NCBI RefSeq assembly: GCF_900115055.1
Contig: NZ_FOVD01000001.1
Coordinates: forward strand, 1 to 64,000
Origin: Chryseobacterium oleae
GTDB taxonomy: Bacteria > Bacteroidota > Bacteroidia > Flavobacteriales > Weeksellaceae
Direction: 5' to 3'
Length of the DNA stretch: 64,000 nt
In this document: positions 1 through 64,000 of the stretch, piece after piece
Layout: every line of letters starts with the position of its first letter
How positions within the stretch are numbered: the first letter of the stretch is position 1
Translations under genes and position numbers: made by a program
Notes under the pieces: generated by a model
What the model was told of the DNA's origin: nothing
The model's input: the letters and a program-made list of their open reading frames with translations, nothing else
Databases searched by the model: none

Positions 1-135
1 TGCAAAGCTCTTTATGAAAGAATTCTGGAAAAAAAGAAATGTAAAAAAGTAGCATTAATTGCTGTATGCAATAAACTTTTAAGACAAGCTTTCGGGATTT
101 TAAAGAATAGAATACAATATCAACAAAATTATTAA
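1..135 (+). pseudogene. C-terminal end of an IS110-family transposase (cut by window edge)
   Basis: The reading frame open from base 1 encodes 44 residues beginning CKALYERILEKKK and ending RIQYQQNY before TAA at 133-135. The pattern C+xLYERxLxKxKxKKxALIAVxxKLL is typical of the extreme C-terminus of IS110-type transposases (Transposase_20 end), DEDD recombinases that move circular intermediates and are guided by a bridge RNA. Only the tail lies here, so it cannot be said whether the element is intact; it is marked partial for that reason. It reads toward the convergent copper oxidase gene. The right end of the element should lie in the non-coding stretch after it, but no terminal inverted repeat is visible. 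Confidence 0.75.
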
Positions 136-304
136 TAAAATATAAATATTTTAACTTTTAAAAGTTGGCAATTAACATAGAATGTCAAGGATAGCCGTTC
201 GTTCATCTACTTACTGCCTATCAATAGCTTATCCCAAACTCCGGGTAGATAGAATTTATTTGTGCCTTTCGTGTAAAGCATTTGTGTTATTTGTGTTTAA
301 AACT
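136..304. other. Non-coding DNA after the transposase, probable IS right end
   Basis: No gene is seen. The first part is very AT-rich and the rest contains short words repeated as in other intergenic DNA of this window (for example ATTTGTGTT repeated near 280-298). The insertion-sequence boundary must fall here or just before, but IS110 elements lack clear terminal repeats and none can be marked. Confidence 0.4.
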
Positions 305-333
305 AAAAAAGGCTGCCTTTATCAGACAGCCTT
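305..333 (-). terminator. Intrinsic terminator of the copper oxidase gene
   Basis: Arms AAGGCTG (309-315) and CAGCCTT (327-333) pair. Read on the minus strand the stem is followed by a run of six T. It lies 5 bases beyond the stop of the multicopper oxidase gene. Confidence 0.75.
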
Positions 334-337
334 CTCT

Positions 338-3097
338 TTAGTAGGTTAACGTAAGTCCGGCTCCCCAGCCCATTTCATTATCATAATTTCCGGATACGGA
401 TACCCATTTCTGTAGAATATATCTCAGTCCTGTTGAAAATTCTCCATCCGAATTCAGACTGAAGTTTCCTCTGACTCTTCTGGAAATCGGAATATCTTCT
501 CTGCTCAATTCCAGCAACACTTTTCCGTTCTGATCCACACTGGCATCGGCAGTGACCAGCATCGGTAAAAGGTACTGTACACCGACCATGAAGGCATACT
601 GATTTTTTGAAGCCTTCTCCTGCCCGAACCAGGTCTTTTTGCCCCGGAATTTCATTCCCATATCTTCCGCCATCTGCCGTTCCATAATCTCATGGTTTTT
701 CTGAATTCTAAAACCGGCGTAAGGAAGTGCCCACTGGAATTTCCCTAAGAATCTTCCAACTTTTACATTTCCTTCAAAATGATCAAAATCCCAGTTAGAA
801 TGAAACTGATTCAAATTCGCCCATCTTGGTCCGAACATCGTCATACTTTCCGCATGTATTTTATTGCTTGCGATATCCAGCATTCCCATGGAGCTGATCA
901 TTTTATTATCCTTCAGGAAGTTTTTCCAGGCCAGTTTTCTGTTTGGCAGCTGTGGATTCGGTTTAGAATTTTCATAGCTGAATATTCTTCCCATTCCTGC
1001 CATCATATGGTATAAAATATGACAGTGGAAAAACCAGTCGCCATCCTGGTTAGCGGCAAATTCGATAGTATTCGTTTCCATCGGCATAATATCGACTACG
1101 TTTTTCAGCGGGGAATATTCTCCCTTTGAATTGATCAGTCTGAAATCATGGCCGTGAAGATGCATTGGGTGGCGCATCATTGAATTATTGTACATCGTAA
1201 TTCTCAGGATCTCCCCTTTTTTCACCAAAATCTTATCTGTTTCTGTAACTGTTTTGTTATCCAGCGTCCACAGGTATTGATTCATATTTCCTTCCAGCGT
1301 AAATTTCATCTCTCTTACGTTTTCGTCCGGAAGAATCGTCTTTTCAGGAGATTTTAAAATATTATAGGACAGCCTTTTGATCGTTTTCTCTTCCTTCATA
1401 TCCATGCCCGAATGATTTTCATGACCAGTGGCTAGTGCTCCCAAAGCCATCTTTGAATGATCTTCTTCTTTAGTTTTAATCCCCATCATTTCATTCATGT
1501 GTTTCATCGTCATTTTTCGCTGACTTTCCGGAAGCTCAGGATACATCACTTCGTTCATATCCATCATCTGGTTACCCATCGTCATATTCATTGGCTTCAT
1601 ATTACCGCTCATTTCCATCATGCCATTCATCATTTTCATTCCTTCAAACAGCAATAGTCTCGGTAAATTCGGAGCCTCCACTTTTTCACCGGATCCGAGC
1701 CAAAGAGAAGCGTGTCCTACCCTGTCCTCTGATGTGGAACGGAATTCAAAACTTTTGTTCTCAGGAATCGTAACTTCAATATCATAGGTCTCGGAAACCC
1801 CGACAATCAGGCGGTCTACTTCCACCGGAACCACATCATTTCCGTCATTTCCTATCACTTTTATTTTTCCGCCTCCGTAATTCAGCCAGAAATAGGTGGA
1901 TGAACCTCCGTTGGCAACTCTTAGTCTTACCTTATCCCCGGCTTTCAGATTAGAATACTCAGTGCTTGGAAGTCCGTTGATCAGGAATTTATCGTAATAA
2001 ACGTCACTTACATCCATGGCTTCCATTCTTTTCCATTCATTCAGGGCTTTTGTCCCGAAATTCCCGGATTTAATAGCTTCCCAATAACTCTGTACCGCAT
2101 TCTTCTTAATGGCATACCAATCCGTGTTGGCCATGTGAAGCCTTCTTGCAATCTGCATCGGATCTTCATCACTCCAGTCTCCAAGTAATACCGGAATTTC
2201 TTTTGTGTAAGATACTTTAGGCTCGCCTTCTCTTTTATTGAATACCAGGATTCCATTCATCCCGATCTGTTCCTGTAATGCTTCATGTGAGTGATACCAA
2301 TACGTTCCGTTTTGAGATACTTTAAACTTATATAAATGCGTCTCACCGGGTGTTACAGGCTTTGTGGTAAGATAAGGAACACCATCCTGTTCGTTGGGAA
2401 GAATTACACCGTGCCAGTGAAGCCCTGTATTTTCTTTCAGCATATTGTGAAGATAGATTTCTGCGGTATCTCCTTCTGTAAAATATAAGGTCGGAGCCTG
2501 CAGTTTTCCGTTAATGGCAATCGCTCTTCGGTTTTTCCCGGTGAAATTGACAATCGTATCTTTTACATACAGATCATATCTCACCGTCTTTCCGCCAAAC
2601 GTCACTTTCCCGTTTTCCGAATTTCTTTTGAATAAAGAGGATTCCGTTTTCGGCTCTTCTGTAGCAACCTGTTGATGCTTTTCTTTTTCTACCAACTCCA
2701 TTCCGCATTTCGGGCATTTCCCGGGCTTGTCTGAAGTGACTTCAGGATCCATGGGACAGTTGTAGATAGACTGAGGTTGAGATTTAGGCTGAGAATCAGA
2801 TTTTACCAAGGTTTTAACTTTTGGGATTGTATTACCCTTTACCTTAGCCTTTTTCTCGACCTGAACTTTATTTTTAGTTTCTGTTGGCTTTTGTATTGCT
2901 TTCTGTACCGGTTGCGTGGTAACTTTTGGTTTTACAACAACGGTTTTCTTTACCAGCGTCATATGGCATTTCGGGCAGTCTCCAGGTTTTGAAGATACCA
3001 CTTCGGCATGCATCGGGCAGGTATAATAGGTTTTCGTTGTTTGTGCGAATGTAAAAACAGAGAACAAAAGCATCAGAAACAAGATGAATTTTTTCAT
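338..3097 (-). CDS. Multicopper oxidase with two heavy-metal-binding domains and a CopB-like C-terminus
   Basis: Exported copper-detoxifying oxidase of 919 residues. After a signal peptide (about 1-19) come two heavy-metal-binding domains, each CPM-x-PxH/D...CPKCxM, near residues 24-50 and 111-138. A cupredoxin oxidase follows: copper ligands HWH (227-229), HSH (269-271), HPMHLHGH (643-650) and HCHILYHMMAGM (691-702). Between the second and third cupredoxin parts lies a Met/His-rich stretch (about 487-567), as in CopA/PcoA. The last 190 residues resemble the outer-membrane CopB/PcoB barrel. The start at 3097 is preferred over an in-frame ATG at 3127 because the signal peptide MKKFILFLMLLF begins there. 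It is the last gene of the copper cluster. The exact electron donor and substrate (Cu(I) oxidation is likely) are inferred. Confidence 0.9.
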   Translation of the reverse strand: MKKFILFLMLLFSVFTFAQTTKTYYTCPMHAEVVSSKPGDCPKCHMTLVKKTVVVKPKVTTQPVQKAIQKPTETKNKVQVEKKAKVKGNTIPKVKTLVKSDSQPKSQPQSIYNCPMDPEVTSDKPGKCPKCGMELVEKEKHQQVATEEPKTESSLFKRNSENGKVTFGGKTVRYDLYVKDTIVNFTGKNRRAIAINGKLQAPTLYFTEGDTAEIYLHNMLKENTGLHWHGVILPNEQDGVPYLTTKPVTPGETHLYKFKVSQNGTYWYHSHEALQEQIGMNGILVFNKREGEPKVSYTKEIPVLLGDWSDEDPMQIARRLHMANTDWYAIKKNAVQSYWEAIKSGNFGTKALNEWKRMEAMDVSDVYYDKFLINGLPSTEYSNLKAGDKVRLRVANGGSSTYFWLNYGGGKIKVIGNDGNDVVPVEVDRLIVGVSETYDIEVTIPENKSFEFRSTSEDRVGHASLWLGSGEKVEAPNLPRLLLFEGMKMMNGMMEMSGNMKPMNMTMGNQMMDMNEVMYPELPESQRKMTMKHMNEMMGIKTKEEDHSKMALGALATGHENHSGMDMKEEKTIKRLSYNILKSPEKTILPDENVREMKFTLEGNMNQYLWTLDNKTVTETDKILVKKGEILRITMYNNSMMRHPMHLHGHDFRLINSKGEYSPLKNVVDIMPMETNTIEFAANQDGDWFFHCHILYHMMAGMGRIFSYENSKPNPQLPNRKLAWKNFLKDNKMISSMGMLDIASNKIHAESMTMFGPRWANLNQFHSNWDFDHFEGNVKVGRFLGKFQWALPYAGFRIQKNHEIMERQMAEDMGMKFRGKKTWFGQEKASKNQYAFMVGVQYLLPMLVTADASVDQNGKVLLELSREDIPISRRVRGNFSLNSDGEFSTGLRYILQKWVSVSGNYDNEMGWGAGLTLTY

Positions 3098-3186
3098 ACT
3101 ATTCCGAACTTTTTTAAAGCTGCACAACTTAAAGTCAATGACAAGTTAAGCTATGCAACTTATTGTTTTAAAATTAATTACAATAA

Positions 3187-3660
3187 TTATTTTATTTCTG
3201 ACTTTACACTTCCACAAGTAAGCATGGATTTTCCGTAGTAAGGATTAGCGATCTGTTTTTCATCGCTTAACCAGTTTGAATCAGCCATTGGGCAATGCTG
3301 TACATACACCGGTTTTTCAGATAATTTGAACTCCTTGGTCAAAGCGATCATATTTTCAGAAAGGTTGGAAAAAGTTTCTCTTTGAGCCGAAATATTTCTG
3401 GCATCGGAGATAACAGTGGCGTCTTTTCTCAGAATATTAAGATTACCTTCTGACACCAGTTTATAATCAACAGTTGAAGCTGTTTTAATGAATTCTGCGG
3501 CAGCTTTTGAGGTTTTATCGGCATCATCTGAAGCTAAGGCTGATTTGATAGCGATATAGTTCTGATACAATTTTGAAACCTGAGCGTCTTTTTTAGACTG
3601 TGCAGAAAGTGAAACGATTGAGAATAAAGAGAATGCTGCTGTAATGATATATTTTTTCAT
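3187..3660 (-). CDS. DUF3347 domain protein, exported, copper-linked
   Basis: A 157-residue protein with a clear signal peptide (MKKYIITAAFSLFSIVSLSAQ). The body matches the DUF3347 pattern: an N-terminal helix pair starting LYQNYIAIKSAL, then a metal-ligand rich C-terminus with HCPMA (about 126-130) and YYGKSMLTCG (about 143-152). In Bacteroidota this domain is found alone or fused to copper efflux proteins such as CusB-like adaptors, so a periplasmic copper-binding role is likely. It lies 89 bases upstream of the multicopper oxidase on the same strand and 116 bases downstream of the HYC_CC_PP-type gene, which fits a copper operon. Confidence 0.85.
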   Translation of the reverse strand: MKKYIITAAFSLFSIVSLSAQSKKDAQVSKLYQNYIAIKSALASDDADKTSKAAAEFIKTASTVDYKLVSEGNLNILRKDATVISDARNISAQRETFSNLSENMIALTKEFKLSEKPVYVQHCPMADSNWLSDEKQIANPYYGKSMLTCGSVKSEIK

Positions 3661-3776
3661 TGTTTTAAATTTTAGAATTAATTTTTTAGTAAAGAATAAC
3701 TGAAACGCATGATACGTTGAGCCGTGTTGTCTACGAAGGAGTGCTCATCTGAACAATACCAGACAACAGACGGATC

Positions 3777-4157
3777 TTAAATTCTAAAATGACAATGATT
3801 GAGATAGATGGGAACCGGTTTGTATTCGGGTGGCCCATTGATTCTTATCTGAGTAAATTTTGTAGCGGAAAAAGATTTGTCGGCAAGGAAAAAATGCTGT
3901 TGTGTAAGTGTTGGAGCGATCTGGCTTAAAAAATCGATCATCAGCAGATCAGATTTCTGAGAATCATCTACTTTTACCACTTTAACCTCCGTCTTACAAC
4001 ATCCTTTTTTTTCTTTGACCCCGCACTTGCCACAGATATCCGTGGTTTTCTGGCTTACGGAAACAAATTCCTCCATACAGAAATGGACGCTGAATGCGGC
4101 TCCGGAAGAAAATCCGAAGTAGAAAACAGAGAAAAATATGGCGAGAATCTTTTTCAT
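3777..4157 (-). CDS. HYC_CC_PP-type small exported protein, copper cluster
   Basis: A 126-residue protein with an N-terminal hydrophobic signal (MKKILAIFFSVFYFGFS). It shows the hallmarks of the Bacteroidota HYC_CC_PP family: HFCMEE near residue 25, CGKCG and KGCC in the middle, and INGPPEYKPVPIYLNHCH near the C-terminus. The cysteines and histidines suggest metal binding, and family members usually sit beside copper resistance genes, as here. The function of the family is unknown. A TAnnTTTG box lies only about 9 bases before the ATG, so the message is probably leaderless or nearly so, and this gene is likely first in the copper operon. Confidence 0.75.
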   Translation of the reverse strand: MKKILAIFFSVFYFGFSSGAAFSVHFCMEEFVSVSQKTTDICGKCGVKEKKGCCKTEVKVVKVDDSQKSDLLMIDFLSQIAPTLTQQHFFLADKSFSATKFTQIRINGPPEYKPVPIYLNHCHFRI

Positions 4158-4165
4158 TGGTAAGA

Positions 4166-4173
4166 CAAAGGTA
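4166..4173 (-). promoter_or_regulatory. -7 box upstream of the copper cluster
   Basis: Minus strand reads TACCTTTG, an exact match to the Bacteroidota -7 element TAnnTTTG, 9 bases before the start of the HYC_CC_PP-type gene. No convincing TTG -33 element is seen. No copper-regulator operator could be recognised. Confidence 0.5.
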
Positions 4174-4236
4174 AAAATATCCCTGAAACTGCTGTTATAA
4201 AATTGTGTATACTTGTTATAAAATTCTGCCCAACGA

Positions 4237-4265
4237 AAAAGCTCCTGAAATATCCAGGAGCTTTT
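4237..4265 (-). terminator. Intrinsic terminator, probably bidirectional
   Basis: Perfect 11-bp arms AAAAGCTCCTG (4237-4247) and CAGGAGCTTTT (4255-4265) with a 7-nt loop. It lies 87 bases beyond the stop of the TonB-dependent receptor on the minus strand. Confidence 0.75.
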
Positions 4266-4314
4266 CTTTATTTTTTATTTTTAGTTTGAGCAGTTTTCAA
4301 AGCTATAGGAAATC

Positions 4315-4349
4315 CCTACTAACTTCTAATGTCTGGCTTCTAACTTCTA
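4315..4349. repeat. Degenerate heptamer array
   Basis: TCTA/TCTG occurs at 4325, 4332, 4339 and 4346, exactly 7 bases apart, with an ACTA at 4318 in phase. It abuts the stop codon of the TonB-dependent receptor. It belongs to the class of period-7/8 arrays seen elsewhere in this window. Confidence 0.6.
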
Positions 4350-4351
4350 TT

Positions 4352-6556
4352 TTACAATTTGAATTCCAGCTTCACATTGAAGAAACGCCCCGTAAGACGT
4401 ACAGGCACAGCATACATCGAACTTGAGTTGTAATCTGTGATCCATTGGTTAGCCACTGTATTGTTGATGTTAAATGCATTGAAAACCTGAACTCCCAAAG
4501 TAAGCTCGTCGAAGTTACCCCAGAACCCGGAACGGTTTTTCTTGTTTTTGGAATCTATAAATACCTTTGAAAGACCTAAATCTACCCTTTTATAAGAAGG
4601 AAGTGTTCTCTGATACTGATAAGGATCCGTGAAAACAGGTGCTCCGTTCGGAAGTCCCATGGCGTATACCAAGGTAAGGTTCACACGCATAGACGGGAAT
4701 TTTGGCATATAATCCTGATAGAACATCGCAAATCTGAATCTCTGATCCGTAGGTCTTGGGATATCTCCTTTCCCATCGATATTTTCAAACACTCTTGCAT
4801 AACTCGCAGACAACCAGGAATCTACTCCAGGAACAAATTCCCCGAACAATCGGGTATCAATTCCATACGCGTAACCAGATGCATTATTTTTACCGGAATA
4901 ACGGATTCTCACATTATCCATATAATAAGGAATCAGATCGTCCATTTTCTTGTAATAAGCTTCTGTAGTCAGCTTAAACGGTCTGTCGTACATATAAAAC
5001 TCGTAGTCGTTGGCAAGAATAACCTGCATAGAACGCTGAGATTTTATATTTGTATTAAAGTTTCCATCCAGATCCTTGATTTCTTTATAGAAAGGTGCCT
5101 GGTAATAAACCCCTCCCGAAAGTTTAAAGAGCATATCCGTATCCCAGTCAGGTTTGATCGCAAACTGAACTCTTGGGGAAAAAATGGTTTCTTTATTAAA
5201 GCTCCAGTTGGAAACTCTGGCTCCGGCATTCACAAATACCTTGCTTGCTCCCCAGTAAAACTTCTGAGAATACTGGGCATATGCAGAAAGCCTTGTAGGT
5301 TCAATCTGATTGACTCCTGCAATATGATAAAACAGCTTCAAATCTCCTGAATCTCCGGTTCTCGGATCATCAATAGGACGTGGAATGCTGTAACCAGCAG
5401 CGTCTACCAATTTCCATTCGTTGGTATTATCATTCAGATTTTCTTTTTCATATTTAACCCCGACTTCTATATCCGTATTGACATTCGGAGAAAATTTTGC
5501 TCTGAACTGTGTTCCATACGTTTTTACGTACAGGTCGTTTCTTGCATGTTCTATTTGCCCACCTCCATCAAAAGACGGATTAGGCGATTGAGTTATAGGA
5601 TCAAAAGTCTGGATCTGATAATTTGAAGCGATAGAGTAATATTCTTTTTCTCTGTTCTGATAAGCAAAACTGTCCAATGTAAATTTCCATTGATCAGAAG
5701 GCTTATAGTTCATGGAGATAGTTCCCATCATGTTTTTATACATATCCTGCTCCTGGCCACCATACCCAATATTTACGGTAATAGGTTGCTGCAAGCTACC
5801 GAAAGTCACTTCCTTCGCTTTAGGAATCATCTCATAGTCGTTCTTGGAATAATATCCGATGAATGACATGGAGAATTTATCACTGAAATGGTAGTTGATG
5901 TATGACTGGAAATCCCAATAGGTCGGGTTAAAATCCGTATCCTCATTCAGGGTATTCAGAACAAGATTGGTATTTCTGTATCTTCCTGAAAACAAAGCGG
6001 TCAGTTTTTTATTTTTTGAAGCCAGACCTGCTGTTAATCTTCCCCCGATTAAACTTGCTTCCCCGGAAAGTTCAAATTTTTCCGGTTCACGGTAGTAAAT
6101 ATTCAGAGCTGAAGACATTTTGTCGCCATACTTGGGTTCAAAACCTCCGGCTGAAAAATTGACAGTAGAAACCATATCAGGATTGATAATACTCATCCCT
6201 TCCTGCTGTGAATTTCGGATCAGAAAAGGTCTGTAGATCTCAATATCATTGATGTAGATAAGGTTTTCGTCATAGTTTCCACCACGCACCATATATTGGG
6301 AAGACAGCTCGGTGTTGGAGTTTACAGAAGGTAGTGTTTTAATAATTCCTTCTATTCCGCCACTTATAGAGGCTACATTTTTAGCATCTTTTGCTGAAAT
6401 CTTGACATTGGTGATGTCGCTCGTTCTTCCGACTACTTTTTTCTGGAAAACGACTTCCTCAATATCGGTTACTTTATTTGCTGTATCTCTTTTTCTATTT
6501 TGAGAGAAAATAAGCATAGGAACCACAAGGCTCAACGGTAAAACTAGTTTTTTCAA
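4352..6556 (-). CDS. TonB-dependent outer membrane receptor
   Basis: A 734-residue outer membrane receptor. Signal peptide MKKLVLPLSLVVPMLIFSQ is followed at once by a TonB-box-like stretch (DIEEVVFQKK) and a plug domain with VRGGNYDENLIYINDIEIYRP near residues 88-108; the usual N-terminal carboxypeptidase-like domain of Bacteroidota receptors is missing. The rest is a 22-strand-type barrel ending in an aromatic-poor VKLEFKL. The substrate cannot be told. It follows kdsA by 44 bases on the same strand, so the two may be cotranscribed, which suggests constitutive rather than substrate-induced expression. No SusD-like partner is present. Confidence 0.9.
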   Translation of the reverse strand: MKKLVLPLSLVVPMLIFSQNRKRDTANKVTDIEEVVFQKKVVGRTSDITNVKISAKDAKNVASISGGIEGIIKTLPSVNSNTELSSQYMVRGGNYDENLIYINDIEIYRPFLIRNSQQEGMSIINPDMVSTVNFSAGGFEPKYGDKMSSALNIYYREPEKFELSGEASLIGGRLTAGLASKNKKLTALFSGRYRNTNLVLNTLNEDTDFNPTYWDFQSYINYHFSDKFSMSFIGYYSKNDYEMIPKAKEVTFGSLQQPITVNIGYGGQEQDMYKNMMGTISMNYKPSDQWKFTLDSFAYQNREKEYYSIASNYQIQTFDPITQSPNPSFDGGGQIEHARNDLYVKTYGTQFRAKFSPNVNTDIEVGVKYEKENLNDNTNEWKLVDAAGYSIPRPIDDPRTGDSGDLKLFYHIAGVNQIEPTRLSAYAQYSQKFYWGASKVFVNAGARVSNWSFNKETIFSPRVQFAIKPDWDTDMLFKLSGGVYYQAPFYKEIKDLDGNFNTNIKSQRSMQVILANDYEFYMYDRPFKLTTEAYYKKMDDLIPYYMDNVRIRYSGKNNASGYAYGIDTRLFGEFVPGVDSWLSASYARVFENIDGKGDIPRPTDQRFRFAMFYQDYMPKFPSMRVNLTLVYAMGLPNGAPVFTDPYQYQRTLPSYKRVDLGLSKVFIDSKNKKNRSGFWGNFDELTLGVQVFNAFNINNTVANQWITDYNSSSMYAVPVRLTGRFFNVKLEFKL

Positions 6557-6600
6557 AAGAAATGTTTTAAGAATTTCTAAAAATAGGGATTTTTTAACAA

Positions 6601-7410
6601 TTACAAAATCGATTCTCTGATTCTTGTTAATTTTTGTAACAAATCTTCCAATAAATCTAATCTTAACATGTTGGCTCCGTCTGACAAAGCGGTTTCCGGT
6701 GTTGGGTGCGTTTCGATGAAAAGTCCATCTGCTCCTACCGCAATTCCTGCTTTGGCCACTGTTTCTATAAGGTCCGGTCTTCCACCAGTAACCCCGGAGC
6801 TCTGGTTAGGCTGCTGTAATGAATGGGTAACATCCAAAATCACCGGCGCATATGCTCTCATCGTAGGAATACCTCTGTAATCTACGATCAGGTCTGTATA
6901 TCCAAAAGAATTTCCTCTTTCAATGATAGCTACCTTCTGGTTGTTGGAATCTGTAATTTTCTGAACCGCAAATTTCATCGATTCCGGAGAAAGGAACTGT
7001 CCTTTTTTCAACGTTACACATTTTCCTGTTTCAGCTGCAGCCACCAAAAGATCGGTCTGGCGCACTAAAAATGCAGGAATCTGTAATACATCAACATATT
7101 GTGCAGCCAGTGCCGCGTGCTCATTTTCGTGAATATCCGTTGTGGTAGGAATATTAAAAGTCTCGCCCACTTTTCTCAGGATCTCAAGAGATTTCTCCTC
7201 ACCAATTGATGTAAAAGAATCTACACGGCTTCTGTTCGCCTTTTTAAAGCTCCCTTTGAATATATAAGGAATATTATATTTATCTGTGATCTGAATTACT
7301 TTTTCTGCAATTCTTAACGCCATGTCTTCACCTTCAATGATGCATGGACCGGCAATAAGGAAAAAGTTCTTTGAATCTTTGTGTTGGATATTATCTAAGT
7401 ACTGAATCAT
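6601..7410 (-). CDS. kdsA: 3-deoxy-8-phosphooctulonate synthase (KDO-8-phosphate synthase)
   Basis: A 269-residue cytoplasmic enzyme that condenses phosphoenolpyruvate with arabinose 5-phosphate to give KDO 8-phosphate for the lipopolysaccharide inner core. Visible family marks are LIAGPCIIEGEDMAL near residue 20, KGSFKKANRSR near 52-62, TDIHE near 95, KKGQFLSPE near 138-146, and the C-terminal GADGLFIETHPTP. Length is typical. It is upstream of the TonB-dependent receptor; kdsB, which acts later in the same pathway, is at 29938-30660. The start MIQYLDNIQHKDSKNFF is the only sensible one. Confidence 0.95.
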   Translation of the reverse strand: MIQYLDNIQHKDSKNFFLIAGPCIIEGEDMALRIAEKVIQITDKYNIPYIFKGSFKKANRSRVDSFTSIGEEKSLEILRKVGETFNIPTTTDIHENEHAALAAQYVDVLQIPAFLVRQTDLLVAAAETGKCVTLKKGQFLSPESMKFAVQKITDSNNQKVAIIERGNSFGYTDLIVDYRGIPTMRAYAPVILDVTHSLQQPNQSSGVTGGRPDLIETVAKAGIAVGADGLFIETHPTPETALSDGANMLRLDLLEDLLQKLTRIRESIL

Positions 7411-7497
7411 TTTTATTTGAATTAAAAAGTTCAGTAAAAATACTTATAAAGTTTCAGAATCGGAAATTATTTGAGGGGTTTGATTGGAGGAAGGGTT

Positions 7498-7574
7498 TTA
7501 GGGATTAGGGATTAGGGATTAGGGATTAGGGATTAGGGATTAGGGATTAGGGATTAGGGATTAGGGATTAGGGA
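7498..7574. repeat. Telomere-like tandem array (TTAGGGA)11
   Basis: Eleven perfect head-to-tail copies of the heptamer TTAGGGA. It sits in the 332-base gap between kdsA and the DUF1697 gene; nothing else was recognised in that gap. The G-runs every 7 bases on the plus strand could form G-quadruplexes. A few broken copies (TTAGGGATTAGG, GGTTAGGGA) occur about 700 bases away at 8276-8304. Confidence 0.97.
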
Positions 7575-7742
7575 AGATAAAAAGTATTCTTTAAAATATT
7601 CAATAAAAAATATACGCAATCATCTGTGCCCATCCTTGAAATCAGTGGTTAAAATTATAATCTCATGAAGATCTTACAGATTATGTAGATTTTAATATCC
7701 GTTTTTAAAAAAATTATTCTGATACTTGAACTTAAACGTTGA

Positions 7743-8270
7743 TCAATTCATTTTCTTTAAAATCTTCTCAAAAGTATTGATATTCCTGCTCGTGAACTGG
7801 TCTTTAAGACTTTTCTTGCCTAAGACTTTTCCAAAAGAAGAATCCAGCGTATTTCCCTTCGGAACCTGCCAGTAAAATAGGTCATTAACGATATCAGCCT
7901 TTTCATTTTCAGTTTTGGAAGCAGCTTCAAACGCTCCCATCAAAACACTTTCCACCCCGGGATTTCCTACAAATCCGTAGATATGCAGATCATCATTTTT
8001 TTCAAAAGGAATACTGTTCCAGAATATTTCCGTTTCTTCCTGAGACTTGATAAATAAAAAAGCTTCATAAGAAAAATGATTCGACATCGCTTTTTCTAGA
8101 ATTTCCTTTAAATCTTCAGCTTTTTTATCAGAAGAGAACACAATATTTCCGGAAGCCAATACCGAACCTACATCCAGCATTCCGGCCTCTTTAAAGACCT
8201 GGCAGACATCAGCCATTTTCATATTGGTTCCTTTTACATTCACGCCGCGGAGAAAAGCACAGTATTTCAT
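7743..8270 (-). CDS. DUF1697 domain protein
   Basis: A 175-residue cytoplasmic protein of the DUF1697 family, recognisable by the N-terminal YCAFLRGVNVKGTNMKMADVC pattern, the ASGNIVFSS segment near residue 40-48, and the C-terminal SSFGKVLGKKS...TSRNINTFEKIL, where TSRNxxT is the conserved family end. No biochemical function is established for the family. It has its own flanking gaps that contain only short repeats, so it is probably a single-gene unit. Length is normal for the family. Confidence 0.9.
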   Translation of the reverse strand: MKYCAFLRGVNVKGTNMKMADVCQVFKEAGMLDVGSVLASGNIVFSSDKKAEDLKEILEKAMSNHFSYEAFLFIKSQEETEIFWNSIPFEKNDDLHIYGFVGNPGVESVLMGAFEAASKTENEKADIVNDLFYWQVPKGNTLDSSFGKVLGKKSLKDQFTSRNINTFEKILKKMN

Positions 8271-8338
8271 TTTTTTTAGGGATTAGGTGAAAGGGGTTAG
8301 GGAATTTGAGAGTGATCTGATCTCAATCTCTTAATTTT

Positions 8339-8371
8339 TAAATCTTTTAATCTTTTAATCTTTTAATCAAT
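8339..8371. repeat. Octamer array TTTTAATC overlapping a stop codon
   Basis: Perfect TTTTAATC units at 8345, 8353 and 8361, with partial units on both sides. The stop codon of the next minus-strand gene (8363-8365) lies inside the array. The same unit in the other orientation, GATTAAAA, is repeated at 22710-22747. Confidence 0.8.
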
Positions 8372-9853
8372 CTTAATATACAAGTTATAATCCGTTCCCG
8401 ATGGTTTAAGATGATAGATCTTTTCCAGAATTGGATGATCACTTTTCAGGTTGTCTTTTATCCTGAATTCTTTCATCAGCTTGTAATGCGTCTGATAATA
8501 CAGAGCATCATTGCCTTGAAATAAATTTTTATAGGAAAGAAGATATTTTGGTCTTCTGTTTTTTACGGTATTGATCCAGTAATGAGCCTTATCTTTCTTC
8601 ACCTCCGTCTGGATCTGTTTGTCAACAAGCCCTACTTCATCAATGGTTTTTAATCCTGAAAAATAAGGAATATATCCTGCAGGTTCCAAAAGAATCCACT
8701 GCTTCTTATCTTTTTCAAACGCATCCAAAAACAGTCCGATTCCTCTGCGATAATTCCACTCCCCGTTTCCTGTTGCAATGGCATGTACCGTTTGAAAAGC
8801 CAACATCGGAACGATATAAAATACAACTAACAAGGACAGCCATAGATTTCTCCTCTCCTTCTGCTCCAGGACAAAAATAAGAACAGGAACAAAAAGCAGT
8901 AGCTGTGGAACCCAGTAATACCAGTCGAATAAGCTTTTTTGAGAAAGAAAAATAATCTGTTTTGCCCAGCCGAAAATAAAAATCATCCATAAAAAATAAT
9001 TTCTCTTTTCTCTTTGTCTGACAAGATAAATAAAGCAAAGCAGTTCAAAAATCAATACAATGACCGTCACCGGATTGAAGTTTCCGGGAAGTTTCAGCAT
9101 TCCCCAGAAATTCCCAAAGCTCACAAGGAAATAATTAAGATTTTGCTCAAAAGTAAAATTATGCTCGTACAAAAGCTTTTTGGCTACAATCGTATTGTTC
9201 ACCAACTCTCCGAAATACAGCCAGTTGAAAGACAATACAGATAAAAGCCCCAGAATTCCTCCGAAAACGTAATTCCATTTCATCTTTCTGTTCCAGAAAA
9301 CATCTACCATGAATACAATTCCAAGGAAAATCACCGTATCAATTCTGGTAAACATGATCAGAACCGGCAGAAAAATAAGTGCCCATCTTTTGCCTTTACT
9401 GAAGCCGTAATAGAGAAGCGCCATTTCCAAAAAGAAAAGGATTCCATATTCCATTCCAAGAATAGAAATTTTTACACCTGGAGGTAATATTCCGATTAAA
9501 AATATAAAAATAGCTTTATGCCACGGGTTTTTAAGGGTGAGATTGGCAAGAAATAAGGTTCCTATCGTAAAAAGGATAGAATTGAAAACTAAAAGAGGTT
9601 CAATAAAATATTCTTTGCCGAAAATCAGATTGAACAGGTAGGAAACAAAAACATACAGATGGGTGGTAGAAGCTGAAATTTTAGTTTCGCCGTTAAAGCC
9701 TATCACTCCATAGTCCAATAAATTCTGGGCAACTCTCCAGGTGATGAATGCATCTTCCTGAATATAATGAGTCAGTAAAAAAAGTAGTTTTAAAACAACC
9801 GTAAAAATTACGGCATAGATGGGGATCCTATTAATTTTATTTTTTGCCATCAC
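8363..9853 (-). CDS. Multi-spanning membrane glycosyltransferase of the GT-C type (putative)
   Basis: A 496-residue integral membrane protein with about ten hydrophobic helices. After the first helix comes EDAFITWRVAQNLLDYGVIGFNGE (about residues 34-57), matching the first-loop signature of GT-C transferases (acidic pair, then R..N....G..FN.GE) seen in bacterial arabinosyl/mannosyltransferase-like proteins. The C-terminal third is soluble and probably faces the periplasm. The likely role is sugar transfer from a polyprenyl-phosphate donor, but donor and acceptor are unknown. The start may be either of two adjacent ATGs (9853 or 9850). A full promoter lies 16-46 bases upstream. Confidence 0.75.
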   Translation of the reverse strand: MMAKNKINRIPIYAVIFTVVLKLLFLLTHYIQEDAFITWRVAQNLLDYGVIGFNGETKISASTTHLYVFVSYLFNLIFGKEYFIEPLLVFNSILFTIGTLFLANLTLKNPWHKAIFIFLIGILPPGVKISILGMEYGILFFLEMALLYYGFSKGKRWALIFLPVLIMFTRIDTVIFLGIVFMVDVFWNRKMKWNYVFGGILGLLSVLSFNWLYFGELVNNTIVAKKLLYEHNFTFEQNLNYFLVSFGNFWGMLKLPGNFNPVTVIVLIFELLCFIYLVRQREKRNYFLWMIFIFGWAKQIIFLSQKSLFDWYYWVPQLLLFVPVLIFVLEQKERRNLWLSLLVVFYIVPMLAFQTVHAIATGNGEWNYRRGIGLFLDAFEKDKKQWILLEPAGYIPYFSGLKTIDEVGLVDKQIQTEVKKDKAHYWINTVKNRRPKYLLSYKNLFQGNDALYYQTHYKLMKEFRIKDNLKSDHPILEKIYHLKPSGTDYNLYIKID

Positions 9854-9868
9854 GCATTTTTAGTTTGA

Positions 9869-9899
9869 CAAATATAATCTTAAAATTCAGGAATCCCAA
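9869..9899 (-). promoter_or_regulatory. Promoter of the GT-C-like gene
   Basis: Minus strand: TTG (9899-9897), 20-nt spacer, TATATTTG (9876-9869). Both elements match the Bacteroidota consensus. Confidence 0.6.
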
Positions 9900-9905
9900 T
9901 AACAA

Positions 9906-9931
9906 AAAAACGGAACCGAAGTTCCGTTTTT
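9906..9931. terminator. Bidirectional intrinsic terminator
   Basis: Arms AAAAACGGAAC and GTTCCGTTTTT with a CGAA loop. It lies 11 bases beyond the stop of the DUF2723 gene (minus strand). Confidence 0.75.
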
Positions 9932-9941
9932 GTGAAGTATT

Positions 9942-12900
9942 TTATTGTGTTACTTTGATAATCGCTGTGGTGATCTGATCCTCTTTTTCTTTTGAATACG
10001 TAGAATCAAAAGGTTGCATCACATCGAACAGATACTGGTAGAAAGGTGTAATCTTTTGTACATTTTCAGATTCTTTCCTTGCTTTTTCTTTGCCCATCTG
10101 CTGGAGATCCTTGATGAAAACATTGAACTTTTTATCAATCGGCTCTATGGATTTCACCAGGTATGCGTATGCTTTATCATCCTGTCCAAGCTTCTTATAA
10201 GCGTCTGTAACGGCTGCAACAACCAGAGAATATTCCATAGGTTTCGTTCTCATCTGTCTTCTTGCAAAGTTCTGATCTGCCGGAGCAAGACTTAAATAAT
10301 AATCATACTCTTCAAAAATTCCTTTCTTAAGGATTTCTGCCAGCTCAAGACCTTTTTTCTCCTGTCCTGCAATGATATATCCGGTTACCATAGCACTCAG
10401 TGAACGTGGATCATTGAATTTTTCAGCAGGAATTTCTTTTGATGCAAGATCAAGTAATTCTACTGCTTTAGCTTTCTGTCCGTTTAATGCCAGTGCTGAA
10501 GCTGCTCTGCTTGCTGACATTCTGTAGCTCATGATATTGGAGGTAGCGGTTTCATCAAAATGGCTCTTTAAATGTTTGAAATTACCCCATCTGAAGTTTT
10601 TTACTACGTTATATAAAGAATTTGGATCTACTCTTCCCATGTCTCCATCTACGTTCTGAACGGTATGGATAGGAACCAATCTGTAGCTGAATCCGTCAAA
10701 CTGAAGGTATTCGTTCAGATAGAAAATATTTTCGTTATCGTAGATTCCTCCTGATGAGAAGTTGATTGGACGTTTCCAGTCGAAATTAGCCAGCATATCC
10801 AGCATGATCAGGTTATTTTTATAAAGTGTGTTTCCTTTATAAGTAATCATGATCTGGTTCACTACGTTTGGAAGATCTGCCTGATTAATGATTCCTGCTT
10901 TTAATGCATTTTCCTTATTTACAGGAAGAATGAATTTGTTCACCGGAAGAATATTGTATTTCTCAAATTTCTCTTCCCCGAAATACATTTTTAAAAGTTC
11001 GTCTTTTTCAGGAGATTTGAACTTGATAAAATTAACCGCCTCTTTCAGCGTTAATGAATCCTGAGTAAGATATTTTCTGAAGGCCGCGAATTGGGTATCC
11101 GGAACCCCCTGTTCTTTTAACATAGAGAAAACGCCTTCCCAATCCTCTTTTTTCATCATATAGATCTGGTCATTCACCCCATCTCTGTAATCATCGTGAG
11201 TCAACTGGCTTGGAATTCCTGCCGCGTTATATGTTTTTCTCTTGATCTGATCTAAGTTCCATGGCGTAGAAGCAAGCGTGAAATTCACCACTTTTACATC
11301 ATCTCTGAACCTTTCCGTTTCCTGGATTGCCCATACCGGATACGTGTCATTATCTCCGTAAACAAATAAGATATCGTTTTTCGGAAGTGATTTCAGTACG
11401 GAATAAGCATAATCATAAGCCGTATATCTGTTACTTCTATCATGTACATTATAATTCTGGAAGCCCATCATGAAAGGGACACCCAATAAAACTACACCTA
11501 GCGCAATGTTCGCACCATTAGATTTTACTTTGGACTGGATAAACCATAAAATAGCGCCAGCTCCCATTCCGATCCAGATCGCAAATGCATAGAACGAGCC
11601 TACCATCGCATAATCTCTTTCTCTTGGTTCAAAAGGTTTAACTCCTGTATAGAATACAATTCCGACACTGGTTAAAACAAATAAGGAAAGAAGTGCATAG
11701 AATCTTCCGAAGTCTCTGTTTAATTGGAAGAAGAATCCGATCAGTCCTAAAATTAAAGGTAAAAAGAAGAATTTCACGGTACTTTCATTCTGGAATTTTG
11801 CAGGCATCTTATCCTGGTTTCCTAATAAAGCATTGTCTATAAAAGAAATTCCTGAGATCCAGTTTCCTTTGGTATTTTCCATGTTTCCTTCAAGGTCATT
11901 CTGTCTCCCCACGAAGTTCCACATGAGGTATCTTACAAAATAGTAACCGTTCTGGAATGTAATGAAATAGTCCATATTCTGAGCCAGTGAAGGCTTCTGA
12001 ACATTGATCAGGTTGTAAGGCTTTACTTTCAGATAATCTGCCGCTGTGATAGATTTATCTTCATATTTTCCTCTAAGCTCGTCAAAGATCTGCTTCGCCT
12101 GAGGATTGTCAGCCACATCTTCATTAGCATAATTGAAGGTGAAATCAGGAGCTCCGTACATTGAAATGTAGTTCGCCATCACATCCTTATCTTCATTAAA
12201 CATTCTCGGCATTAAGCTTACCTGAGATTTACTGAAAACATAATTGAAACGGTCTCCGGTTTTTCTGTACGTTCCGGTTTTCTCATCTTTTTCGTAGATC
12301 TCACCTGTTTTCTGAGTCTTGAAACTTCCGTCTTCATTTTTCTCAATTCCGTTCGCATCAAGGAAAGCGGTATAGTTCTGTCCGTAAATTGTTGGCCAGT
12401 CACCATACTGTTCTCTGTTATAATAATCCAACATACCAATAGCCGTATCCGGATCGTTAAGGTTCATAGGAGGATTGGCATTCGCTCTAATAGGAATGAC
12501 CATCCAGCATGAGAAACCAATGATCATAAACACCACCGACAATGCAGCAGTCTGATAAATATTTTTCTTAGCTTTTCTTGCATATTTAATGATGAAGAAA
12601 CATGCTACTGTCATTAAAATAAACGCGACGATCGTTCCTGAGTGGAAAGGAAGTCCAAGTCCGTTCACGAAGAATATTTCAAGTCTTCCGAACATCGTCA
12701 TGATCAGCGGGAAGATAATTTTGAAAACAATGATCAAAATTCCCAGCGTGATCGCATTAGCCCAGATAAAGTTTTTCCAGGTAAATTTGTAATTTCTTGC
12801 GTAATAAACCAGACATACGGCTGGTACTGCAAGCATCCCCATCATGTGTACTCCTACAGAAAGTCCTAATACAAAGAAAATAAGGATGATCCATCTTTCG

Positions 12901-13427
12901 CTGTCTTTCGCCAGGTACTCGTTTTCCCATTTCGTAATCAGCCAAACCAGCAAAGCGATAAACATGGAAGCCATGGAATATACTTCTCCTTCTACTGCAG
13001 AAAACCAGAAGGTATCTGAGAACGTGAAGCACAATGCGCCTACCGCTCCTGCAAAAAGAATAGAAATTTCCTGGTGCTTCGTTACTTCATCAAAATCCTT
13101 GTTTAAAAGTCTTCTTACAAAATGTGTAATCGTCCAGAATAGGAATAAAATCGTCAGTGCACTGAATAATGCAGACATCGCATTGATGACGATAGAATAG
13201 TTTTCTCCTTTTCCTAAAGCAAAAATGGCTGCCACGGCACCCACGATCTGGAATAAAGCCGCTCCGGGAGCATGCGTTACTTCAAGTTTTACAGCTGAGG
13301 AAATGTACTCGCCGCAGTCCCAGAAACTGAAATTGGGTTCTATGGTCGACAAGTACGTGAAAAATGCAATGACAAAAATCACCCATCCTAAAACGGTGTT
13401 CCATTGCTTAAAAGTCCAATTTTTCAT
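9942..13427 (-). CDS. DUF2723 protein, O-mannosyltransferase-like membrane glycosyltransferase
   Basis: A large (1161-residue) membrane protein with about a dozen N-terminal helices. The first loop carries FSFWDCGEYISSAVKLEVTHAPGAALF (about 33-60), the DUF2723 signature, with acidic residues placed as in protein O-mannosyltransferases. About residues 700-850 form a soluble periplasmic part (FVYGDNDTYPVWA near 670-690), and the C-terminal 250 residues are helical and TPR-like (KAKAVELLDLASKEIP). The family is common in Bacteroidota and is linked to glycosylation of exported proteins; the exact donor and acceptor are not known. It is a single-gene unit with a terminator just downstream. Confidence 0.85.
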   Translation of the reverse strand: MKNWTFKQWNTVLGWVIFVIAFFTYLSTIEPNFSFWDCGEYISSAVKLEVTHAPGAALFQIVGAVAAIFALGKGENYSIVINAMSALFSALTILFLFWTITHFVRRLLNKDFDEVTKHQEISILFAGAVGALCFTFSDTFWFSAVEGEVYSMASMFIALLVWLITKWENEYLAKDSERWIILIFFVLGLSVGVHMMGMLAVPAVCLVYYARNYKFTWKNFIWANAITLGILIIVFKIIFPLIMTMFGRLEIFFVNGLGLPFHSGTIVAFILMTVACFFIIKYARKAKKNIYQTAALSVVFMIIGFSCWMVIPIRANANPPMNLNDPDTAIGMLDYYNREQYGDWPTIYGQNYTAFLDANGIEKNEDGSFKTQKTGEIYEKDEKTGTYRKTGDRFNYVFSKSQVSLMPRMFNEDKDVMANYISMYGAPDFTFNYANEDVADNPQAKQIFDELRGKYEDKSITAADYLKVKPYNLINVQKPSLAQNMDYFITFQNGYYFVRYLMWNFVGRQNDLEGNMENTKGNWISGISFIDNALLGNQDKMPAKFQNESTVKFFFLPLILGLIGFFFQLNRDFGRFYALLSLFVLTSVGIVFYTGVKPFEPRERDYAMVGSFYAFAIWIGMGAGAILWFIQSKVKSNGANIALGVVLLGVPFMMGFQNYNVHDRSNRYTAYDYAYSVLKSLPKNDILFVYGDNDTYPVWAIQETERFRDDVKVVNFTLASTPWNLDQIKRKTYNAAGIPSQLTHDDYRDGVNDQIYMMKKEDWEGVFSMLKEQGVPDTQFAAFRKYLTQDSLTLKEAVNFIKFKSPEKDELLKMYFGEEKFEKYNILPVNKFILPVNKENALKAGIINQADLPNVVNQIMITYKGNTLYKNNLIMLDMLANFDWKRPINFSSGGIYDNENIFYLNEYLQFDGFSYRLVPIHTVQNVDGDMGRVDPNSLYNVVKNFRWGNFKHLKSHFDETATSNIMSYRMSASRAASALALNGQKAKAVELLDLASKEIPAEKFNDPRSLSAMVTGYIIAGQEKKGLELAEILKKGIFEEYDYYLSLAPADQNFARRQMRTKPMEYSLVVAAVTDAYKKLGQDDKAYAYLVKSIEPIDKKFNVFIKDLQQMGKEKARKESENVQKITPFYQYLFDVMQPFDSTYSKEKEDQITTAIIKVTQ

Positions 13428-13611
13428 AGTATTAAATCAATTACGCGAAAATAAGGCTTTTATAGCATTCTATGGTGTTTTTAACAAAATTTAAAAAATT
13501 TGGCGTAGTATTTGTGATCGTACTTCGCGTAAGATTGCAAATCAGAAAATAAATTTTACTGAATCGCTGGCTTGAAATCAAACAAAAGTTTAGTAATTAT
13601 TTATTTTTTTG

Positions 13612-13619
13612 TATTTTTG
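13612..13619 (+). promoter_or_regulatory. -7 box of the cysteine-synthase-like gene
   Basis: TATTTTTG matches TAnnTTTG, 30 bases before the ATG at 13650. No clear TTG is present at the expected distance upstream. Confidence 0.5.
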
Positions 13620-13649
13620 CGGTCAGATTTTTATTGAAAATAACAAATA

Positions 13650-14687
13650 ATGAGTAATGTTTACGATAATATTCTTGGCCTAATAGGACATACTCCTATG
13701 GTGAAGCTTAATACTGTTACAAAAGATATTCCTGCAACCGTTTATGCCAAGTTAGAATCATATAATCCTGGACATTCCACAAAAGATAGAATAGCACTTC
13801 ATATTATAGAAAACGCTGAACAAAAAGGTTTATTAAAGGAAGATTCAGTAGTTGTAGAAACTACTTCCGGAAATACCGGTTTTTCTATTGCGATGGTCTG
13901 TATTATCAAGGGATATAAATGTATTCTGGCGGTAAGCGACAAAACGAAGCCTGAGAAAATTGCTTATTTAAAAGCATTAGGGGCTACTGTATACATTTGT
14001 CCCGCCAATGTAGCGGCAGACGATCCCAGATCATACTATGAAGTAGCTAAAAGAATAGCTTCAGAGACACCAAATTCAGTTTACATCAATCAATATTTTA
14101 ATGAGTTGAATATTGATGCACACTACCAGACTACAGGTCCTGAAATTTGGGAGCAGACAGAGGGTAAAATCACACACCTTTTTGCCTGCACTGGAACGGG
14201 TGGAACATTGTCCGGTTCGGGGAAATTTCTAAAAGAGAAAAATCCCGGTATCAAGATCATCGGTGTGGATGCAGACGGGTCTATCCTGAAAAGCTACCAC
14301 GAAACCGGAGAGATCCATAAAGAAGATGTACATCCTTATCAGATTGAAGGAATGGGAAAAAATTTGATTCCTGCTGCCCTTCTTTTTGACAAGGTGGATG
14401 AGTTTGTAAGAGTAAATGACGAGATGTCCGCTTACAGAACCCGTGAAATAGCGCTTAAAGAAGCCATCATGGGAGGATATACCACAGGAGCCGTTACACA
14501 GGCCCTGATCCAGTATGCACAGTCTCACGAACTTACCAAAGACGATATCATTGTCCTGATATTCCCGGATCACGGTTCGAGGTATATCACGAAGGTATAC
14601 AGCGACAAATGGATGGCTGAACAGGGTTTTGTGAATAACTGCGTACACAACTACGATGAAGTTTTCAAAACAGAATTCATCAAATAG
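13650..14687 (+). CDS. Cysteine synthase-like PLP enzyme, candidate cysteate synthase
   Basis: A 345-residue fold-type II PLP enzyme. The PLP lysine is K45 in NPGHSTKDRIA, the phosphate/substrate loop TSGNTG is at 72-77, and GTGGTLSGSG near 183-192 binds the cofactor phosphate. Compared with CysK it has no regulatory extension, and its C-terminus (FPDHGSRYITKVYSDKWM) is of the CBS-like type. It is followed by an acyltransferase of the serine palmitoyltransferase/AONS group. In Flavobacteriia that pairing suggests it makes cysteate (from O-phosphoserine or similar plus sulfite) for capnine-type sulfonolipids. That role is inference; ordinary cysteine or cystathionine synthesis remains possible. 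Confidence 0.8.
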   Translation: MSNVYDNILGLIGHTPMVKLNTVTKDIPATVYAKLESYNPGHSTKDRIALHIIENAEQKGLLKEDSVVVETTSGNTGFSIAMVCIIKGYKCILAVSDKTKPEKIAYLKALGATVYICPANVAADDPRSYYEVAKRIASETPNSVYINQYFNELNIDAHYQTTGPEIWEQTEGKITHLFACTGTGGTLSGSGKFLKEKNPGIKIIGVDADGSILKSYHETGEIHKEDVHPYQIEGMGKNLIPAALLFDKVDEFVRVNDEMSAYRTREIALKEAIMGGYTTGAVTQALIQYAQSHELTKDDIIVLIFPDHGSRYITKVYSDKWMAEQGFVNNCVHNYDEVFKTEFIK

Positions 14688-14713
14688 AAATATATATAAA
14701 CCACGATACCAAT

Positions 14714-14744
14714 AAAGTCTTTTGTGTTTTACAGGAAAGACTTT
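14714..14744 (+). terminator. Hairpin between the two PLP enzyme genes
   Basis: Nine-bp arms AAAGTCTTT (14714-14722) and AAAGACTTT (14736-14744) followed by T residues. It could terminate or attenuate transcription, so cotranscription of the two genes is not assured. Confidence 0.5.
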
Positions 14745-14768
14745 TTCACTTAAAAATTACTATACAAA

Positions 14769-16031
14769 ATGTTAGATATTTTTGAACGTATTAAACAAAA
14801 TCCAGGTCCATTGGGACAATTTGCAGATTATGCTGAAGGGTATTTTGTTTTCCCAAAACTGGAAGGTCCAATTGGTCCAAGAATGAAATTTCAAGGTAAG
14901 GATGTAATTTTCTGGAGTGCAAACGATTATTTAGGACTTTGTAACCACCCGGAAGTTTTAGAAGCTGATGCGAAAGCGGCTGCAGAATTCGGAATGTTTT
15001 ATCCGATGGGCGCCAGAGCGATGTCAGGAGAAACTCAGCAACATCAGCAATTGGAAAAAGAATTGGCAGAATTCACTCAGAAAGAAGCTGCTTATTTATT
15101 GAATTTCGGTTACCAGGGAATGGTTTCAGCTATCGATGCATTGGTGACAAGACATGACGTTATTGTATATGACGCCGATTCTCACGCATGTATCGTAGAC
15201 GGGGTTCGTCTTCATATGGGGAAAAGCTTTACGTTCAAGCATAATGATATAGAAAGTTTAGAAAAAAACCTGGCCAGAGCCACTAAAGTAGCAGAAGAAA
15301 ACGGAGGAGGAATTTTAGTGATCACTGAAGGTGTTTTCGGAATGAGAGGAATGCAGGGGAAACTGAAAGAAATCTGCGATTTAAAATCTAAATTCAATTT
15401 CAGATTATTGGTAGACGACGCACACGGTTTCGGAACTTTGGGTAAAACCGGAGCGGGAGCTGGTGAAGAGCAGGGATGTCAGGATCAGATTGATGTTTAT
15501 TTCTCTACTTTTGCTAAATCTATGGCCGGTTTCGGAGCTTTTCTTTCCGGAGATGAAACAATCATCAGATTTTTAAAATACAATCTTCGTTCTCAGATTT
15601 TTGCTAAATCTCTTACCATGCCAATGGTAGTAGGAGGTTTAAAAAGACTGGAGCTTTTAAGAACACGTCCGGAAATCAAAGCTAAATTGTGGGAGAATGT
15701 ATATAAACTTCAAAACGGTCTGAAAGAAAGAGGATACAACCTTGGAAACACCAATACTTGTGTAACACCGGTTTTCATTGAAGGAACTACAATTGAAGCT
15801 ACCCTTCTTGCGAAAGACCTTAGAGAGAACTATGGCGTTTTCACATCAGTAGTAGTATATCCTGTAATTCCTAAGGGAATGATCTTACTAAGACTGATCC
15901 CTACTGCATCGCACACAGATTCAGAAATTAATGAAACATTAGCTGCTTTCGATGGTATCCGTGAAAAACTAACTTCCGGACATTACAGAGAAATGGAAAA
16001 ACAGATGAATATCGAGTACAAACAAATGTAA
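14769..16031 (+). CDS. Serine palmitoyltransferase-like acyltransferase, candidate cysteate acyltransferase (capnine synthesis)
   Basis: A 420-residue alpha-oxoamine synthase. Family marks: NDYLGLCNHPEV (about 53-64), GARAMSGETQQHQQLE (about 82-97), DADSHACIVDG (about 138-148), DDAHGFG (about 216-222), and the PLP lysine K250 in STFAKSMAGFGAF. These enzymes condense an amino acid with an acyl thioester and lose CO2. Flavobacteriia use such an enzyme with cysteate to make capnine, the base of sulfonolipids needed for normal gliding in Flavobacterium. Its position 81 bases after a cysteine-synthase-like gene supports that role here. Serine palmitoyltransferase or glycine C-acyltransferase activity is the main alternative. 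Confidence 0.8.
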   Translation: MLDIFERIKQNPGPLGQFADYAEGYFVFPKLEGPIGPRMKFQGKDVIFWSANDYLGLCNHPEVLEADAKAAAEFGMFYPMGARAMSGETQQHQQLEKELAEFTQKEAAYLLNFGYQGMVSAIDALVTRHDVIVYDADSHACIVDGVRLHMGKSFTFKHNDIESLEKNLARATKVAEENGGGILVITEGVFGMRGMQGKLKEICDLKSKFNFRLLVDDAHGFGTLGKTGAGAGEEQGCQDQIDVYFSTFAKSMAGFGAFLSGDETIIRFLKYNLRSQIFAKSLTMPMVVGGLKRLELLRTRPEIKAKLWENVYKLQNGLKERGYNLGNTNTCVTPVFIEGTTIEATLLAKDLRENYGVFTSVVVYPVIPKGMILLRLIPTASHTDSEINETLAAFDGIREKLTSGHYREMEKQMNIEYKQM

Positions 16032-16056
16032 TCCCGATATCATCATATAAATTAAT

Positions 16057-16085
16057 AAAACCACTGAATTATTTTCAGTGGTTTT
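16057..16085 (+). terminator. Intrinsic terminator
   Basis: Twelve-bp perfect arms AAAACCACTGAA (16057-16068) and TTCAGTGGTTTT (16074-16085), continuing into T residues; 26 bases after the acyltransferase stop. Confidence 0.85.
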
Positions 16086-16103
16086 TTATAAAATAAATAG
16101 CAA

Positions 16104-17006
16104 ATGAAATTTAAGGGTTACCTGTTGGGAGTTTTGTCGTCGGTTTCATTTGGACTGATCCCGATCTTTATCCTGCCGCTGAAGAAGGCGCATTTTTCAA
16201 TGGACATTACTTTGTTCTACCGGTTTTTATTTTCGGCTTTGATGGTCGGAGGATATCTGCTGTATTCCAAAGAAAGTCTGAAGATCAATAAAAAAGAAGC
16301 GCTCATTCTGTCTGTGTTGGGAGTCTGCTATGCCCTGTCTTCAGAATTTCTGTTCATAGGCTATGATTTTCTGACGCCGGGAATCGCTTCCACGGTCCTG
16401 TTCATTTATCCGGTCATTGTCGCTTTGATCATGTTCTTTTTTTATAAGGAAAAACTGACCAAACTATCTGTACTATCTCTCTTTTTTGCATTTGCGGGAG
16501 TCATCGTTTTATGTTTAAAAGGAAAAGGTTTCGAGATCAATTTCGCCGGCCTCGGGATTGTCATGCTGAGTTCACTGTTTTATGCACTCTATATGGTGAT
16601 CGTGAATAAATCCGATCTGAAGGTTTCAGGTTTTAAACTTTCCTTCTACTCCATGCTTTTCACTTCAGCATTTTTTATGATAAAGGCATCGGCCGAAGGT
16701 GAATCTTTTGCGATTCCTTCGGTCTCTGTCTTTTTAAATTTCATTGTTTTTGCCTTCCTGACCACGGTTATTTCCAGCCTGTGTTTGGTATACGCGATCA
16801 AATATATCGGATCTACGCCTACCGCTATTCTCGGAGCGCTGGAACCTGTAGTTGCCGTATTGGTCAGTGTTCTTATGTTTCATGAACGGTTCACAACCAA
16901 TTTACTCATCGGCATCACACTGATTCTTTTAGGTGTTACGCTCAACGTAATCTCAGACAACCGAAAGTCAAAACGCAATTCACATAAAACCTTAAAAAAT
17001 GCCTGA
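16104..17006 (+). CDS. EamA/DMT-family transporter
   Basis: A 300-residue inner membrane protein with about ten hydrophobic helices arranged as two repeats of five, the EamA fold. The first repeat starts GYLLGVLSSVSFGLIPIFILP and the second starts FAGLGIVMLSSLFYALYMVIVNK. The end of each repeat shows the usual proline-glycine helix pattern (TPGIASTVLFIYPVIVAL; STPTAILGALEPVVAVLV). Such proteins export metabolites or amino acids; the substrate cannot be told. The basic tail (RKSKRNSHKTLKNA) is cytoplasmic. The gene lies just after a strong terminator, and its own stop codon is inside the stem of the next terminator. Confidence 0.9.
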   Translation: MKFKGYLLGVLSSVSFGLIPIFILPLKKAHFSMDITLFYRFLFSALMVGGYLLYSKESLKINKKEALILSVLGVCYALSSEFLFIGYDFLTPGIASTVLFIYPVIVALIMFFFYKEKLTKLSVLSLFFAFAGVIVLCLKGKGFEINFAGLGIVMLSSLFYALYMVIVNKSDLKVSGFKLSFYSMLFTSAFFMIKASAEGESFAIPSVSVFLNFIVFAFLTTVISSLCLVYAIKYIGSTPTAILGALEPVVAVLVSVLMFHERFTTNLLIGITLILLGVTLNVISDNRKSKRNSHKTLKNA

Positions 17007-17027
17007 CCAACGTCAGGCATTTTTTTT
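16994..17027. terminator. Bidirectional terminator overlapping both convergent stop codons
   Basis: Arms AAAAAATGCCTGAC (16994-17007) and GTCAGGCATTTTTT (17012-17025). The TGA of the EamA gene (17004-17006) is in the left arm, and the stop of the convergent gene (17026-17028) is formed by the end of the T-run. Confidence 0.85.
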
Positions 17028-17529
17028 ATTTTGCTTTGTTAAACATATATCGGGCGATCTTCCATTTCCCGTCTTCCTTTTCCAGGACAAACAGTTCACG
17101 GTTTTCTTCCGGCGTTGTTTTATTTTCCGCGCGGATCAGCTGTGTTCCTTTAGACATAGTACGGGCAACCGCATAGTTTTCATTGATGACGGTAATTTCA
17201 TCAATTCTAAACTTTACATTAAGTTGTAACATTTTGAAAACAAAATCGTAACCTCCTTTTAATTGTTCCTGACCTTCAGCACTTGGCGCTCCCTGAGGCA
17301 TGAATATCCCGTTTTTGGTATACAGTGGCAACACTTGTTCAGTAGATGAAGCATTAAGGGCATTTTCGTAGGCGTGAAGAGTTTCTTCTATATTCTTTTT
17401 GATATCGTTTTCCATTGTTGTATTTTTTTCTGTTGATGGGTTAATTGCAAGATTGCTATTTTCTTTTTTTTCGGTACAGGCCGATAATAGGAATATAACC
17501 TGAGCGGCGATGAATATTTTTTTCATCAT
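17026..17529 (-). CDS. NTF2-like (SnoaL/DUF4440) lipoprotein
   Basis: A 167-residue protein with a lipoprotein signal (KKIFIAAQVIFLLSAC, lipobox LSAC at about 15-18). The mature part is an NTF2-like domain of the SgcJ/DUF4440 type: an N-terminal helix DIKKNIEETLHAYENALNASSTEQVLPLYTKNGIFM, then strands ending FVLEKEDGKWKIARYMFNKAK. Members are small-ligand binding or enzyme-like; the ligand is unknown. Its start overlaps the stop of the upstream reductase gene by one base (or leaves no gap if the second ATG at 17526 is used), so the two are cotranscribed and probably translationally coupled. Confidence 0.8.
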   Translation of the reverse strand: MMKKIFIAAQVIFLLSACTEKKENSNLAINPSTEKNTTMENDIKKNIEETLHAYENALNASSTEQVLPLYTKNGIFMPQGAPSAEGQEQLKGGYDFVFKMLQLNVKFRIDEITVINENYAVARTMSKGTQLIRAENKTTPEENRELFVLEKEDGKWKIARYMFNKAK

Positions 17530-18179
17530 TACAGTTTGGATTTAGCTTCCTCGATGTTCACGGCTTTTCCCAGTTTCCCCAATTCATGAAGATCTCCGAA
17601 AACTTCAATACGGATAGACTGATCAATACCTCCTACTCTCAAAGGTTCAAAACCTGTTTCTCTGATCACTTCTTCAATATCATTATTGATTTCCATATCA
17701 TCAGATGCATAAAATAATACGTCTTTTTCAGGTTCATGATTGGAAGATGACGCCAGTGTTCCTGCACCCAGTGTTCCGAAGGCTTTAACCAGTTTAGCCC
17801 CTTTAGGAAGAATTGCTTTGTTCAACTCTCCTGCTGATTCCATTTCTCCAATGATTTTTTTAAATCCGCCATTTCCGTCCGGAGCAATTGGATTGGAAAC
17901 ATCAACAATGATTTTACCCTGTAAACTGTTTCCGTTGTCATTAAAGAAATCCTTAAAAGCACCAAACCATATTGCTGGTATAATAATATCCGCTGTATTG
18001 ATCGCCTCTCCAATCGTTGTGCTTTTTGCAAATCCACCTGACTGCGCAGCGAAATCATTCGCTTCATCTGCATTTCTTGTGGCAACGATAACGTTATGCT
18101 TATTGTTTACTAAATTATTGGCTACTGCTTTACCGATATTTCCCAATCCGATAACCGCTACTTTTTTCTGTGTTTCCAT
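17529..18179 (-). CDS. NAD(P)-binding oxidoreductase (F420-dependent NADP reductase-like)
   Basis: A 216-residue Rossmann-fold protein. The N-terminus VAVIGLGNIGKAVANNL carries the GxGxxG dinucleotide site, followed by VATRN at the end of strand 2, which favours NADPH. NTADIIIPAIWFGAF and GKIIVDVSNPIAPDG fit the NADPH-dependent F420 reductase/6-phosphogluconate-type fold (F420_oxidored). The substrate is unknown. The start at 18179 is chosen rather than an in-frame ATG at 18248 because METQKKVAVIG is the natural beginning of the fold and a -7 box (18217-18210) lies between the two. It forms an operon with the NTF2-like lipoprotein. Confidence 0.85.
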   Translation of the reverse strand: METQKKVAVIGLGNIGKAVANNLVNNKHNVIVATRNADEANDFAAQSGGFAKSTTIGEAINTADIIIPAIWFGAFKDFFNDNGNSLQGKIIVDVSNPIAPDGNGGFKKIIGEMESAGELNKAILPKGAKLVKAFGTLGAGTLASSSNHEPEKDVLFYASDDMEINNDIEEVIRETGFEPLRVGGIDQSIRIEVFGDLHELGKLGKAVNIEEAKSKL

Positions 18180-18209
18180 TTTTGTAAATTTTAATGTTTT
18201 TGTATGGGT

Positions 18210-18217
18210 CAAAATTA
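18210..18217 (-). promoter_or_regulatory. -7 box that fixes the start of the reductase gene
   Basis: Minus strand TAATTTTG matches TAnnTTTG and lies 31 bases before the chosen ATG at 18179, downstream of the alternative ATG at 18248. A possible TTG lies 24 bases upstream, slightly too far. Confidence 0.45.
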
Positions 18218-18309
18218 GCACAGATAACGATGAAAAACCGGCAAACAAGTTTAAGAAAACATCTTAACAATTGGTAAGATAAATTCTTAACATAGTTTCA
18301 TAAAACAGA

Positions 18310-18897
18310 TTAATCCTTTATCCTTTTCGCACGGATTTTACTGAGAAACTGAGGCGTAATACCCAGGTATGAAGCGATTTGTGTATTGGAAAGACGGTTG
18401 GCCAGCTGTGGGTATTGTTTAAGAAAGAACTCATACTTTTCATCTCCTGTAGCACTGATATTTTGCAGCATACGGTTCTGAAGTTCGATAAATTTGTGTT
18501 CAATGATCACTCTGAAGTTTCGGTCAAACTTTGGATAGTAGGTATACAGAAACCACAGATCATGTTTTTCAATCTGCAGCACTACAGAATTTTCAAGGGC
18601 TACAATGTGTAATTTACTGGGCTTTTTGTTGTGGAAACTGTCGATGTCTACAATCCAGTCATTTTCAGAAGCAAACTGCAGATTATGCTCTACTCCGTCT
18701 TTATCTATACTGAACATTTTAAAACATCCGGAAACCACAAAGGTATAATACTGGCACACTTCATTTTCCTGCAGGATAAACTGTTTTCTTTTAATTCTCC
18801 TCTCGGTTATCCTCTCTTCCAATACGTCAATTTCTTCCTTTGACAGAGGAATATAGGTTTTAAAATAACTGATAAGCGGAGCGGTTTCTTTCGACAT
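18310..18897 (-). CDS. Crp/Fnr-family transcriptional regulator
   Basis: A 195-residue regulator with an N-terminal cyclic-nucleotide-binding-type beta-roll (about 20-120; REFxxxxGxxx-like core FILQENEVCQYYTFVVSGCFKMF) and a C-terminal winged helix with the recognition part NTQIASYLGITPQFLSKIRAK (about 168-188). No iron-sulfur cysteine cluster is evident and the cAMP-contact arginine is not conserved, so the ligand, if any, is unknown. It lies 130 bases upstream of the reductase/NTF2 operon on the same strand and is the obvious candidate to control it. That link is inference. Confidence 0.9.
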   Translation of the reverse strand: MSKETAPLISYFKTYIPLSKEEIDVLEERITERRIKRKQFILQENEVCQYYTFVVSGCFKMFSIDKDGVEHNLQFASENDWIVDIDSFHNKKPSKLHIVALENSVVLQIEKHDLWFLYTYYPKFDRNFRVIIEHKFIELQNRMLQNISATGDEKYEFFLKQYPQLANRLSNTQIASYLGITPQFLSKIRAKRIKD

Positions 18898-18997
18898 TGT
18901 GAATACGTGTGTTTGATTAATAAAATCAATCTCTATGACAATATATCAAAAAAAACTGAATTAGAAACGCTTCATCCTCAATTCATCAATAAGCCAC

Positions 18998-19029
18998 TTG
19001 CAGTATACCTTACAAATTGCCTATCTTTG
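18998..19029 (+). promoter_or_regulatory. Promoter of the radical SAM gene
   Basis: TTG (18998-19000), 21-nt spacer, TATCTTTG (19022-19029), matching both Bacteroidota elements. Transcription from here would give an 85-90 nt leader before the coding region. Confidence 0.65.
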
Positions 19030-19120
19030 CATTCGCAATCTGAGGGAAGATCCGGACGGTAACAATATCATTAAAATACTGTTATACAATTATTTAAACT
19101 CCGATTGAATGTAAATAAAT

Positions 19121-21325
19121 TTGAAAAATTTCCTGTTGAAAGATCTGCTTCTCATCACTCCGCCTTTTACCCAGCTCAATACACCTTATCCTGCAACAGC
19201 TTATATAAAAGGCTTTCTGAATACCAAAGATATTTCCAGCTATCAGACCGATCTGGGACTGGATGTTATTTTGGAATTATTTTCAAGAAACGGAATTGAG
19301 AAAATTTTCAACACAGAGGTTCATCTTCAGGAGATCTCAGAAAATTCACAGAGAATCTTTGCGCTCCGGGAAGAGTATCTGAAAACAATAGATCAGGTTA
19401 TTCATTTTCTACAGGGCAAAAATCCTACGCTGGCCAGACAGATTTGCAGCATGAATTTCCTTCCTGAGGCTTCCCGTTTCAATCAGTTGGACGATATGGA
19501 TTTTGCCTTTGGAAATATGGGACTTCAGGATAAAGCCAAGCACCTTGCCACGCTATATCTTGAGGATATTTCGGATTATATTATTGAAAATATTGATGCG
19601 GATTTCGGATTCAGCAGGTATGCAGAACGTCTTGGAAAAAGTGCCAATTCGTTTGACGAATTATATTTAAAACTATCAGGAGATCAGACTTTTATTGATT
19701 ATTTTACCTTAAAGATTCTTCAGGAAAAATTAGAATTAGTTCAGCCAAAACTGGTGTGTTTTTCAATTCCTTTTCCGGGAAATTTATACGCAGGTTTCAG
19801 GTGTGCACAGTTCATTAAAAAACATTATCCTCACATTAAAACTGCGATGGGCGGAGGTTTTCCCAATACGGAATTAAGAGAAGTAAAAGATCAGAGGGTT
19901 TTCGAGTTTTTTGATTTTATTACCCTTGATGATGGTGAACTTCCTCTTGAACTTCTGTGCAGTAATGTCTTACATCCTTCAGAAGAAGCTGAGTACAAAA
20001 GAACATTTTTAATTGAAAACCAAAAGGTTACCTATAAAAACAATTCCAAAAGACACGATTACAAACAGGCAGATATCGGAACTCCGGACTATACTGATTT
20101 AAAGTTGGATCAATATGTTTCGGTGATAGAAATTGCCAATCCGATGCACAGTTTATGGAGCGACGGACGCTGGAACAAGCTGACAATGGCTCATGGCTGC
20201 TACTGGGGGAAGTGTACATTCTGTGATATTTCTTTAGACTACATTAAAATTTATGAACCTATTTCTGCCAAAATTCTGGTTGACAGAATGGAAGAGCTCA
20301 TCCAAACAACGGGTGAAACCGGATTCCATTTTGTAGATGAAGCGGCACCACCGGCATTGATGCGTGAAGTCGCTTTGGAAATTCTGAGAAGAAATCTGGT
20401 CGTTACCTGGTGGACGAATATCCGTTTTGAAAAAAGCTTTACCCGCGATTTATGTTACCTGTTGAAAATTTCAGGATGCGTTGCGGTTTCCGGTGGACTT
20501 GAAGTAGCCAGTGATAGATTGTTGCAGTTAATCGACAAAGGAGTTTCGGTGGAACAGGTTGCCAGAGTGACAAGAAATTTCACGGAAGCCGGAATCATGG
20601 TTCATGCTTATCTGATGTATGGCTACCCAACTCAGACCATTCAGGAAACTGTGGATTCTTTGGAAATGGTAAGACAGATGTTTGAAATGGGAATTCTGCA
20701 AAGTGGATTCTGGCATCAGTTTGCCATGACTGCTCATTCGCCTGTAGGAATTAATCCTGAGGAATTTGGAGTGACTCCCGTGAAGGAAGAAATTCTGTTT
20801 GCGAACAACGATATTGATTTTAAAGACAAAACCGGAATCGATCACAGCAAGTTCAGCTTCGGACTGAAAAAATCTCTTTTTAATTATATGCACGGAATCA
20901 ATTTTGAATTTCCGCTTCAGGATTGGTTTGATTTTAAAATTCCAAGAACGCAGGTTCATCCCGATCATATTCACGACTGTCTTTTGGACGAAAACCAATT
21001 TGGCTTTAAAGGCAACTCAAAAGTGGTGTTTTTAACCAAAAACGTAATCGCTGAGAATCGCATAAAAAATAAAAAGAAGTACTCCGGGCCATATACGCTT
21101 CTTACATTCCACTTAAAAACCAATATTGTAAAGATCGATCTGGAGCAGGATAAGGCGGAATGGCTGATGAAAGTTCTGGAAGAAAATTCTATAGAAAACC
21201 CGAAAAAAGTTACAGCTCAGCAACTTAAGAATCAGTTTGAAGAAAATTTCGAAGATTTTGAACTGTTTTGGTTTTCAAAACCGATGCAGCAACTTAAGGA
21301 AAATGGGGTCATTTTGAGTCTTTAA
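19121..21325 (+). CDS. B12-binding domain radical SAM protein of unknown function
   Basis: A 734-residue protein. The N-terminal third (LLLITPPFTQLNTPYPATAYIKGFL) and the PKLVCFSIPFPGNLYAGFRCAQFIKKHYPHIKTAMGGGFPNTEL part form a cobalamin-binding-like Rossmann domain, although no DxHxxG motif is visible. The radical SAM core follows: HGCYWGKCTFC (358-368) supplies the three cluster cysteines with C-x4-C-x2-C spacing, then ISGCVAVSGGLEVASDRLLQLIDKG. The C-terminal 170 residues are an extra domain. The start is TTG at 19121: an ATG at 19109 is followed at once by a stop codon and no in-frame ATG lies upstream. The reaction is unknown; it stands alone with its own promoter and terminator. Confidence 0.8.
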   Translation: MKNFLLKDLLLITPPFTQLNTPYPATAYIKGFLNTKDISSYQTDLGLDVILELFSRNGIEKIFNTEVHLQEISENSQRIFALREEYLKTIDQVIHFLQGKNPTLARQICSMNFLPEASRFNQLDDMDFAFGNMGLQDKAKHLATLYLEDISDYIIENIDADFGFSRYAERLGKSANSFDELYLKLSGDQTFIDYFTLKILQEKLELVQPKLVCFSIPFPGNLYAGFRCAQFIKKHYPHIKTAMGGGFPNTELREVKDQRVFEFFDFITLDDGELPLELLCSNVLHPSEEAEYKRTFLIENQKVTYKNNSKRHDYKQADIGTPDYTDLKLDQYVSVIEIANPMHSLWSDGRWNKLTMAHGCYWGKCTFCDISLDYIKIYEPISAKILVDRMEELIQTTGETGFHFVDEAAPPALMREVALEILRRNLVVTWWTNIRFEKSFTRDLCYLLKISGCVAVSGGLEVASDRLLQLIDKGVSVEQVARVTRNFTEAGIMVHAYLMYGYPTQTIQETVDSLEMVRQMFEMGILQSGFWHQFAMTAHSPVGINPEEFGVTPVKEEILFANNDIDFKDKTGIDHSKFSFGLKKSLFNYMHGINFEFPLQDWFDFKIPRTQVHPDHIHDCLLDENQFGFKGNSKVVFLTKNVIAENRIKNKKKYSGPYTLLTFHLKTNIVKIDLEQDKAEWLMKVLEENSIENPKKVTAQQLKNQFEENFEDFELFWFSKPMQQLKENGVILSL

Positions 21326-21340
21326 TTTTTGAACAAAATA

Positions 21341-21368
21341 AAACCCGGAAAATCAATTTTCCGGGTTT
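21341..21368 (+). terminator. Intrinsic terminator of the radical SAM gene
   Basis: Twelve-bp arms AAACCCGGAAAA (21341-21352) and TTTTCCGGGTTT (21357-21368), loop TCAA, followed by T residues. Confidence 0.85.
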
Positions 21369-21518
21369 TTTATGAATTATCAGATTTGAACCATTAATAT
21401 CTTCAAAGGAGGTAAGAATAATTAAGATAAAATCGAAGATTTAAAAAAGCATCTACCCTTAAGCAAAGCTCACCTTAATATTTCTTAAAAACTATATTTT
21501 TCTTAATGGTTCAAAATT

Positions 21519-22340
21519 TTATTTCTCAGCACTTTCTTTCTGAACAGGACCTACCGTCACTTTTTCCTGAACCTTAATGAAAGTCGGATCCATAATCGCC
21601 ATCCGCTCTGCAATAGCCTTATATGTCGGATATTTTAAAATGGATGCTCTTCCGGACATTTCCCTGTAAAGCGTAAAACTCTTTCCTCCTGCTGTTTTCA
21701 GCTGTTTGGTCGTGGTGATATATCTTCCGATTAATTTGCTTTTAGCATCATAAATCTCAATATCCACAAATGTCTTATCAGAAATGGTGTCTTCTGATCC
21801 AAAACTTACGGGAAGATTCGTAAAATATCCTACCGGAACACCATTGGACAGGATCTCTCCCACTTTATTCACTTCGATATTCATTTTATCGATTTTGCTT
21901 CTGGTGGTATAAGCATCTTTTGTCTTGGAATCCAGCTTTCTTTTGGGAACATTTTTAAAGATTTCGTCTAAATTTTTAATGTTGATCCCTTTATTATCGA
22001 TGATTTTCAAGCCTTTGATCGAAGTATAAACCGCTGATTTTTCTTCACCCGAAAATGCAGACGGAGAAATATAGTCCATCTCTATGACTTTATCCCTGTT
22101 GTAAACCCGATTCAGTTTGATATAACTGTCTCTTACAGAATCCACTATACTTTTATCAACAAACTCGATGGTATACATCGGGGTTTCATTGAGATCCAGG
22201 AAAGTATAGGTGTTGGACTTATTGACAATCTTAGCGACATGAATTCCGTCCAGGCTTACGATACCTCTTTTGGTTTTGAAATTCTGGGCGTTAGATAAAA
22301 TCCCCAGAATGGTAAAGAATATGATTGTACTTTTCTTCAT
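21519..22340 (-). CDS. Exported protein of unknown function
   Basis: A 273-residue protein with a signal peptide (MKKSTIIFFTILGILSNAQ). The mature part is rich in beta strands and shows no motif that I recognise. It starts with KTKRGIVSLDGIHVAKIVNKSNTYTFLDLN, which could be a strand-rich repeat sensor or scaffold, and ends in a Lys/Glu-rich tail after TFIKVQEKVTVGPVQ. The neighbours are the ATP synthase genes upstream (same strand, separated by a terminator), so it is likely expressed separately. Length and composition resemble genus-restricted exported proteins of flavobacteria. No function is proposed. Confidence 0.75.
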   Translation of the reverse strand: MKKSTIIFFTILGILSNAQNFKTKRGIVSLDGIHVAKIVNKSNTYTFLDLNETPMYTIEFVDKSIVDSVRDSYIKLNRVYNRDKVIEMDYISPSAFSGEEKSAVYTSIKGLKIIDNKGINIKNLDEIFKNVPKRKLDSKTKDAYTTRSKIDKMNIEVNKVGEILSNGVPVGYFTNLPVSFGSEDTISDKTFVDIEIYDAKSKLIGRYITTTKQLKTAGGKSFTLYREMSGRASILKYPTYKAIAERMAIMDPTFIKVQEKVTVGPVQKESAEK

Positions 22341-22365
22341 AAAATCAGACTTTTACACATAAAAA

Positions 22366-22389
22366 AAAGTGTAACCAAAGTTACACTTT
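22366..22389 (-). terminator. Intrinsic terminator of atpD-atpC
   Basis: Ten-bp arms AAAGTGTAAC (22366-22375) and GTTACACTTT (22380-22389). On the minus strand the stem is followed by a run of eight T. Confidence 0.85.
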
Positions 22390-22418
22390 CTTGAAAATAT
22401 ATTTAGCTTTTCATTTAA

Positions 22419-22700
22419 TTATTCACAAAGGATGATTCCTTTATTATGATTAAATTCTACAACACCGCTTTTGATAGGATAAGAGAAAACTGACTCTTTA
22501 TCATTTTCCTTAGTAAGGTTTTTAGCGAAAGCTTCTCCAACAGAATTGGTAAAAAGCTTCACCTTCCCCCCGATTAAAGAAGAAACAATTCCTGCGTGGT
22601 TTTTCATGATGTGAAATTCACCATTCTTCCCAGGCAATAATACTGATTCTACTTCTCCTTCAAAAACTACGTACTCTGGTGTTAAAATTTTTATATTCAT
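22419..22700 (-). CDS. atpC: F1Fo ATP synthase epsilon subunit, short form
   Basis: A 93-residue protein matching the N-terminal beta-sandwich of epsilon: MNIKILTPEYVVFEGEVESVLLPGKNGEFHIMKNHAGIVSSLIGG. The helical C-terminal domain that inhibits ATP hydrolysis in other bacteria is absent; the protein ends FNHNKGIILCE. This short form is usual in Bacteroidota. It follows atpD by 96 bases, and that gap is filled mainly with a GATTAAAA repeat array and TCT-rich heptamers. Epsilon sits in the central stalk and couples rotation to catalysis. Confidence 0.93.
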   Translation of the reverse strand: MNIKILTPEYVVFEGEVESVLLPGKNGEFHIMKNHAGIVSSLIGGKVKLFTNSVGEAFAKNLTKENDKESVFSYPIKSGVVEFNHNKGIILCE

Positions 22701-22709
22701 TTTAATTTA

Positions 22710-22795
22710 GATTAAAAGATTAAAAGATTGAAGATTAAAAGATTTTTGACAAATAATGTCTCTCGTCTCAGGTCTAAAAATCTTATGTCTAATTT
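22710..22795. repeat. GATTAAAA octamer array and TCT heptamers between atpD and atpC
   Basis: GATTAAAA at 22710, 22718 and 22733 with GATTGAA and GATTTTT between and after; then GTCT at 22758, 22765 and 22772 with 7-base spacing. The unit is the reverse complement of the TTTTAATC array at 8339-8371. Confidence 0.7.
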
Positions 22796-22796
22796 A

Positions 22797-24600
<1,804 letters not shown>

Positions 24601-24608
24601 TATATTTG
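24601..24608 (+). promoter_or_regulatory. -7 box of ribF, decides the start codon
   Basis: TATATTTG matches TAnnTTTG. The in-frame TTG at 24606 is part of this box, so it cannot be the start; the next TTG, 24627, is used. Confidence 0.6.
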
Positions 24609-24626
24609 CAGTCAAATTTTTCCGTT

Positions 24627-25547
24627 TTGAAAGTTTTCAAGAATTTTAAAGATTATTCCTCTCAAAAGCCTTTAGCACTGTCTTTAGGAATGTTTGACGG
24701 AGTACATCTCGGGCATAAAAGTATCATCGACGAACTGATAAAAGTAGGTTCAGAGAATAATCTGGAGACAGCCATCCTTACTTTTTGGCCGCATCCGCGA
24801 TTTGTTTTTAACCCAAATGAAGATCTGAAACTTCTCAATACGGTAGATGAAAAGAAAGAACTGATCGAAAAATACAACATCGATCATTTATTCCTGAAAG
24901 AATTTGATGATGAATTCAGAAACCTTACCGGAGAAGAATTTGTACGCCAGATCCTGATAGACAAACTGAATGTGAAATACCTTATTATAGGATATGACCA
25001 TTCATTCGGAAAAAATAAAAGCGGGAATTTCGAACTTCTTCAAAAACTATCCAAAGAACTGGACTTCGATGTGGAACAGATGGAAGCCATCAATATCCAC
25101 GAAAACAATATCAGCTCAACCAAAGTACGTAATGCTCTTCTGACGGGCAATATTAAAGCAGCCAATGAAATGCTGGGTTACTCCTACTCTGTCTCCGGAA
25201 CTGTAGTTCATGGGAAAAAGATCGGAAGAACCATCGGTTATCCTACGGCTAATATTGATACTGAATCTATTAAACTTCTTCCTAAAAAGGGTGCCTACAT
25301 TGTAGAAACGGAGGTAAAAGGCCAGCAATACAAAGGAATGCTGAGCATTGGAACCAATCCTACAGTAAACGGTGAAAAACTAACCGTTGAAGTGTACATC
25401 CTAGATTTTGACGGAGATATTTATGATGAAAGAATCACGGTAAGATTCAGAGATTTCCTTCATGACGAAATCAAATTTGAAGGTCTTGAAAAGCTGATTG
25501 AGAGATTGGATGAGGATAAAAAATTAACTGAAGAATTTAATTTCTAA
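24627..25547 (+). CDS. ribF: Bifunctional riboflavin kinase / FAD synthetase
   Basis: A 306-residue enzyme making FMN and then FAD. The N-terminal nucleotidyltransferase part has GMFDGVHLGHKSII (HxGH motif) near residue 21 and ISSTKVRNAL near 160-170; the C-terminal riboflavin kinase part has GTVVHGKKIGRTIGYPTANI near 190-210 and ends DEIKFEGLEKLIERLDED. The start is TTG at 24627: no in-frame ATG lies upstream, and an earlier TTG at 24606 is inside the -7 promoter box. The gene is alone, followed by a strong terminator. No FMN riboswitch is visible in the very short leader. Confidence 0.93.
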   Translation: MKVFKNFKDYSSQKPLALSLGMFDGVHLGHKSIIDELIKVGSENNLETAILTFWPHPRFVFNPNEDLKLLNTVDEKKELIEKYNIDHLFLKEFDDEFRNLTGEEFVRQILIDKLNVKYLIIGYDHSFGKNKSGNFELLQKLSKELDFDVEQMEAINIHENNISSTKVRNALLTGNIKAANEMLGYSYSVSGTVVHGKKIGRTIGYPTANIDTESIKLLPKKGAYIVETEVKGQQYKGMLSIGTNPTVNGEKLTVEVYILDFDGDIYDERITVRFRDFLHDEIKFEGLEKLIERLDEDKKLTEEFNF

Positions 25548-25554
25548 GAAACAT

Positions 25555-25588
25555 AAAAAAGCCGGCTTATCATATAAGCCGGCTTTTT
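25555..25588. terminator. Bidirectional intrinsic terminator
   Basis: Ten-bp arms GCCGGCTTAT and ATAAGCCGGC with a 3-nt loop, flanked by A-run and T-run. It serves ribF (plus) and the convergent lipoprotein gene at 25596. Confidence 0.9.
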
Positions 25589-25595
25589 ATCAGGT

Positions 25596-26060
25596 TTATT
25601 TTAATATTTTTAAGTAAACCTTCTGCGGTTCGTTATTTAATGTCACTGTAGGGAATTGTTTATCGTGATCTATAAATATATCTCCTTTTTCATTAGACTT
25701 TCCATTTCCATCAGAATCCCAGTCAAGGCTTATGTAGTATTTAACAGCCCCGACAGGTTTTGGAGTAATACGGCTTTCTGCATCTTTGGGTACAGGTAAA
25801 TCAATTGTGAAAGGAATTGATTTTTGCTCAAATTCTTTTTCTGTAATTAATGTGGCAGGAGCATCAGCTAAATTGGGATCCGCTCCGTATAAACTTACTT
25901 TAAGTTTTGGATTTTTAATCGTAAAATTCTCTGCTCCTGAGAATTCTATTTTTACAGTATTGGAATCTGCACTGGCTGTGTTATTTTTTTTATCCACTGT
26001 ATTACAGCTTAATAACATCAATGTACCTGCTATAGCAAGCAATGAAAAATAGTTTCTCAT
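25596..26060 (-). CDS. Lipoprotein of unknown function (weakly YbaY-like)
   Basis: A 154-residue lipoprotein with signal MRNYFSLLAIAGTLMLLSC (lipobox LLSC). The mature domain is strand-rich: FSGAENFTIKNPKLKVSLYG, then IPFTIDLPVPKDAESRITPK, YYISLDWDSDGNGK, and IDHDKQFPTVTLN. The order PFxIxLP...Y.I.L..D...D...P..TL recalls YbaY/pilotin-type beta-sandwich lipoproteins, but the match is weak and made by eye. The segment DWDSDGNGKSNEKGD looks like a calcium-binding loop. It faces ribF and shares a terminator with it. Confidence 0.7.
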   Translation of the reverse strand: MRNYFSLLAIAGTLMLLSCNTVDKKNNTASADSNTVKIEFSGAENFTIKNPKLKVSLYGADPNLADAPATLITEKEFEQKSIPFTIDLPVPKDAESRITPKPVGAVKYYISLDWDSDGNGKSNEKGDIFIDHDKQFPTVTLNNEPQKVYLKILK

Positions 26061-26168
26061 AGTATTTTTATTTTTAGTTAATCCTAATTTTGATTAAGAG
26101 TATTAACAACAAACTTCATACCTCACTCCTATGAGAAAAAAAAACTTTTCATTTCTTTCTAACCTACC

Positions 26169-26522
26169 TTATGAATTACTGATCGATTCCTGAGCCTTCT
26201 TAGTCAGAGATTTAAATACAAGATCATAAGACTGATCAATCATTCTAAAGATCAAATCCCTTTTCAAACCATCTAACAGCACTGAATTCCAGTGGGTTTT
26301 ATTCATGTGAAAGGCACCGGTGATCTGCGGATGCTGCTCGCGGAGTTCGGCGCTCCATTCGGGATCGGTTTTTACATTAATTCCTAATGGCTGTCTTTCC
26401 AGTCCCATCAGTAAAAACATTTTCGTCCCTACTTTCATGACAAGGGTTTCATTATCAAAAGGAAAGGTTTCTGTAACTCCTTTTTTGGCAAGACAATAGT
26501 CTAGAATTTCGTTGGCATCCAT
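26169..26522 (-). CDS. MmcQ/YjbR family protein
   Basis: A 117-residue protein of the MmcQ/YjbR family (CyaY-like fold with a double-wing DNA-binding-like motif). Typical features are the start ANEILDYCLAKKGVTETFPFDNETLVMKVGTKMF, the PLGINVKTDPEWSAELREQHPQI part, and the MNKTHWNSVLLDGLKRDLIFRMIDQSYDLV end. The function is not settled. A 7-base-period repeat array starts 9 bases upstream of its ATG, in the space shared with the divergent reductase-like gene. Confidence 0.9.
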   Translation of the reverse strand: MDANEILDYCLAKKGVTETFPFDNETLVMKVGTKMFLLMGLERQPLGINVKTDPEWSAELREQHPQITGAFHMNKTHWNSVLLDGLKRDLIFRMIDQSYDLVFKSLTKKAQESISNS

Positions 26523-26530
26523 GGTTTTTA

Positions 26531-26583
26531 TAAGTAATGAGTAATGGGTAATAAGTAATGAGTAATGGGTAATAAGTAATGGT
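26531..26583. repeat. TAAT-based heptamer array with 21-bp superperiod
   Basis: TAAT recurs at 26535, 26542, 26549, 26556, 26563, 26570 and 26577, exactly every 7 bases. The order of heptamers TAATGAG, TAATGGG, TAATAAG repeats, giving a 21-bp direct repeat present two and a half times. Confidence 0.9.
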
Positions 26584-26699
26584 TATGTTGAGCGTCTTTT
26601 GTTTTATATGTATGATAAGTGAGTAATGATCGTTGATATTAATTTCAAATGTAGTAAATTTAAGAAAGAAAATACTATCCATACAAAATCACAACTATT

Positions 26700-27359
26700 A
26701 TGAAAGCTTTGGTAATCGGTGCTACAGGCGCTACAGGAAAAGATCTGGTGAAACAACTGCTTAATGACAAGGAGTTTGAAGAAGTTGATATTTTTGTCAG
26801 AAAACCTGTAGATGTTCAAAATGATAAGCTTAAAGTGCATGTAGTTAACTTTGAACATCCTGAAGAATGGAAGGATAAAGTAAAAGGCGATGTTGTATTT
26901 TCATGTCTGGGAACTACGCTTAAAGCTGCCGGCAGCAAGGAAGCACAAAGGAAAGTAGATTTCGGTTATCAGTATGAATTTGCCAAGGCAGCCAAAGAAA
27001 ATGATGTGGATGATTATGTCCTCGTATCCGCCTATGGAGCCAATCCAACTTCTAAGATCTTCTATTCCAAAATGAAAGGAGAACTGGAGGAAGCCGTTAA
27101 ACAACTGCATTTTACGAAGATTACTATTTTTAAACCCGGAATGCTCGAAAGAAAAGATTCGGGAAGAACCGGAGAAGTTCTGGGCAGCAGAATTATAAAA
27201 TTCGCGAATAAACTTGGTCTTCTGGAAAGTCAAAAACCATTGCCTACAGATGTTTTAGCCAAAGCCATGATCAATTCTTCTAAAATAAAAAGCAATGGTT
27301 ATTCCAGTATTAAATTGGGGAATATTTTCTGTTTTGCGGATAAGAAGTTTGAGAGTTAG
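26700..27359 (+). CDS. NAD(P)H-binding protein, atypical short-chain dehydrogenase (TIP30-like)
   Basis: A 219-residue Rossmann protein. VIGATGATGKDLVKQLL (about 4-20) is the GxxGxxG site of the atypical SDR class, VFVRKP-like IFVRKPVD follows strand 2, and DVVFSCLGTTLKAAGSKEAQRKVDFGY resembles HTATIP2/TIP30 proteins. YSKMKGELEEAVK (about 118-130) supplies the YxxxK pair, and ITIFKPGMLERKD continues the family pattern. It probably binds NADPH; a substrate is not known. It is divergent from the MmcQ gene and has no operon partner. Confidence 0.85.
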   Translation: MKALVIGATGATGKDLVKQLLNDKEFEEVDIFVRKPVDVQNDKLKVHVVNFEHPEEWKDKVKGDVVFSCLGTTLKAAGSKEAQRKVDFGYQYEFAKAAKENDVDDYVLVSAYGANPTSKIFYSKMKGELEEAVKQLHFTKITIFKPGMLERKDSGRTGEVLGSRIIKFANKLGLLESQKPLPTDVLAKAMINSSKIKSNGYSSIKLGNIFCFADKKFES

Positions 27360-27503
27360 AAATTATGGGTTAACAAAAATGCTTTATACTAATTAAATTA
27401 CAGTATTTTTTCTCTAATATTTCATTTTTAATTTAAAATAAAGATAATATACTACCAAATACATCATTTTATTACGAAATAAATATATTTTATCAATATA
27501 CTG

Positions 27504-27511
27504 TATATTTG
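27504..27511 (+). promoter_or_regulatory. -7 box of the His-zipper lipoprotein gene
   Basis: TATATTTG matches TAnnTTTG and ends 16 bases before the first ATG (27528). No clear TTG at the expected distance. Confidence 0.5.
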
Positions 27512-27527
27512 TTCGATTAAAAACAAA

Positions 27528-28013
27528 ATGATGAGAAAGATATTTTTAGCCGCCAGCGCAGTTCTGGTGCTAAGTCTGTCGTCCTGTAAAAATGACCATA
27601 CCTTTTTAGAAAAAGAATTATCTGCCGCGCACAAAAAGCTGGAATCTGAGCATACACTACTGGAAAATTCACACTCCAGAATGGAAAAACAGCATGAAGA
27701 ATTTAATAAGAAACACAGTATATTAAAGGAACCTGAAACAAGTGAACACAACAAAACAGAAGCTGCTCATCAAACTATTTTAAAAAATCATGCAACACTG
27801 ATTGCCAGCCATTCAGAAATTATAGCACAGCATGATAGACTCGAACAGAATCACAAAGAAGATCAAATGGCTTTAGATCAATTAATGATCGATCATGATA
27901 AGATGACTAAAAAAGATCTGCTGATCCTGGCTGAACATAAAAAGCTGGAAACTAAACATCATCTGATCTTACAGCAGGATGAGAAGGTCAAAAAAGAAGA
28001 CCACCTGAAATAG
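27528..28013 (+). CDS. Coiled-coil lipoprotein with histidine at successive heptad positions
   Basis: A 161-residue lipoprotein (signal MMRKIFLAASAVLVLSLSSC, Cys 20). The whole mature chain is one predicted coiled coil. Histidine falls at residues 35, 42, 49, 56, 63, then after an 11-residue shift at 74, 81, 88, 95, 102, 109, 123, 137 and 144, i.e. the same heptad position fourteen times. Residue +3 is usually Leu, Ile, Met or Phe, so the histidines lie at a core position. Little else is present, and I do not recognise a family. A spacer-like, pH-responsive or metal-binding envelope rod is conceivable. The start may be either of two adjacent ATGs. Confidence 0.85.
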   Translation: MMRKIFLAASAVLVLSLSSCKNDHTFLEKELSAAHKKLESEHTLLENSHSRMEKQHEEFNKKHSILKEPETSEHNKTEAAHQTILKNHATLIASHSEIIAQHDRLEQNHKEDQMALDQLMIDHDKMTKKDLLILAEHKKLETKHHLILQQDEKVKKEDHLK

Positions 28014-28030
28014 CTGTATTGTTACAAATA

Positions 28031-28110
28031 AACGCTTCGACTCCGCTCAGCGTGACAGTAAAAATACATCCGGTATTAGATTTTGTCATGCTGAGCGGAG
28101 TCGAAGCGTT
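28031..28110. repeat. Long inverted repeat element, copy 1
   Basis: Arms 28031-28057 and 28084-28110 pair at 26 of 27 positions (core CGCTTCGACTCCGCTCAGC) around a 26-nt loop. A second copy is at 30732-30810. It separates two convergent genes and could end transcription from both sides. Confidence 0.9.
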
Positions 28111-28127
28111 GTTGGATAGCTTTTATC

Positions 28128-28703
28128 TTACTTCAGATACTTTGTAATCGCGTCGTCAGTAGGTTTTGTTGTGCTGATGAATGTGTCCACCAGTTTTCCG
28201 TTTTCATCAATCAGAAACTTTGTAAAGTTCCATAAGATCGTTGTATTTTTTACTCCGTTTAACTCTTTCTCAGTCAGATACTTGAAAATCGGAGCGGTAT
28301 CATCTCCTTTTACAGAAACTTTTGCAGCCAATGGAAATGTGACTCCATAATTTTTCTGGCAGAATGCTCCGATTTCGGTATTGGTTCCCGGTTCCTGTCC
28401 TCCAAAATTATTGGCTGGAAATCCTACAATGACCAGTTTATCTTTATATTCTTCATACACTTTCTCCAGATCTGCGTACTGTGGTGTAAATCCGCATTCT
28501 GACGCTGTGTTTACAATAAGGATTTTCTTTCCTTTAAAATCGGCAAAGTTGATCTCATTACCGTCAAGGCTTTCAACTTTGAAGTCATATATTGTTTTTC
28601 CCATAAGTTCATTGGTTTTAGCTTGAGAAATTTCACTTTTCTGATTGATACAGCTTTGTAAAAATGCTACAGTGGAAAGCAGCCATAAGAAAACATTTTT
28701 CAT
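28128..28703 (-). CDS. Glutathione peroxidase-family lipoprotein (thiol peroxidase)
   Basis: A 191-residue peroxidase with a lipoprotein-type signal (MKNVFLWLLSTVAFLQSC). The family core is clear: FADFKGKKILIVNTASECGFTPQY with the peroxidatic Cys, GFPANNFGGQEPGTN with the active-site Gln, and ILWNFTKFLIDENG with the active-site Trp. The second Cys in AFCQKNYGV is placed as the resolving Cys of thioredoxin-dependent members, so it most likely reduces peroxides with thioredoxin-like donors in the envelope, not glutathione. It is a single-gene unit. Confidence 0.93.
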   Translation of the reverse strand: MKNVFLWLLSTVAFLQSCINQKSEISQAKTNELMGKTIYDFKVESLDGNEINFADFKGKKILIVNTASECGFTPQYADLEKVYEEYKDKLVIVGFPANNFGGQEPGTNTEIGAFCQKNYGVTFPLAAKVSVKGDDTAPIFKYLTEKELNGVKNTTILWNFTKFLIDENGKLVDTFISTTKPTDDAITKYLK

Positions 28704-28788
28704 TTCTTTACAATTTAGTTGGCAGTTTTGCCGGAGTTATTGAACCTTTAATGAAACATCAACCGTTTCGCTAAGCAAATATATTTAA

Positions 28789-29451
28789 TTAAAACTTAAA
28801 AATATTGGCTGGAAATACTTTATTGACGTCGATTCTATTTAAGATCATCATATAATCACCGTCTTTTTTGGTGCTTGAAGATTCTATTCTGAAAGACATG
28901 ACCAGATTTCCTACTTTTTTATAATCCGAGTAGATCAGCGTATCATCTTTTTTAACCTCTTTTAAAAGCATATACGTTTTTACATCAAAATAGTAGATGT
29001 TCTTATTGACATTTTTCGTCAGTTCAACTTTATGGCAGTAAATCTCTCCTACTTTCTCTTTTCCAAGATATTTGGCATCAAATCCTTTGCTTTCCCAGTC
29101 GATGAAATCGTTATCAAAACTTTCTGAAACATATTCAGGGTATTCCTGAAGTTTATTGGTCGCATAGTTCATGGCATATCCTTTAGTTCCGTCAAAACCT
29201 TCAATAGCCGTTTCTTTTCCGCTGATGCTGATCACAGTTTTGGTCAGATTAGGACGTTGCTGGTAAATTTTAATAGGATATTCGTCTTTGATTCCTAAGA
29301 TCACTTTTCCCTGTAAGAGTACTGAATTCAAAAGTTTCCAATTCGTCAGCCCTCCGGACAGTTCTATATTCTTATCTATAATTTCTTTTGCCGTCTGAGA
29401 ATACAGTGAAGTGGTCAATGTTAAAAGGACTAAGTATAATATTTTTTTCAT
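28789..29451 (-). CDS. LolA-like outer membrane lipoprotein-sorting protein domain
   Basis: A 220-residue exported protein (signal MKKILYLVLLTLTTSLYSQ). The body resembles the LolA/LolB half-barrel family: TAKEIIDKNIELSGGLTNWKLLNSVLLQGKV, then TAIEGFDGTKGYAMNYATN, YYFDVKTYMLLKEVKKDD and a final strand pair. In Bacteroidota such proteins are common and usually are not the true lipoprotein carrier; the ligand is unknown. It overlaps the upstream gene by four bases (ATGA), so the two are translationally coupled. Confidence 0.75.
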   Translation of the reverse strand: MKKILYLVLLTLTTSLYSQTAKEIIDKNIELSGGLTNWKLLNSVLLQGKVILGIKDEYPIKIYQQRPNLTKTVISISGKETAIEGFDGTKGYAMNYATNKLQEYPEYVSESFDNDFIDWESKGFDAKYLGKEKVGEIYCHKVELTKNVNKNIYYFDVKTYMLLKEVKKDDTLIYSDYKKVGNLVMSFRIESSSTKKDGDYMMILNRIDVNKVFPANIFKF

Positions 29452-29843
29452 TTATTTCTTTTAAAATAATGGTCTAAAGAAGGTCTGAAAATAAATTTTG
29501 ATTCATTCTGTTTCTTTTTGGAGATCAGATTTCCATTGATATAGGTGAAAACGGATCCCAGATCTTCTTCAAACTCTAATGGTTTGGCAAGATATACTAT
29601 TTTATTTTCAAATTTATAATTAACAGGGTCTTTTACACTTTGCTGTTGAGATGGTATGACCAAATACGATGGATATATTTTATTGTTTTTAAATTCCAGC
29701 ACAAGAAATCTGTAGGTATCGATGGCTCCCTTCGTTGTTGCATTACAGCCATGGCTCATTTGGGCATAGAATTTTTTATTATTCAAGTTCTGACATTTCA
29801 GATTTGAACAGCAAAATAATATTATTAAAAATAAAATCCTCAT
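29448..29843 (-). CDS. Small exported protein of unknown function
   Basis: A 131-residue protein with a signal peptide (MRILFLIILFCCSNLKCQ). It contains MSHGCNATTKGAIDTYRFLVLEFKNNKIYPSYLVIPS, which looks like a small beta-barrel or lipocalin-like fold, and a basic end (DHYFKRNK). No family is recognised. It overlaps the LolA-like gene by four bases and is the first gene of that two-gene operon; a full promoter lies 20-50 bases upstream. Confidence 0.75.
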   Translation of the reverse strand: MRILFLIILFCCSNLKCQNLNNKKFYAQMSHGCNATTKGAIDTYRFLVLEFKNNKIYPSYLVIPSQQQSVKDPVNYKFENKIVYLAKPLEFEEDLGSVFTYINGNLISKKKQNESKFIFRPSLDHYFKRNK

Positions 29844-29863
29844 GTATAGCTTGTATATTCATC

Positions 29864-29894
29864 CAAATATAAGAGGAATTGGGCGAAAAAACAA
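29864..29894 (-). promoter_or_regulatory. Promoter of the two-gene LolA-like operon
   Basis: Minus strand: TTG (29894-29892), 20-nt spacer, TATATTTG (29871-29864). Both elements match the Bacteroidota consensus. Confidence 0.65.
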
Positions 29895-29937
29895 AAGCAC
29901 TCAGTGCAGGTAATGTTAATCTTTTCCCAATCTATTT

Positions 29938-30660
29938 TTAAATTAATTTCCGTGCTTTTTCAAGATCTTCGGGCGTATCGATTCCTACTCCGATGAAATT
30001 GGTTTCTATCAGTTTGATTTTCATACCATATTCAAGATAACGGATACATTCTATCTTTTCTGATATTTCCAGCGGTTTCATTTCCAATTTGGAGAACTGA
30101 AGCAATGCATGTTTTCTGAAAGCGTAAACTCCGATATGCTTAAAATAACTCACATCGTAAGAAACTTCCCTGTGGAAAGGAATCACGGAGCGGCTGAAAT
30201 AAAGCGCAAATCCATTGTTGTCTGTAATCACTTTGACGTTATTCGGATTTTCAATTTCTGCTTTTTCCGTAAGTTTTATTTTTAATGAAGCCAGAGAAAT
30301 TTCCTGGTTATCATCGTCTTTAAATACGTCGATAAGCTGTCTCAGAGGCTCTAATTTAAGGAAAGGCTCATCGCCCTGAACATTGATCACAATATCACAA
30401 TCGATGTTCTGCACGGCCTCTGCAATACGGTCGCTTCCCGTTTCATGCTGTCCGGTCATCACGGCTTTTCCACCGTTTTTCACGATTTCATCGAAAATAA
30501 TTTCTGAATCCGTAGCTACGAATACTTCATCGAACAGTTCCGTCTCCACAACATTTTTATACGTTGTTGTAATAACGGTTTTATCTCCCAACATCTGCAT
30601 CAGCTTTGCCGGAAAACGGCTTGCTTCGTAACGGGCAGGAATGACAGCTATGATTTTCAT
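29938..30660 (-). CDS. kdsB: 3-deoxy-manno-octulosonate cytidylyltransferase (CMP-KDO synthetase)
   Basis: A 240-residue cytoplasmic enzyme that activates KDO with CTP for lipopolysaccharide synthesis. The nucleotide-binding start [25 protein letters not shown] is diagnostic, followed by [29 protein letters not shown] (about 68-84) and [10 protein letters not shown] (about 91-100). The C-terminus has [11 protein letters not shown] and [15 protein letters not shown]. Length is typical. kdsA of the same pathway is in this window at 6601-7410. Confidence 0.95.
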
Positions 30661-30731
30661 TGATTATAAATTAATGTTATGAATGACTAGTTACTGTTTT
30701 GTTTCCAGAAATAATCATTTATTTTCAAAAA

Positions 30732-30810
30732 CGCTTCGACTTCGCTCAGCGTGACACTGCTAATGCTAACAATTGACTATAACGGTGTCATGCTGAGCGA
30801 AGTCGAAGCA
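30732..30810. repeat. Long inverted repeat element, copy 2
   Basis: Arms 30732-30757 and 30785-30810 pair at 24 of 26 positions (core CTTCGACTTCGCTCAGC) with a 27-nt loop. It closely resembles copy 1 at 28031-28110, with C-to-T and G-to-A changes that keep pairing (CTCCGC/GCGGAG becomes CTTCGC/GCGAAG). Confidence 0.9.
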
Positions 30811-30824
30811 TCTATTTTATTTTA

Positions 30825-30906
30825 AATGTAACAATGTATCAATTTAACAGTTTACCAATATTGTAAGTACTGGAATTGTTACATTGATACATTGCTATAC
30901 TGTTAT
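30825..30906. repeat. Inverted pair of octamer arrays
   Basis: Left: AATGTAAC, AATGTATC, AATTTAAC, AGTTTACC (30825-30856). Right: ATTGTTAC, ATTGATAC, ATTGCTAT, ACTGTTAT (30875-30906), roughly the reverse complement of the left unit. Together they could fold into an imperfect hairpin just beyond the aminotransferase stop. Confidence 0.75.
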
Positions 30907-30914
30907 ATTAAAAA

Positions 30915-32168
30915 CTATTTAAGATTATTAAGAGCATTTTCAAGCTTCGGAAGCATTACTTTGATCTCATCCACAGCTAAACCTCCTACAGAAGCACGGA
31001 ACCAAGGTTCAGATTTTGCTTCTCCGAAAGCTGAGAATGGTACAAGAGCAACACCAGCATCGTTAATCAGATAGAAAACCAGGTCAGAAGAATTTTCAAT
31101 CACAGAGCCATCCGGCTTTGTTTTCCCGATATAATCAAGTCTGATGGTAAGGTATAAAGCGCCCATTGGTTCGATGCTTTCCACTGACAATCCTTTTCCT
31201 TTCAGATCCTGGATTCCACCGTGAAGAACTTTTAAGCTTTCCTCTAATTTTCCCTTGAAATCTTCCACGAAAACATTTACATTTTCAGGGTTTTCATAGA
31301 ATTTAGCGGTAGCTTCCTGTTCAGGTTTTGGTGCCCATGCTCCAACGTGTGTCAGAAGCGCTTTCATTTTATCCAGAATGTGAGCAGGACCGAATCCCCA
31401 TCCTACACGTACACCTGTTGCAGCAAGGCATTTAGAGATTCCGTCGATATAAATGGTGTATTCCTTAAGTTCAGGGAAAAGAGAAACCGGATCTACGTGT
31501 TCTGCGCCGAAAGTAAGGTTAGAATAGATCTGGTCATACATCAGGTACAATGGTTTTTCGTCTGCGCCTCTTTTTTTGTTTTCTTCAAGAACCAGTTCGC
31601 AGATATCTGAAAGCTGTTCTCTTGTAAACATAGTTCCTGTTGGATTCAATGGTGAACAAAGCGCTAACAGAACTGCTCCTCCTAAATGAGGTCTCAAATC
31701 ATCTGCTGTCGGAAGGAAATTATTTTCAGGGGTGGTTTTCACTTCAACAGCCTCTGCGGAAGTAAGGTAAGCGTAATGGTTGTTGTTCCATGACGGTGTA
31801 GGATATACTACTTTATCACCTTCATCTACAATGGTTTTATACACCGCATAGATCAAAGGTCTTGATCCGGCAGTAATTAAAATATCGTTGGGTGAATAAT
31901 CCAGATTCCATCTGTTTTTCAGGTCTTTGGAAACTTCTTTTCTTAAAGATAAAAGTCCGTTGGCTGGCGGATAATTCGTCAGATTATTCTGATATGCCTT
32001 CTGAATCTCTTCCTTCAGCAATGCCGGAATAGGATATAGATTAGAATTCAGGTCACCAATAGTAAGATTGGCTATCTCCGCTCCTTTTGCTTTTAAATCA
32101 TTTACTTCATTACCAATTTTTACGATTTCGGAACCAATCAGGTTCGCCGCTAATTTTGAAACTTTCAC
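30915..32168 (-). CDS. PLP-dependent class I aminotransferase
   Basis: A 417-residue fold-type I aminotransferase. LTIGDLNSNLYPIPALLKEEI and NYPPANGLLSLRKEVSKDL near the N-terminus, CSPLNPTGTMFTREQL (Asn contacts PLP) and YIDGISKCLAATGVRVGW (PLP lysine in SK) identify the family, and WFRASVGG near the C-terminus holds the substrate-carboxylate arginine. The amino acid specificity (aspartate, aromatic or other) cannot be told. It lies 26 bases after the lipoprotein gene and 3' in an operon with the phosphosugar mutase. Confidence 0.9.
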   Translation of the reverse strand: MKVSKLAANLIGSEIVKIGNEVNDLKAKGAEIANLTIGDLNSNLYPIPALLKEEIQKAYQNNLTNYPPANGLLSLRKEVSKDLKNRWNLDYSPNDILITAGSRPLIYAVYKTIVDEGDKVVYPTPSWNNNHYAYLTSAEAVEVKTTPENNFLPTADDLRPHLGGAVLLALCSPLNPTGTMFTREQLSDICELVLEENKKRGADEKPLYLMYDQIYSNLTFGAEHVDPVSLFPELKEYTIYIDGISKCLAATGVRVGWGFGPAHILDKMKALLTHVGAWAPKPEQEATAKFYENPENVNVFVEDFKGKLEESLKVLHGGIQDLKGKGLSVESIEPMGALYLTIRLDYIGKTKPDGSVIENSSDLVFYLINDAGVALVPFSAFGEAKSEPWFRASVGGLAVDEIKVMLPKLENALNNLK

Positions 32169-32194
32169 TTTATTTTTATTTAAATTTACTAATA

Positions 32195-33097
32195 TTATCT
32201 CCTCAAATTAATCCTGTCTTCTATTTGATCCACAGGTATATGTGCGTCAAAAGCTGCTATCAGTTCTTTTGCTTTTTTTGCTGTCCTTGAATTCGGATAT
32301 TTTTTTATGATCCGGCTGTATTCTTCTTTGGGGTCATCCATCAATCTCCCTTCTGTTCTGTCATAGGTCGGGGAACTGTCCATTCCAAGAATATAATCTA
32401 ATAAATAATCATCATATTCTCTTTTCGCTTTCTTTATCAACGGACTTTTAGGAAATTTATTCATAAAATTCTCCCAGGCGATCAGTCTGTCCCCTAATTC
32501 TTGCCAGGTAATCATCAGACCTCCATTGATAGCATAATTCTCTTTACTGTCATTGGCCAACTGCAGAATATAGCTGTCATAATCTGGAGTCACCTTATTC
32601 TTAAATACAGCATAATCATATCCGTACACTGAATGAATTTCTGTCAGTCCCTCTCCCATAACGCGAAATTCAAGACCTGCCTTATTCAGTTCAGCGGCAA
32701 TTTTTTTTACGTTGTCCGGCAAACGATAAGTGTCCGGTTCATTGGTATGATAATCAGTATATTGATCTAATATATCCTGATGTAAACCATTCAGACAGTC
32801 TGTATACTTTGTTCTTATTTTTACATAATCTTCGTATAACCTATCGTTTTGTTCCGGGCTGTTTACTGCAATTTCTTTATCAGTCTTAGCCTTATACCAT
32901 TGAAGAGCGGCAATATAATCCTCCGTTTTGTTAGCTGTTGAACAGGCTGTATCAATAGGCTTAAACAGATCTTCTTTTATTTCTGTTTGAGTGATTGAAT
33001 CATTCGCTGTTTTGGTTTCCGCTACTTTCTGTACTTCTTTTTTACAGGAAAAAACAAGTACAGAGAGCATACAGACTGCTACAATCTTTTTTATCAT
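32195..33097 (-). CDS. Lipoprotein of unknown function
   Basis: A 300-residue lipoprotein with signal MIKKIVAVCMLSVLVFSC (lipobox VFSC). It is largely helical, with a linker of polar residues after the Cys, and the C-terminal part (EYSRIIKKYPNSRTAKKAKELIAAFDAH) looks like a TPR-type helix pair, as in outer membrane assembly lipoproteins. No defined family is recognised. It sits between the phosphosugar mutase (16 bases upstream) and the aminotransferase (26 bases downstream), so it is part of that operon. Confidence 0.8.
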   Translation of the reverse strand: MIKKIVAVCMLSVLVFSCKKEVQKVAETKTANDSITQTEIKEDLFKPIDTACSTANKTEDYIAALQWYKAKTDKEIAVNSPEQNDRLYEDYVKIRTKYTDCLNGLHQDILDQYTDYHTNEPDTYRLPDNVKKIAAELNKAGLEFRVMGEGLTEIHSVYGYDYAVFKNKVTPDYDSYILQLANDSKENYAINGGLMITWQELGDRLIAWENFMNKFPKSPLIKKAKREYDDYLLDYILGMDSSPTYDRTEGRLMDDPKEEYSRIIKKYPNSRTAKKAKELIAAFDAHIPVDQIEDRINLRR

Positions 33098-33113
33098 CTT
33101 CTGCAGATTGGAA

Positions 33114-34829
33114 TTAATCTAATTTCAAATCTTTTCTTACGTCCTCGATTTTAGCTTCTAATGATTTCAGTTTATCTTTAAAATCTGCTTCAGACGTAAT
33201 CGTGTCTTTTACAGAGATATAAAATTTAATTTTCGGTTCAGTTCCTGAAGGTCTTACACAAACTTTGGTTCCGTCCTGGGTATAATAAATCAGTACATTC
33301 GATTTTGGAATGTCGTTCATTGCTTTTGTTTCATTCTTTGAAACCGTGAAATTAGTCTGTTCTTTAAAGTCTTTCACTTCTTCTACCAGTGATCCGGCCA
33401 GTTCTTTCGGTGGATTCTCACGGAAGTTTTTCATCATATTCTGAATTTCTTCAGCACCTTCTTTTCCTTTTCTGACAATATTCACCAGTCCTTCGTAGTA
33501 CATTCCCAGATCTTCATAGATCTCAATCATGTACTGGTACATTGTTCTACCGTTGGCTTTACACCACGCAGCGATCTCACAGGCAACAAGAATACTTCCG
33601 CATGAGTCTTTATCGCGGACAAAATCTCCGGTCATAAAACCGAAACTCTCTTCCCCACCACAAACAAATTTTTGTGTTCCTTCTGCTTCACGGATCATTT
33701 TTCCGATCCATTTGAATCCTGTAAGCCCGGACTTACATTCAATACCAAATTTCTGAGCAATATCAAAGAAAATATCAGAGGTTACAATCGTAGAACCGAT
33801 GAACTCCTTTCCGGTGATTCGTCCTTGTTTTCTCCACTCATTTAAAATATAGTAGGTAAGGATGGTATTCGTCTGATTACCATTCAGAAGCTGCATGTCT
33901 CCATCCAGGTTTCTTACGGCAATTCCTAATCTGTCACCATCCGGATCTGTTCCGATGACGATATCAGCATTGGTAATTCTTGCCAGATCCATAGCCATTT
34001 CCAGTGCGGCAGGTTCTTCCGGATTCGGAGATTCTACCGTAGTAAAATTCCCGCTTGGGATCATCTGTTCTTTCACCAGATCCACTTTTTTAAATCCTGC
34101 TTTTTCCAAAGCTTTCGGAATCGTTGTGTATGTTGTTCCGTGAATAGACGTGAAAACAATATTTAAATTCTCTTTCCCAACATTCTGATAGGTAGAGTTT
34201 TCAAGACAGGCATCGATGTAAACGTCGTCCTGCTCTTCCCCGATCCATTCGATCAGATCATCATTTCCATCAAATTTAATTTCGTCAAATTTCACAGAAT
34301 ATACTTCATTGATAATGGCTTCATCATGTGGCGGAACAATCTGTGCACCGTCATTCCAGTACACTTTATAACCGTTGTATTCAGGTGGATTGTGGGACGC
34401 GGTCAATACAATTCCTCCATTACATTTTTTGTCTCTTACCGTAAAAGATAATTCAGGAGTCGGTCTGTGATCCTTGAAAAGAAGCACTTTAATTCCATTA
34501 GCTGTTAAAACATCAGCCACAAGTTTCCCGAATTCCTTTGAATTATGGCGAACGTCATAAGCAATCGCTACTTTAATTTCCTCTCCTTTAAACTGCTGAA
34601 GCATATAATTGGCCAGTCCCTGTGTAGCCTGTCCCAATGTATATTTATTCAAGCGGTTGGTTCCTACTCCCATGATACCTCTCATTCCTCCTGTTCCGAA
34701 TTCAAGTTCTCTGTAGAAAGAATCTTCCAGATCCGGGGAATTGCTGTCGATCAATGTCTGTACAGCATCTCTTGTTTCTTTATCGAATGTATCACTTAAC
34801 CAAAGTTGCGCTTTTTCTAATGTTGTCAT
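33114..34829 (-). CDS. Phosphosugar mutase (phosphoglucomutase/phosphomannomutase)
   Basis: A 571-residue cytoplasmic alpha-D-phosphohexomutase. The phosphoserine loop TASHNPPEYNGYKVYW (about 144-159), the metal loop DPDGDRLG (about 294-301), the sugar loop CGGEESFGFMTGDFVRDKD (about 388-406) and the phosphate loop RPSGTEPKIKFY (about 527-538) are all intact. The length and the region between domains fit the large phospho-sugar mutase group of Firmicutes and Bacteroidota (PgcA-like), which interconverts glucose 1- and 6-phosphate. It heads a three-gene operon. Confidence 0.93.
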   Translation of the reverse strand: MTTLEKAQLWLSDTFDKETRDAVQTLIDSNSPDLEDSFYRELEFGTGGMRGIMGVGTNRLNKYTLGQATQGLANYMLQQFKGEEIKVAIAYDVRHNSKEFGKLVADVLTANGIKVLLFKDHRPTPELSFTVRDKKCNGGIVLTASHNPPEYNGYKVYWNDGAQIVPPHDEAIINEVYSVKFDEIKFDGNDDLIEWIGEEQDDVYIDACLENSTYQNVGKENLNIVFTSIHGTTYTTIPKALEKAGFKKVDLVKEQMIPSGNFTTVESPNPEEPAALEMAMDLARITNADIVIGTDPDGDRLGIAVRNLDGDMQLLNGNQTNTILTYYILNEWRKQGRITGKEFIGSTIVTSDIFFDIAQKFGIECKSGLTGFKWIGKMIREAEGTQKFVCGGEESFGFMTGDFVRDKDSCGSILVACEIAAWCKANGRTMYQYMIEIYEDLGMYYEGLVNIVRKGKEGAEEIQNMMKNFRENPPKELAGSLVEEVKDFKEQTNFTVSKNETKAMNDIPKSNVLIYYTQDGTKVCVRPSGTEPKIKFYISVKDTITSEADFKDKLKSLEAKIEDVRKDLKLD

Positions 34830-34935
34830 ATGTGTATTTCGTTCTTTTATAATTTGTAAAGTTCTGATTCTAAGTTTGGCAGCTATTCCTACGATAACTT
34901 CCCTCCTCCAGCTTCCATCTTCCTTTCTATTTTAA

Positions 34936-35637
34936 TTAATCCAATTTCTTATTCTCCACACGAGCCTGCTTATCAATTTTAAAGGCACGGATCGGGTTGT
35001 TATAATAGATGAATTTTGCAGTGTTCTGAATATTTCCTTTTAGAGAATCTTTCACATTCACTTCTGCGTAATTTCCGTTTTTTGAGTCGATATTCAGGTT
35101 TTCTATTTTCCAGTAAGGAGCAATAAGACTTGCTGTGTCTGAGATCTTTATCACTGCATTTTTCGTCAGTCCCAAAAAGTTGGCCCGGCTTTTATTCTGC
35201 ATGTCTACTTCTGCTCTTCTCGTGTTCACTGAACCCATAAATGTAGCATTATTTTTTAAATTAAGCCTAAAATTGTCGGTCTTAATTTCGCTTGAAATGT
35301 TCATTTCCACAGAGTCTGCAACGGCTACTTTTTCAAGGTTATATTTTGAATAAATCGTCACATTATAGAAATCTACTCCTTTTGTACCCCGTTTTTCTTT
35401 AATAAAAAGGGTCTTGTCTTTTACATCTACGTCCAGATTGCCGGCTACATTGGGATAGGTTTCAATTTCTACAAAATTCTTATCCCCTCTGGCATAAAAT
35501 ACACGGAATTTACCTTCCAGATCCAGATTCACAAATTCTGAAACATCCACGTCTTTCCTTTCAATCGTTCCTTTTGGAGAAACTTTTCCGCAGGAAACCG
35601 CCGCTACAAGCAGGGATGTGTATAGTATTTTTTTCAT
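34936..35637 (-). CDS. Head-GIN (DUF2807) domain lipoprotein
   Basis: A 233-residue lipoprotein, signal MKKILYTSLLVAAVSC. The mature part is a right-handed beta-helix of the DUF2807 type: repeated short strands with alternating polar/hydrophobic residues (VAVADSVEMNISSEIKTDNFRLNLKNNATFMGSVN...). Proteins of this family are surface or envelope proteins of unknown function. The ATG at 35637 is used rather than a TTG two codons earlier. It follows the DUF3667 gene by 7 bases and ends the operon. Confidence 0.85.
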   Translation of the reverse strand: MKKILYTSLLVAAVSCGKVSPKGTIERKDVDVSEFVNLDLEGKFRVFYARGDKNFVEIETYPNVAGNLDVDVKDKTLFIKEKRGTKGVDFYNVTIYSKYNLEKVAVADSVEMNISSEIKTDNFRLNLKNNATFMGSVNTRRAEVDMQNKSRANFLGLTKNAVIKISDTASLIAPYWKIENLNIDSKNGNYAEVNVKDSLKGNIQNTAKFIYYNNPIRAFKIDKQARVENKKLD

Positions 35638-35644
35638 ATTCAAT

Positions 35645-36373
35645 TTAAAATATTCTATATAAAATCGTAATTATGGTAAGACTTTCTATTCCCATCAGGA
35701 CATACAGTACCGATACTCTCCAAAGCAGGCCCGGTTTTGAGTATGAGTTTTTAAATGCATTCCAATACGTAACTGCCGGAAAGAGAACGAGAAGTACAAC
35801 AGAAGCCTTATCCAGAATAGCAAAAATCTTCGCTGCAGGTTGCCACAGACCGATAAGACTTACCATATCATTAAACAAAAATAGGATTAAAATTCCTAAC
35901 AGGCTTACTGTTCCGATGATAAAATGCTCGGCAATATTCAATTTTATCCTTCTGAAAATGAAAAAAGCATTGACCCCAAGCATCGGGATGATTACAAAAA
36001 GGATTATTTTGGAATATTTAGAAAAAAATTGCAGGATTTTAGCACTGTCTTTTGGAATTTCCGCTGGATTCAGATCCAAATAAAAATGCATTGTTAACAC
36101 ATTGAATCCGAATAGAATAAGCAATAATGAAAACAGATTGTAATATTTAATTCTTTTCCCGGAAATATAATCCATTGCCATTCTTCCAGGCCCGAACAAA
36201 ACGTGTTTCAGAGTTCTGAAAAACCTTTCTTCTATATGCCAGATTGATCCTAATATATCACTTTTAATCAATGAATGGGGAGTAATTCTTGCTGTGTCTG
36301 CTTTTTGCCCGCAGTGAGAACAAAACTCACCGGAGATCTTATAACCGCAATTCAAACAGCTTTTTTCCTTCAT
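35645..36373 (-). CDS. DUF3667 membrane protein with zinc-ribbon N-terminus
   Basis: A 242-residue protein. The N-terminal CLNCGYKISGEFCSHCGQK is a four-cysteine zinc ribbon (C-x2-C ... C-x2-C), then ITPHSLIKSDILGSIWHIEERFFRTLKHVLFGPGRMAMDYISGKR, the DUF3667 core, and about five transmembrane helices. The family is common in Bacteroidota; its function is unknown. It lies between the lipocalin-like lipoprotein (18 bases upstream) and the DUF2807 gene (7 bases downstream), a tight three-gene operon. Confidence 0.9.
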   Translation of the reverse strand: MKEKSCLNCGYKISGEFCSHCGQKADTARITPHSLIKSDILGSIWHIEERFFRTLKHVLFGPGRMAMDYISGKRIKYYNLFSLLLILFGFNVLTMHFYLDLNPAEIPKDSAKILQFFSKYSKIILFVIIPMLGVNAFFIFRRIKLNIAEHFIIGTVSLLGILILFLFNDMVSLIGLWQPAAKIFAILDKASVVLLVLFPAVTYWNAFKNSYSKPGLLWRVSVLYVLMGIESLTIITILYRIF

Positions 36374-36391
36374 TGTAAAAAATTTTACATT

Positions 36392-36769
36392 CTATTTTTT
36401 TCTGTAAAACCAGGTTTTCGGATCTTTTCCCGCCGACAGTAATAAATAATCTTTGCTTACATAGGAAATATTCATCACAACAGTATCTACAGCAGGATAT
36501 TTCATCTTCAGCGTTTTACTTTTTCTTTGATAACTCCCCGATTCTTCCATGGATGTAAAGGAATTATCTTTATTGAAAGTCAAAGTTCCTGTACCGTATT
36601 TAGAATTATTTTCTTTGGACTTCAAGGTGTCAATCTCAGTCACTATTCCATCATATAAATCTATGAATTCCCAGGATCCCACAAGTCTGGAAGAAGTGCA
36701 GGAAGACAGAAAAAGAAAGGAAAAAATGATTAAAATAAATTTCGCTGGCTTGTATTGTTGTGTTACCAA
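36392..36769 (-). CDS. Lipocalin-like lipoprotein
   Basis: A 125-residue lipoprotein; signal FILIIFSFLFLSSC (lipobox LSSC). The mature part, LVGSWEFIDLYDGIVTEIDTL...GTLTFNKDNSFTSMEESGSYQRKSKTLKMKYP, has the GxWxxx start and strand pattern of lipocalin-like domains. No ATG is available before the signal peptide, so translation probably begins at TTG 36769; a -7 box at 36793-36786 lies just upstream and supports this. First gene of the operon with DUF3667 and DUF2807. Confidence 0.75.
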   Translation of the reverse strand: MVTQQYKPAKFILIIFSFLFLSSCTSSRLVGSWEFIDLYDGIVTEIDTLKSKENNSKYGTGTLTFNKDNSFTSMEESGSYQRKSKTLKMKYPAVDTVVMNISYVSKDYLLLSAGKDPKTWFYRKK

Positions 36770-37027
36770 TTTTATAAATTACACACAAATATAAAGAAAA
36801 ATAGCTTCGAAAATGGTTCTGTAATTGCGTTTTCTGCTAATATTCTGTATTTTTTAATTTGTTGGATGAAGTTGGTTTAATGTGTTGGTTTTTCGCAAAG
36901 GCGCGAAGATTCTTACCTATTTTGCGTTGTTAAGGCGCTAGGATTTTATCTGCGATAAAATTGATTACTGCTCAAATATTTATACTGTAAACCACGCTGA
37001 AATTCTGTTATTTTTAACCTTGAAATA

Positions 37028-37060
37028 AAACCTTATAGGTTTTCGAAACCTATAAGGTTT
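37028..37060. repeat. Perfect 15-bp inverted repeat
   Basis: AAACCTTATAGGTTT (37028-37042), three bases TCG, AAACCTATAAGGTTT (37046-37060). Each arm also contains an internal near-palindrome (AACCTTATAGGTT). Only one copy was noticed in this window. Confidence 0.9.
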
Positions 37061-37177
37061 ATGACTATAAAAATATCAATTAAGTAAACCTTGCTACAAA
37101 TCTTTGATTTTCTTGAGCCTTCGCGATTACCAACAAAAGCCATTTAAAACGCTATTCCAACAAAGAAAATTGCATAA

Positions 37178-37214
37178 AAAATCCCCAAAAAGTTGAGAAC
37201 TCTTTGGGGATTTT
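37178..37214 (-). terminator. Intrinsic terminator of the glycosyltransferase gene
   Basis: Arms AAAATCCCCAAA (37178-37189) and TTTGGGGATTTT (37203-37214). On the minus strand the T-run follows the stem. Confidence 0.8.
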
Positions 37215-37242
37215 ATCGTTTAATGATGATGTGTTTAACGTA

Positions 37243-38193
37243 TTAAATCACTTCATCAATATTATAATTCTTATGTTCTCTGTTCGTTCTGATGATCATT
37301 TCACCTAAAAATCCGGCTATGAAAAGCAATGTTCCCATAAGCATCATCGTCAGAGCGATAAAAAACCAAGGGTTGTTGGTGATCAAGTGACCGTAAATTC
37401 CTCTTGCTACATCAATCAGTTTTGAAACGCCCAGCCAAAGTGCTGAAAGGAAACCTACGATGAACATTACAGTTCCCACCGCACCGAAGAAATGCATTGG
37501 CCTTCCTCCAAAACGACTTACAAACCAAAGCGTTACAAGATCCAAAAATCCTCTGATAAATCTTTCGGTTCCGAATTTTGAAGTTCCGTAAGGTCTTGCC
37601 TGGTGCTGTACTTCTTTTTCCGTAATTCTTCTGAAACCAGCGTTAGCAGCCAGTACTGGAATGTAACGGTGCATATCTCCGTACACATCAATTGATTTCA
37701 CCACCTGTTTTTTGTATGCTTTCAAACCACAGTTGAAGTCGTGAAGATAAACGCCTGAAACTTTTCTGGCCGCCGCATTGAATAGTTTTGACGGAACATT
37801 TTTCGTCATTACATTGTCAAAACGTTTCTTTTTCCAACCCGAAACAATGTCGTAGTTGTCTTCAATAACCATTTTGTAAAGTTCCGGAATTTCTTCAGGA
37901 AAATCCTGTAAATCAGCATCCATGGTAATCACCACATCTCCGTTCGCTCTTTCAAAAGCGGCATGAAGGGCTTGTGATTTACCATAATTTCTGGAAAATT
38001 TGATAGCGTGGATCTGAGGGTACTGAACCTTCATATTTTCGATAATACTCCACGATAGATCTGTACTTCCGTCATCTACAAACCAGATTTCATATGATAA
38101 GTTGTTGGTATAACAAACATTATCAATCCTTGAAAAAAGCTCTTCCAGAGAGTCTTCTTCGTTTAATAACGGAATAACTATAGATAAATTCAT
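37243..38193 (-). CDS. Family 2 glycosyltransferase, DPM1/GtrB type, membrane anchored
   Basis: A 316-residue protein. The GT2 domain starts LSIVIPLLNEEDSLEELFSRI, with VDDGSTDLSW near 40-49, MDADLQDFPEEIP (catalytic DxD region) near 94-106, and a GLKAYKKQVV segment. Two C-terminal transmembrane helices follow (FFGAVGTVMFIVGFLSALWLG and WFFIALTMMLMGTLLFIAGFLGEMII). Such enzymes load a sugar onto polyprenyl phosphate on the inner leaflet; the sugar is not known. It follows a DUF4199 gene by 16 bases in an operon. Confidence 0.92.
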   Translation of the reverse strand: MNLSIVIPLLNEEDSLEELFSRIDNVCYTNNLSYEIWFVDDGSTDLSWSIIENMKVQYPQIHAIKFSRNYGKSQALHAAFERANGDVVITMDADLQDFPEEIPELYKMVIEDNYDIVSGWKKKRFDNVMTKNVPSKLFNAAARKVSGVYLHDFNCGLKAYKKQVVKSIDVYGDMHRYIPVLAANAGFRRITEKEVQHQARPYGTSKFGTERFIRGFLDLVTLWFVSRFGGRPMHFFGAVGTVMFIVGFLSALWLGVSKLIDVARGIYGHLITNNPWFFIALTMMLMGTLLFIAGFLGEMIIRTNREHKNYNIDEVI

Positions 38194-38209
38194 TTAATTC
38201 TAATAAAAA

Positions 38210-38809
38210 TTATTCTTGATTTTCTGTTTCCTGATAAACGGATCTCGTTCTGAAAAACGCTCCAAAAAACACTGACAAAACTACGTAAAATATAAGAATT
38301 GCCGCAAAATATCCTGAAAAATGACTTGCCGTAAGCATATCTTTTCCTTTAACGGCCTCGGGAGAGAAGCTTGGAAGCCTTTCTTTGTACTTTTTGTCTA
38401 ATTCATCAATATCTTTCTGATGCTTCATAATTTTCCTTGCAGACTGATACTCAGTATCCAATTCATTTTTCTGTCTCTGCACATACTGGTAATTCAAAAG
38501 CTTTTTCGCATCCTTATCCACGAAATTCAGGAAAGCATAGATACTGAATATGGAAAGAATTCCTCCGATGAACATCGGAACAAACGCTCTTGAGAACGCA
38601 TCTTTAAAACTGACCACTCTATTTTTGTTCCAGAACGATTTTACGGACCAGAACGCGGCTCCCGCATAAATGATCGGCAGTACGAACGCGTTGATTTTCA
38701 GCGAGGTTTCAAAATAATTGATTCCTGAGAAAAAGAAATAAGCTACAAAAAAGATGATCATTGTAGCGATAAAAAGTATAATTCCTAATGTTGATGGACT
38801 TTTCGTCAT
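38210..38809 (-). CDS. DUF4199 membrane protein
   Basis: A 199-residue inner membrane protein with four helices: three near the N-terminus (about 8-28, 40-57, 75-95) and one near the C-terminus (about 165-188), with a long charged helical loop between (QRQKNELDTEYQSARKIMKHQKDIDELDKKYKE). This is the DUF4199 pattern, a family frequent in Bacteroidota. Its function is unknown; its common position next to a DPM1-like glycosyltransferase, as here, suggests a link to that enzyme. Confidence 0.88.
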   Translation of the reverse strand: MTKSPSTLGIILFIATMIIFFVAYFFFSGINYFETSLKINAFVLPIIYAGAAFWSVKSFWNKNRVVSFKDAFSRAFVPMFIGGILSIFSIYAFLNFVDKDAKKLLNYQYVQRQKNELDTEYQSARKIMKHQKDIDELDKKYKERLPSFSPEAVKGKDMLTASHFSGYFAAILIFYVVLSVFFGAFFRTRSVYQETENQE

Positions 38810-38907
38810 GTTAGATTTTTTAAAAAAAGTTGAAAAATTATTGCCCTTAATTCCAGCTGTTTAGCGCTATCACGGCATTTTTTTCACTAATTTTCTTTAA
38901 TAATATT

Positions 38908-38936
38908 TTGAAGTTTATAAATTATTCCTACCTTTG
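38908..38936 (+). promoter_or_regulatory. Promoter of the SRP RNA gene
   Basis: TTG (38908-38910), 18-nt spacer, TACCTTTG (38929-38936), with the RNA beginning 4-5 bases later. Both elements match the Bacteroidota consensus. Confidence 0.75.
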
Positions 38937-38940
38937 CAAC

Positions 38941-39043
38941 GGCAAGTCCTAAACAACCAGCTCCTGAGAACCCTCCAGGGTGGGAACACAGCAAAGGTAA
39001 TTGGTCGTAGCGGTGTGATTTAGGTAGCTTGCCATTTTTTTTT
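38941..39043 (+). ncRNA. ffs: Signal recognition particle RNA, small bacterial type (4.5S)
   Basis: A roughly 93-nt hairpin RNA: ends GGCAAG (38941-38946) and CTTGCC (39028-39033) pair, then CCTAAA with TTTAGG. The apex carries the conserved SRP domain IV elements, CCAGGGTGGGAACACAGCA, where GGAA is the tetraloop and the AGCA side is the Ffh-binding internal loop. A T-run (39035-39043) follows as terminator, and a full promoter precedes it. The RNA works with Ffh to target membrane proteins. The strand is set by promoter and T-run. An open frame on the opposite strand is ignored. Confidence 0.9.
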
Positions 39044-39142
39044 AATTGAAGTTGAAGTAAGGTAATTGGAAGATTATCTTTTTTTGTTTCTATACTTTTC
39101 AACATTTCCATTCTAATTTCCGGATTACCTTTCATTTATTAT

Positions 39143-39829
39143 TTAAAATTCAAACTCCTCTCCCAATTTAGGAAGAACCAGTTCAACATTTTTATCTGCA
39201 AAATGCTTCAGTGCACTTTCATGATCAATCTTAATAGCAGGAAAAGTATCAAAGTGGCAACCGATCACTTTCGGAGTTTTCAATAATTCGGCTGCTGCAA
39301 AAGAAGCTTTTCTAGGACACATGGTGTAGTGGCTTCCGATGGGCAGGATAGAAAGGTCAATATTTCCGTAAAGTCTAGGAAAAAGCTCCATATCAGCCAT
39401 TACTCCGGTATCTCCGGCTAAATAGATGTTCTTTCCTTCAGGAAGTCTGAAAATATAACCTACAGGAACGCCTCCATAGCTCCCATCCGGGAACGAACTC
39501 GTATGATGAGCCGGTACCATGGAAATTTTAAGATCGTCGATTTTTGCCGATCCTCCTAAGTTCACATCATCTTTATTTTTCGCTGTTTCAAAATAGGCAC
39601 ATACTTCAGGTACCCCAATTACGGTAGCATCCGGGTGAAACTGCAATACTTCCGCTACATCAGCAATATGATCACCATGAGCATGAGTCAGCAGGATATA
39701 ATCGATCTTCTGCGCCGAAATATCAAAGCCTGATTCTGCTTTTTGGTAATTGTAAAAAGGATCACTTAAAATTGTTTTGTCTTTGTACGTAAACAAAAAA
39801 CAGTTTTGTCCTAAAAATTGTATTTTCAT
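39143..39829 (-). CDS. UPF0173 metallo-beta-lactamase fold hydrolase
   Basis: A 228-residue cytoplasmic metal-dependent hydrolase. MKIQFLGQNCFLFTYKDKTILSDPF is the typical family start, THAHGDHIADVAE (about 49-61) gives the HxHxDH metal motif, and further ligands lie in VPAHHTSS, LAGDTGVM and IGCHFDTFP. UPF0173 members are widely conserved, but the substrate is unknown. It ends the same-strand run that begins with menB and menA; the gap to the previous gene is 56 bases, so cotranscription is possible. Confidence 0.92.
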   Translation of the reverse strand: MKIQFLGQNCFLFTYKDKTILSDPFYNYQKAESGFDISAQKIDYILLTHAHGDHIADVAEVLQFHPDATVIGVPEVCAYFETAKNKDDVNLGGSAKIDDLKISMVPAHHTSSFPDGSYGGVPVGYIFRLPEGKNIYLAGDTGVMADMELFPRLYGNIDLSILPIGSHYTMCPRKASFAAAELLKTPKVIGCHFDTFPAIKIDHESALKHFADKNVELVLPKLGEEFEF

Positions 39830-39885
39830 TTTTAATTGATTTTATTAATTAAGAGATCATTTTCGAATTGATAATTACTTATTTT

Positions 39886-40161
39886 TCAAGAATAAATTTC
39901 AAATAACACCCAAGATGTTACTATGATTATCAAAATTTGGAAAATGATAAGAAGTAATTTTGATTTTATCTTTTTCGTCAAGAGTAAGATTGAAAGTAAA
40001 AAATTAAAGATGACGAAAATGGTAAAAATTAAGGCCGCTAAATTAATTTCCCGAAATAACTTTTTAACTCCTCCAAAATAACTCATCAGTTCATACAGAT
40101 ACACCATCGCCAACAAAAGGGATAAGCAGGAAGTTATTTTGCTGGCTAAAGTATTCTTCAT
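39886..40161 (-). CDS. Small membrane protein of unknown function
   Basis: A 91-residue protein with three strongly hydrophobic segments (about 9-27, 38-60, 67-88) and short charged loops. No family is recognised. It begins 3 bases after the SRPBCC gene, so it is very probably translated from the same message. The first residues MKNTLASKITSCLSLLLAMVYLYELM do not give a convincing cleaved signal. Confidence 0.65.
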   Translation of the reverse strand: MKNTLASKITSCLSLLLAMVYLYELMSYFGGVKKLFREINLAALIFTIFVIFNFLLSILLLTKKIKSKLLLIIFQILIIIVTSWVLFEIYS

Positions 40162-40164
40162 GTA

Positions 40165-40611
40165 TTATTTCTGGGGAAATTTATCTTCGATGAGATTTAG
40201 TTTAATCCCATGCTCAAGATAGGCTTTACAACCGTCTAAAACTGTCGTAAAACCACCAGTATTGTCATTAACCGTTTTCAGCAGGTCTTCACCTGACTGG
40301 GCAAATCCATAGCTTTTAATAACCACCAGCGTTCCTTTCTCCATTTCTTTAAATTCGTAATCCACCTGTACTGCCGGATCGCCCCACTCTGTTTTGATCA
40401 GTTGATCAGAAACGATATTGTGAACCTTTACATTTGATTTCACGCCATACATTTCCCATTCCCACGTCACAGACTTCCCTTCTTCCAGTTTTCCGGTAGA
40501 CTTTGTAAACCAGAACTGTGTGGTCTTTTCAGGATTGATAAATGCTTCAAAAACATCCGCAACCGGCTTTCTGATCAGCATTTGAGCTTCAACAAAAACA
40601 TCAGTACTCAT
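40165..40611 (-). CDS. SRPBCC/AHSA1-like protein
   Basis: A 148-residue START-like protein of the AHSA1 group. VEAQMLIRKPVADVFEAFINPEKTTQFWFTKSTGKLEEGKSVTWEWEMYG is the typical N-terminal half and VIKSYGFAQSGEDLLKTVNDNTGGFTTVLDGCKAYLEHG the C-terminal helix. Such proteins bind hydrophobic ligands; no ligand is known here. It follows menA by 12 bases, so it belongs to the menaquinone operon in transcription if not in function. Confidence 0.85.
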   Translation of the reverse strand: MSTDVFVEAQMLIRKPVADVFEAFINPEKTTQFWFTKSTGKLEEGKSVTWEWEMYGVKSNVKVHNIVSDQLIKTEWGDPAVQVDYEFKEMEKGTLVVIKSYGFAQSGEDLLKTVNDNTGGFTTVLDGCKAYLEHGIKLNLIEDKFPQK

Positions 40612-40623
40612 AGTGGTATTATT

Positions 40624-41553
40624 TTAGTTAAAAAAGTTAAGTCCAAATGCTGTAAGAACTGCCATCATAAAAGTCATGATCCCCACCTGTTTCAGGTACT
40701 GATCCAGTTCTTTTGGTTCTTTTACAGTCATGATATTTCTTCTCAACTTCATCAGCGGCAACAGCAGGATCATTACGATAAAAACGTAATAGTTCTGAGC
40801 CTGGATAAAGCCATTCACCCCTAAAAAGACAAGGATTAAGATCAACGGGAGCTGCAACAGGATCATTTCATAGATCATTGCATTTTTAAAGCCTATTCTT
40901 AAGGCTAAACTGTTTTTCCCGGAAAGTCTGTCGCTTTCAATATCCCTCATGTTATTCAGGTTTAAAACCGCCATACTCATCATCCCGATAGCTGTTCCCG
41001 GTAACAACATATCCCAGCTGAAGGTTTTTGTAAACAGAAAATAACTTCCGCATACCGAAACCAATCCGAAAAATACAAATACAAAAAGATCTCCCAATCC
41101 CATGTATCCGTAAGGTTTCTTTCCTACCGTATAACCAATTGCCGCTAAAATACAGGCAACACCCAACCCGATGAAAGTGTAAAACTCTTTCATGAAATCA
41201 GGAAAAAATGCCACATATAAAAGCCCGATGGTTGCTACAAAAGACAGTACAGAAAAAAGAATGACTGCATTTTTCATCTGCTTCGCCGAAATTCTTCCTG
41301 AGGCTACCGCTCTCGCTTCCGCCTCATTGATCCTTTTGGCATCAGTTCCTTTTACGCCGTCACCGTAGTCATTGGCATAGTTTGATAAAATCTGATACAG
41401 CAGCGTTACTAAAAGAGCCAGAGCAAAAATTCTCCAGTCCCATATTCCGCCTTCACGGTAAAGCCTCCATTTTGCAATGAAAGCCCCCATAATAATTCCG
41501 CTTAATGACAGCGGTAAAGTTCTTAGCCTTGCGGCTTTTATCCAATCCGACAT
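40624..41553 (-). CDS. menA: 1,4-dihydroxy-2-naphthoate polyprenyltransferase
   Basis: A 309-residue UbiA-family membrane enzyme that attaches the polyprenyl tail in menaquinone synthesis. The first prenyl-diphosphate/Mg motif is NYANDYGDGVKGTD (about 62-75), and the second NLNNMRDIESDRLSGKNSLALRIG (about 200-223). About nine transmembrane helices are seen. The N-terminus WIKAARLRTLPLSLSGIIMGAF is typical of MenA. It follows menB by 92 bases and precedes an SRPBCC gene. Confidence 0.95.
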   Translation of the reverse strand: MSDWIKAARLRTLPLSLSGIIMGAFIAKWRLYREGGIWDWRIFALALLVTLLYQILSNYANDYGDGVKGTDAKRINEAEARAVASGRISAKQMKNAVILFSVLSFVATIGLLYVAFFPDFMKEFYTFIGLGVACILAAIGYTVGKKPYGYMGLGDLFVFVFFGLVSVCGSYFLFTKTFSWDMLLPGTAIGMMSMAVLNLNNMRDIESDRLSGKNSLALRIGFKNAMIYEMILLQLPLILILVFLGVNGFIQAQNYYVFIVMILLLPLMKLRRNIMTVKEPKELDQYLKQVGIMTFMMAVLTAFGLNFFN

Positions 41554-41559
41554 AAATAT

Positions 41560-41642
41560 TTAGATGTTAGATATTAGAAGCTAGAAATTAGATCAAAAAA
41601 AACGTATAGGTCTAGTATCTAATTTCTAACCTCTAACTTCTT
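41560..41642. repeat. Two inverted heptamer arrays between menB and menA
   Basis: TTAGA/CTAGA at 41560, 41567, 41574, 41581 and 41588 and, inverted, TCTA at 41611, 41618, 41625 and 41632, all 7 bases apart. TAGAAATTAGAT (41582-41593) and ATCTAATTTCTA (41617-41628) are perfect reverse complements, so the whole can fold into a hairpin. Confidence 0.85.
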
Positions 41643-41645
41643 ATT

Positions 41646-42482
41646 TTAAGAGATCCACTGATTTTCTCCGAAGTCCGGTTTTCTTTTTTCAAGGAATGCA
41701 TTTCTTCCTTCCTGCGCTTCTTCCGTCATGTACGCTAAACGGGTGGCTTCACCGGCAAATACCTGCTGGCCAACCATTCCGTCGTCTGTAAGGTTCATGG
41801 CGAATTTCAGCATTCTGATAGACAATGGAGATTTAGCTAAAATTTCCTGTGCCCATTCGTACGCTGTATCTTCTAATTCAGCATGTGGAATCACAGCATT
41901 CACCATTCCCATATCCATCGCTTCCTGAGCAGAATAATTTCTTCCTAAAAAGAATATTTCACGGGCTTTTTTCTGACCTACCATTTTAGCCAGGTAAGCA
42001 GATCCGTAACCACCGTCAAAACTTGTTACATCCGCATCAGTCTGTTTGAAAATAGCATGTTCTTTACTCGCTAAAGTAAGATCGCACACCACATGAAGTG
42101 AATGTCCGCCACCCACAGCCCATCCCGGAACAACCGCGATCACCACTTTTGGCATGAAACGGATCAGACGCTGAACTTCAAGAATATTCAGACGATGTCT
42201 TCCATCTTCTCCTACATATCCCTGATGTCCTCTTGCTTTCTGATCTCCTCCGCTGCAAAAAGCCCAGCCTCCGTCTTTAGGGCTTGGCCCTTCTCCGGTA
42301 AGCAAAACAACACCTATTGAGGAATCCTCAGAGGCGTCATAAAAAGCATCATACAGTTCGGAAGTCGTTTTGGGACGAAAAGCATTTCGAAGCTCTGGTC
42401 TGTTAAAAGCAATTCTTGCTACACCATTACATTTTTTATAGGTAATATCTTCGTATTCTTTGACGGTTTTCCACTCTATCAT
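41646..42482 (-). CDS. menB: 1,4-dihydroxy-2-naphthoyl-CoA synthase
   Basis: A 278-residue crotonase-fold enzyme that closes the naphthoquinone ring in menaquinone synthesis. MIEWKTVKEYEDITYKKCNGVARIAFNRPELRNAFRPKT, the AFCSGGDQKARG active-site stretch (about 75-86), VVPGWAVGGGHSLHVVCDLTLAS and the QTDADVTSFDGGYGSAYLAKMVGQKKARE segment are classic MenB. The start at 42482 is chosen over an in-frame ATG at 42503, because 42503-42501 lies inside a -7 promoter box. Confidence 0.96.
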   Translation of the reverse strand: MIEWKTVKEYEDITYKKCNGVARIAFNRPELRNAFRPKTTSELYDAFYDASEDSSIGVVLLTGEGPSPKDGGWAFCSGGDQKARGHQGYVGEDGRHRLNILEVQRLIRFMPKVVIAVVPGWAVGGGHSLHVVCDLTLASKEHAIFKQTDADVTSFDGGYGSAYLAKMVGQKKAREIFFLGRNYSAQEAMDMGMVNAVIPHAELEDTAYEWAQEILAKSPLSIRMLKFAMNLTDDGMVGQQVFAGEATRLAYMTEEAQEGRNAFLEKRKPDFGENQWIS

Positions 42483-42500
42483 CTTGTAAAAAATTTTTCT

Positions 42501-42508
42501 CAAAGATA
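42501..42508 (-). promoter_or_regulatory. -7 box of menB, decides the start codon
   Basis: Minus strand TATCTTTG matches TAnnTTTG, 18 bases before the ATG at 42482, and overlaps the alternative upstream ATG. Confidence 0.55.
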
Positions 42509-42590
42509 CGGAATTGCAGAGAATTTTTAAGGTGAAATTTAACGATAATAACAGGAAAAAACAGAGGTCTTTTTCGGATCAGGAAAAACA

Positions 42591-42618
42591 AAAGCCGAAA
42601 CATTTCTGTTCCGGCTTT
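42591..42618 (-). terminator. Terminator of the gyrA-TPR operon
   Basis: Arms AAAGCCGAAACA (42591-42602) and TGTTCCGGCTTT (42607-42618) pair with one mismatch; on the minus strand T residues follow. It lies 24 bases beyond the TPR gene stop. Confidence 0.7.
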
Positions 42619-42642
42619 ATTTATTATTCAATTAAAGAATGA

Positions 42643-43668
42643 CTATTTCGTCTGTGCTTTAAGCTCAGTTTCTTTAGCTTTCATTTCTTTAACTTTGTCC
42701 ATGTTTTTGGTGACTACATAGATCTCTTTCAAGGCAGTAACCGCATCGATGTTCTTTGGTGCAGCTTTGTACCATCCTTCAGCATAAGGAAGTGCTTTCG
42801 CAAATCGCTCTCTTCTTGCATCGATCAGCTTGGTAGCTTCTTCCGGCTTTTCTTTTCTTGTCGCGTTGATCTGGTCTACAATTTTAGAATCGTCCCCGAT
42901 TACGGTGTATACAAGGTTCTGATAAGCGTTATCAAAGTCAGGCTTGATCTCGATTGCTTTTTTGAATGACGCGATGGCATCTTCCAAAGAAGCAGGATTT
43001 TTAGACTGCATTACCCCAAGATTGTACCAGTTGGTCGCATCATTAGGATTTTTAGCCAACTGCTCTTTAAGAGTTCCGATAAACTTCTCTGTATTTCCGG
43101 ACTCATAATATGCAGTACCCTGAGCATCTTTAAGCTTAGCATTGTTAGGATATTTTGCCAATCCTTTTTCAATGATCGCTAATGCTTCATTAGGTTTTTT
43201 TGCATTCAGAAGCAATGTAGTTAATGTTTCATACAGATCCGGTTCAACACTTGGAGTCTGTTCAGTTTTGAAATCTGAATAGTCACTGTTCTTCTTCATA
43301 AGGTCCCAGGTCGTTTTATCCAAAGGAACCACCTGACCGGACTTTTTCTCTTTTGCAGTATACGTAGTCTGAACACCCGTAAAACCGGAATTGATAAGTT
43401 CTGTATAGATTTTGATGGCTTCGTCGCTGTTATTAGCTAACGCATAACTCAACCCTGCATAATACATGTAAAGCTTATCATCCTGGCCATTTGTTTTTAA
43501 TAAGTTATACACTTCTAAAAACTTTGGCGCAGCAACGGTGTAATTCTTTGCAGTATATGCATCCATTGCCGCTTTATTCGTTTCCTGTAACTTGGCATTC
43601 ACATCACCCTTCTGACCGAAAACGAATGCAGAAGCTACGATGGCTATACCTAAAATGAGTTTCTTCAT
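42643..43668 (-). CDS. Exported TPR-repeat protein
   Basis: A 341-residue protein with signal MKKLILGIAIVASAFVFGQ. It carries several tetratricopeptide repeats: YTVAAPKFLEVYNLLKT, SDEAIKIYTELINSG, NEALAIIEKGLAKYPNNAKL, TEKFIGTLKEQLAKNPNDATNWYNLGVM and LEDAIASFKKAIEIKPDFDNAYQNL. TPR arrays serve in protein binding; partner unknown. It starts 28 bases after gyrA stops, so it is likely cotranscribed with gyrA, an odd pairing that is probably just operon architecture. Confidence 0.88.
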   Translation of the reverse strand: MKKLILGIAIVASAFVFGQKGDVNAKLQETNKAAMDAYTAKNYTVAAPKFLEVYNLLKTNGQDDKLYMYYAGLSYALANNSDEAIKIYTELINSGFTGVQTTYTAKEKKSGQVVPLDKTTWDLMKKNSDYSDFKTEQTPSVEPDLYETLTTLLLNAKKPNEALAIIEKGLAKYPNNAKLKDAQGTAYYESGNTEKFIGTLKEQLAKNPNDATNWYNLGVMQSKNPASLEDAIASFKKAIEIKPDFDNAYQNLVYTVIGDDSKIVDQINATRKEKPEEATKLIDARRERFAKALPYAEGWYKAAPKNIDAVTALKEIYVVTKNMDKVKEMKAKETELKAQTK

Positions 43669-43696
43669 AATAACTATATTATATTAATTGTACATT

Positions 43697-46279
43697 TTAC
43701 TCTTCAGAATCAGAATTCCCATTTTCCTCAGCCGGACTTTCGTTTTCAGCCTGAGGTGTATTTTTTTCCTGGTTATCAGCTACAATTTCTGTTCCTTCTG
43801 TAATTTCTTCAGAATCATCTTCAACATCTTTATCCATTTCTACTTTTGCAATGGCTGCAATTTCGTCATTTTTCTTAAGGTTGATCATTCTTACGCCCTG
43901 AGTATTTCTACCCATTACTCTCATTTCATCCATATTCATTCTGATGGCAACCCCCGACTTATTGATGATCATCAATCCGTCTTCGTCTGTCACATTCTGA
44001 ATAGCAATCAGATGTCCTGTTTTTTCGGTAATGTTCAGGGTGATAACTCCTTTTCCTCCTCTGTTGGTTTCTCTGTAGTCTAAAACAGCTGTTCTCTTTC
44101 CGTATCCTTTTTCAGATACCACAAGTACCGTTTCATTTTCAAGATCATTCACAACAATCATACCAATTGCTTCATCATCATCTTCCATGCTGATCCCACG
44201 AACCCCGATAGATCCTCTACCTACTTCTCTTACTTTTTCTTCAGGGAAACGGATACATTTACCGTTTTTAGTAGCGATCATGATCTGAGAAGTACCGTTG
44301 GTTAAGTAAGCACCTAACAACTGGTCATTATCTCTGATCTCAATAGCATTTACACCATTCACCCTTGGTCTTGAATAAGCCTCAAGAGACGTTTTCTTAA
44401 TAGTACCGTTTTTGGTTACCATTACCACGCTCATTTGATTTACATATTCAGCATCCTTCAGGTTATTGGTTCTGATATACGCCTTGATTTTGTCATCCTG
44501 TTCGATGTTGATCAGGTTTTGTACCGCTCTTCCTTTTGAAGTTTTAGATCCTTCAGGAATTTCAAATACTCTTAACCAGTAACATCTTCCTTTTTCTGTG
44601 AAGAACAACATATACTGGTGATTGGTCGCAGAAACGATATACTCAAGGAAATCTTCATCCCTTGTAGTTGCCGCTCTGTTTCCTACCCCACCTCTGCTCT
44701 GAATTTTATATTCAGAAAGAGACGTTCTCTTAACATATCCTGCGTGTGAAATCGTAAGAACTACTGCTTCGTTCGGGATGATATCTTCGATAGACATTTC
44801 ACCTCCTGAGAAGTCGATGGCAGTTCTTCTTTCGTCACCATATCTTTCTTTGATTTCAGCCAATTCTTCCTTGATGATCTCGAATCTTCTCGGCTCATTC
44901 GCTAAGATATCTTCCAAGTTCATGATTTCTTTCATGATGGCATCATACTCGTCACGGATCTTATCAAGCTCCATTCCTGTAAGACGGGCCAATCTCAGAT
45001 CAAGAATAGCCTGAGCCTGGATGTCAGAAAGATCAAATGCTTCGATCAAACCTTCTTTTGCCCCCTGAGGGTTAGCACTGTGACGGATGATAGCGATAGC
45101 TCTGTCTAATGAATCCTGAGCACCAATCACCTTCATGAAACCTTCTAAGATATGCGCTCTTTCTCTCGCTTTCTTAAGCTCAAAATGAGTTCTTCTTACG
45201 ATTACCTCATGCCTGTGCTCTACAAAGTGATGAATGATATCTTTTAAATTCAGCTGTTCCGGTCTTCCTTTAACCAATGCAATATTATTCACACTGAAAG
45301 AAGTCTGAAGCGCTGTATACTTATATAAAAGGTTTAAGACAACATTAGGAATCGCATCATTTTTCAGTTCATAAACGACACGCAGACCATTTCTGTCCGA
45401 TTCGTCTCTGATCTCATGAATTCCTACAATTTTATCATCTTTAACCAATTCAGCCGTTCTGGCGATCATGTCCGCCTTATTGACCTGGTAAGGAACTTCT
45501 GTAACGATAATCGCATTTCTGTTTCCGATTTCCTCGAAATTCACTTTTGCTCTCAGCACTACTCTTCCTCTTCCTGTATGGAAAGCGTCTCTTACCCCAT
45601 CGTAACCGTAGATAATACCTCCTGTAGGGAAATCTGGTGCTGTAATGTGGTGCATTAATTCATCGATCGTAATATCTTTATTATCGATATACGCAGTGAT
45701 GGCATCTACAGATTCTGATAAGTTGTGTGGCGCCATATTGGTTGCCATACCTACAGCGATACCTGATGTTCCATTCACTAATAGTGTTGGAATTTTTGTA
45801 GGCATAACGGTAGGTTCCGTCAAACTATCATCAAAGTTATTCTGAAAATCAACGGTTTCTTTATCTAAATCAGAAAGAATATCATCCGATATTTTTTTCA
45901 ATCTCGCTTCCGTATAACGCATTGCTGCAGGCGGGTCACCGTCCATTGAACCGAAGTTACCCTGTCCGTCCACCTGAGGATAACGCAAGCTCCAAGGCTG
46001 CGCCATTCTTACCATCGCATCGTAAACAGAAGAGTCACCATGCGGGTGGTACTTACCTAAAACATCCCCAACAATTCTGGCAGATTTTAAATATTTTCTA
46101 TTAGAAAAAACCCCTAATCCATACATACCATACAGTACTCTTCTATGAACGGGTTTAAGGCCGTCTCTTACGTCCGGCAACGCTCTTGAAACGATAACCG
46201 ACATCGAATAATCGATATAAGACGATTTCATTTCATCAACAATGTTGATAGGAATCAGTCTTTCTCCTTCTTTTTGCAT
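43697..46279 (-). CDS. gyrA: DNA gyrase subunit A
   Basis: An 860-residue gyrase subunit. With the start at 46279 ([17 protein letters not shown]) the numbering coincides with E. coli: quinolone-sensing residues Ser83 and Asp87 ([15 protein letters not shown]) and the catalytic Tyr122 ([10 protein letters not shown]). An ATG two codons earlier is less likely. The C-terminal wing has six beta-pinwheel blades and the GyrA box region ([14 protein letters not shown]), followed by an acidic tail ([13 protein letters not shown]...). Wild-type Ser83/Asp87 means no common fluoroquinolone resistance change is present here. A TPR protein gene follows. Confidence 0.97.
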
Positions 46280-46427
46280 AAACAAATTTTATTATAATGA
46301 CAGTCAGACCTTTAGCTGTGCGTCTGAAAATTATTTATTTCCAATTTTTATTAACGGGCTAATTTACGAAATTTTTACCGATTTTTGTGCTAGAATTTAT
46401 CCACAAAATCTTAAAAATTCATAAAAT

Positions 46428-46742
46428 ATGAGCTTATTGAGTATAACTTTCCACTGCACGAAAAACAATATAGAAGAATGGGAAAATTATATTGACGAAA
46501 CATTGGTCCAGATGGCGGAAAACCTGATGGACGTCAACAAATATATTCTTTCTGAAGTACACACGGATTATATAGACGAAGGTAAGAATTATAATCTTCT
46601 TTTGATTTTTGACAATGAAGACCTCAGAGAAGACTTCATTAAAAGTGAAATGCTGAACATTGCAGAAAGGGTCGAGAAAAAATTCGGAACCGAAGTAATG
46701 ATCTTCAATACATTCCTGAATCCTAAAAAATCCAGATTTTAA
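46428..46742 (+). CDS. DUF4286 family protein
   Basis: A 104-residue cytoplasmic protein with a ferredoxin-like fold: MSLLSITFHCTKNNIEEWENYIDETLVQMAENLMDVNKYILSEVHTDYIDEGKNYNLLLIFDNEDLREDFIKSEM fits DUF4286, a small conserved family of Bacteroidota with no known function. It is divergent from gyrA, about 150 bases away, and is followed by a strong terminator. Confidence 0.85.
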   Translation: MSLLSITFHCTKNNIEEWENYIDETLVQMAENLMDVNKYILSEVHTDYIDEGKNYNLLLIFDNEDLREDFIKSEMLNIAERVEKKFGTEVMIFNTFLNPKKSRF

Positions 46743-46751
46743 ATATAAATC

Positions 46752-46780
46752 AAAAGCCCTGAAAAAATCAGGGCTTTTTT
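46752..46780. terminator. Bidirectional intrinsic terminator
   Basis: Arms AAAAGCCCTGA (46752-46762) and TCAGGGCTTTT (46768-46778) with T-run after and A residues before. It separates the DUF4286 gene and the convergent small lipoprotein gene. Confidence 0.85.
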
Positions 46781-46787
46781 ATTTTTC

Positions 46788-47021
46788 TCAATCTCTGTGA
46801 TGTTTCTTTCCTTTGTGTCTGTGGCCGCGGCCTCTGTCGTCATTGTCGTAGTAATACACTCTTTTTTTCACGTGTCCCGGAGCATAATACCTTGCGCTTC
46901 CCCCATACATCTTCTTGGCTTGTCCCGGTGGAACCCTTCTCACGTGGTGATCATGCACTACACATGATGACAACATGAACAGGACCGTTACAACTCCCGT
47001 AATTTTAATTAAACTTTTCAT
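46788..47021 (-). CDS. Small lipoprotein with PPGQAKK motif
   Basis: A 77-residue lipoprotein, signal MKSLIKITGVVTVLFMLSSC. The mature part HVRRVPPGQAKKMYGGSARYYAPGHVKKR carries a two-part motif (PPGQAKKxYG and YAPGHxKK) typical of small Bacteroidota lipoproteins that databases often mislabel as quinol oxidase subunit 4. The C-terminus is rich in Asp, His, Arg and Lys (DNDDRGRGHRHKGKKHHRD). Function unknown; outer-membrane or wall-binding properties are possible. Confidence 0.75.
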   Translation of the reverse strand: MKSLIKITGVVTVLFMLSSCVVHDHHVRRVPPGQAKKMYGGSARYYAPGHVKKRVYYYDNDDRGRGHRHKGKKHHRD

Positions 47022-47170
47022 TTTCTACTTTTTCAAATTTCAATAGGGACATAACAAGGTTGATGCCAAAATGAATTGGAGTGTTTCAGAGTGAGGGTAT
47101 TTACAATTTAAAAATTGAAAGATTTAATTATTTAAAGATTAAAAATTGCTCATTGTTCATTACCCATGAT

Positions 47171-47665
47171 TTATTGTATTAATTCGCTTCTCTTTTCCAT
47201 CAGGATAACATCTTTCCACTGTCCGTTCAGCTTTCCGATTTTCTTGCGGACACCTACCGTTCTGAAGCCGTTTTTCTGGTGGAATCTTATGGATGCTTCA
47301 TTTTCAGGAAAGATACTGGCCTGTAATGTCCAGAATCCGTGGCTTTCGCTGTCGAGAATCATCTTTTTCAACAGAACCGACCCTAAACCTTTCCCCTGGT
47401 AAGAATTCTCAAAATAAATGCTTACTTCAGCTACTCCTTTATAACATTCTCTTTTGCTTACCGGCTTCAAAGCACACCACCCTACTATTTCATTGGTTTC
47501 ATTTTCCAGAACCCAACGGCAGTCGTTGAAATATTCCATATTCCAGGCTTCGGCCGTAGGAACTTCGGTTTCAAAAGTAGATATACCGCCTTCCAGTCCC
47601 TGTCTGAATATTTCCAGTACTCTTTTTTCATCGCTGGGAAGCATTTCACGTAATTCGTAGTTCAT
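47171..47665 (-). CDS. GNAT-family N-acetyltransferase (phosphinothricin acetyltransferase-like)
   Basis: A 164-residue cytoplasmic GNAT protein. VAEVSIYFENSYQGKGLGSVLLKKMI (about 78-103) holds the acetyl-CoA site (Q/RxxGxG), and FPENEASIRFHQKNGFRTVG the C-terminal half. The start LREMLPSDEKRVLEIFRQGLEGGISTFETEVPTAEAW matches the phosphinothricin/methionine sulfoximine acetyltransferase (Pat) subgroup, in which TFET is conserved. The true substrate is unknown. It starts 5 bases after the DUF421 gene ends, a two-gene operon. Confidence 0.9.
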   Translation of the reverse strand: MNYELREMLPSDEKRVLEIFRQGLEGGISTFETEVPTAEAWNMEYFNDCRWVLENETNEIVGWCALKPVSKRECYKGVAEVSIYFENSYQGKGLGSVLLKKMILDSESHGFWTLQASIFPENEASIRFHQKNGFRTVGVRKKIGKLNGQWKDVILMEKRSELIQ

Positions 47666-47670
47666 ACTAT

Positions 47671-48183
47671 TTAATGGTATTTTCTTTTATTTCTTCTTTT
47701 TATTCTTGAATAATGCGTTTGCTTCTGTGTTTCGTCCTGAGAAATCACGCTGATATTTCCGTCTACTTCGAGAATAGAGAGTTTCACATCATTTATTTTT
47801 TCTACGCCATGTTCCCTTATCGCTTCTTCCAGCTCATCACGGGTGATCTTTACCCTGTTCAAAGCAGGCTGATCTATCACTCCATCTCTGATCAGGACTA
47901 CTGGATCTTCTTCCATAAAGGTTTCGAATTTCCGGTTGGCAAACATGAGCCTTTTTAAAATAAAGTTGGCTGCGAAAAGAACAAGCGCCGCAATAAGACC
48001 GCCCTGCAGCGAGGTATCCGGTCCTACCATTGCATTCTGAACGGCATTGGAAATAAGCAGCAGTAATACCACATCCCCTGCATTGAGCTGGGAAAGCTGG
48101 TTTTTACCAAAAAGACGGATTGCGATTACCATAAAAAGGTAAACGCACAGAGAACGTACGACAACATCAAGAATAGGATTCAC
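47671..48183 (-). CDS. DUF421 membrane protein (YetF-like)
   Basis: A 170-residue membrane protein with three N-terminal helices and a C-terminal soluble domain. The helix-loop FGKNQLSQLNAGDVVLLLLISNAVQNAMVG (about 25-54) and the DPVVLIRDGVIDQPALNRVKITRDELEEAIREHGVEKINDVKLSILEVDGNISVI segment are the YetF/DUF421 signature. Family members are linked to membrane integrity or spore properties in Bacillus; in Bacteroidota the role is unknown. The tail is basic. A promoter is placed upstream. Confidence 0.9.
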   Translation of the reverse strand: MNPILDVVVRSLCVYLFMVIAIRLFGKNQLSQLNAGDVVLLLLISNAVQNAMVGPDTSLQGGLIAALVLFAANFILKRLMFANRKFETFMEEDPVVLIRDGVIDQPALNRVKITRDELEEAIREHGVEKINDVKLSILEVDGNISVISQDETQKQTHYSRIKRRNKRKYH

Positions 48184-48534
48184 AAATCATGTTTTATACT
48201 CAAATGTATACATTTTTTGTGATTGGCTGCTCAATTTATTTTTAACGTATTTAGGGATTTAGATTTCAGATTTCAGACATCAGATGTCAGATATGAAATC
48301 GGAGGTTTTGTGATGTTAACCAGGAATTAACCTTTTACGTCTATATAATTCAGTCCCAAAATCGTTTACCGCTTGTCCTGAAATTTAAAATTCATAACTC
48401 ATAATTCATAATTTATAACTCATACCTTTCACTACCTCAATCTTAATTTAATTCCAGGTCCGGATTTTTTTAATTAAGGAAGTCAGTAAATCGGCATACG
48501 GTTTGAGCCTTTAATAAAAAAAATCACACTCATT
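48184..48534. other. 351-base intergenic region with two heptamer arrays
   Basis: No gene is seen. Near 48201-48234 lies a DUF421 promoter on the minus strand (TTG 48234-48232, 23-nt spacer, TACATTTG 48208-48201). From 48251 to 48297 TAGA/CAGA recurs every 7 bases (48260, 48267, 48274, 48281, 48288), and from 48391 to 48425 CATAA/TATAA recurs every 7 bases (48393, 48400, 48407, 48414, 48421). Confidence 0.7.
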
Positions 48535-49089
48535 ATGATCAAGCAATTATTTCTATGCTTAAGTGGCATTCTGTTTCTGGCAAGCTGCAAAAACAATGAA
48601 ACCCGCCCGTCTGCATCTGCTGATACGGAAATTACCAAAAAAGTCAATCAGCTGTATACGGAATACGACGGTTCAAAAAAATCAATTTACAATCAATCTT
48701 TTTCTGACAGTCTGTTTTCTCCGGAACTGAAAAAGACGCTGGAAAACGCTATCCACGCATCGGAAGCTGATATTGAAAGAGTGAAAAAAAGTGATCACCC
48801 GGATGAAAAACCGTTATTGTTCGAGGGCGCTGTTTTCTCCAGTCTCTATGAAGGATATACCGGATATAAAATAAAGTCGGTTACAATAGATCCTTCCGGA
48901 ACCTCAGCAGATGCAGCTGTTGAACTTGAGTACACCCTTTCTCCACCGAAAATTAAGTGGACAGATCATGTACAACTGATTAATTCCGGGCAGGGATGGA
49001 AAATTGATAACATCCGTTTTGACACTATCGGTAATGCGAAAGATTTGAAAACAAGTCTGAAAGAATTCACTCAAAATGCCACTCAGTAA
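48535..49089 (+). CDS. Lipoprotein of DUF3828-like type
   Basis: A 184-residue lipoprotein, signal MIKQLFLCLSGILFLASC. The mature part has an N-terminal helical half (KKVNQLYTEYDGSKKSIYNQSFSDSLFSPELKKTLENAIHASEADIERVK) and a C-terminal strand-rich half (GYTGYKIKSVTIDPSG...KWTDHVQLINSGQGWKIDNIRFD), as in DUF3828 proteins related to the NTF2 fold. Function unknown. Its last 71 codons are duplicated 556 bases downstream as a start-less fragment. It opens the accessory islet before uvrA. Confidence 0.8.
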   Translation: MIKQLFLCLSGILFLASCKNNETRPSASADTEITKKVNQLYTEYDGSKKSIYNQSFSDSLFSPELKKTLENAIHASEADIERVKKSDHPDEKPLLFEGAVFSSLYEGYTGYKIKSVTIDPSGTSADAAVELEYTLSPPKIKWTDHVQLINSGQGWKIDNIRFDTIGNAKDLKTSLKEFTQNATQ

Positions 49090-49104
49090 AACCTCATCAT
49101 AAAA

Positions 49105-49127
49105 AAAGCTGCTCTCAGAGCAGCTTT
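49105..49127. terminator. Bidirectional terminator, copy 1
   Basis: Ten-bp perfect arms AAAGCTGCTC and GAGCAGCTTT with a TCA loop, between the convergent lipoprotein and peptide genes. The duplicate is at 49661-49683. Confidence 0.85.
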
Positions 49128-49134
49128 ACATTTT

Positions 49135-49269
49135 TTAAGGACATTGGGCGATTGGAACCTCGCTGCACACTACTTTATTCATCCATTCGCAGAATACGCA
49201 GTATTTCTTTGGTTCTCCGCCATACACAGATTTCAGATCGGTTTTCGTCAGTTTCTTTAAATTTTTCAT
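49135..49269 (-). CDS. GG-leader, cysteine-rich small peptide (bacteriocin-like), copy 1
   Basis: A 44-residue peptide. The first 18 residues, MKNLKKLTKTDLKSVYGG, are a double-glycine leader of the Bacteroidota type (basic N-terminus, LKKLxxxxLKxVxGG), removed by a peptidase-containing ABC transporter. The mature part would be 26 residues, with four cysteines at 24, 27, 35 and 43 in CVFC...VVC...QCP. A -7 box (TAAATTTG, 49299-49292) lies 22 bases upstream. No transporter or modifying enzyme is close. Its function as a bacteriocin or signal is inferred from the leader only. An identical copy is at 49691-49825. Confidence 0.85.
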   Translation of the reverse strand: MKNLKKLTKTDLKSVYGGEPKKYCVFCEWMNKVVCSEVPIAQCP

Positions 49270-49291
49270 ATCGTTTTAATTTTATGTTTGA

Positions 49292-49299
49292 CAAATTTA
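49292..49299 (-). promoter_or_regulatory. -7 box of the GG-leader peptide gene, copy 1
   Basis: Minus strand TAAATTTG matches TAnnTTTG. The nearest TTG lies only 15 bases upstream, closer than usual. Duplicate at 49848-49855. Confidence 0.5.
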
Positions 49300-49430
49300 T
49301 AACGAATTCCGTATCAAATTATTACAATTTAATCTTTAAAGCTTTCATTATTTATAGATTATCATAGAAAAAATAAATCTATTAACAGAGAAATACGGTT
49401 TAATATTTAATGCGTATCTTTCACTAAGCC

Positions 49431-49645
49431 AGTCGGTTACAATAGATCCTTCCGGAACCTCAGCAGATGCAGCTGTTGAACTTGAGTACACCCTTTCTCC
49501 ACCGAAAATTAAGTGGACAGATCATGTACAACTGATTAATTCCGGGCAGGGATGGAAAATTGATAACATCCGTTTTGACACTATCGGTAATGCGAAAGAT
49601 TTGAAAACAAGTCTGAAAGAATTCACTCAAAATGCCACTCAGTAA
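49431..49645 (+). pseudogene. Start-less 3' fragment of the DUF3828-like lipoprotein gene
   Basis: Duplicated last 71 codons and stop of the gene at 48535-49089. It lacks the start codon, signal peptide and N-terminal half, so it should not give a product. Confidence 0.93.
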
Positions 49646-49660
49646 AACCTCATCATAAAA

Positions 49661-49683
49661 AAAGCTGCTCTCAGAGCAGCTTT
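49661..49683. terminator. Bidirectional terminator, copy 2
   Basis: Identical to the terminator at 49105-49127, carried in the duplicated unit. Confidence 0.85.
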
Positions 49684-49690
49684 ACATTTT

Positions 49691-49825
49691 TTAAGGACAT
49701 TGGGCGATTGGAACCTCGCTGCACACTACTTTATTCATCCATTCGCAGAATACGCAGTATTTCTTTGGTTCTCCGCCATACACAGATTTCAGATCGGTTT
49801 TCGTCAGTTTCTTTAAATTTTTCAT
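49691..49825 (-). CDS. GG-leader, cysteine-rich small peptide (bacteriocin-like), copy 2
   Basis: Identical in sequence to copy 1, including upstream region and -7 box (49855-49848). Both copies should be expressed at the same strength unless chromosomal context differs; the duplication therefore doubles gene dosage of the peptide. Confidence 0.85.
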   Translation of the reverse strand: MKNLKKLTKTDLKSVYGGEPKKYCVFCEWMNKVVCSEVPIAQCP

Positions 49826-50014
49826 ATCGTTTTAATTTTATGTTTGACAAATTTATAACGAATTCCGTATCAAATTATTACAATTTAATCTTTAAAGCTT
49901 TCATTATTTATAGATTATCATAGAAAAAATAAATCTATTAACAGAGAAATACGGTTTAATATTTAATGCGTATCTTTCACTAAGCCAAAAACATACACCA
50001 AAACAATTAAAAAT

Positions 50015-50500
50015 ATGGAAATTATAACAGCAAAAGGAGCTCATGCAGGCCAACTGGACCCCATAAAAAAGACCCTGATCTCTAACGGTCTTCTTTCCGG
50101 GCAGGATGATATGGGTAGTTACAACAAGGGAATATGTCACGATGTGGTCGCTTATGCTTTATACATGAGAGGTGCCGCGATATCTCCATCTGAACTTGTA
50201 CAGTATCATGCTCAGGGATGGCTTAATAAGTTCGATTATTCCGGAGGAGAGAAATGGGATGGATATTCGGTTATTCCCAAGGGAAAGGCCATTGGTTTTT
50301 ACAGAGTAAGAGATAAGACCTGGTTTCACTCAGCGGTTACTACCGGAAGCGGTACGGAGATCAGATCTGTGAACGGGTTCTCGTTAGGAACAGCGTGGTC
50401 GGTACCTGTTGATATGAAATGGGTCCTTGGCAAACGAAATTCTGACGGAACTTTTAATTACGACGGAACCAAAATAGAGGTTTACATCTCTCCTTTGTAG
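50015..50500 (+). CDS. Putative papain-like (NlpC/P60- or CHAP-like) hydrolase, possible toxin
   Basis: A 161-residue protein without signal peptide. ICHDVVAYALYMRGA offers a nucleophile Cys41 at the start of a helix, GKAIGFYRVRDKTWFHSAVTTGSGTEIRSVNGF offers His105 and Asn120 in strands, and this Cys-His-Asn order is that of papain-fold amidases (CHAP, NlpC/P60). No family was matched exactly. It is followed 44 bases later by a DUF7079-like gene that may be its immunity partner. A secreted or injected peptidoglycan amidase is one possibility; a cytoplasmic housekeeping amidase is another. It is directly behind the duplicated segment. Confidence 0.6.
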   Translation: MEIITAKGAHAGQLDPIKKTLISNGLLSGQDDMGSYNKGICHDVVAYALYMRGAAISPSELVQYHAQGWLNKFDYSGGEKWDGYSVIPKGKAIGFYRVRDKTWFHSAVTTGSGTEIRSVNGFSLGTAWSVPVDMKWVLGKRNSDGTFNYDGTKIEVYISPL

Positions 50501-50544
50501 GCTCCCGGACTCCCACAAGATTTTCATTATTCAAAAAAAGTATA

Positions 50545-50925
50545 ATGTTAAAACCTTTGAACATAAAAGAGCGAAAACCTGTATGGATCGCTCTTTCTGA
50601 TTTTTATCTGGATACGGAACTTCAGGATTCCGATTTCCGATATATTGCAAAAACAATTCTGGAAAGTCCGTATACTTTTGAAGAAGTGAAAACCATTAAT
50701 ACCTATGAAATCTTCCCGGTTCTTCAGGCCAATCTGCTTCAGCCTGCAGGTGAATGGGCCGGCTTTAATGAAAAATGGCTGGTCGAGGCTATTACAACTC
50801 ACCTTGAAACTCAAAACAGATTTAAAAATTTGATGATCAGGATCGGTTATAAAAAATATGGATGGATGCAGGAGGATTATTGGGTAAGGCTTGAAACTAT
50901 TTATAATGAAATGAGTGGGAAATAA
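50545..50925 (+). CDS. DUF7079-like small protein, candidate immunity protein
   Basis: A 126-residue acidic helical protein. RKPVWIALSDFYLDTELQDSDFRYIAKTILESPYTFEEVKTINTYEIFPVLQANLLQPAGEWAGFNEKWLVEAI matches the DUF7079 pattern, in which WxALSxLFLDTEL and PVLxxNLLxxAGEWAGF are conserved. The family has no known function; its members are small single-domain proteins. Its position immediately after a possible toxin gene suggests an immunity role, which is inference. Confidence 0.65.
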   Translation: MLKPLNIKERKPVWIALSDFYLDTELQDSDFRYIAKTILESPYTFEEVKTINTYEIFPVLQANLLQPAGEWAGFNEKWLVEAITTHLETQNRFKNLMIRIGYKKYGWMQEDYWVRLETIYNEMSGK

Positions 50926-50929
50926 AAAA

Positions 50930-50960
50930 CCAGCCATACATTTAAGTTCTGGCTGGATTT
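50930..50960. terminator. Hairpin between convergent genes
   Basis: CCAGCC (50930-50935) and GGCTGG (50951-50956), with A-run before and T-run after. A short stem with a 15-nt loop. Confidence 0.5.
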
Positions 50961-50965
50961 TTAAA

Positions 50966-51718
50966 TTATTTTATCGGTTTTGAAAAATTAAGATCCCTTT
51001 TTTTTCTCGGAACACTAGATTTTTCAACCCAGTTTCCGTTCCATTTTTTCAGATCTGCGGGATCCAATTTCACGACTCTCTTTACCGGGATACATGAAAG
51101 TTCCCATAGGCTTCTGCTCCGGTTGTAGAATAAATAATTAACTCCGTCTGTTTCTCCATCTTTGGTCCCTCCATAATCTGAGTACTTGATTTCTCCATAA
51201 ATTTTACCCTTATATTTTTCCAAAAACTGCTCGTATACCTTTTTATAACTATCAGGGCTGGGAAAATGCCATGCGGTAAAACTTTTGCTGTCCGCCGTTT
51301 CTTTCGTTATAATAATAGAGCATCCGTTCATTTCTCCTGTAAGCACATACTCAGGATCTGTAGATAAAGGACTAACCTGCATATCAACGTTTCCTATTGA
51401 GCCCCTAAAATCATCAGACCTTGGGGGTGTTTTGTAAGGAAAAAAATAGACTTTTCCTAAAATAAATGATTTTTCCGGCGTAAAATCCTTCTTAAATGGT
51501 TTAACCGGCAGTATCGCATCAAAAGGAAGATCTCTGAACCATAAAATTTGGGTATTATCACTGTTGGATACAATTCCTGTAACTACACTTGCCAGTGCTT
51601 TTTCTGATGCTGTTTTAAAATTCAGCGAGATTGGATGAGGATTCTCCCAGATTACATCTTTTGATTCATTGGCCAGTCCACCGGAACTGACTAATACATT
51701 TTTCTCATGTTCGTTCAT
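50966..51718 (-). CDS. Protein of unknown function, possible Cys-His deamidase-like domain
   Basis: A 250-residue protein without signal peptide. The middle contains VLTGEMNGCSIIITKETADSKSFTAWHF, in which Cys133 and His151 stand in neighbouring strands. That order, a GC after a small-residue turn and a His after a strand about 18 residues on, recalls the CNF1/BLF1-like glutamine deamidase fold (xSGC ... H). The match is weak. The rest is strand-rich; the N-terminal 30 residues look unstructured and the C-terminus is basic (SSVPRKKRDLNFSKPIK). It may be a toxin-like effector of the same islet. Confidence 0.5.
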   Translation of the reverse strand: MNEHEKNVLVSSGGLANESKDVIWENPHPISLNFKTASEKALASVVTGIVSNSDNTQILWFRDLPFDAILPVKPFKKDFTPEKSFILGKVYFFPYKTPPRSDDFRGSIGNVDMQVSPLSTDPEYVLTGEMNGCSIIITKETADSKSFTAWHFPSPDSYKKVYEQFLEKYKGKIYGEIKYSDYGGTKDGETDGVNYLFYNRSRSLWELSCIPVKRVVKLDPADLKKWNGNWVEKSSVPRKKRDLNFSKPIK

Positions 51719-51853
51719 AATGGTTATTTGTTTTTAGGTGGTTATTAATTATATCCCAGTTTGTTGAAATAAAATATATTTCTAAGATAAAGAAAATTTT
51801 AAGAATGAAATCATCGACACTAATCAGCTTACATCTTCCCTGTTATAAACAAA
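51719..51853. other. Intergenic region, islet/uvrA
   Basis: About 130 bases of AT-rich DNA with no gene or clear repeat recognised before the uvrA terminator. Confidence 0.5.
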
Positions 51854-51879
51854 AAAGCCACAATTTGTATTGTGGCTTT
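51854..51879 (-). terminator. Intrinsic terminator of uvrA
   Basis: Eleven-bp perfect arms AAAGCCACAAT (51854-51864) and ATTGTGGCTTT (51869-51879), loop TTGT; on the minus strand T residues follow. Confidence 0.85.
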
Positions 51880-51903
51880 CTAAAATAGTATGTATGCTAT
51901 TAT

Positions 51904-54735
51904 TTATTCTAATTCTCTTTTCAAAAACTTTCCGGTTAAACTCTTCTTAGACTTCACAATCTCTTCAGGAGTTCCCTGAGCTACGATCTGTCCTCCGTGC
52001 TTTCCGCCTTCCGGTCCTACATCAATAATATGGTCAGCTAATTTGATCACATCCATATTATGTTCAATGATAATGAATGAGTTTCCTAATTCTACCAGCT
52101 GATTAATAGCTTCCATCAGGATCTTTACATCTTCAAAGTGAAGTCCGGTAGTAGGTTCATCTAAGATATAAAGCGTATTTCCGGTCTGTCTTTTTGATAG
52201 TTCCGTGGCAAGCTTGATACGCTGTGCTTCACCTCCTGATAGGGTTGTCGACTGCTGTCCAAGGGTAATATACCCCAATCCCACGTCCTGAAGGGTTTTC
52301 ACCTTAGCAAAAATCTTAGGAATCGGCTGAAAGAAGTCTACGGCTTCATCGATGGTCATATCCAGTACATCGGAGATCGATTTTCCCTTATAACGCACCT
52401 CCAGCGTTTCTCTGTTGAAACGTTTTCCGTTACAGGTTTCGCAGTGAACATAAACGTCCGGAAGGAAATTCATTTCAATCACTTTCAATCCTCCGCCCTG
52501 ACAGGTTTCACATCTTCCGCCTTTTACGTTGAATGAGAATCTTCCCGGTTTATACCCACGGATCTTACTCTCCGGAAGTTCAGCAAAAAGATTTCTGATA
52601 TCTGTAAACATTCCGGTATAGGTCGCAGGATTTGAACGCGGTGTTCTTCCGATCGGCGTCTGGTCTACATCTACAATTTTATCAATATTATCCAGTCCTT
52701 CTATCTTCTTATATGGAAGAGGTTCCTGAACTGCTCTGTAGAAATGTTTATTAAGAATCGGGTACAAAGTTCCGTTAATCAGAGAAGATTTCCCGCTTCC
52801 TGAAATTCCCGTTACCACCACCAGTTTTCCTAATGGAATATCAAGCGTGACATTTTTAAGGTTATTTCCTGTGGCTCCCTTTAACAGAATGTTTTTTCCG
52901 TTTCCGGCTCTTCTTTCTGCCGGAACTTCAATCTTTCTTTTTCCGTTGATGTATTGTGCCGTAATGGTATCTGCCTTCAACAGATCTTTTGGTTTTCCCT
53001 GCCACAATATTTCTCCTCCGAATTTTCCGGCTCTCGGACCGATATCCAAAACCTCATCGGCTTCCAGGATCATATCTTTGTCGTGCTCTACAACAATCAC
53101 AGAGTTTCCGATGTCTCTAAGATTCTTTAATGAGCTGATCAGTCTTTCATTATCTCTCTGGTGAAGTCCGATACTCGGTTCATCCAGAATATACAGAACA
53201 TTCACAAGCTGTGAACCGATCTGCGTTGCAAGACGGATCCTTTGAGATTCCCCTCCGGAAAGTGTTTTCGAGCTTCTGCTTAAACTCAGATAATCCAGAC
53301 CTACATCCAGAAGGAACTGAAGTCTTGTTTCAATTTCTTTTAAGATCTCGAAGGCGATGATTTTATTTTTCTCTGAGAATTTATCTTTAACATCCGATAA
53401 CCATTCTTTTAAATCGGATAAGCTTAAGGCATTCACCTCAGCGATATTCATTCCGTCTATCTTGAAACTTAAACTTGCCGGCTGAAGACGGGTTCCGCCA
53501 CATGACGGGCAGATTTCTTCAGTGGTGAAGTGTCTTTCCAGCAGTACCGCTTCGTAAGATTCTCTTTCGTCGATGATCTCTTCCATAAAAGTGATCAGAC
53601 CATCGAAACTTATTTTTATTTTTTTGGTAATCCCTGCGTATTTCAGGTCTTTGTTAAATTCTTTGTGACATCCGTTATAAATGTAATCCAAAGCTTCTTC
53701 AGGAATATCCTGCATGGGTGTTGCCATTCCCAATCCGAAGATCTCAAGAATGTTTTTAATCTGAGACAGTATCCATTTGTTGGATTTAATATCTTCCAGC
53801 GGCAATAATCCTCCCTGATTAATGGAAAGCTTAGGATTCTCAATAAAATAATCTGTATTGATCTTTTTTATGGTTCCTAATCCTTTACAATCAGGACAGC
53901 TCCCTTTCGGAGAGTTGAAAGAGAATGTATTCGGTTCCGGAAGCGCCAGTGAATGACCGGTTTCGGCATCCATCAGGTTTTTCGAGAAGTATTCGATGTC
54001 TGTGCTTCCCAGTTTCTGAATTCCGATGATCCCCTCGCCCATTTCCATAGCGGTGCGCAGGGATTTCTCCATTCTGGTTTCAGAGGCATTTTCCCCGATG
54101 ATCCAACGGTCAATGACAATGTCGATATCGTGGGTTTTATAACGGTCAAGTTTCAGATCGTATTCAATGTCCTGAAGTTCACCGTCGATTCTTGCCTGGC
54201 CGTAGCCTTTCTTCGCCATCTGCACGAAAAGCTCATGGTAATGTCCTTTTCTGGAACGTACCACAGGAGCCATCAACATTATTTTTTCGCCTTTATAATT
54301 TTCTTTAATGGTATCCAGGATCTGATCTTCCGTATAGCTTACCAGTCTTTTCCCTGTAGACAGAGAGTAGGCATCGGAAACCCTTGCATATAAAAGACGC
54401 AGGTAATCGTAAAGCTCAGTAACGGTTCCTACCGTAGAACGTGGATTTTTGTTCGTCGTTTTCTGCTCAATGGCAATCACCGGAGAAAGTCCTTCGATCT
54501 TGTCTACGTCAGGACGCTCCAGACCGCCTAAAAACTGACGGGCATACGCTGAGAATGTTTCGATATAACGGCGCTGTCCTTCGGCAAAGATCGTATCAAA
54601 AGCCAAAGAAGATTTTCCGCTTCCGGAAAGCCCGGTAATGACTACCAGCTCGTTTCGCGGGATCTTAACATTAATATTTTTAAGGTTGTGTTCACGTGCT
54701 CCGTAAACTTCTATATATTCTGTCGATTTGCTCAT
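51904..54735 (-). CDS. uvrA: Excinuclease ABC subunit A
   Basis: A 943-residue nucleotide excision repair ATPase that finds damage with UvrB. Two ABC modules are complete: [40 protein letters not shown] in the first and [21 protein letters not shown] in the second, each with an ABC signature ([16 protein letters not shown] and [15 protein letters not shown]) and Walker B ([26 protein letters not shown]). Zinc modules are CPDCKGLG..., CPSCGGTR and CETCQGGG...CETCNGKRF. It is a single-gene unit with its own -7 box (54778-54771, TAATTTTG on the minus strand). Confidence 0.97.
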
Positions 54736-54897
54736 AATTTGAAGTGACTCTGCCTGAAAATCACGATGTGCAAAATTACGGAATTTTATGGAATTGTATG
54801 AACCGGAAAGTTTTTATTAGAGTTTAATTTTAGTTAAATTTCTAAGTTGGAATGTCTATCTCACTGAATGACGTCTGTAAGGGATATGTAGAGCTGA

Positions 54898-55539
54898 TTA
54901 TTGTAATTGTTTTATTTCTTCCTCCAGTTTCCGCTTTATTTGAAGATAAAGTTTTAATTCAATTTCTCCTTTATTTTTACGCTCTTTAAGTGCCCGTAAT
55001 TCCTGATTAATCTCTACATTTCTTTTTGCTTTTTCCGAAGGTTCTGCTATTGGATAAAGTAGATCTAATTCATCCTCAATATTTCCGGTCTTACCTAATA
55101 CTTCCTCCAGGCTTTTCCCGAGATAAACAGCACTTTCATCAGATAAATCTCCACTGCTTACCGCAACGAGCCGGAGATTTTCCCAATCTCTAAAATCATA
55201 AGCGTAAAATTTACCACCGCCATTGAATGCAATAGGTAAAAAGCAAGGGGCCCATTGTACAAAGCCATAAGCCAGATAATAGTATCGGATTTCCTGCAGT
55301 GAGAAAAAGCCAAATTCCCGCTGGCCATTGATAATACCGCCACCGTTTGAGTATTGTAACAGCTGCAGAAATTCTGCGGGCCAATGCAAGACAGGTGGAA
55401 TCGTTTCATCATTAGCCATTGAAAATTCCGGACAGAGCTTCATTTCTTCTTCCGTTAAAGGTCCAATAAAGTAATTCTCTTCCGGAAGGGCTGACAACCC
55501 TGCTTGTTTATCAAAAAAAGTAAACTGATGGTACCACAT
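54898..55539 (-). CDS. SMI1/KNR4 (SUKH) domain protein
   Basis: A 213-residue protein with a SUKH-type domain: PAEFLQLLQYSNGGGIINGQREFGFFSLQEIRYYYLAYGF (about 55-95) matches the SMI1/KNR4 core (WxxxLxxSNGxxxxG...FxFxxxxEI), followed by strands with the conserved D..ENLRLVAVSSGD. The C-terminal 55 residues form a charged helix (EINQELRALKERKNKGEIELKLYLQIKRKLEEEIKQLQ). SUKH domains are frequent immunity proteins in polymorphic toxin systems; no toxin gene is adjacent. It is separated from uvrA by 162 bases. Confidence 0.8.
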   Translation of the reverse strand: MWYHQFTFFDKQAGLSALPEENYFIGPLTEEEMKLCPEFSMANDETIPPVLHWPAEFLQLLQYSNGGGIINGQREFGFFSLQEIRYYYLAYGFVQWAPCFLPIAFNGGGKFYAYDFRDWENLRLVAVSSGDLSDESAVYLGKSLEEVLGKTGNIEDELDLLYPIAEPSEKAKRNVEINQELRALKERKNKGEIELKLYLQIKRKLEEEIKQLQ

Positions 55540-55634
55540 TTTTCTTAGATTACCTATAATAGCCTGTAAATTTCATTATTATTTTTGATATTCTTCAAGC
55601 TCTCTTCAATAATTAACCAAAAGTTTGTTGTCCA

Positions 55635-56060
55635 CTAGCGGGTTAAGAAATAGGTTTGCGTATAAGTTGTATTTCCTTCTGTAGCGGTATTCCTGAATGT
55701 AAATTTGTTTTGGGTCAGTTCCAGAATTTTCTGTTCCTTTTGCCATAAAATCATGGTGTTGTTGGCTTTCACTTCATAAGAATATTCTTCTTCTCCCTCA
55801 GCATTTGTCTTAACCTTTCCGTTGGAAAAAAAATCAAAATAAACATTTTTCGGATCATTGTTGATGATTTCAGGAGGTTGGTTGCCTACTCTTGTCTCTT
55901 CTATAAACTCCACTAGATTCCAGCGACCCAGAATTTTTTGCTGCATCACGGTGATGGCATCATTTTCCTCATCCTCGGGACTGCTTTTCTGGCATCCCAC
56001 CGTACCTATTAAAACTGCTATTAACAATATCAGTATGGGTAAAAATTTATGCGTTTTCAT
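55635..56060 (-). CDS. Lipocalin-like lipoprotein
   Basis: A 141-residue lipoprotein, signal MKTHKFLPILILLIAVLIGTVGC. The mature part KILGRWNLVEFIEETRVGNQPPEI...NVYFDFFSNGKVKTNAEGEEEYSYEV...LELTQNKFTFRN has the GxW start and the strand order of lipocalin-like domains of Bacteroidota. Its neighbour at 56085-56492 is clearly related (ILGKWKFISV...YFDFRNDG...), so the pair arose by gene duplication. Function unknown. Confidence 0.8.
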   Translation of the reverse strand: MKTHKFLPILILLIAVLIGTVGCQKSSPEDEENDAITVMQQKILGRWNLVEFIEETRVGNQPPEIINNDPKNVYFDFFSNGKVKTNAEGEEEYSYEVKANNTMILWQKEQKILELTQNKFTFRNTATEGNTTYTQTYFLTR

Positions 56061-56084
56061 AAGTGTTTATTTTATGTATTCATA

Positions 56085-56492
56085 TTATCGGGCCAGGTTA
56101 TAGGTTTGCTTCCTAGTATAGTTGGCATTTACTTTTACATATTCAAAAACCAGTTTCTCCCGGGTAAGTTCTTTTATAGGACAGGCATCGTTATTAATTT
56201 TAAGGGTGGTCTCGTTTTCAATGCTGTAAGGTTCAATCTGCTCCTCATTTCCGTCTAAAGCATAGTATATATTTCCGTCATTACGAAAATCAAAATAGGC
56301 GCCCTCTGTTCCATATTCCGTGGTGACTTCAACAGGTTTTGAAGGTCTGATGGTTTCAGTGACTACCGAAATAAATTTCCATTTCCCCAGTATTCTTTCC
56401 TTCGCAGGCATTTCTGAATCATCATCTTTTGTGCAGCTTGTTACAATAACAACCGAAAGTATTGTAAGGAGAATTACTATTATTTTTTTCAT
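56085..56492 (-). CDS. Lipocalin-like lipoprotein, paralogue of the next gene
   Basis: A 135-residue lipoprotein, signal MKKIIVILLTILSVVIVTSC. RILGKWKFISVVTETIRPSKPVEVTTEYGTEGAYFDFRNDGNIYYALDGNEEQIEPYSIENETTLKINNDACPIKELTREKLVFEY aligns with the gene at 55635-56060 (ILGRWNLVEFIEETR...YFDFFSNG...), about a third identical by eye. The start at 56492 is preferred over an ATG at 56591 because the signal peptide begins there. The gap to the next gene is 24 bases, so both are probably in one operon. Function unknown. Confidence 0.8.
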   Translation of the reverse strand: MKKIIVILLTILSVVIVTSCTKDDDSEMPAKERILGKWKFISVVTETIRPSKPVEVTTEYGTEGAYFDFRNDGNIYYALDGNEEQIEPYSIENETTLKINNDACPIKELTREKLVFEYVKVNANYTRKQTYNLAR

Positions 56493-56858
56493 ATCGTTAA
56501 AATTTAGAATGGGTATTGCTCCGGAGTATAAAGAAAACATGAGCACTACAAAGATGCAGTCCAAAGTGCAAATTTTCCAACACAACGACATCTACAAAAC
56601 ATCTACAATGTCCGAAAAACGGTTTATAAAGCATATACATCACTATTCACCCTTATGAATCAGGTATTTCAAACCGGAAAACCTGCCACTAATTTGATGA
56701 ACAAATTGTATTTTTGTTATATTCAGGATTATAAAATTCATCGATAACCTGAGATTTTGTTAAAGAAATTAATAAAGAAAATGAAGCCCTATCGTTTACC
56801 TATCAAAACCTTCCTCTTCGAACTTCATGCTCTCTGACACCATTACACCAAATAACAT
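56493..56858. other. 366-base divergent intergenic region
   Basis: No gene is seen. One -7 box is present on the plus strand (TATTTTTG, 56709-56716), about 140 bases before the TPR regulator, which would give a long leader. No clear repeat. Confidence 0.5.
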
Positions 56859-58679
56859 ATGATGAAGTATACTATAAAGCTCATAATTATTTTGTTCCTG
56901 CTTTTCACGGGGACTGGTAAGGTCTGTTCACAGTCCATTATCGTTGATTCTTTGAAAAGTCTGCTTCGTAGCCCAGGGCTGAAACCTCAACAAAGAGCAA
57001 TGACTCTCTCACATCTTGGCAGAAACCTCTACGAAACAGATATGCCCGCAGCTTTGAATGCGGCCAACGAGGCACTGAAACTAAGCCATCAGTTTTCTGA
57101 CGGTCAGTACAGTGCTTTTGCTTTAGCTACCTTAACGTATCTGAATGTGCAGCGGGACAGTCTGGTGCTGGCTCAAAAAAATATTGACAATGCTTTAATT
57201 TATACCGAAAAATCTACCAACAAAGTGGTGAACGGCTACGTGTGGCTGAGAAAAGGATGGCTTGAATACACTGTAAATAATACGGCTAAAGCAACAGCCA
57301 GCTTGTTTAAAGCGTTGCAGCTGCTGGAGGGTCAGAAAGCGTATGCTTACGAAAGTCTCGTGTATCATTATTTAGCGAGTATTTATGCCGATTTAAAAGA
57401 CCCTGAAAACTTAAAAAAATATACCCGCCTGAGTCTGAACCGGGCTAAGCAATCAAGGGAGCCGGATATTATCTGCAATGCTTACCTTGCTACCGGCTCA
57501 TCATTTTTACAGAGCTTCAGAAAAGATCCGTCGCAAAAAAAGCTGCTGGACTCTGCTCTTTATTACAATCAGCAGGTGCTTCAGCTTTCGCAATCACAGC
57601 CAAAACGGATAGTCAACCATATCAATATAGCGGCAGCGGCTTTAAACATAGCCAATATTTACTGGGAGTTCTTTCCAAAAGAGTATAAAGACAGAGCCAA
57701 GAGTTACATTAATCAGGCTTTGACCATTGCCCGGAAATTCAGGCATGAAGAAGTGATCGCCAACTGTTATGGAATATTAAGCGAATATGCTATAGTGGAC
57801 GGTAATTATGCAGAAGCAGAAAGACTCTTCCTGTCGGGCTTTGCTGAAGTAGAAAGCAGTGCGGGAGGCAGTATCGCAGTGAAAGCTTCCATGATGAAAG
57901 GACTGGCGACCGTAGCAGAGAAAAGCGGTAATACAATAAAAGCATTGGAATATTATAAACAGTATATGCAATATGAACATGAAGCCTATAATGCTGCCAA
58001 ACTGTCTATAGCCCAAAAGCTTGAAGTGCAGTATGAAGCAGAAAAGAAGGAAAAAGAACTTGAAACCTTACAGGAACGGGCCACTTTTAACAGAAAACTT
58101 AATTTTATTTCTATCGGGCTGATCATAGCAGGTCTGCTGGCACTTATATTTCTTTTCCGTTCCTATCATTTCCGGCTAAAATCCTCTATGCAACAAGAGA
58201 AACTGCGAACAGAAGAAGCTGCCCGTCTAAAGGCTGAACAGGAATTGCTGGAAGAAAGACAGGATAAATTACAAAAAGAACTGCTGGCCGGCAACTTACA
58301 GGTAGAGCAAAAAAATGAACTCTTACAAACGATGCGGGATAAACTGGCAGATCCTGAAAACGGAATGTTCAAAAACCAGATGGAACGCATATTAAAAGAA
58401 GACCAACGGATGGATGAAGATTTTGAGCATGCAAAAACCAGCCTGACAAATATACACCCGGAATTTTTTAACAGGCTGCAGCAACAGGCAAATAATAAAC
58501 TGACCCGGCTTGACTTGAAGCATTGCACCTATATATTAATGGGATTTTCCAATAAAGAAATCGCTTCCCGTTTGGGTGTGGACCCTAAAAGCATTATCAT
58601 GGCAAGATACAGGATAAAACAAAAACTCAATTTAGAAAAAGAAGACAGCCTCGATCTTTTGATACAGCAACTGAGTTGA
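56859..58679 (+). CDS. TPR-containing membrane protein with C-terminal HTH (putative regulator)
   Basis: A 606-residue protein. Signal sequence (MMKYTIKLIIILFLLFTGTGKVCSQ), then TPR repeats up to about residue 400 (AMTLSHLGRNLYETDMPAALNAANEALKLSHQF, YLASIYADLKDPENLKKYTRLSLNRA, YAIVDGNYAEAERLFLSGFAEVE), a transmembrane helix (about 410-430; FISIGLIIAGLLALIFLF), a long coiled coil, and a C-terminal LuxR-like helix-turn-helix (about 560-595; ILMGFSNKEIASRLGVDPKSIIMARYRIKQKL). This architecture is common in Bacteroidota, where the periplasmic sensor part signals to a cytoplasmic DNA-binding part. Targets are unknown. It is convergent with the DUF3829/T6SS operon. Confidence 0.85.
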   Translation: MMKYTIKLIIILFLLFTGTGKVCSQSIIVDSLKSLLRSPGLKPQQRAMTLSHLGRNLYETDMPAALNAANEALKLSHQFSDGQYSAFALATLTYLNVQRDSLVLAQKNIDNALIYTEKSTNKVVNGYVWLRKGWLEYTVNNTAKATASLFKALQLLEGQKAYAYESLVYHYLASIYADLKDPENLKKYTRLSLNRAKQSREPDIICNAYLATGSSFLQSFRKDPSQKKLLDSALYYNQQVLQLSQSQPKRIVNHINIAAAALNIANIYWEFFPKEYKDRAKSYINQALTIARKFRHEEVIANCYGILSEYAIVDGNYAEAERLFLSGFAEVESSAGGSIAVKASMMKGLATVAEKSGNTIKALEYYKQYMQYEHEAYNAAKLSIAQKLEVQYEAEKKEKELETLQERATFNRKLNFISIGLIIAGLLALIFLFRSYHFRLKSSMQQEKLRTEEAARLKAEQELLEERQDKLQKELLAGNLQVEQKNELLQTMRDKLADPENGMFKNQMERILKEDQRMDEDFEHAKTSLTNIHPEFFNRLQQQANNKLTRLDLKHCTYILMGFSNKEIASRLGVDPKSIIMARYRIKQKLNLEKEDSLDLLIQQLS

Positions 58680-58694
58680 ATACATTTTACAAAC

Positions 58695-58728
58695 AAAAAA
58701 GACTGACACCATGTATCAGTCTTTTTTT
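58695..58728. terminator. Bidirectional intrinsic terminator
   Basis: Arms AAAAAAGACTGA (58695-58706) and TCAGTCTTTTTT (58716-58727) with a 9-nt loop, between the convergent regulator and DUF3829 genes. Confidence 0.85.
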
Positions 58729-58747
58729 ATCAATTATGTCCTACGCC

Positions 58748-59680
58748 TTATTTTACAAATGAATTGTATGAATTCAATACAGATTCATAAGAAGAATCAA
58801 TCTGCTGGATATCGCTGTCGGAAATCTTCCCTGTTCCTTTAGCATCACGGATCAACTTTCTGTAGGTATCCAAAAAGCCTGAAGCCGTTTTATTGAAACT
58901 TTCAAACTGTGATTTTTTGTAAGAATACTGTGCATCTTTGACATTGAAGTCTAATTTGGAATTCGCTTCTACTGTCTTGGCAAGCTCATCATACTTTTTC
59001 TGAGCCTCCGCTTCGTTGAATTTTCCGGTATACTGTTTGTCCAGAAGATCAATATTGGAATCCAGAGAATTCATTACACTCTTTGAAGAAATGATGTACT
59101 CTTTCATTGGATGATCTTTCAGAACCACTTCTTCTGCAGCATCTGTACCTGGTTTAATCTTGGCAACCACATTTTCTCCTGAAATAAATAGAGCCTGCGC
59201 CTCGGTTTCAATATCCTTTGTTATGGCATCTGCTTTTGCCCCCTTATCATCTTTATAGTCTTCAGAAGTCATATAAGATTTAAGCTCTTCAAACTTTTTC
59301 TCTATATTTTCCTTTTTAGCTTTATAGGCATTAAAGTCTGCTTCTATGGCTGCCTTGTCTTTTCCAAATCCTGATGGTACTTCTTTGATTTTTCCGAATG
59401 AATAATCCATCGAGCTGATCACAATAGGCATGATCATTACGTTCTCCCCTTTTGCTTTTGCAGCGGCGGCATCAGCATATTTAAGGATACTTTCGATATG
59501 TCTCGATGTGCTTTTATATGAATCTAAAAAGTTGTTGTTAAAATCAATGATGGCATTGGCGTCATCCGCCCCTCCAAGATTCAAAACAGATTTACCCAGT
59601 TTACTGACGTCTTTTTTACAGCTGATGACACTCACCGATGTAAAGGTCAGGGCCATCGCAAGTATGATAATCTTTTTCAT
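58748..59680 (-). CDS. DUF3829 lipoprotein, last gene of a T6SS operon
   Basis: A 310-residue lipoprotein, signal MKKIIILAMALTFTSVSVISC. The body is helical and Lys/Asp/Ala-rich (IIDFNNNFLDSYKSTSRHIESILKYADAAAAKAKG near 64-99), matching DUF3829 (YiiG-like). It begins 21 bases after tssF stops. A role as an outer membrane anchor or accessory of the secretion system is possible but not shown; T6SS-unrelated functions cannot be excluded. Confidence 0.8.
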   Translation of the reverse strand: MKKIIILAMALTFTSVSVISCKKDVSKLGKSVLNLGGADDANAIIDFNNNFLDSYKSTSRHIESILKYADAAAAKAKGENVMIMPIVISSMDYSFGKIKEVPSGFGKDKAAIEADFNAYKAKKENIEKKFEELKSYMTSEDYKDDKGAKADAITKDIETEAQALFISGENVVAKIKPGTDAAEEVVLKDHPMKEYIISSKSVMNSLDSNIDLLDKQYTGKFNEAEAQKKYDELAKTVEANSKLDFNVKDAQYSYKKSQFESFNKTASGFLDTYRKLIRDAKGTGKISDSDIQQIDSSYESVLNSYNSFVK

Positions 59681-59701
59681 ATGTTATAATTTTAATTTTG
59701 G

Positions 59702-61585
59702 TTATATTTCGTCAAGATCGATGTCTTCATTGTTGATTTTTACTACATACTCGATTCCGTCAATTGCTTTTGAAATAATCTGGTTTCTCAGGATATTAGC
59801 CATATTTTCCCAGTAGGCTCTTCCGTAAAAAGAATAGTTCTGCGGAATAATTTCCACCTCAACGGTTCTTACAAAACCTTCCTTAGGGCGATTGCTGATC
59901 ATGGTTCCTCTTCTTACCCTCACTTCCTTCACCTCATCTTTAAGGATCATTCTGCAGTAGTTTTTAACGTCTTCCAGAGAAATGATTTTATCCCTTGTCG
60001 TTAACGCATATTTGTAAGCCTGAATACTGTCTGTTCCTTTTTGCTCTTCTGCACCTCCAATCGTCTCAGTAAGAAGTACCACCGTCTGTGATTTCAACTG
60101 ATTGGAAAGCTCAGTTCCCGGACGCATATGATTGGCCAGAGTACAATGTGTCACCCAGAAAGAAGCATACGTATGGTCTGTTTTTTCTACAGGCTCCATG
60201 ATGACGTAATTCAGTTCCTGTCTGATATTCCTTTTGGCGTTGTTCACCTTTTGCACCATCGTCTTCATTTTGTCCGACATTTCGCTGAGGACTCCTTTAA
60301 CATTATCCCTGTTTAAAAGTGAAAATGCAGCGATCTCATCTCTGGTAAGTTCCAGCACATTCGCGATCATGTCTACCGCATTTCTGTTGGTAAAACGCTC
60401 CATTCCTCCCTTTCTTACCGTGTACAGACCTTTTTTAAGATCATCCGCAGGGGTAAAAGGAATTTCGGTGTATTTTCTTCCATCGCCATCCTGAACCTCA
60501 TCTACATAAAGGAAATGCTCACCTTCGTCTGTAACCAGAGGAATATTGTTCCCCATAATGTCCAGACTGTATTCTGTTTTTTTCCAGCCTCTGTTGTAAA
60601 CCGGGAAAGCATTCATCACAAATGAGAAATTATCCAGGATCTCAGCAGAAAACTGCGGTGGGAATTCGAAAGTAAGCCACAAATAACGCTTGTCTCCAAT
60701 CTGTTTTTTGATTTCCTCTTTTCCATCCAGAAAATCCAGATTCTGTGGAAGTTTTCCAGGTTCTGAGAAAAGACTGCTTGAAAGTCCTGTGATTTCTATG
60801 AATTTATGTCGGTAAATACTTTTAATATCTTCAATGGCCTTGTTTCGGATAGACTGCTCTTTGAACATCTGCTCATATCCTTCAGGCTGATTATTGCTCA
60901 GATAGCTAAGCCCTTCCCTCACAAATAAGGGGTTTCCATTGCTCGTCACCGTAATATAAGGAAGAAGTTTGTACACAAAATCCATATGCTCAAAAGCCGG
61001 GTTTGAGCAAAATACGCTTACATATTTAGGAAAATTCTCGCTCGCATATCTGCTTACATCCACTCCGATGGTAATCTTTCTGTAATCTTCAGGTTTCCCC
61101 TGAAATCTGGCTACCGGAATTTTATTAAGCCTGTCGTCTACGCTATAGCAGGTATTTCCTACAAACATGACAGCTGTCTGTACTTTATTGATCCGTACAT
61201 TTCCTACAGGTGTAAAAGGAATATTCAGCTGTTTGTCTGATTCTGATTTCACCGTAGAGGTCATCTGTTTACGGAAAAAGAATTCCGTGTGTTCCAGTAA
61301 TACTTCCGAAGAATCATAAGGCAGCGTAAAAGCCACCGCATGAGCCGGAATCGGATGGGTATAAATGGATGGTGTCAGAAGTTTGGCCAGTTTCTCCAGG
61401 ATACGGGCGTTTACGGTCTGAATCTCGTTATTGGCTTTAAAGACTTCCGTACTGAATGCGTCTATCAGTAGTTTTACAAAAGGGTCCAGAGATTGCGGGC
61501 TTTTCAGTCCCCACACTTTGGTGGCGTTCTGAAGCATTCTTGCCTTTACAGATTCTTTGGAGTATATATTTTGATCTAAGTTCAT
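59702..61585 (-). CDS. tssF: Type VI secretion system baseplate subunit TssF
   Basis: A 627-residue protein of the TssF/VasA family in the Bacteroidota (subtype iii) form. The start resembles family members: RMLQNATKVWGLKSPQSLDPFVKLLIDAFSTEVFKANNEIQTVNARILEKLAKLLTPSIYTHPIPAHAVAFTLP, followed by barrel-like parts and the C-terminal IISLEDVKNYCRMILKDEVKEVRVRRGTMISN. TssF forms the wedge of the phage-like baseplate with TssE, TssG and TssK. It lies between tssE (25 bases upstream) and a DUF3829 lipoprotein gene. Confidence 0.85.
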   Translation of the reverse strand: MNLDQNIYSKESVKARMLQNATKVWGLKSPQSLDPFVKLLIDAFSTEVFKANNEIQTVNARILEKLAKLLTPSIYTHPIPAHAVAFTLPYDSSEVLLEHTEFFFRKQMTSTVKSESDKQLNIPFTPVGNVRINKVQTAVMFVGNTCYSVDDRLNKIPVARFQGKPEDYRKITIGVDVSRYASENFPKYVSVFCSNPAFEHMDFVYKLLPYITVTSNGNPLFVREGLSYLSNNQPEGYEQMFKEQSIRNKAIEDIKSIYRHKFIEITGLSSSLFSEPGKLPQNLDFLDGKEEIKKQIGDKRYLWLTFEFPPQFSAEILDNFSFVMNAFPVYNRGWKKTEYSLDIMGNNIPLVTDEGEHFLYVDEVQDGDGRKYTEIPFTPADDLKKGLYTVRKGGMERFTNRNAVDMIANVLELTRDEIAAFSLLNRDNVKGVLSEMSDKMKTMVQKVNNAKRNIRQELNYVIMEPVEKTDHTYASFWVTHCTLANHMRPGTELSNQLKSQTVVLLTETIGGAEEQKGTDSIQAYKYALTTRDKIISLEDVKNYCRMILKDEVKEVRVRRGTMISNRPKEGFVRTVEVEIIPQNYSFYGRAYWENMANILRNQIISKAIDGIEYVVKINNEDIDLDEI

Positions 61586-61610
61586 AAATTTTTCTTGCAG
61601 TTAAAAACAT

Positions 61611-62051
61611 TTAGTCAATAGACATCGGACTTAAAAATAATTCTGTAGAAAAGCTGAAACGCTCTCCCGTTGCCTCCATTTTTGCATTGATGGCAATTCT
61701 TACTTTCTTTTTGATTTCTGTGTGTTCTTTGGTATCGTAGCTGTGTTCTACAAATTGAATGTGGGCATCAACCTGCGCCTGTACGATCCGGGGTTCATAC
61801 TCCTGAATCTGCCTTCTCAGGCTTTTAATGAAAACGCTTTCCCATACGGCACTGGTAACCCCATTGTCGAATTCCAGGTTCCAGACGTCGTTTCCATAGT
61901 TGTCATCATATCTATTCTCGCCTTTTTTGGTGGTGATCAGCAGCATGATATTATGCGCAATGCTTTCGCCCATGTCGCAGATATCAATGCTTCCGCCTTC
62001 AGTCATGAGTGTTGAAGGTACAAAAGGCATTCTGTAATTTGGTGTATCCAT
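61611..62051 (-). CDS. tssE: Type VI secretion system baseplate subunit TssE (gp25-like)
   Basis: A 146-residue protein of the GPW/gp25 family: DMGESIAHNIMLLITTKKGENRYDDNYGNDVWNLEFDN matches the lysozyme-like gp25 core (I.x.I..ll.T..GErv..p.yG), and the second half IQEYEPRIVQAQVDAHIQ continues the family (YEPRL). In the T6SS baseplate TssE initiates sheath assembly. It is the first gene of the operon; an APC permease lies 165 bases upstream on the same strand, separated by a hairpin. Confidence 0.87.
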   Translation of the reverse strand: MDTPNYRMPFVPSTLMTEGGSIDICDMGESIAHNIMLLITTKKGENRYDDNYGNDVWNLEFDNGVTSAVWESVFIKSLRRQIQEYEPRIVQAQVDAHIQFVEHSYDTKEHTEIKKKVRIAINAKMEATGERFSFSTELFLSPMSID

Positions 62052-62163
62052 AGTCAGCTTCTTATTTTTTACTTCATGGTCTAGTTGACTTAAAAAGAGC
62101 TACCAAAATACACATTTTCATGAAATAAATAGGAAAATACCTCAAAAAATATCAGATACAATA

Positions 62164-62191
62164 AAGGCTTCCGGGATTTTACGGAAGCCTT
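62164..62191 (-). terminator. Hairpin after the permease gene
   Basis: Ten-bp perfect arms AAGGCTTCCG (62164-62173) and CGGAAGCCTT (62182-62191). The T-run on the minus strand is short, so termination may be incomplete and read-through into tssE is possible. Confidence 0.6.
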
Positions 62192-62216
62192 AAATAGGGT
62201 TAATACGGTAAAAAAA

Positions 62217-63635
62217 TTATGATTGATCTGCCGTCTTTTTTCTGTTAATGAAATAATAGACCGGAAGTCCCAGCAGGACCATTACAAATCCAGGCCAGGT
62301 GTATTGCTGTTTGTAGATCAGAAGTAGTACACAAAAGCCTGTTCCTATCAGAAGATAGATAATAGGCGTTACCGGGTACAGCCATGTTTTATAAGGTCTT
62401 TCAAGGTCCGGTTTTTTAAATCTTAAATAAATAACCCCGAAAACGGTAATCATGTAGAATAAAACTATCACAAAAGAGATCATGTCCAAAAGATTTCCGT
62501 ACTGTCCGCTCAGGCATAATATGGAAGCCCATATTCCCTGCATCCATAAAGCATTTTCAGGAACTTCATTTTTATTATTTTTTTCTGCGGAATTAAAGAA
62601 CATTCTGTCTTTGGCCATGGTTTGAAATACTCTTGCACCCGCCAGAATCAGTCCGTTGTTACATCCGAATGTAGATACCATCACAAGAACGGCGATAATT
62701 ATGGTCCCCGCACTTCCGAAAATATTCTGAGATGCGGCTACCGCTACCCTGTCGTTCGTAGCAAAGGCAATACCGTCTCTATCCAAAGCGTTTAAGTAAA
62801 CGTAGTTAACCGCAATATAAAGAATCATCACGGCAGAAGTTCCGTAGATCATTGATTTCACAATATTCTTTTTCGGGTTTTCTACTTCTCCGGAAACGAA
62901 AGTTACGCTTTCCCAGGCTACAGAACTGAACACAGAACCTACCATTGCTGCTGCGATTCCTCCAAGCAGAGTCATTCCCCCGATAGGCTCCCAGCCTTCT
63001 TTAAGGAAATTACCGCTGATGTCTTTTTTAAGATTATTAAATGAATCCGAACCTAAACTGAAATTCTCAGCCAGATGCGAAAAATCAACCAAAATGAATC
63101 CTGCGGCAATCAAGCCTACTAAGGCTATGATTTTTGAACCGGTAAACACGTTCTGAAGCAGTTTTCCACTCTCAACGCCGCGTGTATTAATATATGTCAG
63201 CAAAAGAATAACGGCTATTGCCAGAATCTGTATCCAGGTGATTTTAAATTCTCCACTCTGAAAAAGAGGTGCCGCATCATTCAATGAAGGAACGAGATAG
63301 GCTGTAAATTTACCGAAAGCCATCGCCACAGCGGCAATAGTTCCTGTCTGAATCACCGTAAATAAGCCCCAACCATAAAGAAATCCCATCTTTTTGCCGA
63401 AAATCTCTTTAAGATAAGTGTATTGTCCGCCTGCCTTTGGAAACAGAGCCGAAAGTTCTCCGTAGCTGATAGCTGCAGCTACCGTCATCACTCCGGTGAT
63501 CACCCACACTACAATCAGCCAGTACCCTGATCCCAGGTTCCGCATCATATCAGCACTTACAATAAAGATCCCACTTCCGATCATAGAGCCCATTACCAAC
63601 ATAATGGCGTCCCAAAGTTTCAGTTTTTTTTGCAT
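62217..63635 (-). CDS. APC-family amino acid permease
   Basis: A 472-residue inner membrane transporter with about twelve helices. The first helix LWDAIMLVMGSMIGSGIFIVSADMM is the APC signature (G-S-G-I-F substrate loop), and SYGELSALFPKAGGQYTYLKEIFG the second. The large sequence with GDxxGxNN-like WESVTFVSGEVENPKKNIVKSM is typical of the amino acid/polyamine group. The substrate is unknown. The start at 63635 is ATG; a TTG two codons earlier is less likely. A -7 box (63659-63652, TATATTTG on the minus strand) lies 17 bases upstream. Confidence 0.9.
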   Translation of the reverse strand: MQKKLKLWDAIMLVMGSMIGSGIFIVSADMMRNLGSGYWLIVVWVITGVMTVAAAISYGELSALFPKAGGQYTYLKEIFGKKMGFLYGWGLFTVIQTGTIAAVAMAFGKFTAYLVPSLNDAAPLFQSGEFKITWIQILAIAVILLLTYINTRGVESGKLLQNVFTGSKIIALVGLIAAGFILVDFSHLAENFSLGSDSFNNLKKDISGNFLKEGWEPIGGMTLLGGIAAAMVGSVFSSVAWESVTFVSGEVENPKKNIVKSMIYGTSAVMILYIAVNYVYLNALDRDGIAFATNDRVAVAASQNIFGSAGTIIIAVLVMVSTFGCNNGLILAGARVFQTMAKDRMFFNSAEKNNKNEVPENALWMQGIWASILCLSGQYGNLLDMISFVIVLFYMITVFGVIYLRFKKPDLERPYKTWLYPVTPIIYLLIGTGFCVLLLIYKQQYTWPGFVMVLLGLPVYYFINRKKTADQS

Positions 63636-63755
63636 AGTCAAGTATAGGCGTCAAATATAATCAAATCTGTCTTTCGTTTTGAAATTTGTTTAAAATTTAC
63701 TGCACCACCTGTTTTTTATCAACCATTTCTCAATTTAATATTCAATTTTAATTAG

Positions 63756-63763
63756 TACTTTTG
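63756..63763 (+). promoter_or_regulatory. -7 box of the DUF4920 gene
   Basis: TACTTTTG matches TAnnTTTG, 16 bases before the ATG. Confidence 0.5.
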
Positions 63764-63778
63764 AAAAAAATATTAAAA

Positions 63779-64000
63779 ATGAAATTCAAGGCTATATTAT
63801 TTGCAGCAGCAGTGAGTGTTTCCACTTTAGCTTTTGCACAGGAGACATCACAGAAAAAATTCGGACCACCGGAAGGTAATGCCATTGTAGGTGATACGTA
63901 TGGAGCTGGAGTTGTTTCGACGTCCGAGTCTAAAGCCATTACCGTAGATAAATTAAGCAAGAAGCTTAAAAAAGATAACAAAAAAGTGGAAGGTGTAGCA
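63779..64000 (+). CDS. DUF4920 domain protein, start only (runs off the window)
   Basis: 74 codons are visible: signal peptide MKFKAILFAAAVSVSTLAFAQ, then KKFGPPEGNAIVGDTYGAGVVSTSESKAITVDKLSKKLKKDNKKVEGVA. The GPPEGNAIxGDTYG start is typical of DUF4920 exported proteins of Bacteroidota, small envelope proteins of unknown function whose missing second half usually has a cysteine pair. The gene is divergent from the permease. Confidence 0.75.
   Translation, partial: MKFKAILFAAAVSVSTLAFAQETSQKKFGPPEGNAIVGDTYGAGVVSTSESKAITVDKLSKKLKKDNKKVEGVA

Follow-up and report, generated by a model that had tools for sequence, protein, structure and literature searches.

At one locus of Chryseobacterium oleae, a minus-strand frame of 44 codons occurs twice within the window (the whole stretch of 64,000 nucleotides that was analysed), each time encoding a short peptide with a double-glycine leader and four cysteines. 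This raises the question of how such a peptide is handled by the cell, and what it is for; to our knowledge, only a handful of secreted peptides are known to act as signals in Bacteroidota. The features of the locus are as follows.

49135..49269, minus strand: peptide gene, copy 1 (leader residues 1-18 with GG at 17-18, core 19-44, Cys at 24, 27, 35 and 43)
49691..49825, minus strand: peptide gene, copy 2, identical to copy 1
48875..49987: exact tandem duplication of 557 nt with a period of 556 (copies 48875-49431 and 49431-49987)
48535..49089, plus strand: convergent lipoprotein-like gene, with a weak DUF3828 match (23.3 bits vs 26)
49301..49326, minus strand: upstream element TGTAATAA-N14-CGTT of copy 1, ECF-sigma-like by resemblance
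49857..49882, minus strand: upstream element TGTAATAA-N14-CGTT of copy 2
49292..49299 (copy 1) and 49848-49855 (copy 2), minus strand: -7-like box TAAATTTG
49105..49127 (copy 1) and 49661-49683 (copy 2): terminator-like hairpin between convergent genes

The peptide gene and its duplication

Both frames give the same translation of 44 amino acids and a stop, with the four cysteines where the first-pass annotation of this DNA had placed them, and the precursor consists of the leader MKNLKKLTKTDLKSVYGG followed by a core of 26 residues. A six-frame search of the window for the leader motif found no occurrence outside the two peptide copies. Over its 18 residues the leader matches the NCBIfam model NF047798 (leader_Chryseo, 'bacteriocin-like protein') with 30.8 bits (E 2.3e-7, cut-off 23.5), and the genome encodes three C39-peptidase ABC transporters, both of which agree with the double-glycine reading proposed at first pass.

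The two genes are identical because the surrounding sequence repeats exactly, and the attribution of the two copies to a tandem duplication is therefore upheld. As a general property of the gene it does not stand: the nearest relatives (L015-L017) have a single copy. In these the next upstream gene lies 189-205 bp off, against 745 bp from copy 1 here, and from this spacing the duplication looks private to this genome or its assembly, being either a recent true duplication or an assembly artefact. The second repeat unit includes only the 3' part of the lipoprotein-like gene at 48535-49089.

Conservation and gene neighbourhood

Of 147 related genomes, 71 have an orthologue (E ≤ 1e-3), and every one of these belongs to the 88 of the same genus (71/88); a scan of named genomes returned at least 56 loci, all titled Chryseobacterium, weaker matches being other leader peptides. 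The 69 loci that were read come from 68 other genomes (G036 appears twice), the own genome being excluded; two of the 71 matching genomes were omitted, one with a match to residues 1-32 at a contig end (G012) and one with in-frame stops (G039). There are 60 distinct sequences among the orthologues. Every one of the 69 loci encodes 44 residues with the double glycine and the four cysteines, whose loss among orthologues had been named at first pass as grounds for abandoning the reading. Positions M1, N3, K5, L7, L12, G17, G18, P20, Y23, C24, C27, E28, C35, S36, C43 and P44 are invariant throughout. Over 2211 pairs, pN/pS is 0.14 for the leader and 0.20 for the core, synonymous sites being close to saturated; over 310 close pairs, which are not independent, dN/dS is 0.11 for the leader and 0.07 for the core. 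As judged from these alignments, the peptide is under purifying selection.

The surroundings of the gene are also kept. A neighbour of the gyrA side, scored as positive if any one of GyrA, GNAT, YetF or a DUF3828-like gene was seen, is present at 68 of the 69 loci, UvrA is present at 54, and both are found in 33 of the 38 loci longer than 8 kb; 29 of the 69 loci have only 1.5 kb of flank per side, so that distant neighbours are missed in them. The second copy in G036 (L081) has neither. The DUF3828-like gene at 48535-49089 is convergent with the peptide gene in 51/69 orthologous loci, making it a neighbour, and a dispensable one. No immunity or partner gene is universal among the neighbours tested at the 69 loci. 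From these comparisons, the peptide gene resembles a conserved part of the core genome of Chryseobacterium.

Several related observations may be recorded here. Among divergent relatives that share the leader, L158 is found some 2 kb away from an orthologue in Chryseobacterium sp. c4a and likewise ends in CP, and a subfamily (L159-L162) combines the same leader with another cysteine pattern. On the plus strand of the window, 50015-50500 encodes a protein of 161 aa resembling the model of the T6SS effector deamidase TecA (NF040972, 103.3 bits, cut-off 220); 13 of the 69 orthologous loci have a relative of this protein upstream of the peptide gene.

Putative promoter and terminator

The peptide gene would be transcribed singly, from a conserved ECF-like promoter. 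Among 70 upstream regions (69 and that of the window), 30 match TGTAATAA-N14-CGTT at 12 of 12 positions and 26 at 11 of 12, with a gap of exactly 14 in 52 of these 56 strong matches, while 1.3% of 1380 shuffled upstreams reach 11 matches. TAnnTTT follows directly after CGTT, and in the alignment the upstream element is better conserved than this -7 box. The gene had been credited at first pass with a -7 box and a terminator of its own; both are present, but the exact TAnnTTTG is found at that position in only 23 of 69 orthologues, and the hairpin at 49105-49127 (about -14 kcal/mol), lying between convergent genes, could also serve the gene at 48535-49089.

By motif alone, the region has the CGT box at -10 and the fixed distance from a -35 box that characterise promoters of the ECF type. 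According to a transcriptome study, the ECF-sigma motif SM6 of Flavobacterium psychrophilum has a CGT box in the -10 region, like the conserved CGTT here, and is induced under low nutrients; unlike SM6 as it is described there, the peptide promoter has the TAnnTTT box directly after, as in sigma-A promoters (PMC9723704). By analogy, we infer that an ECF-type sigma factor may control the gene.

Genome-wide, the exact pattern TGTAATN16CGTTNTA has four sites, against none for the backwards control, namely one for each peptide copy, a third in front of a fatty-acid desaturase gene and a fourth inside an open frame of 758 codons. With one mismatch allowed, a longer pattern shows no enrichment over the control genome-wide (7 sites vs 7), and therefore no further regulon members are claimed; within the window a one-mismatch pattern has 3 sites against a shuffle mean of 1.17, with 10 of 100 shuffles reaching 3. 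The upstream regions of sister peptides, inspected by eye and unscored, have no evident copy of the element. In the six desaturase (PF00487) loci scored out of eight, own included, the element lies between -135 and -143 and matches at 10 to 12 of its 12 positions, L173 and L177 being without the expected start; this gives no more than a hint of a regulon common to the peptide and the desaturase. In desaturase loci L112 (1507-1532, 1637-2725), L170-L172 and L174-L176, the element is followed by roughly 100 nt of well conserved 5' sequence that includes a CCGGtaatgtgCCGG stem, and a search of Rfam matched no family to this region.

The candidate exporter and oxidase

One of the three C39 transporters belongs to a cassette on another contig (C14), a minus-strand row encoding a 502-aa VKOR and thioredoxin-domain protein, the C39 ABC transporter and an HlyD-like protein. 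The search for such a transporter and an HlyD-like protein recommended at first pass has thus located both in a single row, together with a VKOR-DsbA fusion. In its C-terminal part, the VKOR protein matches the DsbA-like ScsC. Each of the two gaps in the cassette holds a leader peptide, with 33.1 and 23.4 bits against the NF047798 cut-off of 23.5 when scanned without the first Met. The other two transporters, L108 (contig C8) and L109 (contig C7), stand one beside a radical SAM protein and one beside two split LanB-type dehydratase proteins, and are likely to mark other peptide-modification loci.

The distribution of the leaders follows that of the VKOR protein. An orthologue of the latter (at least 47% identity) is found in 83 of the 88 genus genomes, and leaders (E ≤ 0.05) in the identical 83 (Fisher p 2.6e-8, phylogeny ignored); the VKOR orthologues of G038 and G063, stop-broken in those assemblies, were scored present by identity. 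G011, G057, G060 and G079 have neither, G053 has no leaders and only a 25% identical VKOR relative, and all five are also without the peptide studied here. In a genome of another family (G145), 6 kb are enough to hold a leader together with relatives of the VKOR protein (46%) and of the C39 transporter (66%). As would be expected of substrates of a C39 exporter, the leaders co-occur with the VKOR partner of one C39 ABC transporter, the exception for the transporter itself being G053, which keeps it at 92% identity with no leader match, and which counts against a link between cassette and leaders. So do G104 and G115, in which the VKOR relatives are distant (29-30% identity) and no leader was matched, and G029, with the VKOR protein and one weak NF047798 match, yet with an orthologue of one of the sister peptides used as controls below. 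Of the 83 genomes carrying the VKOR orthologue, 12 are without this peptide, and the peptide is therefore not essential.

The C39 exporter of the C14 cassette would recognise the GG leader, cut after Gly17-Gly18 and export the core, a proposal made because of what is known of the leader family and because of the co-occurrence. The VKOR-DsbA fusion beside it would then oxidise the core to two disulfides, as suggested by the even cysteine counts of related cores (see below) and by the gene order. We infer that this cassette, rather than either of the other two C39 exporters, handles the peptide, and export together with oxidation by it is judged to be quite probable.

The possibility that the VKOR-DsbA protein carries a C39-like domain at its N-terminus was considered and rejected, with PF03412 at E 0.3 only, a profile-profile probability of 0.1 (E 0.77, from few, similar sequences) and a structural model that is weakest over residues 1-40 (pLDDT block means 32-50) and middling overall (mean pLDDT 69). 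Second VKOR-like genes in G004, G022, G032 and G056 are stop-broken (TGA or TAA) and appear as traces of decayed peptide loci.

Sister leader peptides and predicted structure

The genome has at least 56 matches to NF047798 (57 of 101 candidates scored), and in rich genomes such counts are lower bounds, 57 candidates being scored at most. Cores of 34 sisters, lying in the stretches retrieved from the genome, were chosen by leader pattern (which also allows GA) and not by their cysteines, one signal-peptide-like match being omitted by name; 10 have four cysteines, 21 have six, two have eight and one has five, so that 33 of 34 counts are even. Cysteine makes up 13.0% of sister-core residues; for a set of eight large proteins encoded in the window the share is 0.7%. 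The excess of even counts (p 2e-9, assuming odd and even equally likely and independence, whereas paralogues are not independent) points to disulfides.

Conservation at the level seen here is not shared by the two sisters used as controls, which at E ≤ 1e-8 reach 15 and 2, respectively, of a set of 54 genus genomes (own included); in that set, 45 have this peptide. With two sisters as the whole of the control, equal conservation may well exist elsewhere among the 56.

The predicted structure of the peptide (from 60 sequences; mean pLDDT 69, pTM 0.33) has strands at 23-27 and 32-36, forming a predicted hairpin. From the limits of these strands, not from coordinates, Cys24 would face Cys35, leaving Cys27 with Cys43. 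The calculated monoisotopic mass of the core in this genome is 3029.40 Da when reduced and 3025.37 Da when carrying two disulfides. In a comparison of the fold with the PDB, the best match (E 2.8) was uninformative beyond the predicted hairpin.

Relation to known families

The kind of gene had been called unannotated, which proves incorrect, as NF047798 exists and relatives in Chryseobacterium are named 'bacteriocin-like protein' or 'bacteriocin'. The peptide has the same 18-residue leader as the NF047798 family, a model of the leader only, which gives no function; it differs from its kin in that its core is kept across the genus, while the two sister cores tested are patchy. Among other models, TIGR01847 (bacteriocin_sig) scores 15.7 bits at a cut-off of 15.7 (E 0.017), NF047792 (CCPGW putative bacteriocin) 15.5 bits against 80, over the leader only, and PF10439 (Bacteriocin_IIc) 11.9 bits against 27.1. 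Membership of the class II bacteriocins, towards which the leader type had pointed at first pass, is not borne out by the PF10439 score, by the absence of YGNGVxC and of a conserved partner gene, or by the gene's behaviour as a conserved core gene. The name 'bacteriocin-like' alone decides nothing about function. Among the matches listed in a search of titles and abstract openings of the open-access literature, the peptide family and the VKOR-C39 cassette of Chryseobacterium are undescribed.

The bacteroidetocins offer a close comparison: they have, as here, a GG leader, four cysteines, a C39 ABC transporter with a thiol oxidoreductase, and no immunity gene (PMC6671954). Their leaders of 15-16 aa and mature peptides of 42-48 aa, as given there, differ from the 18 + 26 aa found here (PMC6671954). 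They are also described as encoded by a single peptide gene beside export genes, adjoining an ABC transporter/peptidase, a TM protein and usually a thiol oxidoreductase, on horizontally acquired elements, and killing by them is proven (PMC6671954). In contrast, the gene studied here stands alone between gyrA-side genes and uvrA, with its candidate exporter on contig C14, and no export genes of the bacteroidetocin type were found among its neighbours in the window. Class IIa bacteriocins combine a GG leader with disulfide-type cysteines, as here, but their motif YGNGVxC (as given in PMC6671954) is absent from the peptide, and there is no immunity gene. The precursors of chryseoviridin-type graspetides (PMC8939145) are likewise found in Chryseobacterium, with precursor tandem duplications and with double-glycine peptidases common nearby; they adjoin an ATP-grasp ligase, whereas none is present among the neighbours named here.

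Possible role of the peptide

Once outside the cell, the mature core would most likely serve as a signal throughout the genus. This role is proposed because of the conservation, the lack of any conserved partner gene and the near-neutral charge (-2 to +2 across 46 distinct cores), and rests on these only: a peptide that is vertically kept, invariant in length, near neutral and without such a partner seems to fit a signal held in common better than a weapon of individual strains. Given export and oxidation by the cassette, the chance of a signalling role is put at slightly better than even, and the whole reading, with export, cleavage, two disulfides and an extracellular genus-wide signal, is held at somewhat short of even. 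If true, the conserved peptide, a candidate oxidase and exporter, and the promoter element are all named.

An antimicrobial peptide resembling class II bacteriocins, exported and oxidised in the same way and aimed at other Bacteroidota, would account for the NCBI names of the relatives and for a TIGR01847 score right at its cut-off. It would also have a precedent in the bacteroidetocins, four-cysteine GG peptides that kill Bacteroidetes, need a thiol oxidoreductase and do so without an immunity gene, and the missing partner gene is therefore weak evidence against killing (PMC6671954). The constant length, the core near-invariant across the genus and its dN/dS of 0.07 argue the other way, as does the core charge, which compares with +2 and +6 in the two bacteroidetocins described (PMC6671954). 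Moreover, Treponema denticola is reported to secrete proteins with bacteriocin-type signal domains that showed no killing (PMC11879956). An antimicrobial function is, on balance, rather doubtful, while still deserving serious consideration.

The remaining alternatives have less in their favour. C39 peptidases can accept several leaders, and since two further C39 exporters are present in this genome, the peptide might be handled by these and modified by the adjoining radical SAM enzyme or split LanB-type dehydratase; this is unlikely, as genomes with a single C39 match (e.g. G008 and G010) still have leaders, and the leaders track the VKOR protein, with 83 genomes having both against five. A slimmer chance is given to a peptide that stays in the cell, its CxxC motif and two further cysteines, all four invariant, binding metal or serving intracellular redox with an inherited and unused leader resemblance, because the GG and the leader are conserved as much as the core, and sister peptides with other cysteine patterns have the leader alone in common. 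Finally, the frame might not be a gene, or might be a real one whose second copy is an assembly artefact. The exactness of the second copy and its absence from the relatives compared would suit the latter; against the former, 69 of 69 frames are kept under purifying selection. This last explanation carries very little weight.

A more general picture, offered tentatively and thought to be less probable than not by a clear distance, is that each Chryseobacterium genome produces tens of GG-leader peptides through one VKOR-DsbA-coupled C39 exporter, with the near-invariant four-cysteine member under an ECF-type promoter serving as the signal shared by the genus, and the others diverging. If true, a large disulfide-rich repertoire served by one conserved exporter lies behind the label 'bacteriocin-like', and within it the conserved member stands apart from the patchy ones.

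Other features of the window

Elsewhere in the window, 59702-62051 (minus strand) holds genes of T6SS type, encoding TssF (PF05947, 66.6 bits) and a gp25-like baseplate protein (PF04965, 40.8 bits), and 38933-39038 (plus strand) encodes a Bacteroidales small SRP RNA (RF04183, 92.9 bits).
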